Of a stretch of DNA of 64,000 nt, positions 1 to 64,000 are shown piece by piece; the first letter of the stretch is position 1; each line of letters starts with the position of its first letter. The stretch spans positions 62,001 to 126,000 of the forward strand of contig NZ_CALPDB010000006.1 of the NCBI RefSeq assembly GCF_943193155.1. Direction: 5' to 3'. The stretch is from Veillonella intestinalis. Its GTDB lineage: Bacteria; Bacillota; Negativicutes; Veillonellales; Veillonellaceae. The notes beneath the pieces are model-generated. The model did no database searches. It was not told the DNA's origin and saw nothing but the letters and a program-made list of their open reading frames with translations. Made by a program: the position numbers and the translations under genes.

Positions 1-132
1 AATGGCCAATTTACGGCGCTTCGGTGGCAAACAAAGCCAACACAATTCCCCCAGCAGATGCCCAATGGCATACTGTAAGCTATGAGGTAACGCACAGATT
101 ACGGCGCTAAACAGTTTCATAAATCTATACAT
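1..132 (-). CDS. LpxL/HtrB-type lipid A acyltransferase, N-terminal fragment
   Basis: Only the first 44 codons lie in the window; the gene runs off the left edge. Read on the minus strand it opens with ATG at 132, 9 bases after the lpxD stop, behind a GGGAG ribosome-binding site. The peptide starts MYRFMKLFSAVICALPHSLQ, has a hydrophobic N-terminal segment and then the basic stretch PPKRRKLAI. That layout matches the N-terminus of late lauroyl/myristoyl acyltransferases, inner-membrane enzymes that add secondary acyl chains to lipid A. Position directly after lpxD fits a lipid A role. The catalytic HX4D motif is outside the window, so substrate and completeness cannot be judged. Confidence 0.72.
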   Translation of the reverse strand, partial: MYRFMKLFSAVICALPHSLQYAIGHLLGELCWLCLPPKRRKLAI

Positions 133-141
133 AGACGCTCC

Positions 142-1173
142 CTACTTTGCTGCTAATTGCTCTTTTAAAGCAGCTAACTCTTTTTCTAATTGTTTAATTG
201 TCTTAGCCATTTCAGGTAAACGATTCTCATAGGCCGATAACTTAAGCCATTCCTTATGAGGCCGTTGTGGGAAACCTGCATAGGTACCATTCGATGGCAC
301 ATTGCCAATAATCCCAGTCTTGCCTGCAAAGGTAACATTATCACCAATCGTAATATGACCAGTACAACCAGTTTGCCCTGCAAAAATTACATGATTACCG
401 CATTTAGTACTACCTGCAATACCAACCTGAGCAATGAGGAAACAGTCTTCCCCAATTTCAACATTGTGGCCTAAATGTACAAGATTATCAATCTTCGTAC
501 CACGACGAACTAAGGTAGAACTCATGGTAGCATTATCTACACAGGAACAAGAACCAATTTCTACATCATCTTCCAAAATTACATTGCCCACTTGAGGAAT
601 GTGAGTATGTACACCATTTTCAGTAGCAAAACCAAAACCTTCGCCACCGATAACAGCTTTAGCCCGTAAAACAACACGTTTCCCTAAAATACAATTTTCA
701 TGGACAATAGCACCACTATAAATAACTGTATCTTCACCGATTTTTGCATTATGGCCAATATACACATACGGATGTAATACTACATTGTCACCAATAACCG
801 CATTATCATAAATAACACAATATGGGCCTACTGTAACATTCTTACCAAAGGTTACATTATTACCAATAATAGCTGTCTCATGAATGCCTGTAGGAAATAC
901 AACTGGCGGATGGAATTTCTGTAAGATTTGTGCAAAAGCGACTTTCGCATTGGGCACTACAATTTGAGGAATACTCACATCTGCTAGGGGTGCCTCTACT
1001 ATGACAGCACCTGCTTTACTTTGTCCAACAAATTCACAATATTCGCCCACGGCAAAGGAAATTGCCTGTGGCGCTGCTTGGTCAAGACTCCTAGTTTCAG
1101 CAATCTCAACTGTTCCATCACCTATTACTTTACCCTGTACACTGTTAGCTAGTTCCTCAACTGTATACGTCAC
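142..1173 (-). CDS. lpxD: UDP-3-O-acylglucosamine N-acyltransferase LpxD
   Basis: LpxD adds the N-linked 3-hydroxyacyl chain to UDP-3-O-acylglucosamine, the third step of lipid A synthesis, in the cytoplasm. The 343-residue product has the expected length. Residues about 1-95 form the uridine-binding N-terminal domain, about 98-300 are hexapeptide repeats of the left-handed beta helix (IGNNVTFGKNVTVG, IGDNVVLHPYVYIG, IGEDCFLIAQVGIAG), and the C-terminus is a helical tail ending KELAALKEQLAAK. The catalytic histidine of the family corresponds to H236 in LVHLGHNVEIG. It is the last complete gene of the outer-membrane cluster here, 39 bases after an OmpH-like lipoprotein gene, an arrangement (bamA, ompH, lpxD) common in diderm bacteria. 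Confidence 0.96.
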   Translation of the reverse strand: MTYTVEELANSVQGKVIGDGTVEIAETRSLDQAAPQAISFAVGEYCEFVGQSKAGAVIVEAPLADVSIPQIVVPNAKVAFAQILQKFHPPVVFPTGIHETAIIGNNVTFGKNVTVGPYCVIYDNAVIGDNVVLHPYVYIGHNAKIGEDTVIYSGAIVHENCILGKRVVLRAKAVIGGEGFGFATENGVHTHIPQVGNVILEDDVEIGSCSCVDNATMSSTLVRRGTKIDNLVHLGHNVEIGEDCFLIAQVGIAGSTKCGNHVIFAGQTGCTGHITIGDNVTFAGKTGIIGNVPSNGTYAGFPQRPHKEWLKLSAYENRLPEMAKTIKQLEKELAALKEQLAAK

Positions 1174-1212
1174 TGTGAAAGTCTCCTCTCAATCCATTAA
1201 TAAATGGTTAAC

Positions 1213-1692
1213 TTATTTATTCTCTGCCTGCTGTTCGCCATTAGCAGCTGCTTGGTCTTTATTTTCAACCTTGCCCATTTTAGTCAATACTTCTTCTGTC
1301 AAATCAACGCCACCACTAACGAGTGCATTTTTTTCAACAACAGCAGTAATACTTTTTTCTTTAGCAATGGCTTGTACATTAGTATCAACAGCATTGCGGA
1401 ACTCATTAATCATAGCTTGTTGATATACTTGCATTTCCTGTTCTGCTTTTTGTTTGCTCTGCATCATAGCATTAGCATCTTGCCCTGCACTTTGTTCCTG
1501 CGCTAAGCGTATATTAATTTCATTGAATTTAGCTTCTAATTTAGAACGCGTATCTTGGCCTTTTTGGCTTTCTGTCATAATTTTTTGCATATCTACATAG
1601 CCCACTTGTTCAGTCGTGCCACAACCAGCTACTAAACCAACGGATACCATCATAGTCAATCCAGCCAATACACGTTTTACATTTTTATTCAT
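1213..1692 (-). CDS. OmpH/Skp-family lipoprotein
   Basis: A 159-residue exported protein. A lipoprotein signal peptide with lipobox LVAGC places the acylated cysteine at residue 24. After it come the start typical of OmpH/Skp proteins (VGYVDMQKIMTES) and a long charged, Gln- and Lys-rich coiled coil, then a C-terminal strand segment (VVEKNALVSGGVDLTEEVL) that in Skp closes the trimer head. Skp is a soluble periplasmic chaperone for unfolded outer-membrane proteins; this copy would instead be lipid-anchored. It is the third of three OmpH-like genes in a row and lies 14 bases from the middle one. Family assignment is firm; client range is inferred. Confidence 0.85.
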   Translation of the reverse strand: MNKNVKRVLAGLTMMVSVGLVAGCGTTEQVGYVDMQKIMTESQKGQDTRSKLEAKFNEINIRLAQEQSAGQDANAMMQSKQKAEQEMQVYQQAMINEFRNAVDTNVQAIAKEKSITAVVEKNALVSGGVDLTEEVLTKMGKVENKDQAAANGEQQAENK

Positions 1693-1706
1693 TCCTGAAA
1701 ACTCCT

Positions 1707-2693
1707 TTATTGTGCTGCGCTATACGATGCAATAATAGCATCAGTTACATCTACAGCATTTACATTTGAAACTTCATTAATTACGATTAAATCTAAATTT
1801 CGTTCTTTTGCTACCACCATAGCTCGCATGCGTACATCTTCTAATATGGCATCATGCAATGCATCCACTTCACTTTGTTTAGCCTTCAAACGACCATCCC
1901 AAGCGGAGTTCCAATCTACAGGATTTGGCAAATTATTGGTAGCTAAAATAGAATCTGCTTTCGCTTTCATCATCTCATCGCGACGAGTTAATAATTCTTT
2001 TTGTAAATTAGCAGCATACTCATCTAGCTCTTTTTGTCCCGCTGCACGCAAAGACGACAACTCGCCATCAACTTTTTGCTCTAATACTTGTATATCATTG
2101 CTTTCAATAGACTGACTACGCTGTGCTAAAAGAGCTTTTAATTCTTCCTCTTTAGCCGCTCGTTCAGCCTCAAGTCTTGCCTTTTGTTCGTCTGTAAAAG
2201 CTAAAGGCTGCGTATTACTACTTAATTCTAATTGCAAATTAACAATTCGTAAATCAGCTTCTGTCATGTCAGTTTTTAATTCACTGCGATATTTAGCAAT
2301 GAGTGCAATACGTTGCTTTTGATACGCAATATTTAATTCTTGTTCTTTCGCTTTTACTTTACTCATCAATTCTGTATTTAACAGGTCGGTAATTTCTTTA
2401 TCAGAACCTAAAGATTGTAATGCTAAGGACTGTTCTTGAGATTTCAACGTTAAGGTTTGTTGCTCACTTTTATACTTAGCTTGCAAATCTTCTAATTCTT
2501 TTTTAGCTTTTGTATAGTCTTCATAAGCAGGATTAAATGAAATTACTTTCTCCATTTTTACAAGTCCCACTTTAGGCAAAGTAGCGACTCCTGTAGATTT
2601 TGATGAATCTAAGCGACTGTGAATAAAAAGCCCCAGTAATAAGGCGACAATCACAACGACAGCTACCAAAATCCAACGATAGGTTAGCTTCAT
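1707..2693 (-). CDS. Long membrane-anchored OmpH/Skp-like protein
   Basis: At 328 residues this is about twice the length of ordinary Skp. Residues about 8-26 form an uncleaved-looking hydrophobic segment (WILVAVVVIVALLLGLFIHS), followed by the OmpH opening (VGLVKMEKVISFNPAYEDY), a long coiled coil through about residue 270, and the family's C-terminal part (MRAMVVAKERNLDLIVINE, then VDVTDAIIASY). The coiled coil contains an internal duplication-like stretch rich in Lys/Glu/Ala, which explains the extra length. A periplasmic chaperone tethered to the inner membrane is the likely form. It sits between two shorter paralogues in the bamA-lpxD operon. Confidence 0.8.
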   Translation of the reverse strand: MKLTYRWILVAVVVIVALLLGLFIHSRLDSSKSTGVATLPKVGLVKMEKVISFNPAYEDYTKAKKELEDLQAKYKSEQQTLTLKSQEQSLALQSLGSDKEITDLLNTELMSKVKAKEQELNIAYQKQRIALIAKYRSELKTDMTEADLRIVNLQLELSSNTQPLAFTDEQKARLEAERAAKEEELKALLAQRSQSIESNDIQVLEQKVDGELSSLRAAGQKELDEYAANLQKELLTRRDEMMKAKADSILATNNLPNPVDWNSAWDGRLKAKQSEVDALHDAILEDVRMRAMVVAKERNLDLIVINEVSNVNAVDVTDAIIASYSAAQ

Positions 2694-2744
2694 TGTAACG
2701 CCTCCTTTCTACCTATCAGACTTTGCTCATCCTTAATCCATATA

Positions 2745-3254
2745 TTATTTCTGAGTATTTGCATCCGTTGTTTCAGCACCACTGTTTAATTTTTTCTGTA
2801 CTTGATCTGTAATATCTACGCCACCATATAAAACAGTACGTTTATCCATTACAATGGATAAACCTTTCGCATCAGCAACTGCTTTAGATGCTTCACCTAC
2901 TTGGTCCTGAATTTTCTTCTGGATTTCCATCATCTTATCTTGTACTTTGCCTTGGTACTGAGCCGCTAATTCAGCTTTTTGATTGTCATCCATATTAGCG
3001 GTTTGATTATTAAATTCATCGCTAAGCTGTTTCTTGTATTCATCTAACTCTTTGTTAGCTGCCACAACCGCTGGGGAAGTAGCACTCAATACTTTAGTCG
3101 TATCAATCACACCAATATTACTGTTAGTATCTGCTGCCATGCTTGGAGTTGCCATCTGTGTATACGCGATAGCCCCAATACCTAGCAAGAAAATAACAGC
3201 AACAAACAAAGATACAAATTTCTTATTTTTTTGGTTATTAATTAACCGCATCAT
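2745..3254 (-). CDS. Short OmpH/Skp-like chaperone
   Basis: The product is about 169 residues with a hydrophobic N-terminal segment (FVSLFVAVIFLLGIGAIAYT) that may be a signal peptide or an anchor, then the OmpH start (NIGVIDTTKVLSATSPAVVA), a coiled-coil arm with QKAELAAQYQGKVQDKMMEI, and the C-terminal GLSIVMDKRTVLYGGVDIT block, the best Skp match of the three copies. I chose ATG at 3254; an in-frame TTG at 3260 lies closer to the GAAGG ribosome-binding site and is also possible (it adds two residues). Expected role: periplasmic holdase for outer-membrane proteins leaving Sec on the way to BamA. Confidence 0.87.
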   Translation of the reverse strand: MMRLINNQKNKKFVSLFVAVIFLLGIGAIAYTQMATPSMAADTNSNIGVIDTTKVLSATSPAVVAANKELDEYKKQLSDEFNNQTANMDDNQKAELAAQYQGKVQDKMMEIQKKIQDQVGEASKAVADAKGLSIVMDKRTVLYGGVDITDQVQKKLNSGAETTDANTQK

Positions 3255-3307
3255 AGGCAATATACCTTCTTTCTTTCTAACATCTAATTACATTATAACC
3301 TATATTC

Positions 3308-4582
3308 TTAAATATAACCGATTAAACGTAACCATTTATTATCTTCTGTCACCACATATTCTAAGGTCAAGTAATTATTCAAATCATAGCCTAAACCAAA
3401 TTCATTGCGGTGAATTTCAAAATCCCTTTGCGCTCTCACATGCCAACGTTCGCCGATAGTCTGACTAAGCCATACACGGCTATATTTATCAGATAGATTG
3501 TACTGATAAGCAATCGTTGTATCTGGCGTAATATGATACGCATAGGATGGATAAAACGACCACTTATACGTATCAGGGAAGAAATTGGTTTCTAAATACC
3601 AATCGCCCCGCCCCTGTTTTACCCCGGTAAAAAGCTTAAAACCTACATTATGCTCCGCTTCCGATCCCATGTCCAAATACGCTTCACCGCGCACAATATA
3701 GCGTGACGAATCCACCTGTATCTTAAGCAATAAATCAGTGCCTAATTGCAATTGTGGTGTCATAGATATACCAAAGCGTTCACTAGCCCGACTAGTATTT
3801 AAGCCTTGTTGAATATCCTTTAAAATATCACTTTCATGGCGAGCAATAAAAGCTACGGGAACACCTTCAAAACTCACTAAATAGGAGTCATAATAACTCT
3901 TGGTAGCAAAAAACAAACTAGACGGCAATGTATTAGAAGAAATCTCCGTGCTACTATGCCGCACCATAGCGCCTTGTGGAATTAAATACACCCGCACTTT
4001 TGTATCAGTGCCAGGTGTAATTTCTACTTGTGGAATAAATTCTGGTAAGGCCCCTTCTAATTCATTACGAACCAATTGACTGGTAACAGCACTAGCCCAA
4101 TCTAAGGAATCTAACGGTGCCCCTAGCAAAATTTGTTCAATCCGTGGCTTTACAAATGCCACATCTTGAGCTACTAATTGCTGAGCTAAAGGTGTTAAAT
4201 TACCATATTCAACTGACACCTCTACGGTTTGAATTGTCTGTCCATAAGGTCGTAAACGAACCTCTAATTGACTCGTTATACCTGGCGTAATCTCCAAAGA
4301 CTCTACCGTATACCCATACAGAATGCGATCAATAATATCACTTGTCACTTTATGGTATGTAGCTTCACCAGCTCGTACAGTCTCTGTGTCAACACCAATA
4401 TATAATTTATCAGCTGCCGTCTGCACCGCAGCGGTCATGCGTTTTGCCAATACGGCGGGCAGTGGTTGCCTGGCTCCTTCTAAACTCACTGTCACAGCCT
4501 CAATCGGCTCTGCATAAGCAACAGATGTAGCAGTAGCGGCCATATATATGGCCGCTCCCACCCGTAAGCCCCAACGCTTCAT
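3308..4582 (-). CDS. Uncharacterised outer-membrane protein downstream of bamA
   Basis: A 424-residue protein with a clear signal peptide (cleavage near AYA-EP, residue 24). The N-terminal half (about 25-210) alternates short helices and strands and contains phrases such as VESLEITPGITSQLEVRLRP and VEITPGTDTKVRVYLIPQG, which read like two related POTRA-like or strand-rich units. The C-terminal half (about 260-424) is a run of alternating amphipathic strands with aromatic girdle residues (WYLETNFFPDTYKWSFYPSY), suggesting a beta-barrel. The final residues WLRLIGYI do not form a classical terminal aromatic signal. It starts two bases after the bamA stop, so the two are translated together. I do not recognise a named family; a link to outer-membrane assembly is inferred from position. 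Confidence 0.7.
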   Translation of the reverse strand: MKRWGLRVGAAIYMAATATSVAYAEPIEAVTVSLEGARQPLPAVLAKRMTAAVQTAADKLYIGVDTETVRAGEATYHKVTSDIIDRILYGYTVESLEITPGITSQLEVRLRPYGQTIQTVEVSVEYGNLTPLAQQLVAQDVAFVKPRIEQILLGAPLDSLDWASAVTSQLVRNELEGALPEFIPQVEITPGTDTKVRVYLIPQGAMVRHSSTEISSNTLPSSLFFATKSYYDSYLVSFEGVPVAFIARHESDILKDIQQGLNTSRASERFGISMTPQLQLGTDLLLKIQVDSSRYIVRGEAYLDMGSEAEHNVGFKLFTGVKQGRGDWYLETNFFPDTYKWSFYPSYAYHITPDTTIAYQYNLSDKYSRVWLSQTIGERWHVRAQRDFEIHRNEFGLGYDLNNYLTLEYVVTEDNKWLRLIGYI

Positions 4583-4584
4583 AA

Positions 4585-6711
4585 TTAGAATTGTCCACCA
4601 AAGCTGAAGTGGAATTTTTTATCGTCTTTACTTACACCATAATCAAGACGAATTGGTCCGATAGGTGTAGTAATACGAACACCAGCACCTACTGAAATGT
4701 TGAAGGATTTATCATCATCATACCAAGTTACGTGTGGTGCATCCCAAGCATCACCCATATCAGTAAAGAGTACGCCCGTTACTTTCTTAAAGAGTGGTAC
4801 ACGGTATTCTAAAGTAGCATTGTACATTTTCTTACCGCGGAACTGATCATCTTCAAAACCACGAAGTGTATCAGCACCACCTAATGTATAAAGTGCGCTA
4901 TAAGGTACATCCCCTTGAGCCCAACCAATACGGCCACGGAATGCAATTACTTGATCTTTACCAATCTGTTTGTAACTACGATATTCGCCAGTGAATTTAT
5001 AGTAATCGAAGTCACCGCCTAAACCATGACCCGCCCATTGAACGGTACCAGATAAACGTTGACCACGTTTTGGATCATAGATGTTATCGCGGGAATCATA
5101 TACTTTCTGCCAAGTAATACTATTAGTACGACCGAAGTTGTTCTTAATATACTTTTCACCTGCAAAGTCATGTTCTTCATTGTTCCAAGAATAACCAGAA
5201 AATCTTGCTCGTTCCTCTGGCGTTCCTGTCCCAGGACCAGCGGCATAGTTATAGCCACTGTTTTCATCTTCGTCAAATTTCCAGCCATCTTTACGAGTTT
5301 CAAGAGTCAAGTAATCTCGTGTATATTCGCCAGTCTGACGACCTAAGGAAATACTAATCCCCTTTTGCGTTTTTACATATTCAGAAATATCTTCCCCGTC
5401 AGAGTTGTAGTCTGTATAAGTATCTTCACGGTCAAAAATAGTTAAGCCAAGAGATGTCCCTTTATCATCAATCCAAGGACGCAAGTAGGATACAGAATAG
5501 TTTCTATAACCAGCTGTACCACCGAATTCCCAGTGAACTTTAATTTTATCACCAGTACCACGTAAGTTGTCTTCCCCAACTTCAACGATACCTACGAAGC
5601 CATCGGAATCAGAATAACCAGCACCTAAAGTAATCGTCCCAGTTTTATGTTCTAAAACGTCAATTTCAAGAACTACTTTATCTGGTGTAGAACCTTCTAA
5701 CAAACGAACGTTAACATCGTCAAAATAACCTAAGTTATATACTTTTTCAACAGAACGACGAACTAAGAATTTATTGAAAGGTTGACCTTTCTTTTGGTTA
5801 AATTCACGAAGAATTACATAATCTTTAGTCTTTTTATTACCATGAGGTATGATATCTTCAACAATACCTTCTGTAATGGAAATATGAAGAACACCATTTT
5901 CATCTACAGCTAAATCATTAACACGCGCTAAAATATAGCCGTCACGATTATACGCCGCATTAATCCCTTGAATACGTTCGCCCACTTGCACTGTATTAAG
6001 CACTGTATTAGGCTGTACATTCAAGTAATTAACTAGCATTTCATTGCTGTATACAGTATTACCTTCAAATTGTACAGTTTTTACAATCGGATTCACGGTA
6101 ACTTTATAAGCGACTTTAACACCTTCTGGCACAACAGTAATAACAGGGTTGATTTCAGATAAATAACCACTTGCACCAAGTGCCGCAATATCAGCTTTAA
6201 TAGCCTCAACAGTTAAAGTATCACCAATATGATTTTTTAATAAAGCTACATATTCATCTTGTACTTCTGCTGGCAACCCATCTACAGAGAAACCAGTCAT
6301 AACTTTACCAACATATGGTTGTAAGTCTTCATCAGTTACACTCGAAAAATAACGAGCATCTGGTGTAGTAATTTCAGTTTGTACACCGGCAGCTTGCTGT
6401 TCTTCTAATTTGGCCCCTTCCCCTTTAGCGACCGTTAATACACCTTTATCTTGTGTGGCCAAAGAGGAGTTGTCTAGTTCCTGACGCTTTGCTTCTTTTG
6501 CATCGGACTCCTGTGCCTCTTCAATACCACCACGAGCCGCGCTAATGGCATCTTGTGCTGCTGCATCGCTAGCTGCTACTGTACTAGCTACTGTTGTTGT
6601 ATTCTGTGTGTTTGTGGCAGTTGTTTCATCTGCTGCCCAAACCGTAGTGCCACTTAATGCTGCGACTACAGCTACAGCCAACATGTTCTTATAGGCTCTC
6701 TTATTCATCAT
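4585..6711 (-). CDS. bamA: Outer-membrane protein assembly factor BamA (Omp85)
   Basis: BamA folds and inserts beta-barrel proteins into the outer membrane. The 708-residue protein has a signal peptide (to about residue 27), then about 105 residues of Ala/Thr/Glu-rich low-complexity sequence, then three POTRA-type domains (about 135-207, 208-282, 283-356; for example VKTVQFEGNTVYSNEMLV), and a 16-strand barrel from about 357 to the C-terminal phenylalanine (FHFSFGGQF). The lid-loop motif of Omp85 proteins is visible as DTLRGFEDDQFRG. E. coli BamA has five POTRA domains, so this version is shorter there and longer at the N-terminus. ATG at 6711 follows AGGAGG. It is preceded by an unknown one-TM gene and followed by an outer-membrane protein gene and the Skp-like genes. 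Confidence 0.95.
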   Translation of the reverse strand: MMNKRAYKNMLAVAVVAALSGTTVWAADETTATNTQNTTTVASTVAASDAAAQDAISAARGGIEEAQESDAKEAKRQELDNSSLATQDKGVLTVAKGEGAKLEEQQAAGVQTEITTPDARYFSSVTDEDLQPYVGKVMTGFSVDGLPAEVQDEYVALLKNHIGDTLTVEAIKADIAALGASGYLSEINPVITVVPEGVKVAYKVTVNPIVKTVQFEGNTVYSNEMLVNYLNVQPNTVLNTVQVGERIQGINAAYNRDGYILARVNDLAVDENGVLHISITEGIVEDIIPHGNKKTKDYVILREFNQKKGQPFNKFLVRRSVEKVYNLGYFDDVNVRLLEGSTPDKVVLEIDVLEHKTGTITLGAGYSDSDGFVGIVEVGEDNLRGTGDKIKVHWEFGGTAGYRNYSVSYLRPWIDDKGTSLGLTIFDREDTYTDYNSDGEDISEYVKTQKGISISLGRQTGEYTRDYLTLETRKDGWKFDEDENSGYNYAAGPGTGTPEERARFSGYSWNNEEHDFAGEKYIKNNFGRTNSITWQKVYDSRDNIYDPKRGQRLSGTVQWAGHGLGGDFDYYKFTGEYRSYKQIGKDQVIAFRGRIGWAQGDVPYSALYTLGGADTLRGFEDDQFRGKKMYNATLEYRVPLFKKVTGVLFTDMGDAWDAPHVTWYDDDKSFNISVGAGVRITTPIGPIRLDYGVSKDDKKFHFSFGGQF

Positions 6712-6784
6712 TTACTACATCCTCCTAAAAAATAATGCCTTCTTATTTTAAACATATTGTTATTACATATAAATGAATATATCC

Positions 6785-7441
6785 CTATTGTTCTTGTCCT
6801 CTCAGACTTCGTCCCCCTTCACGTACAGCCTCTTGAATCTGAGTTGTACTAATTACTGGTGTTGTAACTGTTTCGTTTGTTTGTGTTGTATTCGTGGCCG
6901 TTGATGTTGAATCTTCATAAGTATTGCCAACAGTTCCTGAAGTTGCATTAGCTTCCTGATTCTGACTATCTGTAGTTGCATTAGTTTCAACAATAATCTT
7001 TGAGTCAGTACTGGCCTCACCTTTAGACGTCTCAGTTGTCCTACTAGGAGCATTCATAGCTTCTGAATTAGTAGTTTTACCAACAGTGGTCTCCGGTGCT
7101 GATAAGGTAGTTGTACCCGTAGTACCATTAGATTTTTGCTCTGACTCTTGCAACAACTCTACTGAATTCGTAGCAGGCGTCTTTGGCACTGCTGACTGCT
7201 GCCATACATAATAGGTACCACTTAATACTATTATAATACCAATTACAACTGGCCAATACCCAATTCGTTGCCACAAGGTCGGCGTATGTTTTTCGTCTAA
7301 ATGTTGCAATTCCGCCTTAGCTAGCATTAATTGTAGCTGTCCTTTAGTAGTCGAATCATCAGCATACGCTTGTTCAGCTTTATCAAGCCAAGTCTTAACT
7401 GAGCGAATGCGCTTCTCCATGTTGTCACTTGTCTTATTCAT
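6785..7441 (-). CDS. Single-pass membrane protein of unknown function
   Basis: A 218-residue protein with three parts: a charged, probably helical cytoplasmic segment (1-58), one transmembrane helix (about 61-80, GYWPVVIGIIIVLSGTYYVW), and a long extracytoplasmic tail made almost wholly of Thr, Ser, Asn, Glu and Gln, ending in QIQEAVREGGRSLRGQEQ. The N-in topology is inferred from the positive charges. The tail looks disordered and could cross part of the periplasm. It is the first gene after its own promoter (7519-7547) and precedes bamA, and it lies just downstream of a sigma factor gene. An anti-sigma role is thinkable from location and topology, but no zinc-binding or other anti-sigma motif is visible. 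I do not recognise the family. Confidence 0.75.
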   Translation of the reverse strand: MNKTSDNMEKRIRSVKTWLDKAEQAYADDSTTKGQLQLMLAKAELQHLDEKHTPTLWQRIGYWPVVIGIIIVLSGTYYVWQQSAVPKTPATNSVELLQESEQKSNGTTGTTTLSAPETTVGKTTNSEAMNAPSRTTETSKGEASTDSKIIVETNATTDSQNQEANATSGTVGNTYEDSTSTATNTTQTNETVTTPVISTTQIQEAVREGGRSLRGQEQ

Positions 7442-7518
7442 AACGGCCTCCTTTCATACTTACATACTCGTAAGAAAGGATGATTTTGTGAACTACTTAT
7501 ATCACATTAATCTGTTTT

Positions 7519-7547
7519 ATTATAGCACAGATACGATATTTTATTAA
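7519..7547 (-). promoter_or_regulatory. Extended -10 promoter for the bamA-lpxD operon
   Basis: On the minus strand TGCTATAAT (7519-7527) is a perfect extended -10 element; a weak -35 (TTAATA, 7542-7547) sits 17 bases upstream. It lies after the terminator at 7618-7667 and about 80 bases before the one-TM gene, so bamA, the Skp-like genes and lpxD probably start here. Confidence 0.6.
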
Positions 7548-7617
7548 GAATTCCTTGCAACTTCACGACTAGTTTATAATAATTTTTTAAAAAGTTTAAC
7601 TTTTCAGCCTTTTTTAA

Positions 7618-7667
7618 TCTAAAAATAAAATAAACTGCCCTGAAAGTTTTAACTTAACCGAGCAGTT
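7618..7667 (-). terminator. Intrinsic terminator after the sigma factor gene
   Basis: Minus-strand stem AACTGCTC / GGGCAGTT (7660-7667 with 7633-7640, one G-U pair), with an inner AAGTT/AACTT pairing, is followed by TTATTTTATTTTT. It separates the tamB-sigma unit from the bamA unit. Confidence 0.75.
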
Positions 7668-7741
7668 CATCTTAATTTCTATATTTATTTTTACATTTAT
7701 TTTCATTCAAAAACAAACTCTTTAGCTATTACAAAATAAGG

Positions 7742-8374
7742 TTAATCATTCCATATCTTGCGAGTGCGACTTAACATACCACGCAAACGTTTTATGCCTT
7801 GACGATGTAAACGATGAATATAGCTATTACTAGTAGATAATTCACCGGCTACCGAAGCAATGGAACGATCAGCTAAATACACCTGTTCCATTACATGGCG
7901 CTCATTGCCAGGTAAACGCTCTAAAGCCTCCACTACCACCTGTTGAAAGGCTTTTGATTCCACAGCCATTTCTATGGAAGGCCCTTCATCAGGTAATTGT
8001 TCCCACCAATATTCGTCATCTTCATTAGCAACACTTAATACAGTGCCACCCTTGCCCTCTTTTCGTAAGTAATCAAGGATACGCCCCCGTACACGGTGAA
8101 CCGCATACAATGAGAAAGCAACACCTTTCGTATAATCAAAACGTTCCACCGCTTCAATTAAGCCTACCGTACCTTCTTGCACACAGTCCATCACATCATC
8201 CACTACTTGACGATGTGCCATAGCTTCGCGGAATACCAAGGGCTGGTAATGTTCAATGAGGGCCGTTCGTGCCGTTTCATCATCCCCATTGCGATACGCT
8301 TGCCATAAAGCTCGTTCTTCTTCTGGGGCTAATAATTTAATTTTTTCTAATTCAGCTAAATATGACGATAGCAT
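7742..8374 (-). CDS. Sigma-70-family RNA polymerase sigma factor
   Basis: A 210-residue alternative sigma factor. Residues about 1-60 resemble region 1.2 (YLAELEKIKLLAPEEERALW), about 63-105 are region 2 with the core-binding and -10-melting segment (CVQEGTVGLIEAVERFDYTK, then FSLYAVHRVRGRILDYLRKEG), and about 150-205 are a region 4 helix-turn-helix (ALERLPGNERHVMEQVYLAD). A short acidic linker replaces region 3. The start ATG at 8374 follows AAAGGAGG. It begins 19 bases after the tamB stop, so it is probably made from the tamB transcript, and it ends before a terminator. It could govern envelope genes; target promoters are unknown. Confidence 0.85.
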   Translation of the reverse strand: MLSSYLAELEKIKLLAPEEERALWQAYRNGDDETARTALIEHYQPLVFREAMAHRQVVDDVMDCVQEGTVGLIEAVERFDYTKGVAFSLYAVHRVRGRILDYLRKEGKGGTVLSVANEDDEYWWEQLPDEGPSIEMAVESKAFQQVVVEALERLPGNERHVMEQVYLADRSIASVAGELSTSNSYIHRLHRQGIKRLRGMLSRTRKIWND

Positions 8375-8393
8375 AACGACCCTCCTTTCTTAA

Positions 8394-11300
8394 TTAAAAC
8401 TCATAACGCCATTGACCACCAATATACGAGTGATCATTGCTGTTCATCCAACCATTAATACTAAAGTTATTATTAATATCGTATTGAACACCATAGGACG
8501 TCAAATCATTATTAATCCCTTTACTTATAGTTACCATTAAATTAGGCAATAAATACTTACCAATTTCAATATTATAGTAACCATTTGTATCATCATTTAC
8601 CGGTTCATTCGGATCTAACGAACCAGTTGTGATATTAATATGATCAAGGCCAAAAGTATCTTTTAAAGCACCTTCTACATAGCCCATTAAAGCTGAACGC
8701 ACCCCAGCCGCTAATAACGCATTGGCATCATCAGAGGATACGCTACTATCATTGCCAGAGCTATAACCAAAAGTAAGTAAAGATACGATTTGACGATGCT
8801 CTAAATGAGGATCTGAGGTTAATTTTAAATCCATTTGCTCTACAGAGCCATTCACTTCCATATATACACGATATGAACGAACTCGCGATTCTGCCTTTAC
8901 ATGTAACCATGGTAAGAATGAGCCTTGCATAAAGTCAGCTTTACCTTCCGTAATCTTAAAGGTATTGTTCAAATACTTCAAAGTACCTTCTTTTACATGG
9001 AAGGAGCCTTCTACATGAGGGAACTCTGTAGTGCCACCAATATGAGCACCACCACCAAGAACAAAGTCATAAAGACCACTACTATATAAACGAACTTTTT
9101 TGCCCACATTAATCGTAAAATCTAAACCGATTGGGTCGCCCCCTTCAGTAGTTGTAAAGGATAAAGGAACCGTAATTCTATCTTTTTCTAAATCAAGATG
9201 TCCGACTACCGTTGGCAAGCCGTCTTTGAGCATAATCCCCACTTCACCATTTAATGGCCCTGAAAAATATTCATGTTCTACTTCTAAATTATTCAACTGC
9301 ACAACACCAGCATAATTGGTTAAGCTAGTCCCTTGCCAACTTACTTCACCAGATAAACCTGCATTCCCTTTACCCATAGTAGCGCCGCCAATTAATTCAG
9401 CTTTCTGATTTTTGAAAATTAACTGCGCAGACACGTCCGCTAAATCTTTTTTCACTCCATCAAAATGAATTAACCCATTTTCCACACTAATGGTACCGTT
9501 AACCAATGGTTGATCATAATTACCAGTAATATGGAGGGCCCCTTTTAGTGGCCCTTCGCCTTTTGTAATAGTCGGGAACATAAGTGGCAATACAGCTAAA
9601 TCAGCTTCATTCACATCTAAGGTCACATCCATAGCCGATGTATCCCCTGGCGGTAAATAACCTGATGTATAGAACGCAGCTAATGGCACAGTACCACGAA
9701 GTTTCGCTTTATACTCACCTCGTTGACCTACTAATTGTTGTAAGTGAATGACTTTATCTTCCATAGTCGCCATAGCATATACACGATCAAGGCCTACCCC
9801 ATTATAACTAGCACCTGTTATTTCCGAAGATAATTCCACATGAGGATTTAAGGTCTTACCAGTTATATTAGCAATAAAATGGATATTGCCAGACGCAGGA
9901 ATCGGTTCTTTCATCAACGGCATAAGCGCTTCAATAGCCACATTATTAGCCGCAATTTGAATATCACTATCTCCATCTAAATCGGCCGTCCCTACGGCAG
10001 CTAACATACCGCTACCAATAGGCAACTGACCTTTTCTAATTGTTACTTTTTTATCTTGTAGAGTTACTTCTAAATTAGCCGTGCCCCAAGGATTGCCACC
10101 TACTACAATATCATCAATAGTCCCTGTAAGTGTTATATCTGGATTCTTTAGCGTACCACCTACATCAACACGACCATTAATGAAACCACTTGTATCTGGT
10201 GCATTAATATTAGCAACCCGCAAGAAATTAGCTAGCTCACCATTTGTCATAGTCGCATAGCCAAATAGACGATGATTATCATCTAAGGACATCCCTCCAT
10301 CAATGAGGAATTTGCCTTGTTCTCCTTCTTCAAAGGAAACTTTATCTAAATGAACTACCGTAGGATCTGCATAAATGCCACCAGCAACATTGCGTAAGGT
10401 CATACCATTAATACCGATTTCACTAGAACCTAAGGTACCTTGTACCACAGGCTTATCAAGCGTACCAGTAACAGTTCCTTCTACCGTAATATAGCCTTCC
10501 ACATCTGCATAATCTTTAAGCCAAGGTCGTAAATAAATTGTATCGCCTAAAAAGTTAAAATTAAGCTGCCCATCTTTATAGCGACCATGGCCTCGAATAG
10601 TCGCCCCATACGCTTGTGCTATTAAATCACGAATACCAAATGAGTTATCACCATAACGGAACGCAAATCGGACATCACTAAATAGCTTTCCTTGCACTGA
10701 CCCATCCCAAGCATGGACAAAGCCACGAGCTTGTGGATTAGCCAATGTCCCCTTAATTTCAGTACGCACATTAAGCCAACCCGTAACTGGCAATTCTGGT
10801 ACAATGCTTTGCGCTACATTTTCAATACGCACAGAGTATGCACTAGCCTCTAAATCTAAAGCCTGAGAAGCCCCTAAATCAGCTGTCCCAACTAGATTAT
10901 AATAGCCATGACCATCTTGCACAAAACCATTCGTAATAGTAACTAACTTATTTTGCATGGACAAATCAGCATATGCATTATCAAAACGAACACCTGCTAC
11001 ACGACCGCCTTCAGAGGCAAATTTAGCCGTTACCGTAGGGTTATTAAAAGCACCTTCTATCGTACCCGTAAGCGTGCCGGTCCCTTCCATAGGCTGTTGT
11101 GCATAATCACTAAACATACTTAAAGGAACATCTTTAGCATTAAAATTAAGTACTATATTCTCTGTAGTCGCTGTGCCATAAGCGGTAAAGCTACCTTCGC
11201 CAATGGTACCATTTAAGTAATTAATGCGATATTGTCCATCAGCACCATCAATCTGACCAGATAATGTATCAGTTACAATAGACTCATAGCCAATGCCATT

Positions 11301-12704
11301 CCCTTCAAACGTAGCAGCCACCGTTGGTGCCGCAGACTCTATATTTCCCTTCACATAGGCTTTACCACGAACAGCACCATGTAATGGCTCACCAATAGCT
11401 TGACCCACAAGCCCTAATGGAATATCTGTCCCTTCCAGCGACACTTCATAGTCTTGCGATTTTAGATTAAATTGCCCACGTCCACTTGCCTCGCCACCAT
11501 TTAAGGCTAATTGTATGTCAGATATATCTAATACATCTTTGCTATAAGCTAACGTAGCAATACCTTTTTGTAAATTATAGCCTGCATAGGCAATATTATT
11601 AGCTTCCAAATTAGCATTTACAATAGGATCTGTGAAGGTACCATATACATGGGACACTGCACTCACAGAACCTGTAATGCCTTTGTCTAATAAAGTTTCA
11701 ACTTGAATTTCTTGTCCCCGTAAGGTCAAATTAAGCGTTGGCGAATCCGAATCAGCCACGTCTACATTACCATGAGCAAAAAATTGTTGCCCATTAATAG
11801 CTACCCGACCATCCGTAACAGTAATCATCGTGCCATTAAAATTAACATGGCCTGCCCCTTGGCGGAGTTCATATGGCATTGGCCCTAAATCAGGATTGCT
11901 ATAATCAACGGCCATATTCTTAATGTCAACGCCGCCTTCATAAGTTAAAGCACCCGCTTCACGTTTTATTGTCAATGCTACATTTTCAACAGTCCCCGCC
12001 AAAACTTGCGCACTCACATCAGCTGGAATTAAATCATTCAAGTAATCTAATGTTAAGGATGGCGCTTTAACAAATAAAGAAAAATCTGCTGACTCATCAT
12101 TACTATACGACGCCTTTACCGTAACAGGCTGCGCATCTACATTAGCAGACAAAGCTCCATCAATAATCGGATAGTCCCCTAATTTAACAGCCCCATTGAT
12201 GGCCGCGACCTCCGTCTTACGACCATTGAGCCAAGCTAGTTTAGCAAGCCCATTATTTAGAATAATATTGCCCCGAAATTCCATAGGCTTATCGCTGTCA
12301 CTTTGTTTTACCAAGGACGTAATATTCCAAGTATTGTTAGTCGTTTCTACGGCATATACAGTGGGATCCGTTAATGTAACTGAATGAATCAGTCGCAGCG
12401 CTGACGATTGTGTAAATGGTAATTTAGCGGCTTCTAATATGTCTAATGATACTTCTGTATTAGGCACATCGGCAACTAACGCACCATGCTGATCCTTGAT
12501 CTGCAAATCATCAATATGAACTGTCCCATCCCAGCCAATTTTAAAGCTTTTATACGAAGCAGTACCATTAATTGCTGTATTTAATTGTTCTTGTACGATA
12601 GGTCCTACTATTTGCTCGCCGACTGGCCGCATTAATTGTGCGCCACCAAATACTACAGCAAGCGCAACAGCTGCTGCCAGCCATCTTCGCTGTCCCTTTT
12701 TCAT
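8394..12704 (-). CDS. tamB: TamB-type AsmA-like lipid-transport bridge protein
   Basis: A 1436-residue protein with an N-terminal membrane anchor (about 8-24) and then more than 1300 residues of repeated beta-strand units of the kind that form the hydrophobic groove of TamB and other bridge-like lipid carriers. The C-terminal DUF490 region is clear (GAHIGGTTEFPHVEGSFHVK, then LNNTFKITEGKADF, ending with the aromatic YEF). In E. coli TamB works with TamA and is implicated in moving phospholipid to the outer membrane. No separate tamA is next to it; BamA, encoded in the adjacent unit, is a candidate partner. In Veillonella parvula tamB mutations were reported to suppress mla defects, which fits their proximity here. 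Confidence 0.9.
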   Translation of the reverse strand: MKKGQRRWLAAAVALAVVFGGAQLMRPVGEQIVGPIVQEQLNTAINGTASYKSFKIGWDGTVHIDDLQIKDQHGALVADVPNTEVSLDILEAAKLPFTQSSALRLIHSVTLTDPTVYAVETTNNTWNITSLVKQSDSDKPMEFRGNIILNNGLAKLAWLNGRKTEVAAINGAVKLGDYPIIDGALSANVDAQPVTVKASYSNDESADFSLFVKAPSLTLDYLNDLIPADVSAQVLAGTVENVALTIKREAGALTYEGGVDIKNMAVDYSNPDLGPMPYELRQGAGHVNFNGTMITVTDGRVAINGQQFFAHGNVDVADSDSPTLNLTLRGQEIQVETLLDKGITGSVSAVSHVYGTFTDPIVNANLEANNIAYAGYNLQKGIATLAYSKDVLDISDIQLALNGGEASGRGQFNLKSQDYEVSLEGTDIPLGLVGQAIGEPLHGAVRGKAYVKGNIESAAPTVAATFEGNGIGYESIVTDTLSGQIDGADGQYRINYLNGTIGEGSFTAYGTATTENIVLNFNAKDVPLSMFSDYAQQPMEGTGTLTGTIEGAFNNPTVTAKFASEGGRVAGVRFDNAYADLSMQNKLVTITNGFVQDGHGYYNLVGTADLGASQALDLEASAYSVRIENVAQSIVPELPVTGWLNVRTEIKGTLANPQARGFVHAWDGSVQGKLFSDVRFAFRYGDNSFGIRDLIAQAYGATIRGHGRYKDGQLNFNFLGDTIYLRPWLKDYADVEGYITVEGTVTGTLDKPVVQGTLGSSEIGINGMTLRNVAGGIYADPTVVHLDKVSFEEGEQGKFLIDGGMSLDDNHRLFGYATMTNGELANFLRVANINAPDTSGFINGRVDVGGTLKNPDITLTGTIDDIVVGGNPWGTANLEVTLQDKKVTIRKGQLPIGSGMLAAVGTADLDGDSDIQIAANNVAIEALMPLMKEPIPASGNIHFIANITGKTLNPHVELSSEITGASYNGVGLDRVYAMATMEDKVIHLQQLVGQRGEYKAKLRGTVPLAAFYTSGYLPPGDTSAMDVTLDVNEADLAVLPLMFPTITKGEGPLKGALHITGNYDQPLVNGTISVENGLIHFDGVKKDLADVSAQLIFKNQKAELIGGATMGKGNAGLSGEVSWQGTSLTNYAGVVQLNNLEVEHEYFSGPLNGEVGIMLKDGLPTVVGHLDLEKDRITVPLSFTTTEGGDPIGLDFTINVGKKVRLYSSGLYDFVLGGGAHIGGTTEFPHVEGSFHVKEGTLKYLNNTFKITEGKADFMQGSFLPWLHVKAESRVRSYRVYMEVNGSVEQMDLKLTSDPHLEHRQIVSLLTFGYSSGNDSSVSSDDANALLAAGVRSALMGYVEGALKDTFGLDHINITTGSLDPNEPVNDDTNGYYNIEIGKYLLPNLMVTISKGINNDLTSYGVQYDINNNFSINGWMNSNDHSYIGGQWRYEF

Positions 12705-12724
12705 TTAAAACTCCTCGCACATAG

Positions 12725-12754
12725 CTAATACAATCTAAATATAGTAAACGTCAA
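12725..12754 (-). promoter_or_regulatory. Possible tamB promoter
   Basis: Minus-strand TTGACG (12749-12754), 18 bases, then TATTAG (12725-12730) precede the tamB start. A perfect TATAAT at 12788-12793 without a good -35 is an alternative in the same 115-base gap. Confidence 0.35.
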
Positions 12755-12819
12755 TAACGCTTTATTGGTTATGGTTATATCACTATTATTATACAGCAAT
12801 CCCCACACTAAAATACACT

Positions 12820-14307
12820 TTATTTGCTAGCGTCAGCTACTAAAGCAGATAACATTTGACTTGCCTTAGCTTCATTAACTAACATTTCCGCACCACCAAT
12901 TGGTGTTTCTAAAGGAACGCCCATAGCTGTTTCTAAAGAAGCTACCGCAATATTGTAATTAAATAAAGCATCTACATAATTATTACGAGCTGTTTCTAAC
13001 TCTGTTTCTGCATCTAGTACATCAAGGTTAGTACCTACGCCAGCACGATAACGCAAGGATGCAATACGGAAGTTTTCTTGCCCTTGTTCTACCGCCACTT
13101 TAGTGCTTTGAATGGTCTGTTCTGCAGACTTCATATTTAAGTAGGCCTTACGAACTGCAAGATTAATGCTATCCATAGTTTGATAATTAGCTTCTTTTGC
13201 TTTTTCTAAATTTGCTTCTTGCACTTTAATGGTTTCTTTAGTAGCGCCACCGTCCCATAGACTCCAGGATACAGCTGCCCCAATTGTCCAGTTGTCATTA
13301 TCGGTACCACCCCAGTCACTGCCAGACCAAGCCTGCTTTGCAGTAGCACTTAAGGTTGGTAAATAACCTGATTTAGCCGACTTAATAGCTTCTTCTGCTG
13401 CTTTTACAGCCATCGTACTCTGAACAAGTTCTGCACGATGAAGCATTGCATAAGCCTGAGCTTCATCAAGACCTACATTATAAGGTTTATACCCAAGGGT
13501 ACTATCCGCTGTTTCAACACTAGTATTTACAGGTAAACCGATGGAATTATTAAGTGTTGCTTCTGCTAAATCAGCAGCATTTTTAGCTTCTACTAAAGAA
13601 GTCTGCGCATTAGCCAAGGAAGTCTGCGATGCTAATACATCGGACTTCGCAACAATCCCTACATTATATTGTTGATTAACATTCGTTAAATGCCCATCAT
13701 AATCTTTTACAGCTTGCTGTGCAATATCTACCTTATTGCGAGCCTGAATGAGCGTAAAATAGTTAGTAGCCGCCGTTAATTTAGCCGTTTGGCGCTCAGC
13801 TTCTAAGGCTGCATTATAACCTTCACGAGAATATCGTGCTGATTCAATAGCTGCTTCTGTCTTGCCACCAGTATAAATAGGTACAGCTAAGGTAAATGTA
13901 TTACTAGCAGATTCACCTACTACGGTAGCACCAGTTACTTGACTGGTACTACTACCACGACCACCACTATAGCCATAACTAATTGTAGGGTTTTTAGCTG
14001 CTGCCGTTGCACTTACTTGTGCTTTAGCTGCTTCATAAGCCCAACCAGCTTGACGTACATCACGATTATTATTTAAAGCTAATGCTACTGTATGAGGCAA
14101 TGTTAACGATACTTTATCGCCAATAACTTCATCGGTAGCTATTTTATTCGCTACTGTTTGTTGTGTTGTAACTAAGGCCGCTTGCTGATATTTTTTAAGT
14201 TTACTATCTGTTACTGTACTATCACCTGTTGTAGTATCTGCTGCCCATACGCTAGTAGCTGTTAACGCTAACATAACAGCCAAAGAGAGTGCTTTTTTAT
14301 TTACCAT
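12820..14307 (-). CDS. TolC-family outer-membrane efflux protein
   Basis: A 495-residue TolC/OEP protein: signal peptide ending near SVWAAD, then two homologous outer-membrane efflux repeats (about 70-270 and 285-480) rich in long amphipathic helices with the usual Asn/Gln/Ala pattern (LALNNNRDVRQAGWAYEAAK and LRYRAGVGTNLDVLDAETEL). TolC trimers form a channel across the outer membrane and periplasm for type I secretion or efflux pumps. No pump genes are adjacent. I place the start at ATG 14307; the longer reading from TTG 14322 runs through the GGAGG ribosome-binding site and is unlikely. It follows mlaD by 18 bases, so it belongs to the mla transcript. Confidence 0.9.
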   Translation of the reverse strand: MVNKKALSLAVMLALTATSVWAADTTTGDSTVTDSKLKKYQQAALVTTQQTVANKIATDEVIGDKVSLTLPHTVALALNNNRDVRQAGWAYEAAKAQVSATAAAKNPTISYGYSGGRGSSTSQVTGATVVGESASNTFTLAVPIYTGGKTEAAIESARYSREGYNAALEAERQTAKLTAATNYFTLIQARNKVDIAQQAVKDYDGHLTNVNQQYNVGIVAKSDVLASQTSLANAQTSLVEAKNAADLAEATLNNSIGLPVNTSVETADSTLGYKPYNVGLDEAQAYAMLHRAELVQSTMAVKAAEEAIKSAKSGYLPTLSATAKQAWSGSDWGGTDNDNWTIGAAVSWSLWDGGATKETIKVQEANLEKAKEANYQTMDSINLAVRKAYLNMKSAEQTIQSTKVAVEQGQENFRIASLRYRAGVGTNLDVLDAETELETARNNYVDALFNYNIAVASLETAMGVPLETPIGGAEMLVNEAKASQMLSALVADASK

Positions 14308-14325
14308 CCTTATTACCTCCAAGTA

Positions 14326-15633
14326 TTAAAAGACATGTCGAATGCCATAGAAATTACCACCGTTTTCAGCACTAAAAGGTCGAATAAATTGCGCCACCGC
14401 ATAGGTGTCTTCAAATAAACGAATCTCACTGCGAATACGGTAACGTGTATCGTTTAAATCCATAACAGCTGCTGAGATAACAAAGGGGCCATTTAAACCA
14501 TAATCTAAACCGATGCCCACATCACCATCAAAGAGTCCGCCACGGAATAATAAATCATCAGCTACAAACTTACCATAAGTAAGTTCTAAATGACTATCGT
14601 CACCAATATTAGTCGCCCCTAAAGTAAACATACTCTTGCCAAACTGCAAACGAAAATCTGCATTTGGATTATATTTATTTAAAGTAGTGTTATATAACAG
14701 CTCCATATTGGCGCTAGCCTTAAAAGGGTACTTTTTTCCAGAATCATCACGGCTATCTACATCTCCACCAGTTAGACGATTTAACTTCGTTGTCAATTGA
14801 GCTGTATTATGCAACGTTTCTTTAATATCCTTACTACTTTGTGGATCTGTTACGACCCCTTCCATAGAGGCAGCCATATTATTTAAACTAGTGGTAGTCG
14901 TTTTTAAATTACTTAAAATTGCTCGCATATCACTAGCCGCTTGACCATCACCATTTAATTCCGTTAACGAGGTATCTAATTGTTGCGTTACATCAGTCAT
15001 ATTACGAGTAATATTCGCCATATTAGCAGTAATTTCATTTAAATTACCTTCATTAGCTGCTACCATCTGATTCATTCGAGCTGTAAGTTCAGCTGTATTA
15101 TTAGCGATGGATTCTGTAGTCCGCAAAGCATTACGCAAAGACGTCTGAGTTTGCACATCACCAATAATATTATTAATGGAACCTACCGTTTTATTGATTT
15201 CTTCCATCAATACCGTAGCTTGTTTCATGGTCTTATCAATGTCACTTTGACCATCACCACGAATCTTATCACCGTCTTTTAAATACGATTTTGAATGACC
15301 TGGTGTAATCTGGATGAACTTATCACCTAAAATTCCATCATTAGCTAAAATAAATTCAGAATCTACCGGAATCTCCGTATCCTCTTTAATTTCCATCGTC
15401 AAAGTAACCCCTTTGGCGGTTACTTCCATATCCGTTACACGCCCTACAGCGACACCAGAATACTTAATCTGATTGCCTGTCTTTAAGCCTGTTACAGACT
15501 GAAATTCCCCAATAATCTGCATTTGCGGCGGTTGAAATAATTCTAATCGACCTAGGAATATGACACAAGCCGCAAATAAGCAAAGGCCAATTACGGTAAA
15601 CAAGCCTACCTTAGCCTCCGTGCTCCACTTCAT
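14326..15633 (-). CDS. mlaD: MlaD, MCE protein with predicted outer-membrane barrel
   Basis: The 435-residue protein has an N-terminal transmembrane helix (about 8-27), one MCE domain (about 38-125, GLKTGNQIKYSGVAVGRVTD), a long helical region rich in Asn and Thr (about 130-290) and a C-terminal third (about 300-435) of alternating amphipathic strands ending in phenylalanine (NFYGIRHVF), as outer-membrane barrels do. E. coli MlaD is less than half as long and lacks the last two parts. An elongated MlaD of exactly this plan was described in Veillonella parvula as a bridge spanning both membranes. MlaA and MlaC genes are absent here. The gene abuts mlaF and shares its operon. Confidence 0.9.
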   Translation of the reverse strand: MKWSTEAKVGLFTVIGLCLFAACVIFLGRLELFQPPQMQIIGEFQSVTGLKTGNQIKYSGVAVGRVTDMEVTAKGVTLTMEIKEDTEIPVDSEFILANDGILGDKFIQITPGHSKSYLKDGDKIRGDGQSDIDKTMKQATVLMEEINKTVGSINNIIGDVQTQTSLRNALRTTESIANNTAELTARMNQMVAANEGNLNEITANMANITRNMTDVTQQLDTSLTELNGDGQAASDMRAILSNLKTTTTSLNNMAASMEGVVTDPQSSKDIKETLHNTAQLTTKLNRLTGGDVDSRDDSGKKYPFKASANMELLYNTTLNKYNPNADFRLQFGKSMFTLGATNIGDDSHLELTYGKFVADDLLFRGGLFDGDVGIGLDYGLNGPFVISAAVMDLNDTRYRIRSEIRLFEDTYAVAQFIRPFSAENGGNFYGIRHVF

Positions 15634-16389
15634 TTATTCGATCCCCCTATCTGCGGTTTCAAGCATATCACCGCCATGTATAAACTGTTGTACCAACGGA
15701 TTCTTAGATTTTTTAAACTCCGCTGGACTCGAAACTTCAATAAATTTACCATTATCCAATAAAGCGATGCGATCCGCCACATAAAAAGCCGATTGCATAT
15801 CATGCGTAACTACAATAGAGGTACAGTGAAAATGTTTTTGCATACCTCGAATCAATTGGCTAATGGTCCCTGACGTAATAGGGTCAAGCCCTGACGTAGG
15901 TTCATCATATAAGATAATACTTGGGTTTAAGGCAATGGCCCTAGCCAAGCTAATTCGCTTTTTCATACCACCAGATAATTCGCTGGGCATATAATCGCCT
16001 GTATCTGGCAAACCAACTAAATCTAACTTTTCTTGCACAATATCTTTAATATCAGCATTTTTCATTTCTGTATGTTGCCGCAAACCAAAGGCTACATTTT
16101 CTGAGACAGTCATAGAGTCAAATAAGGCAGAATATTGAAATACCATGCCCATTTTTTCACGTACCTTATTGAACTCATCTTCAGCTAAACCAACTACATT
16201 CGTTCCATCTACAAGAATTCGGCCACTATTTGGTTGTTGTAAACCAATAACGAGACGTAAAATTGTACTTTTACCGGCCCCACTACCACCCAGAACAACC
16301 AAGGTTTCACCATCTTCTATTTTTAAATTCACATGATCAAGAATGACTCGGTCTTCATAGGCCACTACCACATCTTGCAGTTCAATCAT
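15634..16389 (-). CDS. mlaF: MlaF, ABC ATPase of the Mla phospholipid transporter
   Basis: A 251-residue ATP-binding subunit with Walker A GGSGAGKST (about 34-42), the signature LSGGMKKRISLARAIAL, Walker B IILYDEPTSGLDP and the switch histidine in VVTHDM. The SGGMKKR form of the signature and the length are typical of MlaF rather than other ABC ATPases. It would drive phospholipid movement through the MlaE permease and MlaD at the inner membrane. It lies between mlaE (26 bases) and mlaD (adjacent). No mlaB STAS-domain gene is present. Confidence 0.95.
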   Translation of the reverse strand: MIELQDVVVAYEDRVILDHVNLKIEDGETLVVLGGSGAGKSTILRLVIGLQQPNSGRILVDGTNVVGLAEDEFNKVREKMGMVFQYSALFDSMTVSENVAFGLRQHTEMKNADIKDIVQEKLDLVGLPDTGDYMPSELSGGMKKRISLARAIALNPSIILYDEPTSGLDPITSGTISQLIRGMQKHFHCTSIVVTHDMQSAFYVADRIALLDNGKFIEVSSPAEFKKSKNPLVQQFIHGGDMLETADRGIE

Positions 16390-16415
16390 GAATCTATCCT
16401 CAACTTCTATTTAAT

Positions 16416-17177
16416 TTAATATAACAACAACGATAAAAAGTAATTGAGTACAAATACCAAAATAATACTTGTCACTACCGAACTAGTTGTCGAATTACCA
16501 ACCGCAGCGGCTCCCATCTTAGTATACATACCTTTGTAGGACCCCACTAAGGCTATAACGGCCCCAAATACACTGGCCTTAATTAAACCATAGGTTAAAT
16601 CACTAGTTACGGCAAATAATTGAATGGAATCTGTATAGGTCATACCCGCCATGCCTTTGAACACAGTAGCCACTACATAACCGCCACCAATGCCAATAAG
16701 CACGCCATAAAAGGCCAAAATAGGCACCATAATCATACAAGCAATTACACGGGGTACCACTAAATAACCAATAGGATTAACAGCCATCACTTTAAGCGCA
16801 TCAATCTGTTCGGTTACTTTCATAGTCCCTAATTCAGCAGTAATAGCAGCCCCTACACGCCCGGCTAGCACGACGCCTACTAAAACAGGCCCCAGTTCAC
16901 GCCCCATAGCAATGGCCATAATGCCACCAACAGTACCTTGAGCGCCATAGCGAATCAAAATATCTGTAATTTGCAAGGTCATAACAGCCCCAGCAAATAA
17001 TAATGTCAAACTAATAATAGGTAGCGAATCGACACCCAAATGAGCCATTTGATATATAACATGCCGCCAGTTAGCCTGTCGTAATTGTTTTATTGTTTGT
17101 CCAATTAAAATAACTGCTTCGCCACAACGCGTTAACCACAGCAGTACTTCTCGGCCAATCGCTTCTATCCAATGCAA
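16416..17177 (-). CDS. mlaE: MlaE, permease of the Mla phospholipid transporter
   Basis: A 253-residue integral membrane protein with about five to six hydrophobic segments and the conserved MlaE stretch AELGTMKVTEQIDALKVMAV (about 122-141). It forms the dimeric membrane core with MlaF and MlaD. Translation starts at TTG 17177, eight bases after GAGGAGG; no ATG is better placed. First gene of the mlaEFD-tolC unit, with a promoter at 17264-17293. Confidence 0.94.
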   Translation of the reverse strand: MHWIEAIGREVLLWLTRCGEAVILIGQTIKQLRQANWRHVIYQMAHLGVDSLPIISLTLLFAGAVMTLQITDILIRYGAQGTVGGIMAIAMGRELGPVLVGVVLAGRVGAAITAELGTMKVTEQIDALKVMAVNPIGYLVVPRVIACMIMVPILAFYGVLIGIGGGYVVATVFKGMAGMTYTDSIQLFAVTSDLTYGLIKASVFGAVIALVGSYKGMYTKMGAAAVGNSTTSSVVTSIILVFVLNYFLSLLLY

Positions 17178-17263
17178 GGATATTCCTCCTCTTACAACTA
17201 AGCCTATTCAGCTTTCAATTTCCATGTTAGCAAAAATTTTACTGAACATGATTACTACCCCTC

Positions 17264-17293
17264 ATTTTAGCACAAAACTAGACGCATTGTCAT
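17264..17293 (-). promoter_or_regulatory. Promoter of the mlaEFD operon
   Basis: Minus-strand ATGACA (17288-17293), 18 bases, then TAAAAT (17264-17269) preceded by TGC, giving an extended -10. It is about 90 bases upstream of mlaE. Confidence 0.55.
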
Positions 17294-17418
17294 CAGTACC
17301 AACGAGGAAACTGCCTATTTTTTTCGATTATTTTTAAAAATTTTCACTTCTTTTACAATTTGGGTCATGTATCATTCATACTCCCCTTATTCTTGTTTAA
17401 GAATATGCCAAAATAAAG

Positions 17419-17464
17419 AAAAAGCTATATGACCAATCAAGTCAGATTAGTCATATAGCTTTTT
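17419..17464 (-). terminator. Terminator after the S55 peptidase gene
   Basis: A perfect inverted repeat AAAAGCTATATGAC / GTCATATAGCTTTT (17420-17433 and 17450-17463) around a 16-base loop, with a T-rich minus-strand tail (TTTTTCTTTATTTT). The flanking A and T runs could let it work in both directions. Confidence 0.85.
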
Positions 17465-17488
17465 GTATGCGGAGGCCAAATCTTTAGC

Positions 17489-19534
17489 CTAATTAGTATT
17501 TGTTTCATCAGAAACAGTAGAGTCACTACTTTCATTTTCAGATTCTGTTGGTTTTACGTCCTCTTTATGGCTGTCCTCTACCTTTTCAGTGCTAACACTA
17601 TCTTTTGCCGTGGCTGGCTCAGAAGCAGCTTTTTTAGAATCCTCTTTTGTAGCTGCGTCCTTATTAGCCTCTTCCTTCTTTGATTCTTCTTTTAACTTTT
17701 TAGCATGTTCTTTCGCCAGTTTTGCTTTGGCTTTATCTCGATCAGCTGGTGACATAATCGTTAAGACAAACTGACCGTCACCACGAATAACATACTCTGT
17801 ATCGATTTTAGCTTTATATGGCTCTTTGTCATTTTTATCATCAATACCTGGAATATTTTCCTTAGCTTTAGCCTTTGGTACAGCCCCAGGAATTGGAGTA
17901 TCTTCTACACCATCAATTTTAGCACTCTTAGTCGTTGTACTATCACCGTCTTCAACCATACTTACGCCATCTTCTAAAATTTCAACCACAATCTGATTAT
18001 TCGTATCAGTATTGCGTAATTCCTTGTAGAACTCGTCAAAATCTTTATACGTTTTCAAACGGCGAATGATTTCATCTGTTAAATTGTATTTTTGCTTTTC
18101 TAACAGATACGGCAATGGTATAACGCCACCACCACGAACTTCTAAGGTCACTTCACCTAGTGGTTGATCCTTTGGCACTGTGAAGAAAATTTCCTTAGTT
18201 ACCGGTTCACCACGAAACGGCTGTAAATTAACATTAATAACAATCGTATCACCAGGAGATGCTACAGCCGGTGACAAAGTCGCATCTGCAATCATAGCCG
18301 TCTTCGTATCTTTAGTAACCGCTGCATCTACTTGAATGCCTGCAATTTCATAATTAATGAAACGATTATTCATAAGCGCATCTAAAATATTATAAAATTC
18401 ATCTACACTTTTTACGCCAATGGATTCAGACGAATAGAACATGTTAGTTCTCTCTAAGATAGGTATTTTATTATCTCTTGGTTGAATCTTCACCGTTACA
18501 GTAGAAGTACCTTCACCGCTGCGATCAAGGGTCTTACTTAAAAAGCTATACATAGCAGTGGCTCCTAAAGTTGGTGTCAACTCATCGGCTTCTACCACTT
18601 TTACACCTGCTTCACGAGTATGATTCATGTCTAAATCGCGAATAGTGATGCCCATCGGAATCCCACTGATAATTTTTCCTGAAGTACCAGCAATCCCGGC
18701 CCCTCGGTCTTCTGTAATGGCCCCAACTTCTGCACCCATTGAGCCCAACTTAAATCCAGAATCCACACTTTTTACAACGGTGAAAATAGAGGCATTATGC
18801 ATAAAGTAACCTACAGATCCACGTTTCAAAAAGGGATGTCCAAAAGCAACTACTTTATCATTATCTACATATGTAACAGTACCAATGGCACCTAATTTTA
18901 AATCCCCATCGACTAACAACGCTGCCACTGAACCGCCAGCCTTCAAGGGTTTAGCTACCTCATCACCATCAGCAGCCGCCGTATCATAGGTACTATATTG
19001 ATAATCTGGCAATTTATTTTTCATATATGTTAAGGACTCTGGATCAAATCCATATGCCATAAGTGGAGTTCCCAAAGGAATCAACTGACTATCACGCCAA
19101 GGATTCGCTAGATTTTTCTCATAAGGAATATTCCACATCTTAACCATATCTTCAATCGGTGTAATCATACCAATCGTGCCATCAGCAAAGCCCCAACCAT
19201 AAGCAACAGCACCGACTAATTTGCCATTTATATAAGCAGGGCTACCACTCATGCCATGAACAATCCCGCCGGTCTGATCCATAATAGGGCCTGAAAACTT
19301 AGCTAAAATCAAATCACCTGAAGGGCCACGATCTTTCATAACACCTAATACTTTTAAATTAAAACTGGATATATCGTCACCAGTCACAACGGTATCAACA
19401 TGCCCTTCCATTCCCGTACGCACATCTGACACAGGCAAGAAATCAACAGCCTGCGCTGAAGATGCTACTGTACAATAAAAGAAAAGCGCCAGTACACCTT
19501 TCATATACCGGCGTGATGAACGAATGAACTTCAT
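17489..19534 (-). CDS. Exported SpoIVB-type (S55) serine peptidase domain protein
   Basis: A 681-residue exported protein. After a signal peptide (to about residue 29) comes an S55-type region with GIVHGMSGSPAYINGKLVGA (about 90-109; S96 the likely nucleophile) and a second conserved piece, KVVAFGHPFLKRGSV (about 227-241; H233). Residues about 400-480 form beta-rich domains, and the last 150 residues are a Lys/Glu/Ala/Ser-rich disordered tail. SpoIVB cleaves SpoIVFA during sporulation, but nothing else here suggests sporulation, so the target is unknown. In SpoIVB, as I recall it, the catalytic histidine precedes the serine; here the order is reversed. It is the last gene before the terminator at 17419. 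Confidence 0.78.
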   Translation of the reverse strand: MKFIRSSRRYMKGVLALFFYCTVASSAQAVDFLPVSDVRTGMEGHVDTVVTGDDISSFNLKVLGVMKDRGPSGDLILAKFSGPIMDQTGGIVHGMSGSPAYINGKLVGAVAYGWGFADGTIGMITPIEDMVKMWNIPYEKNLANPWRDSQLIPLGTPLMAYGFDPESLTYMKNKLPDYQYSTYDTAAADGDEVAKPLKAGGSVAALLVDGDLKLGAIGTVTYVDNDKVVAFGHPFLKRGSVGYFMHNASIFTVVKSVDSGFKLGSMGAEVGAITEDRGAGIAGTSGKIISGIPMGITIRDLDMNHTREAGVKVVEADELTPTLGATAMYSFLSKTLDRSGEGTSTVTVKIQPRDNKIPILERTNMFYSSESIGVKSVDEFYNILDALMNNRFINYEIAGIQVDAAVTKDTKTAMIADATLSPAVASPGDTIVINVNLQPFRGEPVTKEIFFTVPKDQPLGEVTLEVRGGGVIPLPYLLEKQKYNLTDEIIRRLKTYKDFDEFYKELRNTDTNNQIVVEILEDGVSMVEDGDSTTTKSAKIDGVEDTPIPGAVPKAKAKENIPGIDDKNDKEPYKAKIDTEYVIRGDGQFVLTIMSPADRDKAKAKLAKEHAKKLKEESKKEEANKDAATKEDSKKAASEPATAKDSVSTEKVEDSHKEDVKPTESENESSDSTVSDETNTN

Positions 19535-19552
19535 TCATATCTCCTCTCTATA

Positions 19553-19855
19553 CTATTTACCATCAACCACGGCTACAACCTGAGCACGTGTTACTTGATC
19601 GCCATTCTTTACGGATACATTGGTAACTACACCGTTAACCGTAGAACGAGCAGCTGGCATTGGACCCGTTAAAGATTGAACAGTAACAAGTACATCCCCT
19701 TCTTTAACAGCAGTACCTACTGGTACTACCGACACTACTTGTCCAGTTAACACTGACTCTTGGTTGACATTGGCTGCGGAGGCATTGAAAACAAAGCCGG
19801 TTGCTACGCTTAAGCCAATAGCAGCCATTACAAAAAATTTCATATATTTTTTCAT
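19553..19855 (-). CDS. Small exported barrel-sandwich (biotinyl/lipoyl-like) protein
   Basis: A 100-residue protein: signal peptide to about residue 27 (NASAA), then one biotinyl/lipoyl-like barrel-sandwich domain (about 35-100) with the usual halves TGQVVSVVPVGTAVKEGDVL and VNGVVTNVSVKNGDQVTRAQ. The turn that carries the modified lysine in biotin carriers is GPMPAARS here (64-71), with no lysine between residues 51 and 83, so it should not be biotinylated or lipoylated. Such domains also occur in HlyD-type adaptors as hairpin-bearing units. It has its own extended -10 promoter and lies between two other exported-protein genes. Function unknown. Confidence 0.8.
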   Translation of the reverse strand: MKKYMKFFVMAAIGLSVATGFVFNASAANVNQESVLTGQVVSVVPVGTAVKEGDVLVTVQSLTGPMPAARSTVNGVVTNVSVKNGDQVTRAQVVAVVDGK

Positions 19856-19887
19856 ATAAATTCCTCCTTTGACTAACGTCTATATAT

Positions 19888-19896
19888 ATTATAACA
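19888..19896 (-). promoter_or_regulatory. Extended -10 promoter of the barrel-sandwich protein gene
   Basis: Minus-strand TGTTATAAT lies about 33 bases before the start codon; no good -35 is seen, as usual for extended -10 promoters. Confidence 0.5.
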
Positions 19897-19909
19897 CGAA
19901 ATAGCAAAT

Positions 19910-21313
19910 TTATTGGGGAAAGATTAGAAAGTGCGTATATTGAGCGGGGCCATTCGCCGTTTGATCACGGTGTAAATAGGTGCCATTAACCCATATATCA
20001 GTATCAGTTTGCCCCCCTATATCTAAGCCATTAATAGCGCCTAAGTTTTTAAGCAAACGACCACCTTGCGGCAAAGTAATACCTGTATACGCCCGATAAT
20101 TACCGGTTGCTGCAAGGACAATTAATGTGCCGTCAGGGTTTACCCCTAGTAAAGTCCGTCCACGAAATTGACCATCATCATGGCCAGTTACTACTGAATC
20201 ACGTAAAACAATAGCCTGTCCTTCAGCAACTAGTGTACCGGCTCTACTAATAGAAACTACAGGTTTTATAATTTGTAAATCTACCACATCACCAATCATG
20301 AGTTTATCCAATACTGGTATCATTGTGCCATGAGCAGATAATACAATATCCCCAGTCGTAATAGGTGAATTAGCTTTTGTTTTAGCCACTACTACATTCT
20401 TTCGAATCGTCACTTCTTGACCGTATACATTGGTATGGGTATACGTCCCATAATCCGTATTATAAGCAATTAATTCATTTTCACCACGAGGTTTATTAAC
20501 ACCATTTACAATATATGATGTTTCACCTTCAGTTAATTGCAAGGTTGGCGTCTCTAATGAAAATACATAACCTTGACTTGGTATATACTGAATCATTGCA
20601 GTAGGCGTAATCGCTGAAGCTTTTAAAATATTTACGCCATCAGCTTGACCTCTTTCAGGTTCAATTTTACCGTTTATGTCTTCAGCACTAAACTTATCTC
20701 TAACTGTGTCTACATTTACTAACCCTACAGCAATAGCACCTGCAGGCGCCACATCTTGTAACACTTCGCCATCGCCCGCAGCCTCTATTCGCTTACCCCC
20801 TTCTGAAGGAACAAATTCTAATACATCAACCTTCACTCGACCTGTATCAGTATTCGTATCCCACTGAGTATAGGTTACACCAGATTTCAAAGTCTTCATT
20901 GTCCGTTGCTCATATGTATTAAACAAATCAAGAACAACACGATCTGGTTGATTTAATGTAAAAATATGGTGTCGCACATTTTGATTCACTGTCAGACTCA
21001 TATCAAGTCCATCGTCAGTAGTGCTTAAACTCACACCTTTTAACACCCCAGTAGTGCGATTATTATATTGAACGGGACCAGTAGTCTTATTAGTAGTATC
21101 TCGCAAATGTACTTTTAACTGCTGTGCTTTTTCATTATAAATGGAGCTCCAGCCATCAGGAAGACCCTGCATATCTAAAACGACTCTCGTCTGCCCCATT
21201 TCATTGGTTGCACGAACGGCTGTCAAATCTGCAGCAGTACAATGAAATAAAGCGCCCGCTCCCATAAGACCTGCTAACACAGCTATTTTGAGCTTTTGCT
21301 TATATGCGTTCAT
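19910..21313 (-). CDS. Exported AMIN-domain and phosphodiester glycosidase (NAGPA) protein
   Basis: A 467-residue exported protein with signal peptide (1 to about 27). Residues about 29-135 form an AMIN domain (DRVVLDLFNTYEQR), a module that targets envelope proteins to peptidoglycan or secretion sites. The C-terminal 180 residues match the phosphodiester glycosidase/NAGPA family: GRTLLGVNPDGTLIVLAATG, then TGITLPQGGRLLKNLGAING and LDIGGQTDTDIWVNG. Relatives remove sugar-1-phosphodiester groups. A role in trimming phosphodiester-linked sugars at the surface or wall is plausible but unproven. A promoter lies at 21414-21441. It is followed by the barrel-sandwich and S55 genes. Confidence 0.8.
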   Translation of the reverse strand: MNAYKQKLKIAVLAGLMGAGALFHCTAADLTAVRATNEMGQTRVVLDMQGLPDGWSSIYNEKAQQLKVHLRDTTNKTTGPVQYNNRTTGVLKGVSLSTTDDGLDMSLTVNQNVRHHIFTLNQPDRVVLDLFNTYEQRTMKTLKSGVTYTQWDTNTDTGRVKVDVLEFVPSEGGKRIEAAGDGEVLQDVAPAGAIAVGLVNVDTVRDKFSAEDINGKIEPERGQADGVNILKASAITPTAMIQYIPSQGYVFSLETPTLQLTEGETSYIVNGVNKPRGENELIAYNTDYGTYTHTNVYGQEVTIRKNVVVAKTKANSPITTGDIVLSAHGTMIPVLDKLMIGDVVDLQIIKPVVSISRAGTLVAEGQAIVLRDSVVTGHDDGQFRGRTLLGVNPDGTLIVLAATGNYRAYTGITLPQGGRLLKNLGAINGLDIGGQTDTDIWVNGTYLHRDQTANGPAQYTHFLIFPQ

Positions 21314-21413
21314 AGTCCCTCCTAAAATGATTACCTACTCTATCCCTTACAGACTGCAATACACTAACAGCCTTCACAAATACAAATTCATATATTCAAA
21401 ATATATATATTTT

Positions 21414-21441
21414 ATTATATACACACGCCTTAAAACGGCAA
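21414..21441 (-). promoter_or_regulatory. Promoter of the AMIN-glycosidase gene
   Basis: Minus-strand TTGCCG (21436-21441), 16 bases, TATAAT (21414-21419). A further TATAAT-like element lies near 21467. The whole 240-base gap is AT-rich. Confidence 0.5.
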
Positions 21442-21502
21442 AAATAAAGAGCCTTATTTTTTATTATATCATATCCACTCGTTGAAATGATGAAATATCC
21501 CC

Positions 21503-21535
21503 ATATAAAAAGTGAGCTCTTAAAGAGCTCACTCA
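21503..21535 (-). terminator. Terminator after the mreB-type gene
   Basis: Inverted repeat AGTGAGCTCTT / AGAGCTCACT (21511-21521 and 21524-21533) followed on the minus strand by TTTTTATA. Confidence 0.78.
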
Positions 21536-21553
21536 TAATGTATAGCTAATATT

Positions 21554-22732
21554 TTATTGTAATTCTTCCAAACTATCTTGGAAGCGATCCATTTCACGAA
21601 GGGCCCGTCCCGTCCCTACAATAACAGAATATCTTGGATTATCTACTAAATAAGCAGCCACGCCAATAGCACGTGTAATCAAACGGTCAAAACCACTGAT
21701 AAGCGCACCGCCACCGGTCAAAATAATACCATGATCACAAATTTCTGCTACTAATTCTGGCGGGGTTTTCTCTAAGATATCCTTAATCCCTTCCAAAATA
21801 GTATTTACTGGCCGTTCAAGAGCCTTTTGTACTTCTTTAGATGTTACTGTAATCGCCTGTGGCAAACCACTAACGATGTCGCGTCCTCGTACGGTAATTT
21901 CCTCAATAGGCGCTTTTCGGTCTACAGTACCAATAGCAATCTTAACTTCTTCAGCAGTGCGACGGCCAATCAGTAATTTGCGGCGACGTTTAATATAGTC
22001 AATAATGGCTTCATCAAACTTATCGCCCCCCATCCGAAGGGACTTACTCACTACTACACCAGTAGTGCAAAGAACGGCTACGTCCGTAGTGCCACCACCT
22101 ACATCCACAACAATCGCCCCTGCTGAGGCGGCTTTATCTAAACCCGTGCCTAATGCAGCGGCCAACGGTTCTTCAATAAGCACCGTTTTACGCGCCCCTG
22201 TTTGTAGTACGGCTTCAATAACAGCACGTTTTTCCACTGGTGTAATGCCAGAAGGAACACAAATTACTACACGAGGTTTAAATAATGTTGAGGCAGGCAA
22301 TACACTTTTAATATAATAACGAAGCATAAACTCCGTCATGTCATAATTATTGATAACCCCATCTTGAAGCGGTCGAATAACTTCAATATCAGCTGGTGTT
22401 CGCCCTAACATAATCCGTGCATCTTCACCGACAGCCACTACTTCATGAGTATGAATATTCCAAGCTACATAAGCAGGTTCATCAAGAACAACGCCTTTAC
22501 CTTTTATGAAAATCAAAACATTAGTTGTACCCAAGTCAATGCCGATATCGTAGGCCCACCACAAAGCTAAGCGTTCAAACGGTGAAATGCTAGTGCGATT
22601 CTTACGACTCTGATTCTTAGGCGTTGTCGTAGCAATAGGTTGCGTGCTTCGTTTGCGTCGCTCCGCCCGCTTCTGCAAAACGTCAGCACGACTTACTTTC
22701 TTCTTACTCGTCCACCCGAACAATGTCAGCAC
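21554..22732 (-). CDS. mreB: MreB-type rod-shape actin with basic N-terminal extension
   Basis: The actin core (from about residue 62) has the phosphate loop [20 protein letters not shown], the second nucleotide motif [16 protein letters not shown], and the adenosine motif [15 protein letters not shown], all typical of MreB/Mbl. MreB filaments under the inner membrane guide wall synthesis. The 392-residue length includes about 60 extra N-terminal residues that are strongly basic ([20 protein letters not shown]), absent from ordinary MreB. GTG 22732 overlaps the end of murA by 29 bases; a shorter start is not obvious because no ATG precedes the core. mreC and mreD are not adjacent. Veillonella cells are cocci, so the role may differ from rod-shape maintenance. 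Confidence 0.88.
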
Positions 22733-23969
22733 CTAGCCCTTTTAATTTGCCTACTAGGTTATCATAGCCACGGTCAATATGAGATAACTGTGTTACTTTG
22801 GTAACCCCTTCAGCTGCTAAACCAGCACAAACTAAGGCAGCCCCAGCTCGTAAATCAGTGGCCCGTACTTCAGTGCCCTTTAATTTAGACACCCCATCAA
22901 CAATAGCACGACGCTCTTCAATACGAATCTGAGCACCCATTTTTTTCAACTCATCTACATGCATAAAACGGTTTTCAAATACCGTTTCCATTACTGTACT
23001 TGTACCTTCCGCAATAGTAGTAAAGGCCATAAACTGTGCTTGCATATCAGTTGGAAATCCTGGATATGGCAATGTTTTAATATCCACAGCCTTCACATGT
23101 CCATCAGAAACAACGCGAATGCCGTCTACGTCTTCTTCAACACGCACGCCTGCTTCTTTAAGCTTAGCTACAACTGGTTTCAAATGCTCTGACAAGGCAT
23201 TCTCTACATATACATCGCCGCCAGCCATAGCCGCTGCAATTAAATATGTACCCGCTTCAATACGGTCAGGAATTACTGTATGAGTAGCTCCTTTTAACTC
23301 TTTAACACCTTGAATACGAATTACATTAGTACCAGCACCGCGAATATCAGCACCCATACTATTCAAATAGGTTACTAAATCAACAATTTCCGGTTCTTCA
23401 GCAGCATTTTCAATAATAGTCTTACCTTCTGCCATAGACGCTGCCATAATCACATTTTCTGTAGCGCCTACACTTGGGAAGTCTAAATAAATCTGATTGC
23501 CTTTTAGACCTTCTGGTGCAGTAGCTAATACATAACCATCACCCATTTCAATAGTAGCACCTAAAGCTTCAAAGGCTTTTAAATGTAAATCAATCGGGCG
23601 ACTACCGATAGCACAGCCGCCAGGTAAAGAAATACGCGCTTCCCCACGACGCGCCAATAAAGGCCCCATCACTAAAAAGGACGCCCGCATGCGGCGTACT
23701 AATTCATAGGGAGCTTCTGTAGCCGTAATGTTAGCGGCATCAAATCTAATTTCTTCCTTAGCTTCATCTCTAGTAACTTTAACCCCTAAAGAGGCGATTA
23801 CTTCGCAAATTGTATGTACATCCTCTAAATGAGGCACTTCTACTAATCGACTTGGTGTCGATGCTAACATAGTGGCCGCAATAATCGGCAACACCGCATT
23901 TTTAGCGCTACTTACACGTACGCGACCATTCAACGGTTTACCTCCGTTAATGATGAGCTTTTCCAACAA
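22704..23969 (-). CDS. murA: UDP-N-acetylglucosamine 1-carboxyvinyltransferase MurA
   Basis: MurA transfers enolpyruvate from PEP to UDP-GlcNAc, the first committed step of peptidoglycan synthesis, in the cytoplasm. The 421-residue length is standard. Visible landmarks are [20 protein letters not shown] at the N-terminus with the substrate-binding lysine, and the loop [20 protein letters not shown] with C119 as the fosfomycin-sensitive cysteine. Translation starts at TTG 23969 after GGGAGG. Its 3' end overlaps the mreB-type gene, coupling wall precursor synthesis with the cytoskeleton. Confidence 0.96.
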
Positions 23970-24037
23970 TACTTCCTCCCATAATGCAATCTATTCATCT
24001 ATAGTCAAGATAGTTTTATCCATAAATTCTACCTTAT

Positions 24038-24066
24038 AGTATACTTTAAATCAGCTTGTTCAGCAA
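24038..24066 (-). promoter_or_regulatory. Promoter of murA-mreB
   Basis: Minus-strand TTGCTG (24061-24066), 17 bases, TATACT (24038-24043), directly after the glpX terminator and about 70 bases before murA. Confidence 0.5.
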
Positions 24067-24080
24067 GTACCCTATAGACG

Positions 24081-24110
24081 TAAAAAGAGGAACCTTCTTA
24101 CGAAGGCTCC
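24081..24110 (-). terminator. Terminator after glpX
   Basis: Minus-strand stem GGAGCCTTC / GAAGGTTCC with a 4-base loop and one G-U pair (24089-24110), then TCTTTTTA. Confidence 0.85.
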
Positions 24111-24137
24111 CCCTTATAATCACTGAATTTTTAACAA

Positions 24138-25103
24138 TTAACGAGCTTTCATGGATTTTAATTTGCGATCTAAACGATGAATAGTATCTACAAAACGAAC
24201 TGTACCTGTTTTATAACGCATTACTACAGATTCAGTACGAGCACCACCAGCAAAATATTTAATACCAGCTAAAATATTACCTTCAGTAATAGCTGTAGCA
24301 GAGAAAATAACATCTTCTCCATGTACTAAATCATCAATTGTTAATACTTTATTTAAATCCGTAATCCCCATAGCATGGCAACGACGAACTTCTTCTTCAT
24401 TTTCTGGTAACAAACGAGCTTGCATATCCCCACCAGTACATTTCAAAGCAGCTGCTGCCAACACGCCTTCTGGAGCACCGCCAGTACCGATAACCATATG
24501 GATACCAGAACCTTCAAGACCACATTCCATAGCTGGATTTACATCACCGTCAGTAATCAAACGAATACGAGCACCAGCTTGCCGGCATTCACGCATAATT
24601 TCTTCATGACGTGGACGATCTAACATAACAACGGTTAAATCATCAATACCACGTTCCATTTTTTCAGCTACACGACGTAGATTTTCAGTAACACTAGCAT
24701 TTAAGTCGATAACCCCTTTAGCACGAGGACCTACACACAATTTTTGCATGTACATATCTGGTGCATGAAGAAGGCCACCTTTAGGTGCTATAGCTAATAC
24801 AGCAATAGAACCATTTTGCCCTTTTGCAATTAGGTTGGTCCCTTCAATAGGATCCACCGCAATATCTACAGCTTCACCACCAGCACCTACTTCTTCACCA
24901 ATATACAACATTGGTGCTTCATCAATTTCCCCTTCACCAATAACAACAGTACCAGAAATTGGCACAGTATCAAAGGTCTGGCGCATAGCATCTACAGCGA
25001 GTTGATCAGCGCCGTCTTTTTCACCACGACCTAATAAACGACCACTACGAAGCGCTGCAGCTTCTGTTACACGTACGAATTCCAAAGCTAATGTTCTATC
25101 CAC
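24138..25103 (-). CDS. glpX: Class II fructose-1,6-bisphosphatase GlpX
   Basis: Hydrolyses fructose 1,6-bisphosphate to fructose 6-phosphate in gluconeogenesis, a key step for an organism growing on lactate. The 321-residue protein carries the metal and phosphate motifs of the class II family: VVIGEGEIDEAPMLYIGEEV (about 54-73) and VDPIEGTNL (about 83-91), plus RLITDGDVNPAMECGLEGSG. It lies 57 bases after the transaldolase-type gene whose substrate is fructose 6-phosphate, and a terminator follows. Confidence 0.95.
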   Translation of the reverse strand: MDRTLALEFVRVTEAAALRSGRLLGRGEKDGADQLAVDAMRQTFDTVPISGTVVIGEGEIDEAPMLYIGEEVGAGGEAVDIAVDPIEGTNLIAKGQNGSIAVLAIAPKGGLLHAPDMYMQKLCVGPRAKGVIDLNASVTENLRRVAEKMERGIDDLTVVMLDRPRHEEIMRECRQAGARIRLITDGDVNPAMECGLEGSGIHMVIGTGGAPEGVLAAAALKCTGGDMQARLLPENEEEVRRCHAMGITDLNKVLTIDDLVHGEDVIFSATAITEGNILAGIKYFAGGARTESVVMRYKTGTVRFVDTIHRLDRKLKSMKAR

Positions 25104-25160
25104 AGTTCGTTACCTCCTTAAAATGCCCGTTTTACATAGGCAGGGCCACACCTGTTCCCA

Positions 25161-25805
25161 TTATTTATTGGCTGCTTCCCAATCGGCTAAGAATCTAGCA
25201 AGGCCTGCATCCGTTAACGGATGCTTCATAGAGGCAGTTAACACTTTATATGGCACTGTAGCAATATGAGCACCCGCTTTAGCACATTGTGTCATATGCA
25301 TTGGTGTACGTACACTAGCAGCAATAATTTCTGCTTTAATGTCATGCACCATAAATACTTCAGCAATATCTTCAATCAAAGTAATACCGTCCATGCTCAT
25401 ATCATCAATACGACCTACAAAAGGACTAACAAAAGTAGCTCCTGCTCGTGCTGCTAATAAAGCTTGGTTAACGGAGAATATCAAAGTAACATTTGTTTTA
25501 ATGCCTTCTTTGCTAAGAATAGATACTGCTTTTAGCCCTTCTTCTGTCATAGGTACTTTAATCACTACATTACTACCTAATTTTACAAGTTCATGAGCTT
25601 CTTTCACCATTTCAGGCGCTGTTGTAGCAATAACTTCTGCACTAACAGGACCTTCTACTAAATCAGCAATTTGTTTAATTACTTCTTTTAAATCACGTTT
25701 TTCCTTAACAATTAAGGATGGATTGGTAGTTACCCCTGCGATAAAACCCATTTCATAGGCTGCTTTAATTTCATCAAAGTTGGCCGTATCAATAAAGATT
25801 TTCAT
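25161..25805 (-). CDS. fsa: Transaldolase / fructose-6-phosphate aldolase family protein
   Basis: A 214-residue single-domain (beta/alpha)8 aldolase of the small transaldolase subfamily: [20 protein letters not shown], then [11 protein letters not shown], with Schiff-base lysine K83 in [12 protein letters not shown], and the [10 protein letters not shown] loop. The family covers TalC-type transaldolases and fructose-6-phosphate aldolases, and sequence alone does not settle which. Either links fructose 6-phosphate to the pentose phosphate pool, fitting the following glpX. No strong terminator is seen between serS and this gene. Confidence 0.9.
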
Positions 25806-25973
25806 AAGAGCTCCTTTTTATTACAACGATACAATATATTACATTCTATTAGGCTTGCGCAACAAATGTTACGTTCGCAATTACTTAGATTACGTTAAAC
25901 AATGTTACACTCGCCATTACTTACGATACTTAAATCACTTATCTTAAACCACATACTTAGCGTAAACAACACT

Positions 25974-27260
25974 TTATTTTACTGGTTTAATAACTTCTAC
26001 GCCACCCATATATGGTTGCAATGCTTTAGGAATACGTACAGATCCATCAGCTTCTTGATTGTTTTCTAAAATAGCAGCGACCGTACGACCTACTGCTAAG
26101 CCAGAACCATTCAAAGTATGTACAAATTCTGGTTTGCTCTTAGTATCACGACGGAACTTAATATTACCACGACGAGCTTGGAAATCAGTCATGTTAGAGC
26201 AAGAGGAAATTTCACGATAACAACCTTGCGCTGGCATCCAAACTTCTACATCATATGTCTTAGCGGAGCCAAAGCCAATATCACCAGTACAAAGTGTAAT
26301 TACACGATGTGGCAATTCTAATAAGCGAAGCACTTCTTCTGCATTATCAGTCAAGGATTCTAATTCTTGATAGGAAGTATCTGGTGTTGCAAATTTAACC
26401 ATTTCAACTTTGTTAAATTGATGTTGACGAATAAGACCACGTGTATCACGACCAGCCGAACCTGCTTCAGCACGGAAACATGCTGTAAAAGCTGTATAAT
26501 ATTTAGGCAATTCATCAACACTCAAGATTTCACCACTGTGGAAATTAGTCAAGGTAACTTCCGCGGTTGGAATTAAGAAATATTCTGTATTTTCTACTTT
26601 ATACATATCTTCAGCAAATTTAGGTAATTGCCCTGTATTAGTCAAGGTCTGACGAGTTACCATATATGGTGTCATCATTTCTGTATAGCCTTGCTGTTCT
26701 GTATGAAGATCTAACATAAAGTTGATTAACGCACGTTCTAAACGAGCACCTAAGCCTTTATAGAATGTGAAACGAGCACCACTTTCTTTAGCAGCGCGCT
26801 CCCAATCTAAAATATCTAAGCTTTCGCCTAAATCCCAATGAGCTTGAATTGGAAAATCAAATTCACGCGGATTGCCCCAGCGACGCATTTCAGGATTGTC
26901 ATTTTCATCTTCCCCAACAGGAACAGAGCTATCACACATATTTGGCAACATAAGTGCAATATCTTGAAGGGCTGCTTCAGTTTCACGAATTTTACCATCT
27001 AACTCTGAAATGGTATCCCCTACTTTTTGCATTTCAGCAATTTTATCATCAGCGTTTTCTTTATTACGCTTTAATGCACTAATTTCAGCAGTTACTGCAT
27101 TACGTTGTGCTTTTAACTGTTCTACTTCTTGAATCAACTCTTTGCGCAAATCATAGAGTTTTGCAAAGTTTTCTAAATCACCAGTGGTGTGGCGATTATC
27201 TAAATTTTGTTGTACTGCTTCTAGGTTTTCTCGAACAAAACGTAAATCTAACATATCCAT
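25974..27260 (-). CDS. serS: Seryl-tRNA synthetase
   Basis: Charges tRNA-Ser (and selenocysteine tRNA) with serine. The 428-residue protein has the N-terminal coiled-coil arm (about 27-105) that grips the long variable arm of tRNA-Ser, then class II motif 2 ([20 protein letters not shown]) and motif 3 ([20 protein letters not shown]). Upstream there is no T-box leader; instead there is a 22-bp repeat array (27380-27464) and an extended -10 promoter. Confidence 0.97.
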
Positions 27261-27315
27261 AACCTCTTACTAAAAAAGTGTCCCCTTAGGACCCATGTAT
27301 TATTAATTACACTTA

Positions 27316-27324
27316 ATCATACCA
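27316..27324 (-). promoter_or_regulatory. Extended -10 promoter of serS
   Basis: Minus-strand TGGTATGAT about 55 bases before the serS start, downstream of the 22-bp repeat array. Confidence 0.45.
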
Positions 27325-27354
27325 CATCTAGTTAATTTTTACCACGGAAAAGGA

Positions 27355-27375
27355 CTTTTTTGCAATGCAAAAAAG
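27355..27375. repeat. Perfect 21-bp palindrome next to the serS repeats
   Basis: CTTTTTTGCA and TGCAAAAAAG flank a single A. The right arm, TGCAATGCAAAA, is the reverse complement of the TTTTGCATTGCA core of the neighbouring repeats, so it is an inverted copy of the same element. Confidence 0.85.
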
Positions 27376-27379
27376 ATAG

Positions 27380-27464
27380 TTTTGCATTACAATAAAGCCC
27401 ATTTTGCATTGCAGTAAAGCTCATTTTGCATTACAATAAAGCTCATTTTGCATTACAAATGACC
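27380..27464. repeat. Tandem 22-bp repeats upstream of serS
   Basis: Nearly four copies, starting at 27380, 27402, 27424 and 27446, of a unit reading TTTTGCATTACAATAAAGCT then CA, with few substitutions. The array lies between the lysS terminator and the serS promoter. Two helical turns per unit would put each copy on one face of the DNA. Confidence 0.88.
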
Positions 27465-27475
27465 GTTCGCCTATA

Positions 27476-27510
27476 CAAAAAGGCTAGCAACGGCAACTCC
27501 GTTACTAGCC
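27476..27510 (-). terminator. Terminator after lysS
   Basis: Minus-strand stem GGCTAGTAACGG / CCGTTGCTAGCC (27499-27510 with 27482-27493, one G-U pair) followed by TTTTTG. Confidence 0.88.
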
Positions 27511-27521
27511 TCTTAGCTTTT

Positions 27522-29063
27522 TTATTTATCAGCACCTTCGCTGTCTTCTGTATCAGTTGGTTTTACATCCAACTCAGGTTTCATGAGTGGGAATAATAAG
27601 ACATCACGAATAGAAGCTGAATCAGTTAAGAACATAACTAAACGGTCAATACCAATACCAAGACCAGCAGTTGGAGGTAAACCATATTCAAGAGCGGCTA
27701 CGAAATCTTCGTCCATGCGATGAGCTTCATCATCACCAGCAGCACGTTCTTGTAATTGTTTTTCGAAACGCTGACGTTGGTCAATTGGGTCATTTAACTC
27801 GGAATAACCATTTGCTAATTCACGACCATAAACAAAGGCTTCAAAGCGTTCTGTAGTCAATGGTTTCTCACGGTTTTGTTTAGCCAATGGGGAAATTTCC
27901 ATTGGATGACCATATACGATAGTTGGTTCAATTAAGTTTTCTTCTACATAATCTTCAAAGCAAAGATTAATGATTTTACCAATACCATCGCGTTCGCTAT
28001 ATTCTACATTCAAACGATCCGCAATAGCACGAGCTTCTTCTAAAGTTTCTACCGCATCGAAATCTTCGCCGGTATATTTTTTAATCCCTTCTTGCATCGT
28101 AATACGATTCCAAGGTGGCGTTAAATCAATTTCAGTGCCTTGATAATTAATCTTAGTTGTACCTAATACTTCTTGAGCACAATAAGCTACGATATTTTCA
28201 GTCAATTCAATAGCATCTTCAAAATTACCATATGCCTGATAGGATTCCATCATTGTAAATTCTGGATTATGACGATTGTCAATCCCTTCATTACGGAAAG
28301 AACGGTTGATTTCAAATACTCGCTCTAAACCACCTACAATTAGGCGTTTCAAATGTAATTCTGGAGAAATACGCATATAAATGTCAATGTCCAAAGCATT
28401 GTGGTGGGTAATGAACGGACGCGCTGCCGCACCACCAGGAATCGCATGAAGCATTGGTGTTTCTACTTCCATGAAGTTATGAGCATTCATATATTGACGC
28501 ATTTTAGCTACGATTTGTGTACGTTTCACAAACGTATCGCGCACTTCTGGATTTACAATTAAATCTACATAACGTTGACGGTAACGAAGTTCTGTATCTT
28601 TTAAACCATGCCATTTTTCAGGTAATGGACGCAAGGATTTAGAAAGCAATGTTAATTTATCAACTTTAATCGTGATTTCACCCATATGAGTGCGGAATAC
28701 ATGACCTTCTACACCTACGATATCGCCCATATCAAGCATTTTAACATGCTTATATGCCTCTTCACCAAGCATATCTTTACGCAAATAAATCTGAATATCT
28801 CCCGATAAATCACGAATATTGGCAAAGGCAGTTTTACCGTGGGATCGAATTGTCATAACACGACCTGCCACAGTTACTGGTTGGTCCTCAAAATCACGGA
28901 AGTTGTCTTTTATTGTTGCCGCATGCTGCTGTACTACAAAACGCTGGCCAAAAGGATACACTCCGTCTGCCTCGTATTGTGCAAGCTTTTCGCGACGAAT
29001 TAACATTTGATCATTTAATTCTTGTTGTTGTTCTTGTACGGTAGTCGCTTTTTCTTCGCTCAC
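27522..29063 (-). CDS. lysS: Lysyl-tRNA synthetase, class II
   Basis: A 513-residue class II enzyme charging tRNA-Lys. It has the OB-fold anticodon-binding domain (about 60-170, [20 protein letters not shown]), motif 2 ([20 protein letters not shown], then [11 protein letters not shown]) and motif 3 ([20 protein letters not shown]). The last 20 residues are an acidic tail. greA precedes it by 47 bases and a strong terminator follows. The dusB-lysS neighbourhood is as in Bacillus, with greA inserted. Confidence 0.97.
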
Positions 29064-29110
29064 TTACATGGCCTCCTAACTTCATACGTCATCGTATTGA
29101 ATACTTCTAC

Positions 29111-29584
29111 TTAGCTAATTGCTAAAATTTTAAATGTTGCTACTCCATCAGGTGTGTTTACTTCTACTTTAGCACCTTTTTTCTTGCCTAAAATAGCACT
29201 ACCTACAGGGGATTCATTGGAAATACGATTATTGAAAGGATCTGCTTCAGAAGACCCTACAATTACATACTCTAATTCTTCATTGTATTCTTCGTCAAAT
29301 AGTTTAACTTTACTACCTACGGATACAACATTCTTACGAGTGCTTTCATCAATAATTTTAGCCGTATTAATTTTGTTTTCTAATTCGATAATATGGCCTT
29401 CAATGAATGCTTGTTCATTTTTTGCATCATCATATTCTGAGTTTTCACTAATATCACCATATTCAATAGCTGTTTTAATACGCTGAGCTACTTCAATACG
29501 ACGTACAGATTTGAAATGCGCTAATTCTTCTTCTAGTTTTTTAAGACCTTCTGCGGTTAACAGCGTTTCTTTTACTTCTGCCAT
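29111..29584 (-). CDS. greA: Transcription elongation factor GreA
   Basis: GreA binds the RNA polymerase secondary channel and stimulates cleavage of backtracked RNA. The 157-residue product has the N-terminal antiparallel coiled coil with the acidic tip [16 protein letters not shown] (about 42-57) and the C-terminal FKBP-like domain ([20 protein letters not shown]). I start at ATG 29584, eight bases after AAGAGGAG; a longer in-frame reading from 29611 has no ribosome-binding site of its own. Confidence 0.95.
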
Positions 29585-29620
29585 AATAGAACTCCTCTTT
29601 CTATATTTCATTTAGCTATA

Positions 29621-29647
29621 AAGAAAAAGTGTCAATATACTGACACC
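29621..29647 (-). terminator. Terminator after dusB
   Basis: Stem GTGTCA / TGACAC (29629-29634 and 29641-29646) with minus-strand tail TTTTTCTTT, ending the divIC-to-dusB block. Confidence 0.75.
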
Positions 29648-29701
29648 TTTACTTTATCATCACATATATTTACGTAATTTACTCGTAACATTATATCAAT
29701 A

Positions 29702-30700
29702 TTACATTGCCGTTGTCAATTCTGCTTCATAAGTGGCTAAGGCCTCTTTAAAAGACTCCATCGTATGTAATGTGTTAATCCGATTGCGCCACTTGGCCGC
29801 TTCTGGTAATCCTTTAATATACCAGCCCGCATGGGTCCTAATTTCTCGAACTCCTAGCGGCACACCTTTATATTTACATAGTAACTCAAAATGGCGACGC
29901 AACATATGAAGGCGCTCTACTGCCGTTGGCTTAGGTAATATTTCACCAGTTTGCAAGTAGTGATTCACCTCATTAAACACCCACGGATTCCCTTGTGCAC
30001 CACGCCCTATAAGTACGGCATCACAGCCTGTCTCCTCTAGCATCGCCTTAGCAGATATGGCATCCACTACATCACCATTCCCCAAAACAGGAATCGACAA
30101 AGCCTCTTTAACAGCTTTAATATACGTCCAATCAGCCTTACCCATATACATCTGCTCTCGAGTACGGCCATGAACAGCTATAGCTGCTACACCAACAGAC
30201 TCAATCCGCTGAGCAAAATCAAGCACATTTTTAGACGTCTCATCCCAACCTAGCCGCATTTTCACCGTTACTGGTATCTTCACGGCTTGCACGGCCGCTT
30301 CTGCCACACGCGCTGCTAAATCTGGTGTTTTCATAAGCGCAGAGCCATCACCAGATGAAACTACCTTTTTCACAGGACAGCCCATATTAATATCTACTAT
30401 GTCAGCGCCCGCGCGCTCTACCACCTTAGCCGCTAAGGCAATAGCTTCAGGATCAGAACCAAAAATCTGCATAGACACAGGATGTTCTACGTCTTCCATA
30501 AACAGTAAGTCTTTTGTATGCTCATTTTCATATTTAATGCCCATAGCACTTACCATTTCCGTGCATACTAACGCTGCGCCCTGTTCTTCAGCCAGTAAAC
30601 GATACGCAATATCGCTAACCCCAGCCATAGGTGCTAGTATAGCGCGTCCAGAAATAGCCACTGAACCAATATGCCAAATGTCATTATTTATTTCTTTCAT
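29702..30700 (-). CDS. dusB: tRNA-dihydrouridine synthase DusB
   Basis: An FMN enzyme that reduces specific uridines in tRNA to dihydrouridine. The 332 residues include the FMN-binding start ([20 protein letters not shown]), catalytic C108 in [11 protein letters not shown], and the phosphate-binding [15 protein letters not shown] and [11 protein letters not shown] segments. It overlaps the end of coaX by 17 bases, so the two are translated in step. Position next to greA-lysS matches Bacillus dusB-lysS. Confidence 0.95.
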
Positions 30701-31451
30701 ACAATAATCGTAATCCTTCTAGTGTTAACATAGGTTCAATATGATTAATTACATTTGTTTCCGCATTGATTAAATGAGCTAACCCACCAGTAGCAATTAC
30801 TTTAACATTCGGCGGCATTTCTTTTTTCATACGCCCTACAATACCTTCTACTTGGCCTACATATCCAAAGAGTACGCCTGATTGCATGGATGTCACCGTA
30901 TTGCGACAAATAACTTGCCCTGGATTACGCACCTCAATACGAGGTAATTTAGCAGCTCGTTGGAATAATGCTTCTGCTGAAATTTGTACCCCTGGTGCAA
31001 TAGCCCCACCAATATAATCACCATTTTCTAAAATGGCACAATATGTAGTGGCTGTCCCAAAATCAATGACGATTAATGGGCCACCATATTTTTCATAAGC
31101 CGCTACAGCATTTACGATGCGGTCAGCCCCCACTTCGCGAGGATTGTCATATTTAATGGCCATCCCCGTTTTAGTTCCAGGTCCTACAATAATCGGCTTT
31201 ACATTAAAATAACGTAAACATACCCGTTCTAAGGTTGGCATCAATGGTGGTACTACGGACGAAATGATAATTGCCTCAATATCATTCACATTAACCTGAC
31301 GGTCATGGAAAAATAAATTCATAATAATAACGCCATACTCATCAGTAGTGCGTACTCGATCCGTAGAAATGCGCCAATGACCTACCAATTCCTTTTTATC
31401 ATATACGCCTAGAACAATGTTGGTATTTCCTACATCAATCACTAATAACAT
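30684..31451 (-). CDS. coaX: Type III pantothenate kinase CoaX
   Basis: Phosphorylates pantothenate, first step of coenzyme A synthesis. The 255-residue ASKHA-fold protein opens with the phosphate loop [20 protein letters not shown] and carries [20 protein letters not shown] and [11 protein letters not shown], the type III hallmarks; this class does not respond to CoA feedback. Its ribosome-binding site lies in the last codons of birA. It overlaps dusB. Confidence 0.96.
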
Positions 31452-31456
31452 GTAAA

Positions 31457-32443
31457 TTAGCCTCCTACTTTATGTGCTGGTCGTATGGATACGTCACCGG
31501 CCACCACTCGTTCTACGGAGCCATCAGCACGTTCTATCATAAGATTGCCATCTTGATCAAGGTCGATGGCCTTACCTTCATAGGTACTACCTGGAGCCCG
31601 CACTTCTACTTGCTTGCCTAGGGTAATACTTAGTTCTTTCCATTCTGCCAAAGTACTATTAAATCCTTCAGCCAATACTTTATTATACTGCATTTCTAAT
31701 TCTTCTAAAATAGTATTTAATGCTTCACGCCGGTCTACCTCAACACCTTCCATAGCAAAGGAGGTAGCAATGTCTTTTAAAAAGTCAGGAATTTCCTCTA
31801 AAGTGCTACTCGTATTAATTCCGATCCCCATGACAATGTAAGAAATTTCTTCCATAGAACCGTTCATTTCAGTTAAAATGCCCACTAATTTACGACCATT
31901 GACAAGAATATCATTAGGCCATTTAATGCCAGCAGTCTGTAAGCCTAACCGACGAAAGGCTTTGATTAACGCTACAGCAGCCATAAGAGTACATTTAGGA
32001 GCCTCTATAGGTAAAAATTTAGGACGCAAAATTATACTGAACCATAAACCTTTACCATAGGGAGAATACCAGCCACGATCCAAGCGACCTCGACCAGCCA
32101 CTTGCTCTTCAGCCACAACTACAGTGCCTTCCGGAGCACCCTCATTAGCTAAATCGCGACCAATCCGATTTGTAGACTCTACACTCTCTAAATACTGATA
32201 ATTGCGTCCAAATGTCTTAGTGGTTAATACGGATTCCATTTCAAGCCAGCTCATTACATCAGGCTCTTCCATGAGTCGATACCCCTTTTTAGTAAATGAT
32301 TCAATAACATAGCCTTTTTTGCGCAGTGCTTCTATATGTTTCCAAATAGCTGTGCGGGATACATCACAATGTTCTGACATACGCTGACCTGACACAAAAT
32401 TCCCTTTATTCTCACGTAACAATTCTAAAATTGCATCTCTCAT
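31457..32443 (-). CDS. birA: Biotin-protein ligase and biotin operon repressor BirA
   Basis: A 328-residue bifunctional protein. Residues 1-65 are a winged helix ([20 protein letters not shown], then [17 protein letters not shown]) that can repress biotin genes. Residues about 85-270 form the ligase, with [20 protein letters not shown] binding biotinyl-AMP and [17 protein letters not shown]. The C-terminal SH3-like domain follows. It biotinylates carboxylase and decarboxylase carrier proteins, relevant to Veillonella methylmalonyl-CoA decarboxylase. No biotin operon is in the window. coaX follows directly. Confidence 0.95.
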
Positions 32444-32464
32444 AACGCCGGTGCCTCCTTTATG

Positions 32465-32489
32465 AAAAAGGGCCGCCTACCGGCGGCCC
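32465..32489 (-). terminator. Terminator after ftsH
   Basis: GC-rich perfect stem GGGCCGCC / GGCGGCCC with a 4-base loop (32470-32489) followed on the minus strand by TTTTTCA. A second hairpin, AATCGGT / ACCGATT, sits just upstream at 32496-32513. Confidence 0.9.
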
Positions 32490-32532
32490 TATGCCAATCG
32501 GTGTATACCGATTATTATTCGCTTGTATAAGG

Positions 32533-34455
32533 CTAGTTATCTTTTGCAGTTGATTCTTCAGTCGTTGCTGTAGATTCTGTTGCAATCGCATCTGGCACAA
32601 TAATACCAGCTGCTTCTAACGCACTTTTTGCTTCATTTACTTCTACCTTATTAGGGTCTGTAATGGTACCGTACTTATACAAGTTTTCAATTTGTTCATG
32701 ATCAATGGTTTCTTCTTCTAATAACACATTGGCCATATTATGTAAAAACTCAATATTATCCGATAACAATTGCATTACATCATTGTATGCTTCAGATACT
32801 ATTTTATGCATTTCTGCATCAATTTTCTCAGCTACTGCTTCACCATAGTTACGTTCATGACCAAGGCTACGCCCTAAGAATACTTGTTCTTGATGTTCCC
32901 CAAATACAAGTGGTCCTAATTCATCACTCATGCCAAGACGAGTAATCATATGACGAACAATGTTTGTCACTTGCTGTAAGTCACCAGAAGCACCACTACT
33001 GATTTCCTTCAACACTAATGCTTCTGCACAACGACCGCCTAAAGCTACACGGATGCGTGCTAACATTTGTGATTTTGTCATATAGTTTTGCTCTTCTACT
33101 GGTAACATCATAGTGTAACCACCAGCACGGCCACGAGGAATAATCGTTACCTTATGAACTGGGTCTGCTTCTGGCAATAAATGAGCCACAATCGCATGCC
33201 CTGATTCATGGTAAGCTGTTAAACGACGTTCTTTATCACTTACAACATGACTACGACGTTCTGGACCATAGCTTACTTTTTCACTAGCTTCTTCTAAATC
33301 AGCCATGGATACCTTTTTGCGGTTTTGACGAGCGGCTAACAAAGCTGCTTCATTAAGTAAATTACTTAAATCAGCACCAGTAAACCCAGGTGTTTTCTTC
33401 GCAATAGTTTGCAAGTTAACATCTTCATCTAATGGTTTATTGCGAGCATGCACTTTCAAAATAGCTTCACGACCACGGAGGTCTGGTTTATCTACTGTTA
33501 CTTGACGGTCAAAACGACCTGGACGAAGTAATGCTGGATCCAAAATATCTGGGCGGTTAGTTGCCGCAATGGTAATGATCCCTTCATTAGCACCAAAGCC
33601 ATCCATTTCTACAAGCAACTGATTCAAGGTCTGTTCACGTTCATCATGACCGCCACCAAGACCAGCACCACGTTGACGACCTACTGCATCAATTTCGTCA
33701 ATAAAGATAATACAAGGCGCATTTTTCTTAGCTTGGCTAAAGAGGTCACGCACACGAGAAGCACCAACACCAACGAACATTTCTACAAAGTCGGAGCCAC
33801 TGATGCTAAAAAATGGAACGCCCGCTTCACCAGCTACAGCACGAGCTAATAAAGTTTTACCAGTCCCTGGAGGGCCAAACAATAGTACCCCTTTAGGAAT
33901 TTTAGCGCCAATCGCATTAAATTTACCTGGATTACGTAAAAACTCTACTACTTCTTCAAGTTCTTGCTTAGCTTCATCAGCACCAGCTACATCCTTGAAT
34001 GTTACATTTACTTTGCCTTCACCCTGCATTTTCGCACGGCTTTTGCCAAAATTCATTACGCGCCCACCACTACCTTGAGTTTGTTGCATAATGAAGAACC
34101 AAACACCAATTAACAAGAAAATTGGTAATACAGAGCTAAGAAGCCCCATCCACCAAGATGGTTGTTCTGGTGGTTTTGCTGTAATTTCAACTTCATTTTG
34201 AGTCAGTTGATTCATTAAGGTAGGATCTGTTGGTGCATATGTACTAAACTCAGTACCATTCTTTAATGTACCTACAATGGAGTGATTATCAGTAATGGTA
34301 ATCTTTTCTACCTTTTTCTGAGCTACTTGCTGTAAGAAGCTCGTATAGCTAATCTCTGACTTTGCCGTATTTGTACTGGAAAACGAATTAATCACTGTAG
34401 CAGCCGCTACAATAATTAAAATGTAAAGCAGTGCATTTTTCATAAAACGACCCAA
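32533..34455 (-). CDS. ftsH: ATP-dependent zinc metalloprotease FtsH
   Basis: Membrane-bound AAA+ protease degrading misfolded membrane proteins and regulators; in diderms it also tunes LpxC. The 640 residues comprise a TM helix (about 6-25), periplasmic domain, second TM (about 104-122), AAA domain with Walker [14 protein letters not shown] and Walker [12 protein letters not shown], and the zinc site HESGH with the downstream third ligand. The C-terminus is an acidic Thr-rich tail. TTG 34455 lies seven bases after AAAGGGG; the internal ATG four codons on lacks a site. The gene follows hpt as in Bacillus. Confidence 0.97.
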
Positions 34456-34551
34456 TCTATTACCCCTTTCACAAAGTTCTCAACATGGAATCTGCCATTT
34501 CTATATCGAAAAATATACTCTGACAAACATATTAACATATTTTCATCGTAC

Positions 34552-34572
34552 ATACAATGCATTTCATTGTAT
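34552..34572. repeat. Inverted repeat between hpt and ftsH
   Basis: ATACAATG / CATTGTAT with a 5-base spacer, nine bases past the hpt stop. It has no T tail, and its promoter-proximal arm provides a TTGTAT that, 17 bases before TAATAT on the minus strand, could be an ftsH -35. An operator is possible. Confidence 0.5.
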
Positions 34573-34580
34573 ACATTCGA

Positions 34581-35123
34581 TTACTTCGATTGATACACTT
34601 CTTCTTTCAATATACCAATATACGGTAAATTGCGGTATTGTTCGGCATAATCTAGGCCATACCCCACTACGAAATAGTCAGGTACAACAAAGCCTTGATA
34701 ATCTACATGAACTTCAACAGTACGACGATCTGGCTTATTAAGTAAAGCTACTAAACGCACACTTTTAGCATTACGCGCTTTTAAATTTTCCAATAAATAA
34801 TGTAGTGTATTACCCGTATCAACAATATCTTCAACCACGATGACATGCTTGCCATCCACTGGTTTATCAAGGTCTTTTAAAATACGTACAACCCCACTAC
34901 TTTCAGTGCTATTACCATAACTAGAGCAGGAAATAAAATCAAGTGTCACATTTCCCTCAATAGCACGTGCTAAATCGGCAAAAAACATAACCGCCCCTTT
35001 AAGGACGCACACAAGTACAACGTCTTCACCTTTATAGTCAGCAGAAATTTGTTTACCTAATTCAGCAACGCGTTCCTGTAATGCTTCTTGTAAAATCAAT
35101 ACTTCCTTAATGGAATCTAACAT
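34581..35123 (-). CDS. hpt: Hypoxanthine phosphoribosyltransferase
   Basis: Salvages hypoxanthine and guanine to IMP and GMP using PRPP. The 180-residue protein has the PRPP loop VIVVEDIVDTGNTLHYLLEN and the flexible-loop region FISCSSYGNSTESSGVVRI. Its ATG comes immediately after the tilS stop (TAAATG), with the ribosome-binding site in the last tilS codons, so it is coupled to tilS. tilS-hpt-ftsH is conserved Firmicute order. Confidence 0.96.
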   Translation of the reverse strand: MLDSIKEVLILQEALQERVAELGKQISADYKGEDVVLVCVLKGAVMFFADLARAIEGNVTLDFISCSSYGNSTESSGVVRILKDLDKPVDGKHVIVVEDIVDTGNTLHYLLENLKARNAKSVRLVALLNKPDRRTVEVHVDYQGFVVPDYFVVGYGLDYAEQYRNLPYIGILKEEVYQSK

Positions 35124-36506
35124 TTAATCTTCCTCCTCGATAGAACAAGCCCAATACGTAGTTGCCTGTTCGTCCCATACAATTGTGAGCGCCTTAGGCT
35201 TAACTAAAGCAAACACTACCGCATCACCACATAAAAACCATAACGAATCTCGCTCGGCTTGTGGAATCTTTTGATCAATGAGCCAATCTTTTAGCTTATT
35301 ATGACCCCAAATGTATCCATCTTTACGACGTAACGCTATGCGATCACCGGTTTGACGATGGCGCAAGTTAGGACCTTCCTTGGCTAAGTGTTGTGGCACA
35401 AGTATGGTCTCACCAGCCTGCAACGGCGGTGCCTCTTCATGCGGTCCTAACCAAGTAACCAATCGCTGTCCTTTCAAGCGATATCTTATGTTTGCCTTCG
35501 GTGTAACGTTTAAACGTCCAACTTGTATTATATCATATTGTGCCGTAACCTTCATCTGAGAACGAATAAAATATTTCCTTTTTTTTCCCTTAACCACAGC
35601 TCGAAGTTCTTGTAATTGTGCTTGTGAAAAGGTGCCTGTATCCTGGAAGAAAGCCATAATTCGCTGCCACAAACGATAGAATAAAGCCTCAGGCAACGCC
35701 GCTACAGCTGCTCGTTGTAAGATAATTTCGGGCTTTGTTTCATCAATAGAGCAACAGACCCGCTCCCATACTTCGTCGGTTGCACCCTGCAAATACGTTT
35801 CATCAGCTACCATATTCTCCCCTAAACGAGCTAATGTAGCCACTATATTAGGATTGTAAGTCTTCAATAGAGGCAACAACTCTAAGCGTAAACGATTACG
35901 CAAATATAAGGGTTCATCATTTGTCATGTCATGAGCATATGTAAGCCCCAACTCTTTTAAATATGTTAAGATTACTTCCTTAGTTACTCCTAAAAAAGGA
36001 CGCCATAAATCCTGTTCCACACAATGCATCCCCTGAAGTCCTTTAGTACCAGCCCCACGCAGTAAATGAGCCAATATAGTTTCCCCTTGGTCATCTTGAT
36101 GATGCGCTGTGGCAATATACGCATAAGCTTCTTTCTTCATTATGTCTCTAAAAAACGCATACCGCAAATCACGACTCACCGTTTCTATCGATTGTTTACG
36201 TTCTTTAGCCACCTTCGCTGCCTCAATGGTGAATTCATAAAATGGTACCCCATATTGACTAGCATATGCCTTCACCAACAGTAATTCATCTCTGCTCTCA
36301 GAACGCAAAGAATGATCTACACAAGCTACGCCTAATTGTAAATTTGCTTCTGTGTTCGCCCCTTTGCAAGTAACTAACCAATGAAGTAAAGCTACTGAAT
36401 CAGGACCACCTGAACAAGCTACCAAAACACGACTTCCCTTTGGTACCGTTCCATGAGTTCGTTCATACGCCAAAACTTGAGATTCAAAACGCTGAATACT
36501 ATTCAT
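35124..36506 (-). CDS. tilS: tRNA(Ile)-lysidine synthase TilS
   Basis: Converts C34 of the CAU tRNA-Ile to lysidine so that it reads AUA and accepts isoleucine; essential in most bacteria. The 460-residue protein has the PP-loop ATPase motif VACSGGPDSVALLHWL (about 28-43), the HHQDDQGETILAHLLRGAG segment and a C-terminal TilS-specific domain (LRHRQTGDRIALRRKDGYIW). It starts 18 bases after ppx and ends against hpt. Confidence 0.95.
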   Translation of the reverse strand: MNSIQRFESQVLAYERTHGTVPKGSRVLVACSGGPDSVALLHWLVTCKGANTEANLQLGVACVDHSLRSESRDELLLVKAYASQYGVPFYEFTIEAAKVAKERKQSIETVSRDLRYAFFRDIMKKEAYAYIATAHHQDDQGETILAHLLRGAGTKGLQGMHCVEQDLWRPFLGVTKEVILTYLKELGLTYAHDMTNDEPLYLRNRLRLELLPLLKTYNPNIVATLARLGENMVADETYLQGATDEVWERVCCSIDETKPEIILQRAAVAALPEALFYRLWQRIMAFFQDTGTFSQAQLQELRAVVKGKKRKYFIRSQMKVTAQYDIIQVGRLNVTPKANIRYRLKGQRLVTWLGPHEEAPPLQAGETILVPQHLAKEGPNLRHRQTGDRIALRRKDGYIWGHNKLKDWLIDQKIPQAERDSLWFLCGDAVVFALVKPKALTIVWDEQATTYWACSIEEED

Positions 36507-36524
36507 TGTTCCTTCCTCTTACTC

Positions 36525-37421
36525 TTATTTAACTAATCTAGCGGCCATTCCCTCCATGCCATCTCGTTCACTAACAATTACATAAGGGATTTCATACCAA
36601 TCCATAAAGGATGTTAGAATTTCGCCACCGGCTACAATAATATCAGCCCTATTACTAGGAAGCCCTGGCACTGCCAAACGCTCTTCTGGCGTCATATAAC
36701 GCAATTCTAATAGCATCGCTTCGATAACCTCACGGCTTAACTGATGGCCTTGAATCACACCTGGATTATAAACCTCCAGCTTCAAATGCATAGCCGCTAA
36801 GGTAGTCGCGGTGCCGCCAACAGCTATAAACTCACCAAAAGGCCCTTCTATAGGTAATGGCTCAAACCAAGGTCTCGTCTCTTGCCACACTTCTTGTGGA
36901 CCTTCATCCGAACGCTCTTTCAAACGCACCGCCCCAATAGGATATGACCGTTGCCAATAAGTCCGCTCATGAGTCCCTAAAGCTATTTCCGTACTGCCAC
37001 CGCCAATATCAATAAGCCCATAGTGACGACTATCTGCAGGAAAAGTTGTTACAGCCCCTTCAAAACCAAGAGTCGCTTCTTCTTCACCACTAATAATGTG
37101 TGACTCCATAGGGCAAACCTCCATAGCCTTCGCCATAAAGTCAGCCCCATTGCTCGCTTCTCGTATAGCACTAGTAGCCACTCCTACCACCTGAGTTGCT
37201 CCATAAGCTTTAATGGCCTCTTGAATCTCTACAAGAGCGTCAAGACTACGTTCTATCGCTTCAGCTGTTAAATTTCCATCAGTGCTTCGCTTACCTAACC
37301 GAGTACTCCACAAACGTTTAGGCTCCCACTGCCATTGGCTAGCTTCATAGGTTCCTAACAAAAGTCGAAATGAATTGGATCCTAAGTCAACAATGCCAAT
37401 TTTCTTTATATTTTCACTCAT
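36525..37421 (-). CDS. ppx: Ppx/GppA-family phosphatase
   Basis: A 298-residue protein of the exopolyphosphatase / guanosine pentaphosphatase family, about the length of single-module Ppx2-type enzymes. ASKHA-fold motifs are visible: GIVDLGSNSFRLLLGTYE at the start, ISGEEEATLGFEGAVT, the phosphate loop GLIDIGGGSTEIALG, and AVGGTATTLAAMHL. It would cleave polyphosphate or pppGpp; the sequence does not say which. In Bacillus this place between yabR and tilS is held by spoIIE, yabS and yabT. Confidence 0.9.
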   Translation of the reverse strand: MSENIKKIGIVDLGSNSFRLLLGTYEASQWQWEPKRLWSTRLGKRSTDGNLTAEAIERSLDALVEIQEAIKAYGATQVVGVATSAIREASNGADFMAKAMEVCPMESHIISGEEEATLGFEGAVTTFPADSRHYGLIDIGGGSTEIALGTHERTYWQRSYPIGAVRLKERSDEGPQEVWQETRPWFEPLPIEGPFGEFIAVGGTATTLAAMHLKLEVYNPGVIQGHQLSREVIEAMLLELRYMTPEERLAVPGLPSNRADIIVAGGEILTSFMDWYEIPYVIVSERDGMEGMAARLVK

Positions 37422-37445
37422 ATCGTCACCTCAATATATGGATAT

Positions 37446-37475
37446 AAAAAAGATGATGCGGAGCTCCGCATCATC
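37446..37475 (-). terminator. Terminator after the S1-domain gene
   Basis: A perfect 24-base palindrome (37452-37475) centred on GGAGCTCC, followed on the minus strand by TTTTTTATAT. Confidence 0.88.
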
Positions 37476-37482
37476 TCATACA

Positions 37483-37968
37483 TTAATCTCTGCGACCGCC
37501 TCGACCGCCTCGTTTGGATTCTGTATTACGTTTTAAATCAGTTAATCGTTCTTCGCTATCTTTTAAGAAACGACTCATTTTATCTTCAAAGGACATGCCA
37601 CCACTTTTACGGTCAAAGGAATTACGACGATTCCCTTCATGAGCTGCACGATTATGTCCATCATGTTGATAAGGACGAAACTCTTTTGGCTCACGCCCTT
37701 CACCTTTAGGAGCGCGTGCTGCCACTTCTGGCTTAGGCTGTGTTTGCTTAATAGATAAGCTAATTTTACCTTTTTCATCTACACTAAGAACTTTAACTTT
37801 TACCTTGTCTTGTTCTTTAATAAAATCTGAAATATTTTCCACATATTCATTTGCTACTTCTGAAATGTGCACTAACCCAGTTTGTTTGTCACCTAAATCT
37901 ACAAACGCGCCAAATTTCGTGATACCCGTAACTGTGCCTTCAAGAACACTACCAACTTCAATGGCCAT
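37483..37968 (-). CDS. S1 RNA-binding domain protein, YabR-like
   Basis: A 161-residue protein with one S1/OB-fold domain (1 to about 75, VGSVLEGTVTGITKFGAFVD and GLVHISEVANEYVENISDFI) followed by a basic, Arg/Gly/Glu-rich tail ending TESKRGGRGGRRD, likely to bind RNA. B. subtilis YabR, also next to divIC, has the same plan and is linked to the ribosome. I start at ATG 37968, matching the family start MxIEVGS; a longer reading from TTG 37995 includes the GGAGG site itself. The spacing of 13 bases from GGAGG to ATG is long. Confidence 0.88.
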   Translation of the reverse strand: MAIEVGSVLEGTVTGITKFGAFVDLGDKQTGLVHISEVANEYVENISDFIKEQDKVKVKVLSVDEKGKISLSIKQTQPKPEVAARAPKGEGREPKEFRPYQHDGHNRAAHEGNRRNSFDRKSGGMSFEDKMSRFLKDSEERLTDLKRNTESKRGGRGGRRD

Positions 37969-38099
37969 GCTAACCCGATGTCCTCCTAAATTCAAAAAAC
38001 TGTTGTTGCACCTAATCTATGCACACTATGTTCATTATATAGGTCTATGAAAAACCTTGTCAACTGCTATTTCACGAATGTCCTAGCTTACTTTACAGT

Positions 38100-38408
38100 T
38101 TATTTTACATACGGTACCTCGCCTGGTTTTACGAGGCCCAATTCTTCGCGCGCCACCTCTTCAATTGACTTAGGATCTTGCAATCGTTGACGCTCTTGTT
38201 CAAGGGCTTCATTACGTTCTTTTAAATCCTTAATTTGAAGTTCTAATTGCTGTTGTTGTTGCTTAATCATATAAATCTCATAGCCTGTACGAAAAATGAT
38301 AAACACACCAACTACAACAAAAATAATCTGTAACCAAAACACTACAGTGTTTCGTCTAGGTTGTGGCCGTTTGCGCTTTATATTTTTTTCTCTCGCCTCA
38401 TCTGCCAT
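38100..38408 (-). CDS. divIC: Septum formation initiator DivIC/FtsB-type protein
   Basis: A 102-residue bitopic protein: basic N-terminus (EKNIKRKRPQPRRN), one TM helix (about 22-42, TVVFWLQIIFVVVGVFIIFR), a coiled coil (about 48-82) full of Gln/Leu/Glu, and the family end PKSIEEVAREELGLVKPGEV. It would act with FtsL and DivIB/FtsQ to activate septal wall synthesis. Its position before the S1-domain gene matches Bacillus divIC-yabR. A strong promoter precedes it. Confidence 0.92.
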   Translation of the reverse strand: MADEAREKNIKRKRPQPRRNTVVFWLQIIFVVVGVFIIFRTGYEIYMIKQQQQQLELQIKDLKERNEALEQERQRLQDPKSIEEVAREELGLVKPGEVPYVK

Positions 38409-38447
38409 AACTGTACCTCTTTGTCTATCAACCTTGTGAATGAACCT

Positions 38448-38476
38448 ATTATAACATCATTACCAAAGGGGTTCAA
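38448..38476 (-). promoter_or_regulatory. Strong promoter of divIC
   Basis: Minus-strand TTGAAC (38471-38476), 17 bases, TATAAT (38448-38453), with an extended TGT before the -10. Confidence 0.7.
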
Positions 38477-38505
38477 TTACATTTTAATGGCTTTTTAACA
38501 AGATA

Positions 38506-38979
38506 TTATGCTTGTAATTCTGCGATACGCGACGCTATTGATTGCCCATGAAAGGCAAAATCAGGATACACTTCCTGCAATGGTACCAATACGAAAGTTC
38601 GCTCCCACATATAGGGATGAGGAATTTGTAATTCTTCGGTAGTAACAGACAATGGCACGCCATCCTCAGCTTCAGCCCAAACAATATCCAAATCTAAAGT
38701 CCTAGGCCCCCAATGAATAATACGCTTACGGCCTGCCGCCTGTTCTAATTGCTGCATAGTATGTAACATATCCACTGGTTCTAAGGACGTCACCACTTTC
38801 GCCACTCCATTTAAAAATGGCCCTTGTTCTGTATTGCCCCAAGGTGGCGTTTCAAGCCAAGTAGACGGTTCTACTACCATGATACCATCAGTAGCTCGTA
38901 ACCCTGCAATAGCCTGATCTAAATAAGCTTGGCGATCCCCTAAATTCGAACCTAAACTAATATAATACACATAGTTCAT
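38506..38979 (-). CDS. folK: HPPK, folate biosynthesis FolK
   Basis: Pyrophosphorylates 6-hydroxymethyl-7,8-dihydropterin. The 157-residue protein starts YYISLGSNLGDRQAYLDQAI, has the ETPPWGNTEQGPFLNGVAKV segment, and the signature HWGPRTLDLDIVWAE with the Mg-binding DLD. It is the last gene of the folE-folP-folB-folK unit; 89 bases with a 17-bp tandem repeat separate it from folB. Confidence 0.95.
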   Translation of the reverse strand: MNYVYYISLGSNLGDRQAYLDQAIAGLRATDGIMVVEPSTWLETPPWGNTEQGPFLNGVAKVVTSLEPVDMLHTMQQLEQAAGRKRIIHWGPRTLDLDIVWAEAEDGVPLSVTTEELQIPHPYMWERTFVLVPLQEVYPDFAFHGQSIASRIAELQA

Positions 38980-39015
38980 ATTATAACCTCATCTGACATG
39001 CAGTGATTTAATCCT

Positions 39016-39049
39016 ATTATTAAATACGACCAATTATTAAATACGATCA
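39016..39049. repeat. 17-bp tandem duplication between folB and folK
   Basis: Two adjacent copies of ATTATTAAATACGACCA (the second with one change, C to T) at 39016-39032 and 39033-39049. Confidence 0.85.
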
Positions 39050-39068
39050 AACGGTGACACCCAAACCT

Positions 39069-39431
39069 TTACATCTGCCCACGAGTGATTGTAATTTCTG
39101 CATAGTCCAACATACCTGGAATAGGCACTGCTGGTTTTCGTACAGCGACAGCCAAACCAACTATACCGCGATAATTATTCCACAATTCATCAGCAATTAA
39201 AGTGCCTACCTTTTCTAATAGCTTATGTGGTTCGCCTGTAACAATCCGTTCTACCGTATTATAAATTTCTACATAATTAATAGAGTCTTCTAACAAATCA
39301 GACTGTCCCGCTTTTGTTAAATCTGTCACAACAGTTACATCCACAAAAAAACGTTGCCCTTGGCTTGTTTCAGAATCTAAATGGCCATGATAACCAAAAA
39401 AGCCCATGTTCTTTAAGACAATCTTATCCAT
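39069..39431 (-). CDS. folB: Dihydroneopterin aldolase FolB
   Basis: Cleaves 7,8-dihydroneopterin to hydroxymethyl-dihydropterin and glycolaldehyde. The 120-residue tunnelling-fold protein starts VLKNMGFFGYHG and has SINYVEIYNTVERIVTGEPH and KLLEKVGTLIADEL. ATG 39431 shares one base with the folP stop. With folE, folP and folK it forms a near-complete dihydropteroate pathway. Confidence 0.95.
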   Translation of the reverse strand: MDKIVLKNMGFFGYHGHLDSETSQGQRFFVDVTVVTDLTKAGQSDLLEDSINYVEIYNTVERIVTGEPHKLLEKVGTLIADELWNNYRGIVGLAVAVRKPAVPIPGMLDYAEITITRGQM

Positions 39432-40267
39432 TAAAACTCTCCTCTCAACAAGGTATCCGCCACTGTTAAGGCTTTCTTATGCATGTCCACATTGTGAACG
39501 CGAACCATATCAATACCTTGAATTAAGCCGGTAATACAAGCTGCCACAGTACCTTCATCCCGTTGATCAGCGGGGCACTCATTGAGCATAGTACCAATAA
39601 AACGTTTACGGCTAGGGGCTAACAATACAGGATATTCATAGGCCGTTAGCTCGCCTAAACGTTGCATAACCTCAATATTTTGCTCGCCTGTTTTACCAAA
39701 GCCAATACCCGGATCAAGCCAAATATTCTGTGGCATAACCCCTTCTTTTAACGCAATATCTACAGAAGCAAAAAAGAAAGCCTTCATATCTTCAATAATA
39801 TCACCATATTCTGTATTATCTTGGTTATGCATAATAATAACCGGTACTTTATATTTAGCCGCTACAGCAGCAATATCAGGGTCATACCGAAGCCCCCAAA
39901 TATCGTTTAAAATATGAGCCCCCTGAGAAAGTGCATAATCAGCTGTTTCAGCGCGGTATGTATCAATTGATACGGGCACCTTAGACGCCTCTAAAACAGG
40001 CCCTAACAAAGCTTCCATACGGCTAATTTCTTCTGCCACGGAAATATGAGTATGCCCTGGTCGTGTAGATTCTACACCAAGATCAATCACATCAGCCCCT
40101 TGAGCAACCATTTCCTTAGTATGCGCTACCGCCGCCTTAGGATTATTATATTTCCCCCCATCAGAAAAAGAATCGGGGGTGCCATTTAAAATACCCATGA
40201 TGAGAGTGCTATTATTCAACTCTAAGGTTTTACCGTCACTCCATTTATAACTGCGTCGTTTGAACAT
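39431..40267 (-). CDS. folP: Dihydropteroate synthase FolP
   Basis: Joins hydroxymethyl-dihydropterin pyrophosphate with p-aminobenzoate; the sulfonamide target. The 278-residue TIM-barrel protein shows LIMGILNGTPDSFSDGG (about 22-38), DLGVESTRPG (about 61-70), the SIDTYRAETADYAL loop and the KRFIGTML phosphate site. It overlaps folE by 23 bases and folB by one. Confidence 0.96.
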   Translation of the reverse strand: MFKRRSYKWSDGKTLELNNSTLIMGILNGTPDSFSDGGKYNNPKAAVAHTKEMVAQGADVIDLGVESTRPGHTHISVAEEISRMEALLGPVLEASKVPVSIDTYRAETADYALSQGAHILNDIWGLRYDPDIAAVAAKYKVPVIIMHNQDNTEYGDIIEDMKAFFFASVDIALKEGVMPQNIWLDPGIGFGKTGEQNIEVMQRLGELTAYEYPVLLAPSRKRFIGTMLNECPADQRDEGTVAACITGLIQGIDMVRVHNVDMHKKALTVADTLLRGEF

Positions 40268-40826
40268 CCGTCGTACCTCCTAATATAGCCATAGCTTCTT
40301 CTCGAAGTTGACCTGTCTTACTTAGTACGCCGCGACATTCCATCGTCACCACTGCCGTACCTTGCTGTAATTCACCTTTTATAAGCATACATAAGTGCGT
40401 CGCCTTAATGCGAACTACAACACCTTCCGCTTGTAAATCCGTTTCAATAGCTGTTGCTAGCTCTCGTGTCATCCGTTCTTGCAACTGAGGCCGTTTTGCA
40501 AAAACATTTACCAGATCACTCAATTTGCTAAGGCCTGCAACACGCCCTTCTTTTGGTTGATACACAATATCTACATGACCAAAAAAAGGCATTAAATGAT
40601 GTTCACATACAGAATAAAAAGGTATATCAGTAACCGCTACCAAACCTTTATACTCCGTAGGAAATATTTCACCCCATATATCTGCACTATTAACATGCAT
40701 ACCGGAGAACAAATCTTCATATAAAGTAGCTACACGCTGAGGTGTTTTTTCCATCCCAGCCGCCTGTAAATCAATGCCCAAAGCTCTTAAAAATTGAGCA
40801 ATACCCTCACTGGCCTGTTCTTTCAT
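40245..40826 (-). CDS. folE: GTP cyclohydrolase I FolE
   Basis: Converts GTP to dihydroneopterin triphosphate, entry step to folate. The 193-residue protein has the zinc-site segment YSVCEHHLMPFFGHVDI and the second cysteine in ATHLCMLIKGELQ, with VAGLSKLSDLVNVFAKRPQL between. It lies 11 bases after the ABC-F gene and overlaps folP by 23 bases. The Zn-independent FolE2 type is excluded by the CEHH motif. Confidence 0.96.
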   Translation of the reverse strand: MKEQASEGIAQFLRALGIDLQAAGMEKTPQRVATLYEDLFSGMHVNSADIWGEIFPTEYKGLVAVTDIPFYSVCEHHLMPFFGHVDIVYQPKEGRVAGLSKLSDLVNVFAKRPQLQERMTRELATAIETDLQAEGVVVRIKATHLCMLIKGELQQGTAVVTMECRGVLSKTGQLREEAMAILGGTTDVQTTQL

Positions 40827-40837
40827 AACAAGACCTC

Positions 40838-42394
40838 CTATACGATTTTAGTGGTCCAATCCTCTACATTCCACTCATGAGTAATCCAAGAGCGGTAAAA
40901 TTCTGGTTCATGGCTTACCAATAAAACCGTTCCTTTAAAACGACGTAGGGCGTCAGCTAATTCTTCCTTAGCTGCCACATCTAAATGATTCGTCGGCTCA
41001 TCTAAAACCAACACATTATAAGACTCTTGCATCAACTTGCAAAGCCTTACTTTGGCGTTTTCACCACCAGACAACACACGCATTTGACTTGTAATATGCT
41101 CATTAGTTAACCCGCATCTTGCTAAAGCCGCTCGCACCTCCGCATTAGTCATAGCCGGATACGCATTCCAAATATAATCTAATGCAGTCATATCATTATG
41201 AGCACTGTCTTCCTGCTCAAAATAACCTACCTGCAAAAAGTCGCCTCGCTCAACGGTACCTGCATATGGTTTAATAAAACCTAACAGTGTTTTTAATAAG
41301 GTTGTCTTACCTAAACCATTAACACCTCGAACGGCTACCTTTTGACCTCGTTCTAAGGACACTTTAACAGGTTTTGTTAAGGCTTCATTATAACCCAGTA
41401 CTAAATCTTCACTCGTCACAATGAAACGACTTGGCGTACGCCCTTCCTTAAAGCCAAAGGAGACTTCCAAATGCACCTTAGGTTTTTCTAATAAGTCCAT
41501 TTTTTCTAATCGTTTAGCTCGGGAATTCGCCATACCGCGCGTAGCAACGCGAGCCTTGTTGCGCTGAATAAAGTCTTCCATACGAGCAATTTCTTGCTGT
41601 TGTCGCTCATAGGCTTTTAACGCCTGCGCCCGCTGTACTTCATAGGCCGCTAAGAATTGTTCATAATTGCCTGTGTAACGCGTTAGCTGAGCTTGTTCAA
41701 TATGATAAATTACATTAACTACAGAATTTAAAAATTCCATATCATGAGAGATGAGAATAAAAGCATTTTCATAAGCCTGCAAATAAGTTTGCAACCAAGC
41801 AATATGCTCCACATCTAAATAGTTAGTTGGTTCGTCTAATAATAAAATGGTAGGCTTTTGAAGTAATAATTTAGTAAGCAATACCTTGGTGCGCTGACCG
41901 CCACTCAACTCATTAACTAAACGGTCTAAACCAATATCCACTAGACCTAATCCTTGCGCAGTCCGTTCAATGGTAGCATCAATTTCATAAAACCCTCGTT
42001 GCTCTAATTCTTCTTGCCACTCACCAGTTTTCTCTAGCAATTCATTCATACGATCTTCGTCACAATCTGTCATTTCATTATAAGCGGCTTGTAACTGACC
42101 TTCTAATTCAAATAAATCACTAAACGCATCGCGCAATACATCACGAATAGTCTGTCCTTCAGCCAACACACTGTGCTGATCCAAATAACCTACAGTCCCT
42201 TTATTAGACCAAGTAACCGTTCCTTCATCAGGTAAAATTTTACCCGTAATGATATTTAAGAACGTAGACTTACCTTCACCATTAGCACCAATCAATCCAA
42301 CATGTTCACCCTTTAACAAGCGGAAAGAAGCATCATCTAAAATTTGACGTGCTCCAAATCCATGGGTCACATGGGATACTGTTAATACACTCAT
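40838..42394 (-). CDS. ABC-F family ATPase
   Basis: A 518-residue protein with two ABC domains in tandem and no membrane segment. Domain 1 has Walker A GANGEGKST and signature LSGGQRTKVLLTKLL; domain 2 has GVNGLGKTT and LSGGENAKVRLCKLM. The linker between them (about 235-300, YERQQQEIARMEDFIQRNKA) is the charged helical pair of ABC-F proteins that enter the ribosomal E site. Members act as translation factors or give resistance to ribosome-targeting antibiotics; the linker length looks like the housekeeping types, but I cannot assign the subgroup. It shares a transcript with folE. Confidence 0.9.
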   Translation of the reverse strand: MSVLTVSHVTHGFGARQILDDASFRLLKGEHVGLIGANGEGKSTFLNIITGKILPDEGTVTWSNKGTVGYLDQHSVLAEGQTIRDVLRDAFSDLFELEGQLQAAYNEMTDCDEDRMNELLEKTGEWQEELEQRGFYEIDATIERTAQGLGLVDIGLDRLVNELSGGQRTKVLLTKLLLQKPTILLLDEPTNYLDVEHIAWLQTYLQAYENAFILISHDMEFLNSVVNVIYHIEQAQLTRYTGNYEQFLAAYEVQRAQALKAYERQQQEIARMEDFIQRNKARVATRGMANSRAKRLEKMDLLEKPKVHLEVSFGFKEGRTPSRFIVTSEDLVLGYNEALTKPVKVSLERGQKVAVRGVNGLGKTTLLKTLLGFIKPYAGTVERGDFLQVGYFEQEDSAHNDMTALDYIWNAYPAMTNAEVRAALARCGLTNEHITSQMRVLSGGENAKVRLCKLMQESYNVLVLDEPTNHLDVAAKEELADALRRFKGTVLLVSHEPEFYRSWITHEWNVEDWTTKIV

Positions 42395-42419
42395 CAGTCA
42401 TCTCCCAACACGTATATCT

Positions 42420-42450
42420 AATGTAAAAGCCGCCTGAAACAGACGGCTTT
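42420..42450 (-). terminator. Terminator after the M20 gene
   Basis: Stem AAAGCCGCCTG / CAGACGGCTTT (42426-42436 and 42440-42450) around a 3-base loop, with minus-strand T tail. Confidence 0.8.
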
Positions 42451-42542
42451 ATTAACCATATTATATTTTACCTTTATTTTATAGGGATGTCAAAAACGCC
42501 ACCTATAGCCATTACTTTCATGCATACTATCACTTTTAGTAA

Positions 42543-43820
42543 TCAAGATTGTCCTTGTTGTTGCCACCAATGACGTAATGCCATAATAGCCATAATATGG
42601 GCGCCTTTTTGAATGGCCGCCAACCCTGCTGGCGAGCCTGTAGCTTCAGCAAATTCTGGTGTATGTAACCCCATATGCTCACCAATCGCTAATGTCAATT
42701 GTACCGTTGGTATCTCATGCGACACATTACCCATGTCAGTGCTACCCTCTGCTACATCATCAGGCAGAATAGTCGGTGCCACGCCCCACTCAGTCATGAC
42801 TTGCGCCGCCAACTGTTGCCACCCTTTATCTTCACGCAAATCTTTAAAAAGTGGCTCATAGTGTTGGTATGAAACTTGTGCCCCTTGTGCTTTAGCAATC
42901 ATATCAGCGGCACGCTTTATCGTAAGCAACACTACATTTTCTAAAAAATCCACTGTATGAGCTCGTACAGTCATATGTAGGGTAGCTGTATGAGGAATCA
43001 TATTAGGCGCTTCACCAGCTTCAGTAAATATCTGACCTATGACGACCTCTGATCCCCATTGCGCTTTTAAGCGATTGACTTCACTATATAAAGCTACAGC
43101 ACAATCGAGTGCATTCACACCTTTATCGGTCAAATTCGCCACATGAGCGGTTCGCCCATGAAACGTAACTTCCAATGGATGACTCGCTAATGATGAACCG
43201 CCCAATTCATTTACATCCGCTGGATGTGTTAACAAAGCACCTGCATAGCCTTTAAACACACCAGCTTCAGCCATAAATACTTTGCCACCTACAGTTTCTT
43301 CAGCGGGACAACCAAAAAATGTAGTGTGCGCTTCTGGTACAGCTGCGGCAAAGCCAATAGCAGCTCCTGCACTCATAGCGGCAATTAAATTATGACCACA
43401 ACCATGTCCTAAGCCTGGTAATGCATCATATTCACCAAGAAAAGCCATCTTATATACGTCACTTTCTCTAGGATTTTCTTTAGTGCTTTCTTTAGTGCTT
43501 TCTTTAGTGCTTTTGCTAGTACAGTCGCTATCACTTCCACTAACACTTTCTAGACCGCCTTTATCAGCACGTAAAGACGTTGCTAATTCAGGAATCCGCC
43601 CCTCACTTACATCCACAGTAACTGCAAACCCATATTGCTCTAACAACTGACTGATAGCAGCTACAGCTTTATGTTCTTGCAAACCAAGTTCAGGATTTTC
43701 ATGCAAATAGGTAGCTAATTCAATTAGTGACCCGTCTGCCTCTTGAATCGCCTGACGAAGGCGTTGTTCACGAACTGCAAGCGACTGACTCACCGCTAAT
43801 ACGTCTTCCTTATTATGCAT
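42543..43820 (-). CDS. M20-family amidohydrolase
   Basis: A 425-residue zinc amidohydrolase of the M20 peptidase / aminoacylase type (AbgB-like). Metal-site segments are LGEYDALPGLGHGCGHNLIA (about 128-147) and FGCPAEETVGGKVFM; the dimerisation domain is inserted at about 210-330; EHMGLHTPEF near the end supplies the last ligand. Between residues 86 and 121 there is a low-complexity insertion with STKE repeats (43458-43565). Substrate is probably an N-acyl or aminobenzoyl amino acid; a link with the neighbouring peptide importer is possible. A terminator follows. Confidence 0.87.
   Translation of the reverse strand: MHNKEDVLAVSQSLAVREQRLRQAIQEADGSLIELATYLHENPELGLQEHKAVAAISQLLEQYGFAVTVDVSEGRIPELATSLRADKGGLESVSGSDSDCTSKSTKESTKESTKENPRESDVYKMAFLGEYDALPGLGHGCGHNLIAAMSAGAAIGFAAAVPEAHTTFFGCPAEETVGGKVFMAEAGVFKGYAGALLTHPADVNELGGSSLASHPLEVTFHGRTAHVANLTDKGVNALDCAVALYSEVNRLKAQWGSEVVIGQIFTEAGEAPNMIPHTATLHMTVRAHTVDFLENVVLLTIKRAADMIAKAQGAQVSYQHYEPLFKDLREDKGWQQLAAQVMTEWGVAPTILPDDVAEGSTDMGNVSHEIPTVQLTLAIGEHMGLHTPEFAEATGSPAGLAAIQKGAHIMAIMALRHWWQQQGQS
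43479..43514. repeat. 12-bp tandem repeat inside the M20 gene
   Basis: Three copies of a 12-base unit (plus strand CTTTAGTGCTTT), encoding STKE three times. Copy-number change would stay in frame. Confidence 0.85.
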
Positions 43821-43831
43821 GAATACACATT

Positions 43832-43935
43832 CCTTTCTAGTTTCTTACTAACTTCTTTCTAGCTTTTTCTAGTTTTCTTTAGATTTCCTAGCTTTTTTCT
43901 AACTTCTTACTAAATTTTTGCTAACTCTGTCCTAG
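43832..43935. repeat. Degenerate 10-12-bp repeat array upstream of the M20 gene
   Basis: About ten short pyrimidine-rich units on the plus strand, most ending CTAG or CTAA (for example TTTTTCTAG, TTCTTACTAA). On the minus strand they give phased A-rich purine runs in the leader of the M20 gene. Confidence 0.7.
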
Positions 43936-43968
43936 GCCTACCTTCTGCCTGCAACGTACTAACATAAC

Positions 43969-44913
43969 CTATGAATCACCATGAGGCAATATCAATAACG
44001 TATTAGAAATAGCACGAAAACTTACATAGGCCCCTAATGGAAGCGCCCAATGAGGCGCCCCATGTCCAACGGGAACATAACACACAAAGGGTTCAGGACT
44101 CTCGTCCGATCGCTCAGCCATCATATGATCTAATACTTGAGCCCCTATTTCATAGACCTCATCCTCTGCATCCCCTTCACAATCTGTAAAAGTGCCTAAA
44201 GCAACACCTTTCACTTGTGACAATATACCTTGCCAACGAAGCTGCTGTAACATTCGGTCAATTTTATAAGGCGGTTCACCAATATCTTCTAGGAGCAAAA
44301 CAGCATCACGCCAATCAGTTAAATCAGGCATATATGGAGTCCCTCCTAAACTACAAAGCATGGCTAAATTACCACCTAATAAACGTCCTTCCTCCATATT
44401 AGCACCAATAAATCCACGTGGTGGTGCCAATAAAGGTTCAATAACCGAAGTACGCCCTTCTAATAAATCAAATAGATGTTCTATATCGCTTTCACGATTT
44501 GCTTGTAACCAATCTACCCCCATAGGCCCATGATAGGTAATTAAACGGCTATATTTCCCAATGGCACAATGCAACGCGGTACAATCACTATAGCCAACGA
44601 AAGGTTTTCCATGGTGGCGAATGCCTTCATAGTCTAATAAATGTAGATACCGTACGGTTCCATAGCCACCACGCAAAGCAATCACCGCATCACAAGACGC
44701 TGTAGTCATTAATTCATTAAATTCTTGAGCCTGCTCTTCCGGGGACCCACCATATAGGCCTTCACGAAAACAACTAGACCCAAACAAGACATCATAACCA
44801 CGTTCCTTGGCTATAACCTCAAGCTTAGTTAAATCCTCTTTAGCCGCTGATGCAGGAGCCGTAAACCCTAAGGTCATACCAGGCTCTATTCGTTTAGGCC
44901 ATATCCAATCCAT
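43969..44913 (-). CDS. LD-carboxypeptidase (S66 family)
   Basis: A 314-residue serine peptidase of the LdcA/MccF family, which trims the terminal D-alanine from muropeptide tetrapeptides during wall recycling, or in MccF cleaves microcin C. Visible are the family start GMTLGFTAPASAAKEDLTKL, the region VIALRGGYGTVRYLHLLDYE, and the nucleophile serine in GYSDCTALHCAIGK (about 122-135). No signal peptide, so cytoplasmic. It sits next to an oligopeptide importer, which suggests recycling of imported wall peptides. Confidence 0.9.
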   Translation of the reverse strand: MDWIWPKRIEPGMTLGFTAPASAAKEDLTKLEVIAKERGYDVLFGSSCFREGLYGGSPEEQAQEFNELMTTASCDAVIALRGGYGTVRYLHLLDYEGIRHHGKPFVGYSDCTALHCAIGKYSRLITYHGPMGVDWLQANRESDIEHLFDLLEGRTSVIEPLLAPPRGFIGANMEEGRLLGGNLAMLCSLGGTPYMPDLTDWRDAVLLLEDIGEPPYKIDRMLQQLRWQGILSQVKGVALGTFTDCEGDAEDEVYEIGAQVLDHMMAERSDESPEPFVCYVPVGHGAPHWALPLGAYVSFRAISNTLLILPHGDS

Positions 44914-44970
44914 TCTAATCTCCTACTTCAAAACATGTGTTCATACACTTACATACACAATTTAACAGAA

Positions 44971-46569
44971 TTATTTCCGATAGGCTTCTTTAAAATCTAC
45001 GGTGCCCAAACTGGACCAGAAGAAACCATCAATTGTATCGCGTACTACATACGGTGTAGTCGTGAAATAAATCGGCAATATTACCGTATCTTCAAAAAGC
45101 ATTGCTTCCGCTTCATGCATTAATTGACTGCGCACAGTTAAATCCGTCGTCATATGAACCCGTTCCATTAACGCATTATAAGCAGTGCTATGATACTGCG
45201 CATCATTAGCTTCATCAGAAAATACATCTAAGAAAGTCTGTGGATCCGCATAGTCACCAATCCACGAAGCACGAGCCACTTGATAGTGGCCTTCTTCACG
45301 ATTAGCCATAAATACCTTAGTTTCTTGATTCTGCAAAGATACCGTAGCACCTAGCTCATTTTGCCAAATTGCCTGCACCGCTTCAGCAATAGCCTTATGC
45401 ATTTCATTCGTATTATACAATATAGTCACTGGTGGTAGTGGTTTATTAGGCCCATAGCCAGCTTCTGCTAACATACGTTTAGCCTCCGCCACATTATAAG
45501 CAACTAAAGCACCGCCTTCTTGCCGAAAATCCTGCCCTGTTCCTTCATCCGTAAGCCCTGGTGGCACAAAACCATAAGCTGGTGTTTTGCCCCCATGAAC
45601 AATGGTATCAACTATCACTTTCCGGTCAATTACCATGGAAAAGGCTTTTCGCACCAATGGATTATCAAATGGTGGCGCAGTAACATTAAATACATAGTAG
45701 TAGGTCCCTAATGATGGCGCCACTTTGAAAAGCCCTAACTGACTTAACCGCTCTTGGTCGGCTACTGGCGGTTCTACCATAATATCCGCAGCCCCACCTT
45801 CTACCAAAGTAAGACGCGTACTTTGAGATTCGCTAATAGGCCACTCCATAGCGTTTAAGCGTACTTTAGCAGCTTCCCAATAGCGTTCATTTTTTACAAA
45901 TTGTAACTCTGCGCTATGTTGCCATTTTACTAATTTAAATGGACCATTGCCAATCAATGTGTCTGCATTAGTAGCCCATGTATCAGGTGCAGCCTCTACA
46001 ATATCAGCTCGCACTGGATAATAAGCATGAAAAGCTGTCAGCCCTAAAAAGTAAGGCGCCGGTGCTGCCAAGGTAACGACTAACGTATGATTATCGATAG
46101 CTTTTACCCCTACTTCATCTGCGCTTGCTTTTTCTGTATTATAGGCTTCCCCATTTTTCAATACATAGAGCATATACGCATTGTTAGCAGCTACAGCAGG
46201 ATTTAACGCTCTTTTCCAAGCATATTCAAAGTCATGAGCTGTCACAGACTTGCCATCCGACCATTGTGCGTTAGGGCGAATATGAAAAGTATACACCAAG
46301 CCATCAGCTGAAATCGACCAAGATTCCGCCATCCCTGGTTCTGGTATATCCTTTTCATTTAAACGAGTGAGCCCTTCAAAAATAGCCAACTCTACCGTAG
46401 ATTCAGGCAACGTCGATGATTTGGCTGGATCCAAAGTAGACGGTTCTTGCTCTAATGCATAACGCAATGTATCTGCTGGTATGGTTTCACCACTGCGACT
46501 ACATCCAGCCAATACAGTTACGCTCAATATTAATATAAGAATTATACTTACTATTCCCAGTCGTCTCAT
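44971..46569 (-). CDS. oppA: Peptide ABC transporter substrate-binding lipoprotein OppA
   Basis: A 532-residue family 5 solute-binding protein. The lipobox LAGC gives an acylated cysteine near residue 23. Typical pieces are LRYALEQEPSTLDPAKSSTL, the ESWSISADGLVYTFHIRPNA segment and GNGPFKLVKWQHSAELQFVK. It captures oligopeptides for OppBCDF. I start at ATG 46569, six bases after AAGGAG; an in-frame TTG two codons earlier touches the site. It follows the beta-lactamase-like gene and ends the opp group. Confidence 0.93.
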   Translation of the reverse strand: MRRLGIVSIILILILSVTVLAGCSRSGETIPADTLRYALEQEPSTLDPAKSSTLPESTVELAIFEGLTRLNEKDIPEPGMAESWSISADGLVYTFHIRPNAQWSDGKSVTAHDFEYAWKRALNPAVAANNAYMLYVLKNGEAYNTEKASADEVGVKAIDNHTLVVTLAAPAPYFLGLTAFHAYYPVRADIVEAAPDTWATNADTLIGNGPFKLVKWQHSAELQFVKNERYWEAAKVRLNAMEWPISESQSTRLTLVEGGAADIMVEPPVADQERLSQLGLFKVAPSLGTYYYVFNVTAPPFDNPLVRKAFSMVIDRKVIVDTIVHGGKTPAYGFVPPGLTDEGTGQDFRQEGGALVAYNVAEAKRMLAEAGYGPNKPLPPVTILYNTNEMHKAIAEAVQAIWQNELGATVSLQNQETKVFMANREEGHYQVARASWIGDYADPQTFLDVFSDEANDAQYHSTAYNALMERVHMTTDLTVRSQLMHEAEAMLFEDTVILPIYFTTTPYVVRDTIDGFFWSSLGTVDFKEAYRK

Positions 46570-46589
46570 ACACAACTCCTTACGCCACC

Positions 46590-47408
46590 TTAAGGCAGTT
46601 TATTATCTAAAAAGTCCTTCATACTTCGCCCCATCTGAGCGCCAAGCAAGATACCTTCCGTATTAGGAACCTGTGAAATAAAAGCAATTAAACCAAAAGT
46701 GCCTTTCACTAATGGCAAAAGACCTCCATCATGTTCTACTTCTTCAAGCACCCCTGTTTTGTGATAGAACACCACATCTTCCCCCCAATAAAAGGGCAAT
46801 TTATCACGAAATTGTTGACGTCCTAATAATTGCCACATTTCATAGCCTAAAGGCCCCGTTTCACGTTGACGATAAATATATTCATACAAAACCATTAAAT
46901 CCAATACCGTCATTACATTCTCTTGACCCGCTTCACGAGCTACCGTATCCATCATAAAACGATTAAGGCGTGTATCTTTTAAACCTAAAGTTAAGGCAAA
47001 TTCATTGATAGTATCCATGCCTAAATGGTGAATTAATAAATTAGTAGCCCAATTATCACTCAAAACCATCATGAGCCGACAAATTTCTAAATAGGTAAAA
47101 CGATGGTGCCCCTCTAACTCTTGCAAAGCGCCACCACCTAATACACGAGCTACATCGCGAAGACCAACTGTATCCTGTATATTAATCGCCCCTGCTATCG
47201 CCTTACTGAAAAGAGTTGCCATAATCAACACTTTTATCATACTAGCACTGGCATGAACAGCTTCCATCTTACGGCTAGCAATCTCTACCATGGGCAATTC
47301 GTCATCTAAACGAACTACTAAATACGACACCTGTCCAGTAGGTGCTAAGCGATTAATTAAATCATTTAATTCTATTTCTAAGCCTTTCCCAGCTAGTAAT
47401 TTTTCCAT
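46590..47408 (-). CDS. Class A beta-lactamase-like serine hydrolase
   Basis: A 272-residue protein with the active-site motifs of class A beta-lactamases and related D,D-peptidases: S56-M-I-K59, S117-D-N119 and K217-T-G219. The omega-loop glutamate motif of true class A enzymes (ExxLN) is not seen; the place reads REAGQENVMTVLDL. No signal peptide or TM segment is present, so it is probably cytoplasmic, odd for a beta-lactamase. It lies between oppF and oppA. Hydrolysis of a peptide or an ester is as likely as antibiotic resistance. The gene lies just downstream of the hexamer repeat. Confidence 0.82.
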   Translation of the reverse strand: MEKLLAGKGLEIELNDLINRLAPTGQVSYLVVRLDDELPMVEIASRKMEAVHASASMIKVLIMATLFSKAIAGAINIQDTVGLRDVARVLGGGALQELEGHHRFTYLEICRLMMVLSDNWATNLLIHHLGMDTINEFALTLGLKDTRLNRFMMDTVAREAGQENVMTVLDLMVLYEYIYRQRETGPLGYEMWQLLGRQQFRDKLPFYWGEDVVFYHKTGVLEEVEHDGGLLPLVKGTFGLIAFISQVPNTEGILLGAQMGRSMKDFLDNKLP

Positions 47409-47450
47409 CTACTGCGCCCTACTTTCTTGGCTACTACCATACCATGCCTA

Positions 47451-47498
47451 CACTTACACTTACACTTACACTTACACTTACACTTACACTTACACTTA
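47451..47498. repeat. Hexanucleotide microsatellite (CACTTA)8
   Basis: Eight perfect copies of CACTTA, uninterrupted, between oppF and the beta-lactamase-like gene, 42 bases before the latter's start on the minus strand (where it reads TAAGTG). Confidence 0.97.
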
Positions 47499-47556
47499 CT
47501 ATCAATTGTACTCTATGCCTAGTACAAATATCTAATGTTACGTTTCACTCAATTAG

Positions 47557-48516
47557 CTATCGCCGCCAACAAGCTACCTTTTGTGAGCCACGAACCACTA
47601 ATGGTGGTTTAGCTTCCTCACATTGTCCTATTTTTTCAGGGCAACGGGAAGCAAATGGACAGCCCTGAATCTCAGCTAAAGGACTTGGCACTTCACCACT
47701 AAGAACTGGGCCTATTGTCATATGTGGCGCCAACGGAGCATTCAATGTAATCAACGCTTGCGTATAAGGATGTAGCGGCGTTTCATATACAGTCGCAGTA
47801 GAGCCTTCTTCCACCACATTACCTAAATACATAACGGCAATGCGCTGGCTCACATAACGCACCATATTCAAATCATGGGAAATAAATACATAACTAATGC
47901 CTTGCTCCGCTTGTAATCGTTCTAACAAAGATACAATTTGTACTTGAATAGATACATCTAAAGCGGAAATTGGCTCATCGCAAATGATACATTGTGGCGA
48001 ACTAATCAGTGCCCGTCCAATGCCAATACGCTGCCGTTGACCGCCACTAAATTCATGAGGATACCGTTCGCCCTGAGCCTTACTAAGGCCCACCTGCTCT
48101 AACACCGCCTCTACCTTAGCTCGTTTATCCCCATCACTTAAAGTAGTTCCTACAGCGGTGCGCACATTCAAGGGCTCCATTAAACTTTGCCGCACAGTCA
48201 TACGGGGATTCAAAGACGCATACGGATCTTGAAACACCATTTGAATATGATTCAGCACATGTGCCTGGTCATTAGAACTGGCAATTTCACGACCTGCTAC
48301 GGTCAAACGGCCTGCTGTCTTAGGATATAGCCCCATAAGCGTTCGCCCAAATGTGGATTTACCACACCCAGACTCACCAACAAGCCCTAAAGTTTCACCT
48401 GGGGCTTGTTGCAAAGACACCCCTTCTAAAGCTCGCACTACTTGTCGCTGTTGTTTCAAAAGGCCACGCCGTAAAATAAAGTGTTTGGTTAAATTCTCTG
48501 TTTCCCAAATATTCAT
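47557..48516 (-). CDS. oppF: Peptide ABC transporter ATPase OppF
   Basis: A 319-residue ATPase of the Opp/Dpp importer: Walker [17 protein letters not shown], signature FSGGQRQRIGIGRAL, Walker B CIICDEPISALDVS, and the C-terminal oligopeptide-transporter domain with the cysteine cluster GCPFASRCPEKIGQC that usually binds an iron-sulfur cluster. Start ATG 48516 overlaps the oppD stop (ATGA); a longer reading from 48552 is within oppD and unlikely. Confidence 0.93.
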   Translation of the reverse strand: MNIWETENLTKHFILRRGLLKQQRQVVRALEGVSLQQAPGETLGLVGESGCGKSTFGRTLMGLYPKTAGRLTVAGREIASSNDQAHVLNHIQMVFQDPYASLNPRMTVRQSLMEPLNVRTAVGTTLSDGDKRAKVEAVLEQVGLSKAQGERYPHEFSGGQRQRIGIGRALISSPQCIICDEPISALDVSIQVQIVSLLERLQAEQGISYVFISHDLNMVRYVSQRIAVMYLGNVVEEGSTATVYETPLHPYTQALITLNAPLAPHMTIGPVLSGEVPSPLAEIQGCPFASRCPEKIGQCEEAKPPLVVRGSQKVACWRR

Positions 48517-49538
48517 ACGTTCACCGCCTTTTTCTCCTCTTGAAGCCAACAACGTACACCATCCGTAAGACTTGGAATTTCACGAGCACAAATACGCATG
48601 GCCTGCTTACACCGAGGGTGAAACGCACAGCCAGCAGGTACACTAAACATATCAGGTGGTTGCCCCCCAATAGCTTGTAAAGTGGTAGTCGCACTAGTTG
48701 GTAAAGAACCTAATAAACCTTGTAAATAAGGATGTTGTGGATTACTTAACAGTCCTTCTATAGTCCCAGTTTCCACAATTTGACCTGCATACATAACAGC
48801 CATGCGATCACATAATTGAGCAATGACACGCAAGTTATGAGAAATAACCAGCAAACCCATATGCTCTGTTTTCACTAATTCTTTTACAAGTAATAAAATT
48901 TGCGCCTCTGTCGTTACATCAAGTGCTGTAGTTGGCTCATCGGCCAATAATAAAGCAGGACGACCAGCTAGTGCCATAGCAATCACTACACGCTGGCGCA
49001 TACCACCACTCAATTCATGAGGATATTGTGTCAAACGACGAGCTGCATCAGCAATGCCTACCTTTTGTAATAAATGTAACGCTTCTTGTGTTTCATCGCC
49101 TACTGTTTGCTTATGCCGCTCTGCCCCTAAACGAATCGCTTCTTTCAACTGAGTACCAATTGACAAAATAGGGTTCAATGCTGTCATCGGATCCTGAAAT
49201 ACCATTGCCACCGTAGTACCACGTAATTGACGCCATTGCGATTCTTTATAATTTTTACAATCTTGACCATCTACCGCCAAAGTATCTACAGTTAAATTAA
49301 CTCTATCTTTAGGCAACAAACCCATCAAAGCCTGTAAAGTTACTGATTTTCCACAACCAGACTCTCCCACCAAGCCCACTACTTCACCGGGCTGAACGCT
49401 GAGGGAAACGCCTCTAACAGCGGGTACAGGACCAGCAAAGGTCTGAAACGTAACTTGTAAATTTTCTAAAGATACTAATGGATCCTTTTTCTTTTCCCTT
49501 ACATTTCCAGTTTCAGTTACATGCATACTTTGACTCAT
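48513..49538 (-). CDS. oppD: Peptide ABC transporter ATPase OppD
   Basis: A 341-residue partner ATPase: [16 protein letters not shown] (Walker A), [15 protein letters not shown] (signature), [14 protein letters not shown] (Walker B), and the C-terminal cysteine motif [14 protein letters not shown]. The first 25 residues are a charged extension before the ABC fold. ATGA overlaps at both ends indicate coupled translation with oppC and oppF. Confidence 0.94.
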
Positions 49539-50440
49539 CGTTTCACCTCCCCTTTTGGATCTAAGGCATTACGCAAGCCATCTCCAAAGAAGGTAAAACC
49601 TAACATAGTAACACCAATAGCAACGGCAGGAGCAATGAGTTGAAACGGATATGAACGCATAGAGTTAATACCTTCTGCGGCCAATACACCCCAACTAGCC
49701 ATCGGTGCGTTTACCCCAAGCCCGATAAAGCTTAAAAAAGCTTCCGTAAAAATAGCTTCAGGAATAGCTAAAGTCATGGTAATAATAATAGGCCCCACGC
49801 AATTTGGCAACATATGGCGGAATAAAATGCGCCATGCAGGCACGCCCATAGAGCGAGCCGCTAATACATACTCTTCATTCTTTAAGGTCACAATTTGGCT
49901 ACGTACAATACGAGCCATCGTGAGCCAGTAAGCAATCCCTAATGCAATAAAGATCGAGGTTAACCCTGGCGATAATACTACCATCAGTAAAATTACATAT
50001 AGCAATAGAGGAATGCCATATAAAATATCCACAAAGCCCATCATCAGACGGTCTACTTTACCACCAAAGAAACCAGCTACGCTACCATAAATTACACCAA
50101 TGACAAGATTAATAGCGGCCGCCACAAAGCCAACAGATAGTGAAATGCGCGCGCCATATACAACCCGTACATATAAATCACGGCCTAGTGTATCTGTGCC
50201 AAACCAGTGCTCACTAGATGGACCCTGATTTGCATGAGCTAAATTTTGATCTGCATATGTATACGGGGATAACCAAGGCCCTACAATAGCTAAGCAAAGC
50301 ATACATACAATAATAGCTAGCCCCACTAAAGCTAACTTATTTTCTTTTAAACGTTGCCACCCATTTGGCCGTGGACGATACGTCGTTTCAGCCACCACCG
50401 CTTCCGGTGCTAATGGTAAAAAATCATCAACAGCTCTCAT
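49535..50440 (-). CDS. oppC: Peptide ABC transporter permease OppC
   Basis: A 301-residue permease with an N-terminal OppC-N domain and about six TM helices. The EAA loop reads YVLAARSMGVPAWRILFRHM, and HWFGTDTLGRDLYVRVVYGA is a conserved OppC/DppC block. Works with OppB at the inner membrane. ATGA overlap with oppB. Confidence 0.94.
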   Translation of the reverse strand: MRAVDDFLPLAPEAVVAETTYRPRPNGWQRLKENKLALVGLAIIVCMLCLAIVGPWLSPYTYADQNLAHANQGPSSEHWFGTDTLGRDLYVRVVYGARISLSVGFVAAAINLVIGVIYGSVAGFFGGKVDRLMMGFVDILYGIPLLLYVILLMVVLSPGLTSIFIALGIAYWLTMARIVRSQIVTLKNEEYVLAARSMGVPAWRILFRHMLPNCVGPIIITMTLAIPEAIFTEAFLSFIGLGVNAPMASWGVLAAEGINSMRSYPFQLIAPAVAIGVTMLGFTFFGDGLRNALDPKGEVKR

Positions 50441-51369
50441 GGCGTATCCTCCTCTTCCATTGTTACCCGTGGATCCACTAAAGGATACACTAAATCGACT
50501 AATAAGTTAAAAGCAACTACAAGAGCACTATAAAATATGGTGACCCCTAAGATAACGGTATAATCTCGATTGTAAATTGATGTTACAAAATACTTTCCAA
50601 GACCAGGAATTGCAAAAATTGTTTCTACAATAAAACTCCCTGTTAATAAAGCCGCTGCTAAAGGTCCTAAATAAGTAAGCACTGGTAAAATAGCATTGCC
50701 TAACGCATGTTTTATAATGATAGTCCCATTAGACAACCCTTTGGCGCGGGCTGTTTTAATATATTCTTGTTGTAATACATCTAACATTGTTGCTCTAGTT
50801 AAACGGGCTATAAACGCCATAGGCTGTGCTCCTAAGGTCATAATAGGCAACACCGTATAAGCTGGTCCCTTCCAAAGCGCTACAGGGAAAATCGGCCATA
50901 CAAACCCTAGCCAATAAACTAATAAGGCACCAATGATAAACGTTGGTACTGATAGCCCCAAAGTAGAGCCAAAGGTGATTACATAATCTAGCCAAGTATT
51001 TGGTTTCAGCGCACTGCCAATACCCGCTGTAACACCACCAATTACAGCAAATAACAATGCCCCCAAACCAAGTTGAGCCGATACAGGGAAGGATTCCCCT
51101 ATAATATCATTAACTGAGCGGCCTAAATATTTATACGATGGTCCTAAATCAAGCTGTACTACATGTTTCATGTAATCGATGTACTGTTGCCACACTGGGT
51201 CATTAAGATGATAGGTCGCTTCAATCGAGGCCTTAATCTGTGGTGGCAATTTTTTCTCTTCGGTAAAAGGGCCTCCAGGTATAGCATGCATAAGCATAAA
51301 AGTAATAGTAATTATGGCCCACATAACTACTACAGCGCCGACTAACCGTTTTAGTAAATAGGTCCCCAC
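50437..51369 (-). CDS. oppB: Peptide ABC transporter permease OppB
   Basis: A permease of about 310 residues with six TM helices; the EAA loop is YIKTARAKGLSNGTIIIKHA, and LGPSYKYLGRSVNDIIGESF is the usual periplasmic region. First gene of oppBCDF. I place the start at GTG 51369, ten bases after AAGGAG; GTG 51378, three codons earlier, is nearly on top of that site. A TATAAT -10 lies at 51408-51413. Confidence 0.92.
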   Translation of the reverse strand: MGTYLLKRLVGAVVVMWAIITITFMLMHAIPGGPFTEEKKLPPQIKASIEATYHLNDPVWQQYIDYMKHVVQLDLGPSYKYLGRSVNDIIGESFPVSAQLGLGALLFAVIGGVTAGIGSALKPNTWLDYVITFGSTLGLSVPTFIIGALLVYWLGFVWPIFPVALWKGPAYTVLPIMTLGAQPMAFIARLTRATMLDVLQQEYIKTARAKGLSNGTIIIKHALGNAILPVLTYLGPLAAALLTGSFIVETIFAIPGLGKYFVTSIYNRDYTVILGVTIFYSALVVAFNLLVDLVYPLVDPRVTMEEEDTP

Positions 51370-51407
51370 TGCAATCACTCTCCTTAGTTGATAATATTTA
51401 TATATCT

Positions 51408-51413
51408 ATTATA
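51408..51413 (-). promoter_or_regulatory. -10 element upstream of the opp operon
   Basis: Perfect TATAAT on the minus strand, about 39 bases from the oppB start. The -35 is weak. Confidence 0.45.
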
Positions 51414-51523
51414 CACGAGTCTGCCTCATTTCCTATGATTGAATATCAAATCTAGCTCATGTGTTCTGTATACATTATTACACAAAGCTCCATCTGTCCT
51501 ATGATAAATAAAAATTCTGTATA

Positions 51524-51552
51524 TTTACATATGACACATAATTTCCTACAAT
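51524..51552 (+). promoter_or_regulatory. Promoter of the pyridoxal kinase gene
   Basis: TTTACA (51524-51529), 17 bases, TACAAT (51547-51552), each one mismatch from consensus, about 75 bases before the start codon. Confidence 0.65.
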
Positions 51553-51628
51553 GTATTTCATAAAAGAGAAGTATCAACTAACAAGCGCCATATCCGGCAA
51601 AACTATCAAAAGAAAAGAGGGTTATTAT

Positions 51629-52468
51629 ATGCAAAATCCAGTTCCAGTTGTACTATCAATCCAAGATATGAGTTCTATTGGCCGTTGTTCTTTAACAGTT
51701 GCTATGCCAATTTTAAGTGCCTTCGGTTCTCAAGCAGTGCCATTTCCAACAGCACTTTTATGTAATCATCTGGAATATCCCAATTATGAAATGGTCGATT
51801 TCTCTGAACACCTTCGTCCTTTCATGGATTGCTGGGAAAAAAATAATATTACTTTCGATGCTATCCAAAGTGGCTTTTTAGCTTCACCAGAACAAATTCA
51901 TATTGTTATTGAAGCGATTAAGCGCTTTGGCAAAGATAAACTCATCATCGTTGATCCTGCCATGGCCGATGATGGCAAACTATATTCTGTATATAATGAC
52001 ACCATGGTACAAGAAATGAGTAAACTCATTGCCCATGCTCATATCATTAAGCCAAACTATACGGAGGCAAGTTTCCTCTTAGGACAACCTTATGAGCCAG
52101 AAAGTGTAGATGAAGCAAAAATTCGTCAACTATGTAAAGAACTTCATAAATTAGGACCACGTCATGTTATTATGTCAGGTGTCCCTCATACCTCAGAAGC
52201 TATCGTTGCTGTATATGATGGAGAAACAGATGATTTACAGCTTGTGAGTACTACCTTAGTCCCAGTCAAAGCACATGGAACAGGCGATATCTTTACAGCC
52301 ACCTTAACGGGTGCTTTAATGCAAGGGTATGATACATTAGAAAGTGCTAATATTGCCGCTAATTTCACTACTGATGCAGTAAAATATACACATGAAACTA
52401 TTGGTTCTATGCATGATGGTTTATTATTTGAACGCCTCCTAGGACGTTTAAGCAATTTAATTAAATAA
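51629..52468 (+). CDS. Pyridoxal/pyridoxamine kinase
   Basis: A 279-residue ribokinase-like kinase of the pyridoxal kinase group: VVLSIQDMSSIGRCSLTVAM at the N-terminus, the pocket region AIQSGFLASPEQIHIVIEAI, IIVDPAMADDGKLY, and the catalytic anion hole HGTGDIFTATLTGAL (about 213-227). It would phosphorylate vitamin B6 vitamers in salvage. ATG 51629 follows AAAGAGGG; a 26-codon longer reading lies within the promoter and leader. The next gene is a vitamin-type ECF S component, supporting B6 salvage. A hydroxymethylpyrimidine kinase role is less likely. Confidence 0.85.
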   Translation: MQNPVPVVLSIQDMSSIGRCSLTVAMPILSAFGSQAVPFPTALLCNHLEYPNYEMVDFSEHLRPFMDCWEKNNITFDAIQSGFLASPEQIHIVIEAIKRFGKDKLIIVDPAMADDGKLYSVYNDTMVQEMSKLIAHAHIIKPNYTEASFLLGQPYEPESVDEAKIRQLCKELHKLGPRHVIMSGVPHTSEAIVAVYDGETDDLQLVSTTLVPVKAHGTGDIFTATLTGALMQGYDTLESANIAANFTTDAVKYTHETIGSMHDGLLFERLLGRLSNLIK

Positions 52469-52491
52469 AAAGACTAAAGGAGGTCTAACCA

Positions 52492-53004
52492 TTGAAATTT
52501 TCTATTCGTGATGTTATTTATATCGGTATGCTATCTGCCCTTTGTGCCTTAGCTACCACTCTATTAATTCCGTTACCTACGGGTGCTATGGTTCATCTTG
52601 GCTCAGCCGCCCTCTTCACTATTTCCGCCTTATTTGGCGGTCTCTATGGTGGTCTTGCGGGCGCTATCGGCTCTGGCCTTTTCGACCTTGTTATGGGCCA
52701 TTCTGCGTATACCCTATTTTCAATTGTTATTAAAGGGATTTCAGGGCTATTAGTAGGCTATCTAGTAGTTGGCTTTAGACCCAATCCTCGTAAAGCGCGT
52801 GAGTCTAATTGGCTCCGCCTCCTAGCTGCTATGTTAATTGGCAGTGTTTGGACTGCACTGGGCTATTTTGTAGCTTGGCACTATGTACTTAATAGTTTTG
52901 CCGCTGCAGTTAGTCGCTTACCTGCCACATTCTTAACTAGTGGTGTAGGTATCTTAGTGGCCTTCTTCTTAGTAAGAGCCCTACGGAATGTCATTCATAA
53001 GTAG
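52492..53004 (+). CDS. ECF transporter substrate-binding (S) component
   Basis: A 170-residue membrane protein with five to six TM helices and the S-component pattern of the PF07155-like group (IGMLSALCALATTLLIPLPT, then LGSAALFTISALFGGLYGGL, AGAIGSGLFDLVMGH). S components bind a vitamin and dock onto a shared energising module, which is not in the window. Starting at TTG 52492, eight bases after AAAGGAGG. Directly downstream of pyridoxal kinase, so vitamin B6 is the likely cargo. Confidence 0.85.
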   Translation: MKFSIRDVIYIGMLSALCALATTLLIPLPTGAMVHLGSAALFTISALFGGLYGGLAGAIGSGLFDLVMGHSAYTLFSIVIKGISGLLVGYLVVGFRPNPRKARESNWLRLLAAMLIGSVWTALGYFVAWHYVLNSFAAAVSRLPATFLTSGVGILVAFFLVRALRNVIHK

Positions 53005-53010
53005 ATATAA

Positions 53011-53065
53011 AAAGGCTGTCATCAAATGTGTATTCTATGCTACATTTGATGATAGCCTCTTTTAT
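53011..53065 (+). terminator. Terminator after the ECF S gene
   Basis: Long stem AGGCTGTCATCAAATGT / ACATTTGATGATAGCCT (53013-53029 and 53042-53058, one G-U pair) followed by CTTTTATTC. The next 130 bases are AT-rich with repeated CTTTTATT-like words and no gene. Confidence 0.88.
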
Positions 53066-53199
53066 TCTGACTTTTATTATAACTTTTAATTTATCTTTTA
53101 TTCTATCTTTTTTCTATCTTTTATTGTAGCCGTTCTTATGCTTATTAACGTGTAACTTCACCTACTACTTATTTTTTCTAGTCACCAACTACTATCTCA

Positions 53200-53208
53200 T
53201 GATATAAT
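53200..53208 (+). promoter_or_regulatory. Extended -10 promoter of the DUF805 gene
   Basis: TGATATAAT, about 33 bases before the start; TAGTCA 18 bases upstream is a weak -35. Confidence 0.5.
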
Positions 53209-53241
53209 AATAAAATTGAAGAACTAGAAAAGGAAGATTTC

Positions 53242-53763
53242 ATGGATGTTTTATTTAATATAGGTCAAGCATTTCTAATGGGCCTAATTGCCTTCGCCAT
53301 TACACGCTGGGGCTATGTCAACAATATACAAATATTATATCTCCACGGTAGACTTAATCGACTACAATTCTTATTAGGTCTTATAGCCTTAACATTTGCA
53401 GTAAGTCTATTTAATAATTTAATCAATACTATGATGGCCAATGTAGTTATATTAATTTCCTATTGGGGGGTTCGCATATTAAGCTTTTTGGGTCATGCTG
53501 TAATTTTGTCCCTCTATTATGTACTCTATGCTCGGCGCTTACAAGATTTCTCACTTCATGGTATTATCGGGATTTGTTGGTGTATCTTTATCGCCTTTAC
53601 CTATCCCTATTTACCTATAAAATCAACTAGTGCCGCGTTTATGGTCATTATTTGGCTTGTTAATTTTGTATTACTCGTTATCCCTGGTAGTGGTAAACCA
53701 AATCGCTATGGAATGCCTGCGATTTGGCCACAAAAACGTGTACGAATGCAAAAAGAGCGATAG
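53242..53763 (+). CDS. DUF805-like membrane protein
   Basis: A 173-residue protein with four or five TM helices. It carries the DUF805 pattern: HGRLNRLQFLLGLIAL early, an arginine-pair motif YARRLQDFSLHGIIG, and PGSGKPNRYGMP near the end. The family is widespread and without a known biochemical role. ATG 53242 follows AAAGGAAG. A long terminator begins inside the last codons. Confidence 0.8.
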   Translation: MDVLFNIGQAFLMGLIAFAITRWGYVNNIQILYLHGRLNRLQFLLGLIALTFAVSLFNNLINTMMANVVILISYWGVRILSFLGHAVILSLYYVLYARRLQDFSLHGIIGICWCIFIAFTYPYLPIKSTSAAFMVIIWLVNFVLLVIPGSGKPNRYGMPAIWPQKRVRMQKER

Positions 53764-53833
53764 TCTTATGTAGTAATCATTATTGCTAAACAATATAGAT
53801 TACGAGTGAGACTATCGCTCTTTCTTTTTACCT
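53752..53833. terminator. Bidirectional terminator between DUF805 and YvrJ-like genes
   Basis: Stem AAAGAGCGATAGTCT / AGACTATCGCTCTTT (53752-53766 and 53809-53823) with an inner GTAATC/GATTAC pairing. T runs follow on both strands (TTTCTTTTTA on plus, TTTTTGC on minus), so it can end both convergent genes. Confidence 0.88.
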
Positions 53834-53977
53834 TCGTTCGTAAGTTTTTAATGTAAACACTAATTCATTAATAGACGCACTTAAAGAATCCATTTTATGT
53901 TCCAGCCGAATCAGTAGATAAGCGGCTACAACCATTGGAAATCCATAATTCGCCGTAGCTGTTAAGATGGCTTCCAT
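53828..53977 (-). CDS. YvrJ-like small membrane protein, 49 aa
   Basis: A micro-gene of 49 codons: MEAILTATANYGFPMVVAAY, then LLIRLEHKMDSLSASINELV and a short basic end (YERR). The layout, a short N-terminal part with GFP, one TM helix (about 12-24), a charged LEHKMD junction and an amphipathic helix, matches YvrJ-family small proteins of Firmicutes, whose role is unknown. ATG 53977 lies seven bases after GGAGG, but that site is inside a perfect 15-bp stem (53981-54020). It follows the unknown membrane protein gene and shares a convergent terminator with DUF805. Confidence 0.82.
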   Translation of the reverse strand: MEAILTATANYGFPMVVAAYLLIRLEHKMDSLSASINELVFTLKTYERR

Positions 53978-54020
53978 AAAAACACCTCCTCACTGTTATA
54001 CATTCCAGTGAGGAGGTGTT
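53978..54020 (-). terminator. Hairpin acting as terminator and ribosome-site mask
   Basis: Perfect 15-bp inverted repeat AACACCTCCTCACTG / CAGTGAGGAGGTGTT around a 10-base loop, starting eight bases after the stop at 54028 and followed on the minus strand by five T. The descending arm contains the GGAGG site for the YvrJ-like gene that begins immediately after. Confidence 0.85.
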
Positions 54021-54027
54021 GTAAAGA

Positions 54028-55212
54028 TTACCTAATAAGCAACATCCATTCTAATAAAGTACAGACGATATAGGCAATAATAAATTTAATTTTTTGTTTA
54101 CGATCACGATCTTCATCAGCAATTTTTAAGCGTTGTGCCAAAAAGCGTTTATCTCGAATTTGAAGTAATAAGTCACGAATACTAGCTTGACTTTTTTCAT
54201 CGACCTCTTTGCCATTCTTTTTCAAAGCTTGTTGTTGAATTAGAATGCGGCGCTGTAGTTTACGCATCTGTATCTTAATATTATTATGGACAAACACACT
54301 TTGCCATTTTTTTCGCGAATCAAAGTACATATAAATATACCTTGGAATGTTCATCACAATAAAACTAATACACAGAATACCTAAGGAAATTAAGAAGTAT
54401 GTTGAAAAAGAAAATTCAATCGTTTCTGTTGGTAAATAGTGATGTAAGATGACAAAACTTATCCAAACCCCGATAGGCAATAGTAAAGCTGCTGCCATAT
54501 CAATGGAACGAACCCAACTCGTTTTGACGGGTACCTCTGGCACATTGTAAGTTTCTACTTCATCACGAAAGGCATAATATTCTAACCGTAAAACAGACTG
54601 CTCTGTGCGCGCATTAATTAAAATGGCTGGTCCTTTTGCTTCAGGGCAACGATTAGGCCAAGAAATTAAGCGACGAATCGGACTATCTGGGGCTAAATCA
54701 AAACGAATAATCCCCTTCTTTTCAAAACGAACTGTAGAACTATCTTCGCCAATTTCAAACGGATTAAAGAATGTACCTAAAAGGCTTAAACTCCAATTGC
54801 CCATTAAATGAACAATCGTATTTAAAATAAAGCCGCCCATATCGACATCGGACATATTAAGTTTCACAGAAAAGCTTGATGCATAATCATCAAACCACAA
54901 ATCTTCAATGGTAAATTCTATGGTAATTACGTTACCTAAGGTAGTAATAATCCCTAGATACACTTTATTATTTGCTTCAAATTCAAATGTAACAGAATAA
55001 AACAACCAATGATTGCGCAATTGTGCTTTGAGGATACGATTGATCGCATCTTCTTCTACATTAATAATGCGATGATCATATAAATCGACCTCACTCGGTG
55101 TCGACGGCGTTGACTCAACTGGCACGGGCGTAGCAGTTTCAACTGGCTGCTTGCGTGATCTAGCTGTCATCGATTCTGCTATCTCCAATAATCGCGTGAC
55201 TAGATTATTCAT
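54028..55212 (-). CDS. Membrane protein of unknown function
   Basis: A 394-residue protein I do not recognise. Residues 1-45 are a low-complexity Pro/Thr/Ser/Val segment; about 46-225 form a soluble, strand-rich domain (FYSVTFEFEANNKVYLGIIT, FILNTIVHLMGNWSLSLLGT) without a signal peptide; TM helices follow at about 238-258 and 270-290; a basic coiled-coil stretch (about 298-372) ends in a third TM (about 375-392). The soluble domain is probably cytoplasmic. It has its own extended -10 promoter and a terminator hairpin, with the YvrJ-like gene beyond. Confidence 0.7.
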   Translation of the reverse strand: MNNLVTRLLEIAESMTARSRKQPVETATPVPVESTPSTPSEVDLYDHRIINVEEDAINRILKAQLRNHWLFYSVTFEFEANNKVYLGIITTLGNVITIEFTIEDLWFDDYASSFSVKLNMSDVDMGGFILNTIVHLMGNWSLSLLGTFFNPFEIGEDSSTVRFEKKGIIRFDLAPDSPIRRLISWPNRCPEAKGPAILINARTEQSVLRLEYYAFRDEVETYNVPEVPVKTSWVRSIDMAAALLLPIGVWISFVILHHYLPTETIEFSFSTYFLISLGILCISFIVMNIPRYIYMYFDSRKKWQSVFVHNNIKIQMRKLQRRILIQQQALKKNGKEVDEKSQASIRDLLLQIRDKRFLAQRLKIADEDRDRKQKIKFIIAYIVCTLLEWMLLIR

Positions 55213-55250
55213 AACGCCTCCTATGGATTTAGCACATTGTTAACATTCCA

Positions 55251-55259
55251 ATTATACCA
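55251..55259 (-). promoter_or_regulatory. Extended -10 promoter of the unknown membrane protein gene
   Basis: Minus-strand TGGTATAAT, about 40 bases before the start codon. Confidence 0.5.
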
Positions 55260-55289
55260 TGAAACGTCCTTTTTTTGAACCTTTTAAAA

Positions 55290-58200
55290 CTATACCGTTT
55301 CCATTGATAGTCTACGGTATGCATAAAAAGCACCTCGTTTTGCCATCAACTCATCATAAGAACCATCTTCTACAACCCGACCAGCTTCAATAAATAAGAT
55401 GCGATCCATCTTTTCTAAGCCACCTAAATGATGCGTAATATAAAGCACCGTTTTATCTTTCATAAGAGTATATAAGGAAGCCTGTAATTCCTGACGGACA
55501 ACTTGATCAAGACCTTCCAATGGTTCATCCAATAATAATACAGGACTATTACGAAGCCATAAGCGAGCCAAGGCAATACGCTGTCTTTGACCACCACTTA
55601 CGCCAGCGCCGCCACTCCCAATGATAGTCTTTAGGCCTTGTGGTAAAGATGTCACCCACTGTGTAAGGGCCGCAAATTCTAGTGCTTTCGCCAATTCTTC
55701 GTCGGTAGCTGTCGGTTTAGCTAAGCGAATATTATCCTCTACTGTAGCATGGAATAAATAGGTATCCTGAGTTAAAGCGCCATAACAAGCTCGAGCGGTA
55801 GCAATCGGCATGTCTCGCAATTCTTGATTATTTAAATAAATATGGCCTTCATATTCATAAAAACGTTCTAGCATCGTTAATAAAGTAGTCTTACCAGAAC
55901 CACTCGGCCCTACAATGGCGACTTTTTCCCCCGCCTTAATATGAAGGGACATGTGACGATACACATATTCTCTATCATAAGCAAAACTCACCTTGTCTAA
56001 GCGGATGCCGATTGGTCGTCCTACTTTCTCACTAGCATCTTCACCAACTACTGATTTGGATAAATTATGACTAGCTGCCACATCAACAACTGCTGGTGGT
56101 TGCTCGGCTAATTGAACTAAGCGTTTCATAGCGGCTAAACTTTCACGCCCATGATACCAAGCAATTGTCAATGGCCCTAAAGCTTCAAAGTAAGACTGCA
56201 AAGAAATCGCCACTACAGCAATAAAAATCCCCGTCTGCTGACTGCCATGAGCCAAAGGAATCATAATAATAGCCCCAGCAACCATAGTAAATTGAGTAAG
56301 ACCAAGGAATAATGTATCGCCTAAATTAGTACCACTATGAACTCGACTTTGTGCGGCAGTCAGTTTCTCAAATTGCTGACTAACTAACTGAGTAACACGA
56401 GTTTCTTGCTTGTACGTAATAATATCCATAATGCCAGCTAAGCTTTCTACAATCGTTTCTTTAATTGTACTGCGCTGCGCTAATACAGCTTCCGTTGCCA
56501 TCTGATTATGACGATACACCAAGAAAGGAATAACTATAGCCCCTAAAAAGAACGCCAAAGCTAGTAACCAGACTAAAGAATAGCTAAAGAAACTCAAAAA
56601 ATAAAAACCCAAGGCCGTTAATAAAACAGCCCCTACTGGTGGAATAATGACACGTAAATAGAAGAATTGCAAAGTTTCAATATCTGCCATAATACGTCCC
56701 AAGATATCTCCTGAACCAAGACGATTTAATGCAGCTGGCATCAATGGTTCTAACTTTTGATAGAACCATACACGTAAGCCATAAAGCCCTTGAAATGCCA
56801 TATGATGCGATACATAACGTTCTACATAGCGACAAACAGCACGGCTAATACCAAAGAAACGAACGCCTACAATGGATAAACTCAATGCCGCTAATTCAGG
56901 GCGTAAAGCCGCTGATGTTATCAACCAAGCTGACGTAGTTAAAAGTCCTACATTCATAAATACGGTTAAAAAGGAAAAGAGTAAGCTTAGCCATAAAGAA
57001 TTACGTGCTGGCCCTAATACGGCAAACAAGCGACGTAAAGAATCAAACGCAGATATGTCTTTATTAACTTCAACTTTCGCATTCTTTGTTTCAGTATCTG
57101 TACTAAAGCCGCTAACCTCTGCTGAGGAATCGCCAGAAGTAGTCCCTATACTAGCCTCACCAGAAGTAATAGCTATACTAGCCTCATCATAAGTAGTATC
57201 CTCTACTTCAACAGGAGGAATTATGCCTCCACCTAGGCCTGCTTTAACTAATTCACTAAAATACCCTTGATTATTCACTAATGTTTCAAAAGGCCCTTGC
57301 TCTACCAAAGCACCTTCTTTAAGCACTAATAAACGATCAGCCCAACGCATAGTTTGCAAACGATGACCAATGAGTAATACAATTTTATCTTGCATCAACC
57401 GCTGTAAAGCGGTAGCCAAACTTTGTTCAGTCGCCACATCCAAATGGGCAGTTACTTCATCAAGCACCAAAATAGGTGATTGTTTTAAAAAGGCCCGCGC
57501 TATGGCAATACGCTGCCGTTGGCCCCCTGAAAGACCTAAGCCACCTTCACCAATTAATGTATCAAGACCTTGAGGCAATGAATTGACAAAAGACTCTGCT
57601 TCTGCTGCCACTACCGCTTGCTGAATGGCTTCTTCTGAAACAGTTTGCCCAAATGCAATATTTTCACGCAAAGTCCCTCGGAACAAATGAGGCTGCTGAG
57701 GTACAAAAGTAACCGCATCACGCCATGACTCACTTGCTAGCTCCAATAAGTTTGTGCCATCTACTAAAATTTCACCAGCCGTTGGTTGCATGAGGCGCAA
57801 TAATAAATGAGCTAATGTACTTTTACCAGCTCCGCTACCACCAACTAACATCGTCACTTCACCACGACGCAACGTGAAATTAATATTTTCTACAGCCCAA
57901 GCCATATTACTATTGGATCGAGCGGAATCCCCTACCTTATGACCTTGCCCATAAGCATATGAAACATTATTAAATGAAATCGACTCTATATGAGTAGCTG
58001 GCTGCAAGGAACCTGTAGTTGGTTCTTCAATAGGCAGTGCTAAAAAGTCATCAATTTTAGCTAAACTCACTTGCCCCGCCATCCCTGTATGGAAGGCTGC
58101 CCCCAATTGGCGCAAAGGTGCATAAAACTCAGGTGCTAATAAAAGGACAAAGAAAGCTGGTAAAAAAGTTTCATGTCCATACAATAAGGCCATCCCCATA

Positions 58201-58973
58201 TAGACAGCAATAAGGGCCGTACTAATTGTGCTAACTAATTCAAGAACTAAAGCCGACAAAAAAGCCACCCGCAACACGCGTAGCGTAGAGTCTCTAAATT
58301 CGGCTGATAAACGAGCAATAACCTCTACTTGTTCTTCCGAACGGCCAAATAACTTAAGTGTAGCAATCCCTTGAAGCACATCAAGGAAATGGCCGCTTAA
58401 AAAGCTCATGCGCTCCCATTGTTCCTTATTCATAGATTCAGCTTTTTTGCCAATCAAAATCATAAAGAAAGGGATTAATGGAAATGTAATTAATAAAATA
58501 ATAGCAACCCAAGGCGCAGCATCAATGATAGCAATCGCCATGACCAAAGGTATCATCATAGCGTAGAGCATCTGCGGTACATAGCGAGCGATATAAGCCT
58601 CTACATTTTCTAAGCCATCGGTCATTAAATGGACCACATCACCATGTCGTTCGCCAGTAAAAGGCCCCAAATCTAATAAATGATACCATATTTTTTGTCG
58701 TAAATCTTGCTTAGCCAAAACAGCTAAATGCCCTGCGGTCCGTTCTTGGCAATACGTGGCAACCATCCGTACTATAATAGCACCAATAAGACAAAGGATT
58801 GTTCCCCACACAGCCTCGAGCGACTGACCTTCAAAAAACGTTTTTTCAATCAATACTGCAAAGAACCAGGCTTGCCCTACAATGCCCAATGTTCCTAGCA
58901 AACTAAAAATCCCTAAACCTATAGCCTTTCCCTTAAACCGAAGTAACTCTTCACGAGCGGTTTTGACTATCAC
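55290..58973 (-). CDS. cydDC: Fused CydD-CydC thiol/heme ABC exporter
   Basis: A 1227-residue polypeptide with two full ABC exporter halves. The first (1 to about 590) is CydD-like: six TM helices, Walker A GGSGAGKST, signature LSGGQRQRIAIARAF and VLDEVTAHLD. The second (about 645-1227) is CydC-like: GPSGSGKTT, VSGGQRQRIALARLW and LLDEPLEGLD. A 50-residue Ser/Gly/Thr/Glu linker with a repeated SGEAS-type unit joins them. In E. coli CydC and CydD are separate chains forming a heterodimer needed for cytochrome bd assembly. GTG 58973 follows TAGGAGG. No cydAB is in the window. Confidence 0.92.
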   Translation of the reverse strand: MIVKTAREELLRFKGKAIGLGIFSLLGTLGIVGQAWFFAVLIEKTFFEGQSLEAVWGTILCLIGAIIVRMVATYCQERTAGHLAVLAKQDLRQKIWYHLLDLGPFTGERHGDVVHLMTDGLENVEAYIARYVPQMLYAMMIPLVMAIAIIDAAPWVAIILLITFPLIPFFMILIGKKAESMNKEQWERMSFLSGHFLDVLQGIATLKLFGRSEEQVEVIARLSAEFRDSTLRVLRVAFLSALVLELVSTISTALIAVYMGMALLYGHETFLPAFFVLLLAPEFYAPLRQLGAAFHTGMAGQVSLAKIDDFLALPIEEPTTGSLQPATHIESISFNNVSYAYGQGHKVGDSARSNSNMAWAVENINFTLRRGEVTMLVGGSGAGKSTLAHLLLRLMQPTAGEILVDGTNLLELASESWRDAVTFVPQQPHLFRGTLRENIAFGQTVSEEAIQQAVVAAEAESFVNSLPQGLDTLIGEGGLGLSGGQRQRIAIARAFLKQSPILVLDEVTAHLDVATEQSLATALQRLMQDKIVLLIGHRLQTMRWADRLLVLKEGALVEQGPFETLVNNQGYFSELVKAGLGGGIIPPVEVEDTTYDEASIAITSGEASIGTTSGDSSAEVSGFSTDTETKNAKVEVNKDISAFDSLRRLFAVLGPARNSLWLSLLFSFLTVFMNVGLLTTSAWLITSAALRPELAALSLSIVGVRFFGISRAVCRYVERYVSHHMAFQGLYGLRVWFYQKLEPLMPAALNRLGSGDILGRIMADIETLQFFYLRVIIPPVGAVLLTALGFYFLSFFSYSLVWLLALAFFLGAIVIPFLVYRHNQMATEAVLAQRSTIKETIVESLAGIMDIITYKQETRVTQLVSQQFEKLTAAQSRVHSGTNLGDTLFLGLTQFTMVAGAIIMIPLAHGSQQTGIFIAVVAISLQSYFEALGPLTIAWYHGRESLAAMKRLVQLAEQPPAVVDVAASHNLSKSVVGEDASEKVGRPIGIRLDKVSFAYDREYVYRHMSLHIKAGEKVAIVGPSGSGKTTLLTMLERFYEYEGHIYLNNQELRDMPIATARACYGALTQDTYLFHATVEDNIRLAKPTATDEELAKALEFAALTQWVTSLPQGLKTIIGSGGAGVSGGQRQRIALARLWLRNSPVLLLDEPLEGLDQVVRQELQASLYTLMKDKTVLYITHHLGGLEKMDRILFIEAGRVVEDGSYDELMAKRGAFYAYRRLSMETV

Positions 58974-58989
58974 AGAAGCCTCCTACTAT

Positions 58990-59026
58990 AAAAAAGGAAA
59001 TGCACATGTTACGATGTGCATTTCCT
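58990..59026 (-). terminator. Terminator after the PepSY gene
   Basis: Perfect 13-bp stem AGGAAATGCACAT / ATGTGCATTTCCT (58995-59026) with minus-strand tail TTTTTTATAG, lying 17 bases upstream of cydDC. Confidence 0.9.
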
Positions 59027-59118
59027 AACTCTTACATAATGCGTATCATTTATAATACACAAACTCATTATGTCATTAATCACTGCTCATTAGCAGTTTA
59101 TTAGCAATTAATTCCTAA

Positions 59119-59745
59119 TTAATCGCCCCAAAGCACAAAGCCGTCATCATCTTCATCAGGAATTTCAACTTTTTTAGGTAATGTTTTCGTAATAACATCA
59201 CCAGTGGATGCATTAATCAATACATCTTGCTGGACAAGGCCTAATTTATCATCTGTATGATAAATTGTCACTTCATATTTAACATTGCCTTCTTCAGCTT
59301 CAAGTTTCCAACCTTTGCTAAGCGCATCGCCACCAATATTAGCAACAGCTACGGCTTCAGCTTTCTTAGGTTCAATCACGTTCAATGGATTGAATACTTT
59401 ATTTGGAATATCTTTTTCTTTGCCATCAACTTCTTCTTTTAATATTTTAGAAGTAATAACATCTACGGAAATTTTATACGTATTTTTTAATGTATAGCCA
59501 GTTACTTCATAAGCAAAACGGCCACGATCTGGTTTCAAAGCAATAGAATGAACTGCCGAATTTGGATATTTTGCTAGAAAGATTCCTGCCACTTGGCGCA
59601 TTGTCAAAATCATAGACTGATTCGGACCTTCAACAATTATTGTAGGATTCATATCCGCCGCTGCCACTGGTTGTGGTACTGCTATAGACGCTATGCCTAC
59701 AGCAAATGCGCAAGCTAGCACGCTAGCGAAAGATTTCTTTTTCAT
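59119..59745 (-). CDS. Exported PepSY-domain protein
   Basis: A 208-residue protein with a signal peptide (cleavage near VAAAD, about residue 29) and two PepSY-like units, about 45-100 (VAGIFLAKYPNSAVHSIALK, then YEVTGYTLKNTYKISVDVIT) and about 128-190 (EAVAVANIGGDALSKGWKLE, VLINASTGDVI), then an acidic end DEDDDGFVLWGD. PepSY domains are found in protease inhibitors and envelope proteins; partner unknown. Promoter at 59787-59816; terminator follows. Confidence 0.82.
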   Translation of the reverse strand: MKKKSFASVLACAFAVGIASIAVPQPVAAADMNPTIIVEGPNQSMILTMRQVAGIFLAKYPNSAVHSIALKPDRGRFAYEVTGYTLKNTYKISVDVITSKILKEEVDGKEKDIPNKVFNPLNVIEPKKAEAVAVANIGGDALSKGWKLEAEEGNVKYEVTIYHTDDKLGLVQQDVLINASTGDVITKTLPKKVEIPDEDDDGFVLWGD

Positions 59746-59786
59746 ATACTAACCTCCTGGACATATGTATACGTTGTTATTCTTTA

Positions 59787-59816
59787 AGTATACCATAGAG
59801 ACTTATGAAAACTCAA
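59787..59816 (-). promoter_or_regulatory. Promoter of the PepSY gene
   Basis: Minus-strand TTGAGT (59811-59816), 18 bases, TATACT (59787-59792) preceded by TGG. Confidence 0.6.
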
Positions 59817-59837
59817 TTTTGAATCTAAGTTTAAATT

Positions 59838-60950
59838 TTATGCCTCTTCCAAACGTTTATCTACATCTTCTTTAAGCAATTTGTAAATAGTTGCTGCCAA
59901 TGGCACACTTAATAAAATACCTGGTACACCATATAAAGTGCCACCAATTGTAATCGCTGCAAATACCCAAATACCTGGAAGCCCTACAGAACCACCAACC
60001 AAACGGGGATAAATAACATTACCTTCAATTTGTTGCATAACCACAAGAACAATAATAAAGATTAATGCATCCATCATACTTACGGATAACAGCATAACGA
60101 GTCCCATAAATCCGCCTATATAAGCACCTAATAAAGGTATTAATGCGGTTAAACCAATAACGCAGCCAATGGTCATAGCATATGGTACGGAAAGACACCA
60201 TAAGCCAATCCCCACCATGACACCAAGAATAACCGCATCTAGAAATTGTCCTACAAAGAAGCTACTAAATACTTGGCTAGCTACACGCCATACATGAACA
60301 ACCCCACGTATATGTTTTTCTTTACCATAAGCGCGCGCTAATCGTCCAAACTGACGGCGTAAGGCTTCTTTATCCAACAATACATAAATTGCAAAAATAA
60401 GACCAATGACTAAGTTAAACACCATTTCAAAGGCATCGCTCATAGTCTGCACAATATATCGTCCACTATCAGCCCCAATTTGTCGCAATTGTTCTACAAT
60501 ATTCTCGGTTGAAATGGAATTCATCACATCAGCCGTTGATAAATATGGTGTATTATTAATAAACTGATTTACCCATTTAGACGATTCTTTATACAAATCT
60601 GGCAAAGCCTGTACGATAATCCCTAACGAATGAACTAGCTGTGGAATCGCCATACGACCTACGAGGAAAATAGCTAACAATACTGCTAAAATGGCTAAAA
60701 CTACGCATACCGGCCGTCTTGTGGCATGTTGCCAACCACTCACTTTCGTAGGGAAATAAATACGCTCAAATCGTTTTACAATAATATTTAAGATAAACGC
60801 AATTAGAACTCCCCAGATAAGCGGCATAATCGCATTCATCGCCATACGGAAGGATTCCAATACAGAGTCAAATTTGATTGTAAATAATAAAACTAAACCA
60901 CTAAGTATAATTAAGCCTATAATCGACTTATACTCTTTAAAAAAATTCAT
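59838..60950 (-). CDS. AI-2E family transporter
   Basis: A 370-residue polytopic protein with about eight TM helices, of the AI-2 exporter / PerM family: LIGLIFAIYVLLDKEALRRQ, then FSSFFVGQFLDAVILGVMVG and the conserved end segment QQIEGNVIYPRLVGGSVGLP and PGILLSVPLAATIYKLL. Members export autoinducer-2 or exchange sodium for protons. Nothing in the sequence decides between these. Confidence 0.88.
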   Translation of the reverse strand: MNFFKEYKSIIGLIILSGLVLLFTIKFDSVLESFRMAMNAIMPLIWGVLIAFILNIIVKRFERIYFPTKVSGWQHATRRPVCVVLAILAVLLAIFLVGRMAIPQLVHSLGIIVQALPDLYKESSKWVNQFINNTPYLSTADVMNSISTENIVEQLRQIGADSGRYIVQTMSDAFEMVFNLVIGLIFAIYVLLDKEALRRQFGRLARAYGKEKHIRGVVHVWRVASQVFSSFFVGQFLDAVILGVMVGIGLWCLSVPYAMTIGCVIGLTALIPLLGAYIGGFMGLVMLLSVSMMDALIFIIVLVVMQQIEGNVIYPRLVGGSVGLPGIWVFAAITIGGTLYGVPGILLSVPLAATIYKLLKEDVDKRLEEA

Positions 60951-61027
60951 ACGCCTCTTTCCTTACACTTATTATATTGTATTGTTAAACACTCGACTTC
61001 ATATCAGTAAACATAACTAGCATTGAA

Positions 61028-61819
61028 TTATGCAAATAGTGCGTCTAAACCCGCTTCATCTAATATAGTCCCTACTGTAAATGGACCAAACAAACCAAAA
61101 CGAGCACTTACTTCATCAAAACGCATTTCATTAACAATTTTCTTAAACTGTACTGCATCATCAGACATAAGGGTAATACCCCATTCCCAATCGTCAAGAC
61201 CGCAAGCCCCCGTTGTAAATTCTTTAATCGTTTCTTCGTACTTCTTACCAATTTGGCCATGGGAACGCATCATACGACCACGTTCAGCACGATCAGTCAT
61301 ATACCAGTTATCCTCTAAATTACGTCGTTTACTCATAGGATAGAAGCACATATATTGTAAGCGAGGAATATGTGGATATAAACGAGCCTGCACTTTTGGA
61401 TGATTAATATCCGTTCTCATATAATTGCTTACTTCAATAACCGACACAAAGGAAGCGGTTGGCTCTAACACAGCACCAATTGCCAATTTACGAAGGGCGA
61501 TTTCTTTGGCTGTTACAGCTTCTAAAGTTGGCTGTAAGAACCAAATCATAATGTCCCCTTTACCACCGGCTACATTATATAAAGCATAACTTGATGTTTC
61601 CGCTTGATGTTCTGCTTCTAACTCTGCAATAAAGGCTTTAAACTGTGCTAAAGCTTTTATCTGGCGTTCAGTATCCCAGGACTGCCATTTTTCAAAATTA
61701 ATTTTATATGTTGCATGAATACTAAACCAGCCTTCATAAGTAAGAACCGCTTTTTCATCAACACTTGCAGCATCACTATGTCCAACGTGACCTGGATGGC
61801 CCATATGTTGTTCACTCAT
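61028..61819 (-). CDS. hemQ: Coproheme decarboxylase HemQ
   Basis: HemQ converts coproheme to protoheme in the last step of the coproporphyrin-dependent pathway. The 263-residue chlorite-dismutase-family protein has the family block YPMSKRRNLEDNWYMTDRAE with the reactive tyrosine, the heme-ligand histidine in RSHGQIGKKYEETI, and GLDDWEWGITLMSDDAVQFK. ATG 61819 follows AAGGAGG; an upstream in-frame ATG at 61840 lies before that site. The first 15 residues are His-rich (H5, H8, H11, H14), an unusual extension. It lies 46 bases after cgoX. Confidence 0.93.
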   Translation of the reverse strand: MSEQHMGHPGHVGHSDAASVDEKAVLTYEGWFSIHATYKINFEKWQSWDTERQIKALAQFKAFIAELEAEHQAETSSYALYNVAGGKGDIMIWFLQPTLEAVTAKEIALRKLAIGAVLEPTASFVSVIEVSNYMRTDINHPKVQARLYPHIPRLQYMCFYPMSKRRNLEDNWYMTDRAERGRMMRSHGQIGKKYEETIKEFTTGACGLDDWEWGITLMSDDAVQFKKIVNEMRFDEVSARFGLFGPFTVGTILDEAGLDALFA

Positions 61820-61865
61820 TATAAATTCCTCCTTAAACATATCTATTTTTATATTTTATTACAAA

Positions 61866-63239
61866 TTAACGTTCATTAACCATATGCTGTACTAATTCCT
61901 GAGCTTGACGCACGCCATCAGGCATGCCCACTCCATCAAAAGGAGTACCAATCATATGTAACCCTGGATAGGCTTTAGCCGCATAATCTTTTAAACGCCC
62001 TACCAATTCACGATGTCCCACCTTATATTGTGGCATACTTTTATTAAGTCGTGTTAATTCCACCCAAATCGGCGTTGCTTTAAATTTCATAATACGCTGG
62101 ATTTCACGGATAGCTAATTCTTTAAGAGCCTCCTCATCAAGACGTTGTACTGTATCATCACCAGGCTTACCCATAAATACCCGCAATACAACTTTATCTT
62201 GTGGCGTTGTCTGTGGCCATTTAGCGGTAATATATGTACAAGCCGTTAACGGCGTTTCACTCTTACGCGTAATTACAAAGCCCGTGCCATCTAGCGGAGC
62301 ATCAAAGCTAGCACGATCAAAGCCCATCACGGCAATTGCACAAGATGATAAGTCCATATTCATTAACTGTTCAAAATGTTTATCTTCAGCAAACCACGCT
62401 TTATAACTCTGTGGTGGCGTAGTAATGATAACATCATTGTATGGACTTTTAACCGTACCACCAAGCACGTAACCTTGGGATACCTTTTCAATGGATGTCA
62501 CAGGCGTACTCTTATGAAGCGTAACATTAGCTGGCATTTGCCCAACTAAGGCATCAATAATAGATTCTAAGCCTCCTGTGAGTTGACGGAATTGACCACT
62601 CGGTTTAATATGACTATTCGCCCGTTGCTTACGCGCAGCCAGCATACCTTTAACCATATTCCCATGTTTTCGCTCTAAGCTATGAAACTCTGGAAAAGTA
62701 GCATCTAGGCTAAGTTCATAAATATCGCCCCCATAAATACCTGATAACAGAGGCTCTATCAATTTATCCATCATCTCTTGGCCCAAATGGTATTTGAAAA
62801 AATCACCAATGGACACATCCCCATCCGTAGGGTATGGGCTTTTGAAAAAGTCTTGCATAGCCCGAATTTTACCAGGCCAGGATAACAAGGTCGACTTAGC
62901 AAAGGGTACAAATTCTGTAGGAATGCCCACAATAGCACCACCAGGCAAAGGATACATAGCGCCACGGTCATAAATAAATGCCTGACCAGTCGCATTTGTT
63001 ACAATCGTATCACCTAGACCTAATTCATTAATTAAGTCAGTCATCGCTTGCTTACGCGCTAAATAGGAGTCAGGCCCTACTTCTACAACATAACCGTCTA
63101 CACGTTTTGTCTTTATTTTACCACCAAAGCGGTTATCTTCTTCAAATACATCAATTTGCCAGTCTGGTTTGGCTTGACTTAAATAATAGGCTGCACTTAG
63201 CCCTGTCAAACCGCCACCAATCACAGCTACTCGACTCAT
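61866..63239 (-). CDS. cgoX: Coproporphyrinogen III oxidase CgoX (HemY type)
   Basis: An FAD enzyme oxidising coproporphyrinogen III to coproporphyrin III. The 457 residues start with the dinucleotide fold VAVIGGGLTGLSAAYYLSQA and the second FAD block FEEDNRFGGKIKTKRVDGYV, and end with the usual GTPFDGVGMPDGVRQAQEL. The companion hemQ argues for the coproporphyrin substrate rather than protoporphyrinogen. ATGA overlap with cpfC. Confidence 0.93.
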   Translation of the reverse strand: MSRVAVIGGGLTGLSAAYYLSQAKPDWQIDVFEEDNRFGGKIKTKRVDGYVVEVGPDSYLARKQAMTDLINELGLGDTIVTNATGQAFIYDRGAMYPLPGGAIVGIPTEFVPFAKSTLLSWPGKIRAMQDFFKSPYPTDGDVSIGDFFKYHLGQEMMDKLIEPLLSGIYGGDIYELSLDATFPEFHSLERKHGNMVKGMLAARKQRANSHIKPSGQFRQLTGGLESIIDALVGQMPANVTLHKSTPVTSIEKVSQGYVLGGTVKSPYNDVIITTPPQSYKAWFAEDKHFEQLMNMDLSSCAIAVMGFDRASFDAPLDGTGFVITRKSETPLTACTYITAKWPQTTPQDKVVLRVFMGKPGDDTVQRLDEEALKELAIREIQRIMKFKATPIWVELTRLNKSMPQYKVGHRELVGRLKDYAAKAYPGLHMIGTPFDGVGMPDGVRQAQELVQHMVNER

Positions 63240-64000
63240 TCTTTCACCTCGTCTTTTATCGGTAAATGTCGCACTGCCTGTGCCATAGCCTTTACAAAGG
63301 TTTCATCTGTATTTGGCATGGACACACGCCAATAGGACACATTTAATTCATCACAAAGCGCCTTACACGCTATATCATTATCATAGAGTATCTCTAAATG
63401 ATCACATACAAAACCTATAGGCACATACACAATAGCGTCAGCTTCTTGTGCTACTTTTCGTGTCACTTCCATTACATCAGGCGTTAACCAGTCACCACGC
63501 ACACCTGCACTTTGCCAAGCCATCTCATACTTCGTAAGCCCCACTTGTTCAGCAATACGTTGAGCCGTAGCCTCTACCATTTGAGGATATGTATCCCCCA
63601 TATGAATTACATGATAAGGCAAGCTATGCGCTGTAAAAATAACCGCCACATGCTGCGCCTTCACCTTAGCCAATGTCTGAGCTAAAGCCTTGCTCCAGTA
63701 CACTAAGAATTCGGGCTCCTCATTCCAAGCCGTTACCTCACCAATAGATAGACCATAGCGAGCTGCTCGACGTTTAGCCCGTTCAAAATATGAAGCTGTA
63801 GCAAACATGGAGAAATACGGAGCCATAACAATGGCAACTGCCTCCGTCAAACCAGCCTCACCCATAGCAGATACAGCATCTTCAATAAATGGTGCCATAT
63901 GCTTATGACCAATAAATAATTCGTACTCTACAGTTTCACTTGTTTCATTGAGCTGTTTTGCTAATAACTCCGCTTGTCCCTTTGTAATAGCTGCTAATGG
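63236..64000 (-). CDS. cpfC: Coproporphyrin ferrochelatase CpfC (HemH), N-terminus cut by window edge
   Basis: The frame is open to the right edge; 254 residues are visible, starting with PLAAITKGQAELLAKQLNET, so the true start is outside and the ATG at 63898 is internal. Conserved ferrochelatase pieces are FIGHKHMAPFIEDAVSAM, the metal-site histidine in VIFTAHSLPYHVIHMGDTYP, SAGVRGDWLTPDVMEV and PIGFVCDHLEILYDND. It inserts iron into coproporphyrin III, upstream of HemQ. Coupled to cgoX by an ATGA overlap. Confidence 0.93.
   Translation of the reverse strand, partial: PLAAITKGQAELLAKQLNETSETVEYELFIGHKHMAPFIEDAVSAMGEAGLTEAVAIVMAPYFSMFATASYFERAKRRAARYGLSIGEVTAWNEEPEFLVYWSKALAQTLAKVKAQHVAVIFTAHSLPYHVIHMGDTYPQMVEATAQRIAEQVGLTKYEMAWQSAGVRGDWLTPDVMEVTRKVAQEADAIVYVPIGFVCDHLEILYDNDIACKALCDELNVSYWRVSMPNTDETFVKAMAQAVRHLPIKDEVKE

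Follow-up and report, generated by a model that had tools for sequence, protein, structure and literature searches.

The window, the whole 64-kb stretch of Veillonella intestinalis DNA that was analyzed (its genome is designated G000), carries on its minus strand a 49-codon open reading frame (ORF) preceded by a hairpin and, farther upstream, a 394-aa ORF (Table 1). The small ORF scored 59.1 bits against PF12841, above the curated cut-off of 29.5, which bears out an earlier note that had called it YvrJ-like; by its inferred topology, the product is probably a membrane protein. Over 45 codons in six genomes, 4 to 24 synonymous codon differences were found versus 0 to 3 nonsynonymous ones; YvrJ is a real gene under strong purifying selection. 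From the stop codon of the 394-aa ORF (TAA, 54028-54030), for which no Pfam family was found at E 0.1, the sequence runs through 7 nt (54021-54027), the left arm, the loop, the right arm, and TTT to the YvrJ start codon (ATG, 53977-53975). The hairpin is one of nine inverted repeats in the window (at least 13 nt, 12-base exact seed, arms within 60 nt), and a 261-nt stretch around it gave a folding z of -3.94; the plus strand was folded, and the stem forms there too. All 15 of its 15 positions pair, and the only Shine-Dalgarno sequence (SD) of YvrJ lies inside it with a pairing probability of 0.9998 (1.00 in the long RNA), versus a mean of 0.49 for the 51 SD-bearing genes of the window, one of which reaches at least 0.98; the YvrJ SD is more completely paired than any. 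The masking of the SD by a perfect 15-bp stem, as first described, is thereby confirmed. A second perfect 15-bp inverted repeat (53752-53766 and 53809-53823, with a 42-nt loop) lies where YvrJ and a DUF805 gene converge, between their stops, and is probably a terminator for one or both of them.

Table 1. Features of the YvrJ locus, with positions in the window
Feature	Coordinates	Strand	Basis or remark
YvrJ-family gene, 49 aa	53828..53977	-	ORF; PF12841, E = 3.1e-16; synonymous-biased divergence
Right (descending) arm CAGTGAGGAGGTGTT	53981..53995	-	Expected site of transcription start, about 53990-53994
SD AGGAGGTG, within right arm	53983..53990	-	Sequence; pairing probability
Loop GAATGTATAA, 10 nt	53996..54005	-	Sequence
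Proposed -10 element GAATGTA for an alternative sigma factor	53999..54005	-	GNANGTA invariant; fixed spacing to -35
Left (ascending) arm AACACCTCCTCACTG	54006..54020	-	Inside proposed -35/-10 spacer; 15/15 pairs in G000, G006, and G001
Proposed -35 element TTTAC(A)	54021..54025	-	Match to TTKWC-N15-GAATRTA at 53999-54025
394-aa ORF, membrane protein by eye	54028..55212	-	Possible origin of read-through transcripts

A comparison of the hairpin across Veillonella, as the earlier note had proposed, came out in favor of the pairing: the SD is paired in all six YvrJ-bearing genomes among the seven of the genus that were searched (P 0.88 to 1.00). Between the final codon of the 394-aa gene and the YvrJ ATG, counting the stop, the gap is 53 nt in G000, 54 nt in G006, and 80 nt in G001, and it is 67, 246, and 695 nt in G003, G004, and G005, values corrected for one unaligned last residue. 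Whatever this gap, the hairpin sits at the YvrJ ATG in all six genomes, and GTGTTTTT ahead of the ATG is kept in every one of them; judged by sequence comparison, the hairpin belongs to YvrJ, not to the upstream 394-aa gene. In two long-gap relatives (L003 and L004), the frames between the 394-aa gene and the hairpin are, by eye, presumably those of an antitoxin-like and a Doc toxin-like protein. The left arm of G001 differs from that of G000 at six positions, yet all 15 pairs are retained through G-U pairing; under random substitution, such retention has a chance of 0.0001 to 0.024, depending on the transition bias. In G003 to G005, the same SD is paired with a re-sited left arm, which overlaps or precedes the -35 element; an inner helix accompanies it in G003 and G005, and G004 has a weaker one.

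The 394-aa gene is present in all 28 genomes of the family and all seven of the genus, versus 7 of 28 and 6 of 7 for YvrJ, and elsewhere in the class YvrJ is accompanied by DUF1659, DUF2922, and a sigma factor; the suggestion that YvrJ and the 394-aa protein form a membrane module could not be upheld. The seventh YvrJ of the family (G020), the only one in genus g4, lies divergently to the 394-aa gene, and its SD, of another sequence, is paired (P 0.98); this locus has no entry in the promoter-motif scan described below.

Across the class, PF12841 occurs in 170 of 380 genomes. Among the matches listed, we fetched 110 YvrJ loci beyond the family (30 plus 80), and most of these genes have no hairpin-type leader; in several genera of family f24, which we guess to be Selenomonadaceae, and in one f14 genome, a hairpin encloses the SD; its stem differs from that in the window, and its loop carries GNANGTA. 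This motif is invariant in 16 aligned leaders, chosen partly for it, and in their stems 26 cells have changes on both sides, versus 12.5 in shuffles (0 of 500 shuffles); the result is biased toward pairing by the choice of leaders partly for hairpin and motif. With a covariance model built from the 16 leaders, again chosen partly for the hairpin (MAFFT alignments with gaps in the stem were set aside), one strong site was found in the genome of the window, the next (E = 0.011) being the same palindrome on the other strand, and 89 of the 380 class genomes had a match. We inspected 20 lower-ranked matches, some picked for their nearness to YvrJ. Nine precede a gene of interest, namely DUF1659 in seven (L198 to L201, L203, L212, and L213, with YvrJ downstream in L198 to L200) and an amidase gene directly behind the element and upstream of YvrJ in two (Amidase_2, just below cut-off, in L196 and Amidase_3 in L197); the other 11 appear to be unrelated hairpins or genes. 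A phage origin was considered and rejected, as no relative was found by a single-protein scan of viral contigs or by tblastn of phage records. Plasmid records matched YvrJ in 44 cases; in the four that were inspected with a loose pattern, nothing was found before YvrJ or DUF1659, and there was one weak match, 79 nt before a sigma gene.

The loop in the window carries GAATGTA, and a TTKWC box lies exactly 15 nt before it, an arrangement that recurs across the class as a TT-rich box followed, at a distance of 15 or 16 nt, by GNANGTA. The window clade has TTTAC, TTGAC, or TTGTC as its box; in genus g4, the box before DUF1659 is in most cases TTGTC or TTTAC, and TTTAA prevails in a set of genomes that we take to be Sporomusa-type. 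The looser motif TTKNN-N15/16-GMANRTA precedes 55 of 169 YvrJ and DUF1659 genes, versus 1.4 expected in shuffles (27 of 30 and 15 of 30 DUF1659 upstream regions and 13 of 109 of YvrJ); in two of the 55 (L233 and L275), the start is 82 nt distant, and the match may be fortuitous. Excluded from the 169 were loci whose upstream DNA was identical or shorter than 115 nt and those without a recognized start or a hit to the protein pattern. The stricter TTKWC-N15-GAATRTA has 202 matches in the 28 family genomes, versus 101 for the reversed pattern, and 7 versus 5 in the genome of the window, which is no clear excess. Four of these seven lie inside ORFs of at least 100 aa, and the three outside precede YvrJ, a DUF2922-DUF1659 operon, and a permease-like ORF. 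The DUF2922-DUF1659 site, which played no part in defining the pattern and is also found in G001 and G003, lies 184 nt before the DUF2922 start, too far for it to form the loop of a hairpin that pairs the SD. The -35 element is variable, and a scan with the sigma-70 consensus did not list the proposed YvrJ promoter site. In the Sporomusa-type genomes, the motif overlaps codons of the sigma gene, and part of its conservation there may be coding; in L216, the sigma ORF ends earlier and the element persists, which argues against the coding explanation, as does L244 by its sequence. The same motif was also seen in five g4 genomes (L310 to L314; Pfam on one) before a HAD-like gene, a possible further member of the regulon, about 35 to 50 nt before the SD.

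In all six non-Veillonellaceae loci inspected (Pfam on two), the ORF immediately preceding DUF1659 encodes a sigma-70-family protein, in two frames in L236; in two Veillonellaceae loci inspected likewise (L258 and L270), there was no adjacent sigma ORF. Of the 28 genomes of the family, 27 contain a homologue, and in each of the six from genus g3 it is no more than about 400 nt away from DUF1659; in the genome of the window, the sigma gene is not adjacent to YvrJ. The best homologue of this strain (L327; G000:C1:290789-291322) has an in-frame stop near its start and looks damaged, and its homologue in the near relative G006 is open. With such a stop, the proposed YvrJ promoter may either be silent in this strain or depend on a different sigma factor. 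The window contains a 210-aa sigma-70-family gene (7742-8374, minus strand), a distant relative of the DUF1659-linked factor, with similar matches in the other genomes of the genus; it is an example of a factor that may act as a stand-in.

Taken together, these findings make it probable that the hairpin combines an alternative-sigma promoter with a translational lock. The sigma factor would recognize TTTAC(A)-N15-GAATGTA, a sequence that extends across left arm and loop, and transcription would start about 6 nt after GAATGTA, within the right arm. The native leader would then be about 15 nt long, with a free SD from which YvrJ is made; RNA reading through from the 394-aa gene, or from any insert before YvrJ, would contain both arms, fold, and shut the SD, and YvrJ synthesis would thereby be tied to a dedicated sigma factor. 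In keeping with such a scheme, the predicted pairing of the SD in the leader from the window, which is 1.00 in the long RNA, drops to 0.46 if the RNA starts 5 nt after the -10 element. A start inside the loop had already been among the options listed in the earlier note. The same note had set against its masking proposal a separate promoter whose leader lacks the upstream arm; the comparative data do point to one, and the masking itself stands. Our data cover the conserved pairing, a promoter-like motif of fixed spacing that recurs at partner genes, and the linkage to sigma genes; what we infer are the acting sigma factor, the start site, the repression, and its purpose, which would be that no small membrane protein is made at the wrong time; no start-site map for Veillonella was found in the literature searched.

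The hairpin was first taken to be mainly the terminator of the upstream gene, and an ordinary intrinsic terminator of the 394-aa gene, one arm of which happens to hold the YvrJ SD, has several features on its side: a GC-rich 15-bp stem 7 nt after the stop, five T's after GGTG at the hairpin end (two of them within the stem), the retention of GTGTTTTT throughout the clade, and runs of T after the stems of L071, L196, and L197. Against this stand the hairpins still found at YvrJ where 246 or 695 nt separate it from the upstream gene, the absence of a T run after the stem in 9 of 10 f24 YvrJ hairpins (the exception, L071, has TTTT), and the fixed spacing between the -35 element and the loop, which a terminator leaves unexplained. 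We therefore regard this reading as unlikely for the main role; the T runs in the three relatives make a terminator role possible, and the hairpin may have one on the side. Our terminator scan, with a loop limit of 8, did not list the hairpin, whose loop is longer.

Slightly less likely still is an RNA switch, in which a factor, a small RNA, or temperature opens the GNANGUA loop on the read-through mRNA and so frees the SD. The invariance of the loop motif in the aligned leaders and the covariation of the stems would fit such a switch; the DUF2922 site in G000 lies too far from its gene for a hairpin of this type, and the distance of the motif from the SD of the HAD-like genes also speaks against it. 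A fixed distance to TTKWC suits DNA rather than a loop ligand, the motif itself is paired in G003 and G005, and an Rfam search with the stretch in the window and 10 loci gave solely matches below the gathering scores.

SD hairpins were scored against 100 shuffles each (p of 0.05 or less, uncorrected). Of 12 YvrJ elements scored, 7 had a significant hairpin, and six of these 7 belong to the window clade; among DUF1659 elements, only 5 of 27 and 3 of 15 reached significance; the small number of DUF1659 elements with a significant lock indicates that lock and promoter are separable. Most DUF1659 elements thus consist of the motif without a significant SD stem, as would be expected if there were only a promoter and the inverted repeat were an operator or a by-product with no effect on translation. 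We consider this very unlikely for YvrJ, in view of the 7 of 12 elements that are significant versus shuffled heads and of a clade that retains the pairing although G-U pairs have arisen and the left arm has moved. Least likely of all is translational coupling, in which a ribosome finishing the 394-aa gene melts the base of the stem and YvrJ is then translated. A stem beginning 7 nt past the stop, as in G000, G006, and G003, would suit it; against it, the hairpin is kept where the gap is 80 nt (G001), 246 nt (G004), or 695 nt (G005).

Comparable arrangements are known. In the IS10 and IS50 transposase genes, an inverted repeat hides the SD solely on transcripts that enter from outside; the YvrJ hairpin resembles these in being an inverted repeat that would fold and hide the SD on incoming transcripts, and it differs in that the ORF list shows no transposase gene beside YvrJ. 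According to two papers on phage T4 (PMC2988022 and PMC3014915), genes e, soc, and I-TevI have the SD in a stable hairpin on long RNAs initiated upstream, and the adjacent upstream promoter of I-TevI is placed so that its RNA omits the 5' part of the hairpin; similar control is described there for segB and for mobE of phage Aeh1, and early translation of gene e could, by the same account, cause premature lysis (PMC2988022/PMC3014915). The YvrJ SD is likewise sequestered on long transcripts in silico; the recurring TTKWC-N15-GAATRTA across the left arm and loop may be a promoter of its own, which would give an RNA without the 5' arm. The YvrJ system differs in residing in bacterial chromosomes and in its putative promoter, which is of the alternative-sigma type and not a T4 late promoter.

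A link between yvrJ and an alternative sigma factor is also known from Bacillus subtilis, in which yvrJ is transcribed by SigO-RsoA, with a regulon of oxdC-yvrL, yvrJ, and yvrI-yvrHa (PMC8103513). The likeness would be that of a yvrJ under a dedicated alternative sigma factor, for which the genomic linkage seen here is that of sigma genes to DUF1659. SigO-RsoA is split over two proteins, whereas the Negativicutes homologues are single proteins of about 180 to 195 aa; the protein of L320 matches sigma-70 (TIGR02937) over residues 11 to 180 of its 183 aa and is thus single, not split. In the homologues, region 4 is above the Pfam cut-off, with region 2 just below it in one of the three scanned. 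Within the YvrJ family, the gene in the window stands apart in adjoining an unrelated gene rather than lying behind DUF1659-DUF2922, and its leader is absent from most of the YvrJ genes fetched.

More tentatively, we suggest that the Negativicutes have an undescribed sigma regulon comprising DUF1659, DUF2922, YvrJ, and sometimes cell-wall amidases, in which the hairpin promoter at several YvrJ genes serves as a lock like that of T4 lysozyme on a holin/amidase-like membrane module; we hold this wider proposal to be possible but doubtful. The amidase neighbors make a danger resembling premature lysis thinkable for YvrJ, on which we can speculate only. To our knowledge, neither YvrJ nor DUF1659 has a known function, Pfam gives none for DUF2922, and no paper in the library that we searched combines two of the terms DUF2922, YvrJ family protein, and sigma-70 family RNA polymerase. 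The shared motif, the linked sigma factor, and the read-through lock would help to tell when YvrJ, DUF1659, and DUF2922 are made. If our reading is true, bacterial chromosomes make use of a trick of phage T4 late genes, and YvrJ would be made solely from its own short message and not from the read-through of a neighbor, which would suggest that the protein is harmful or useless at the wrong time.
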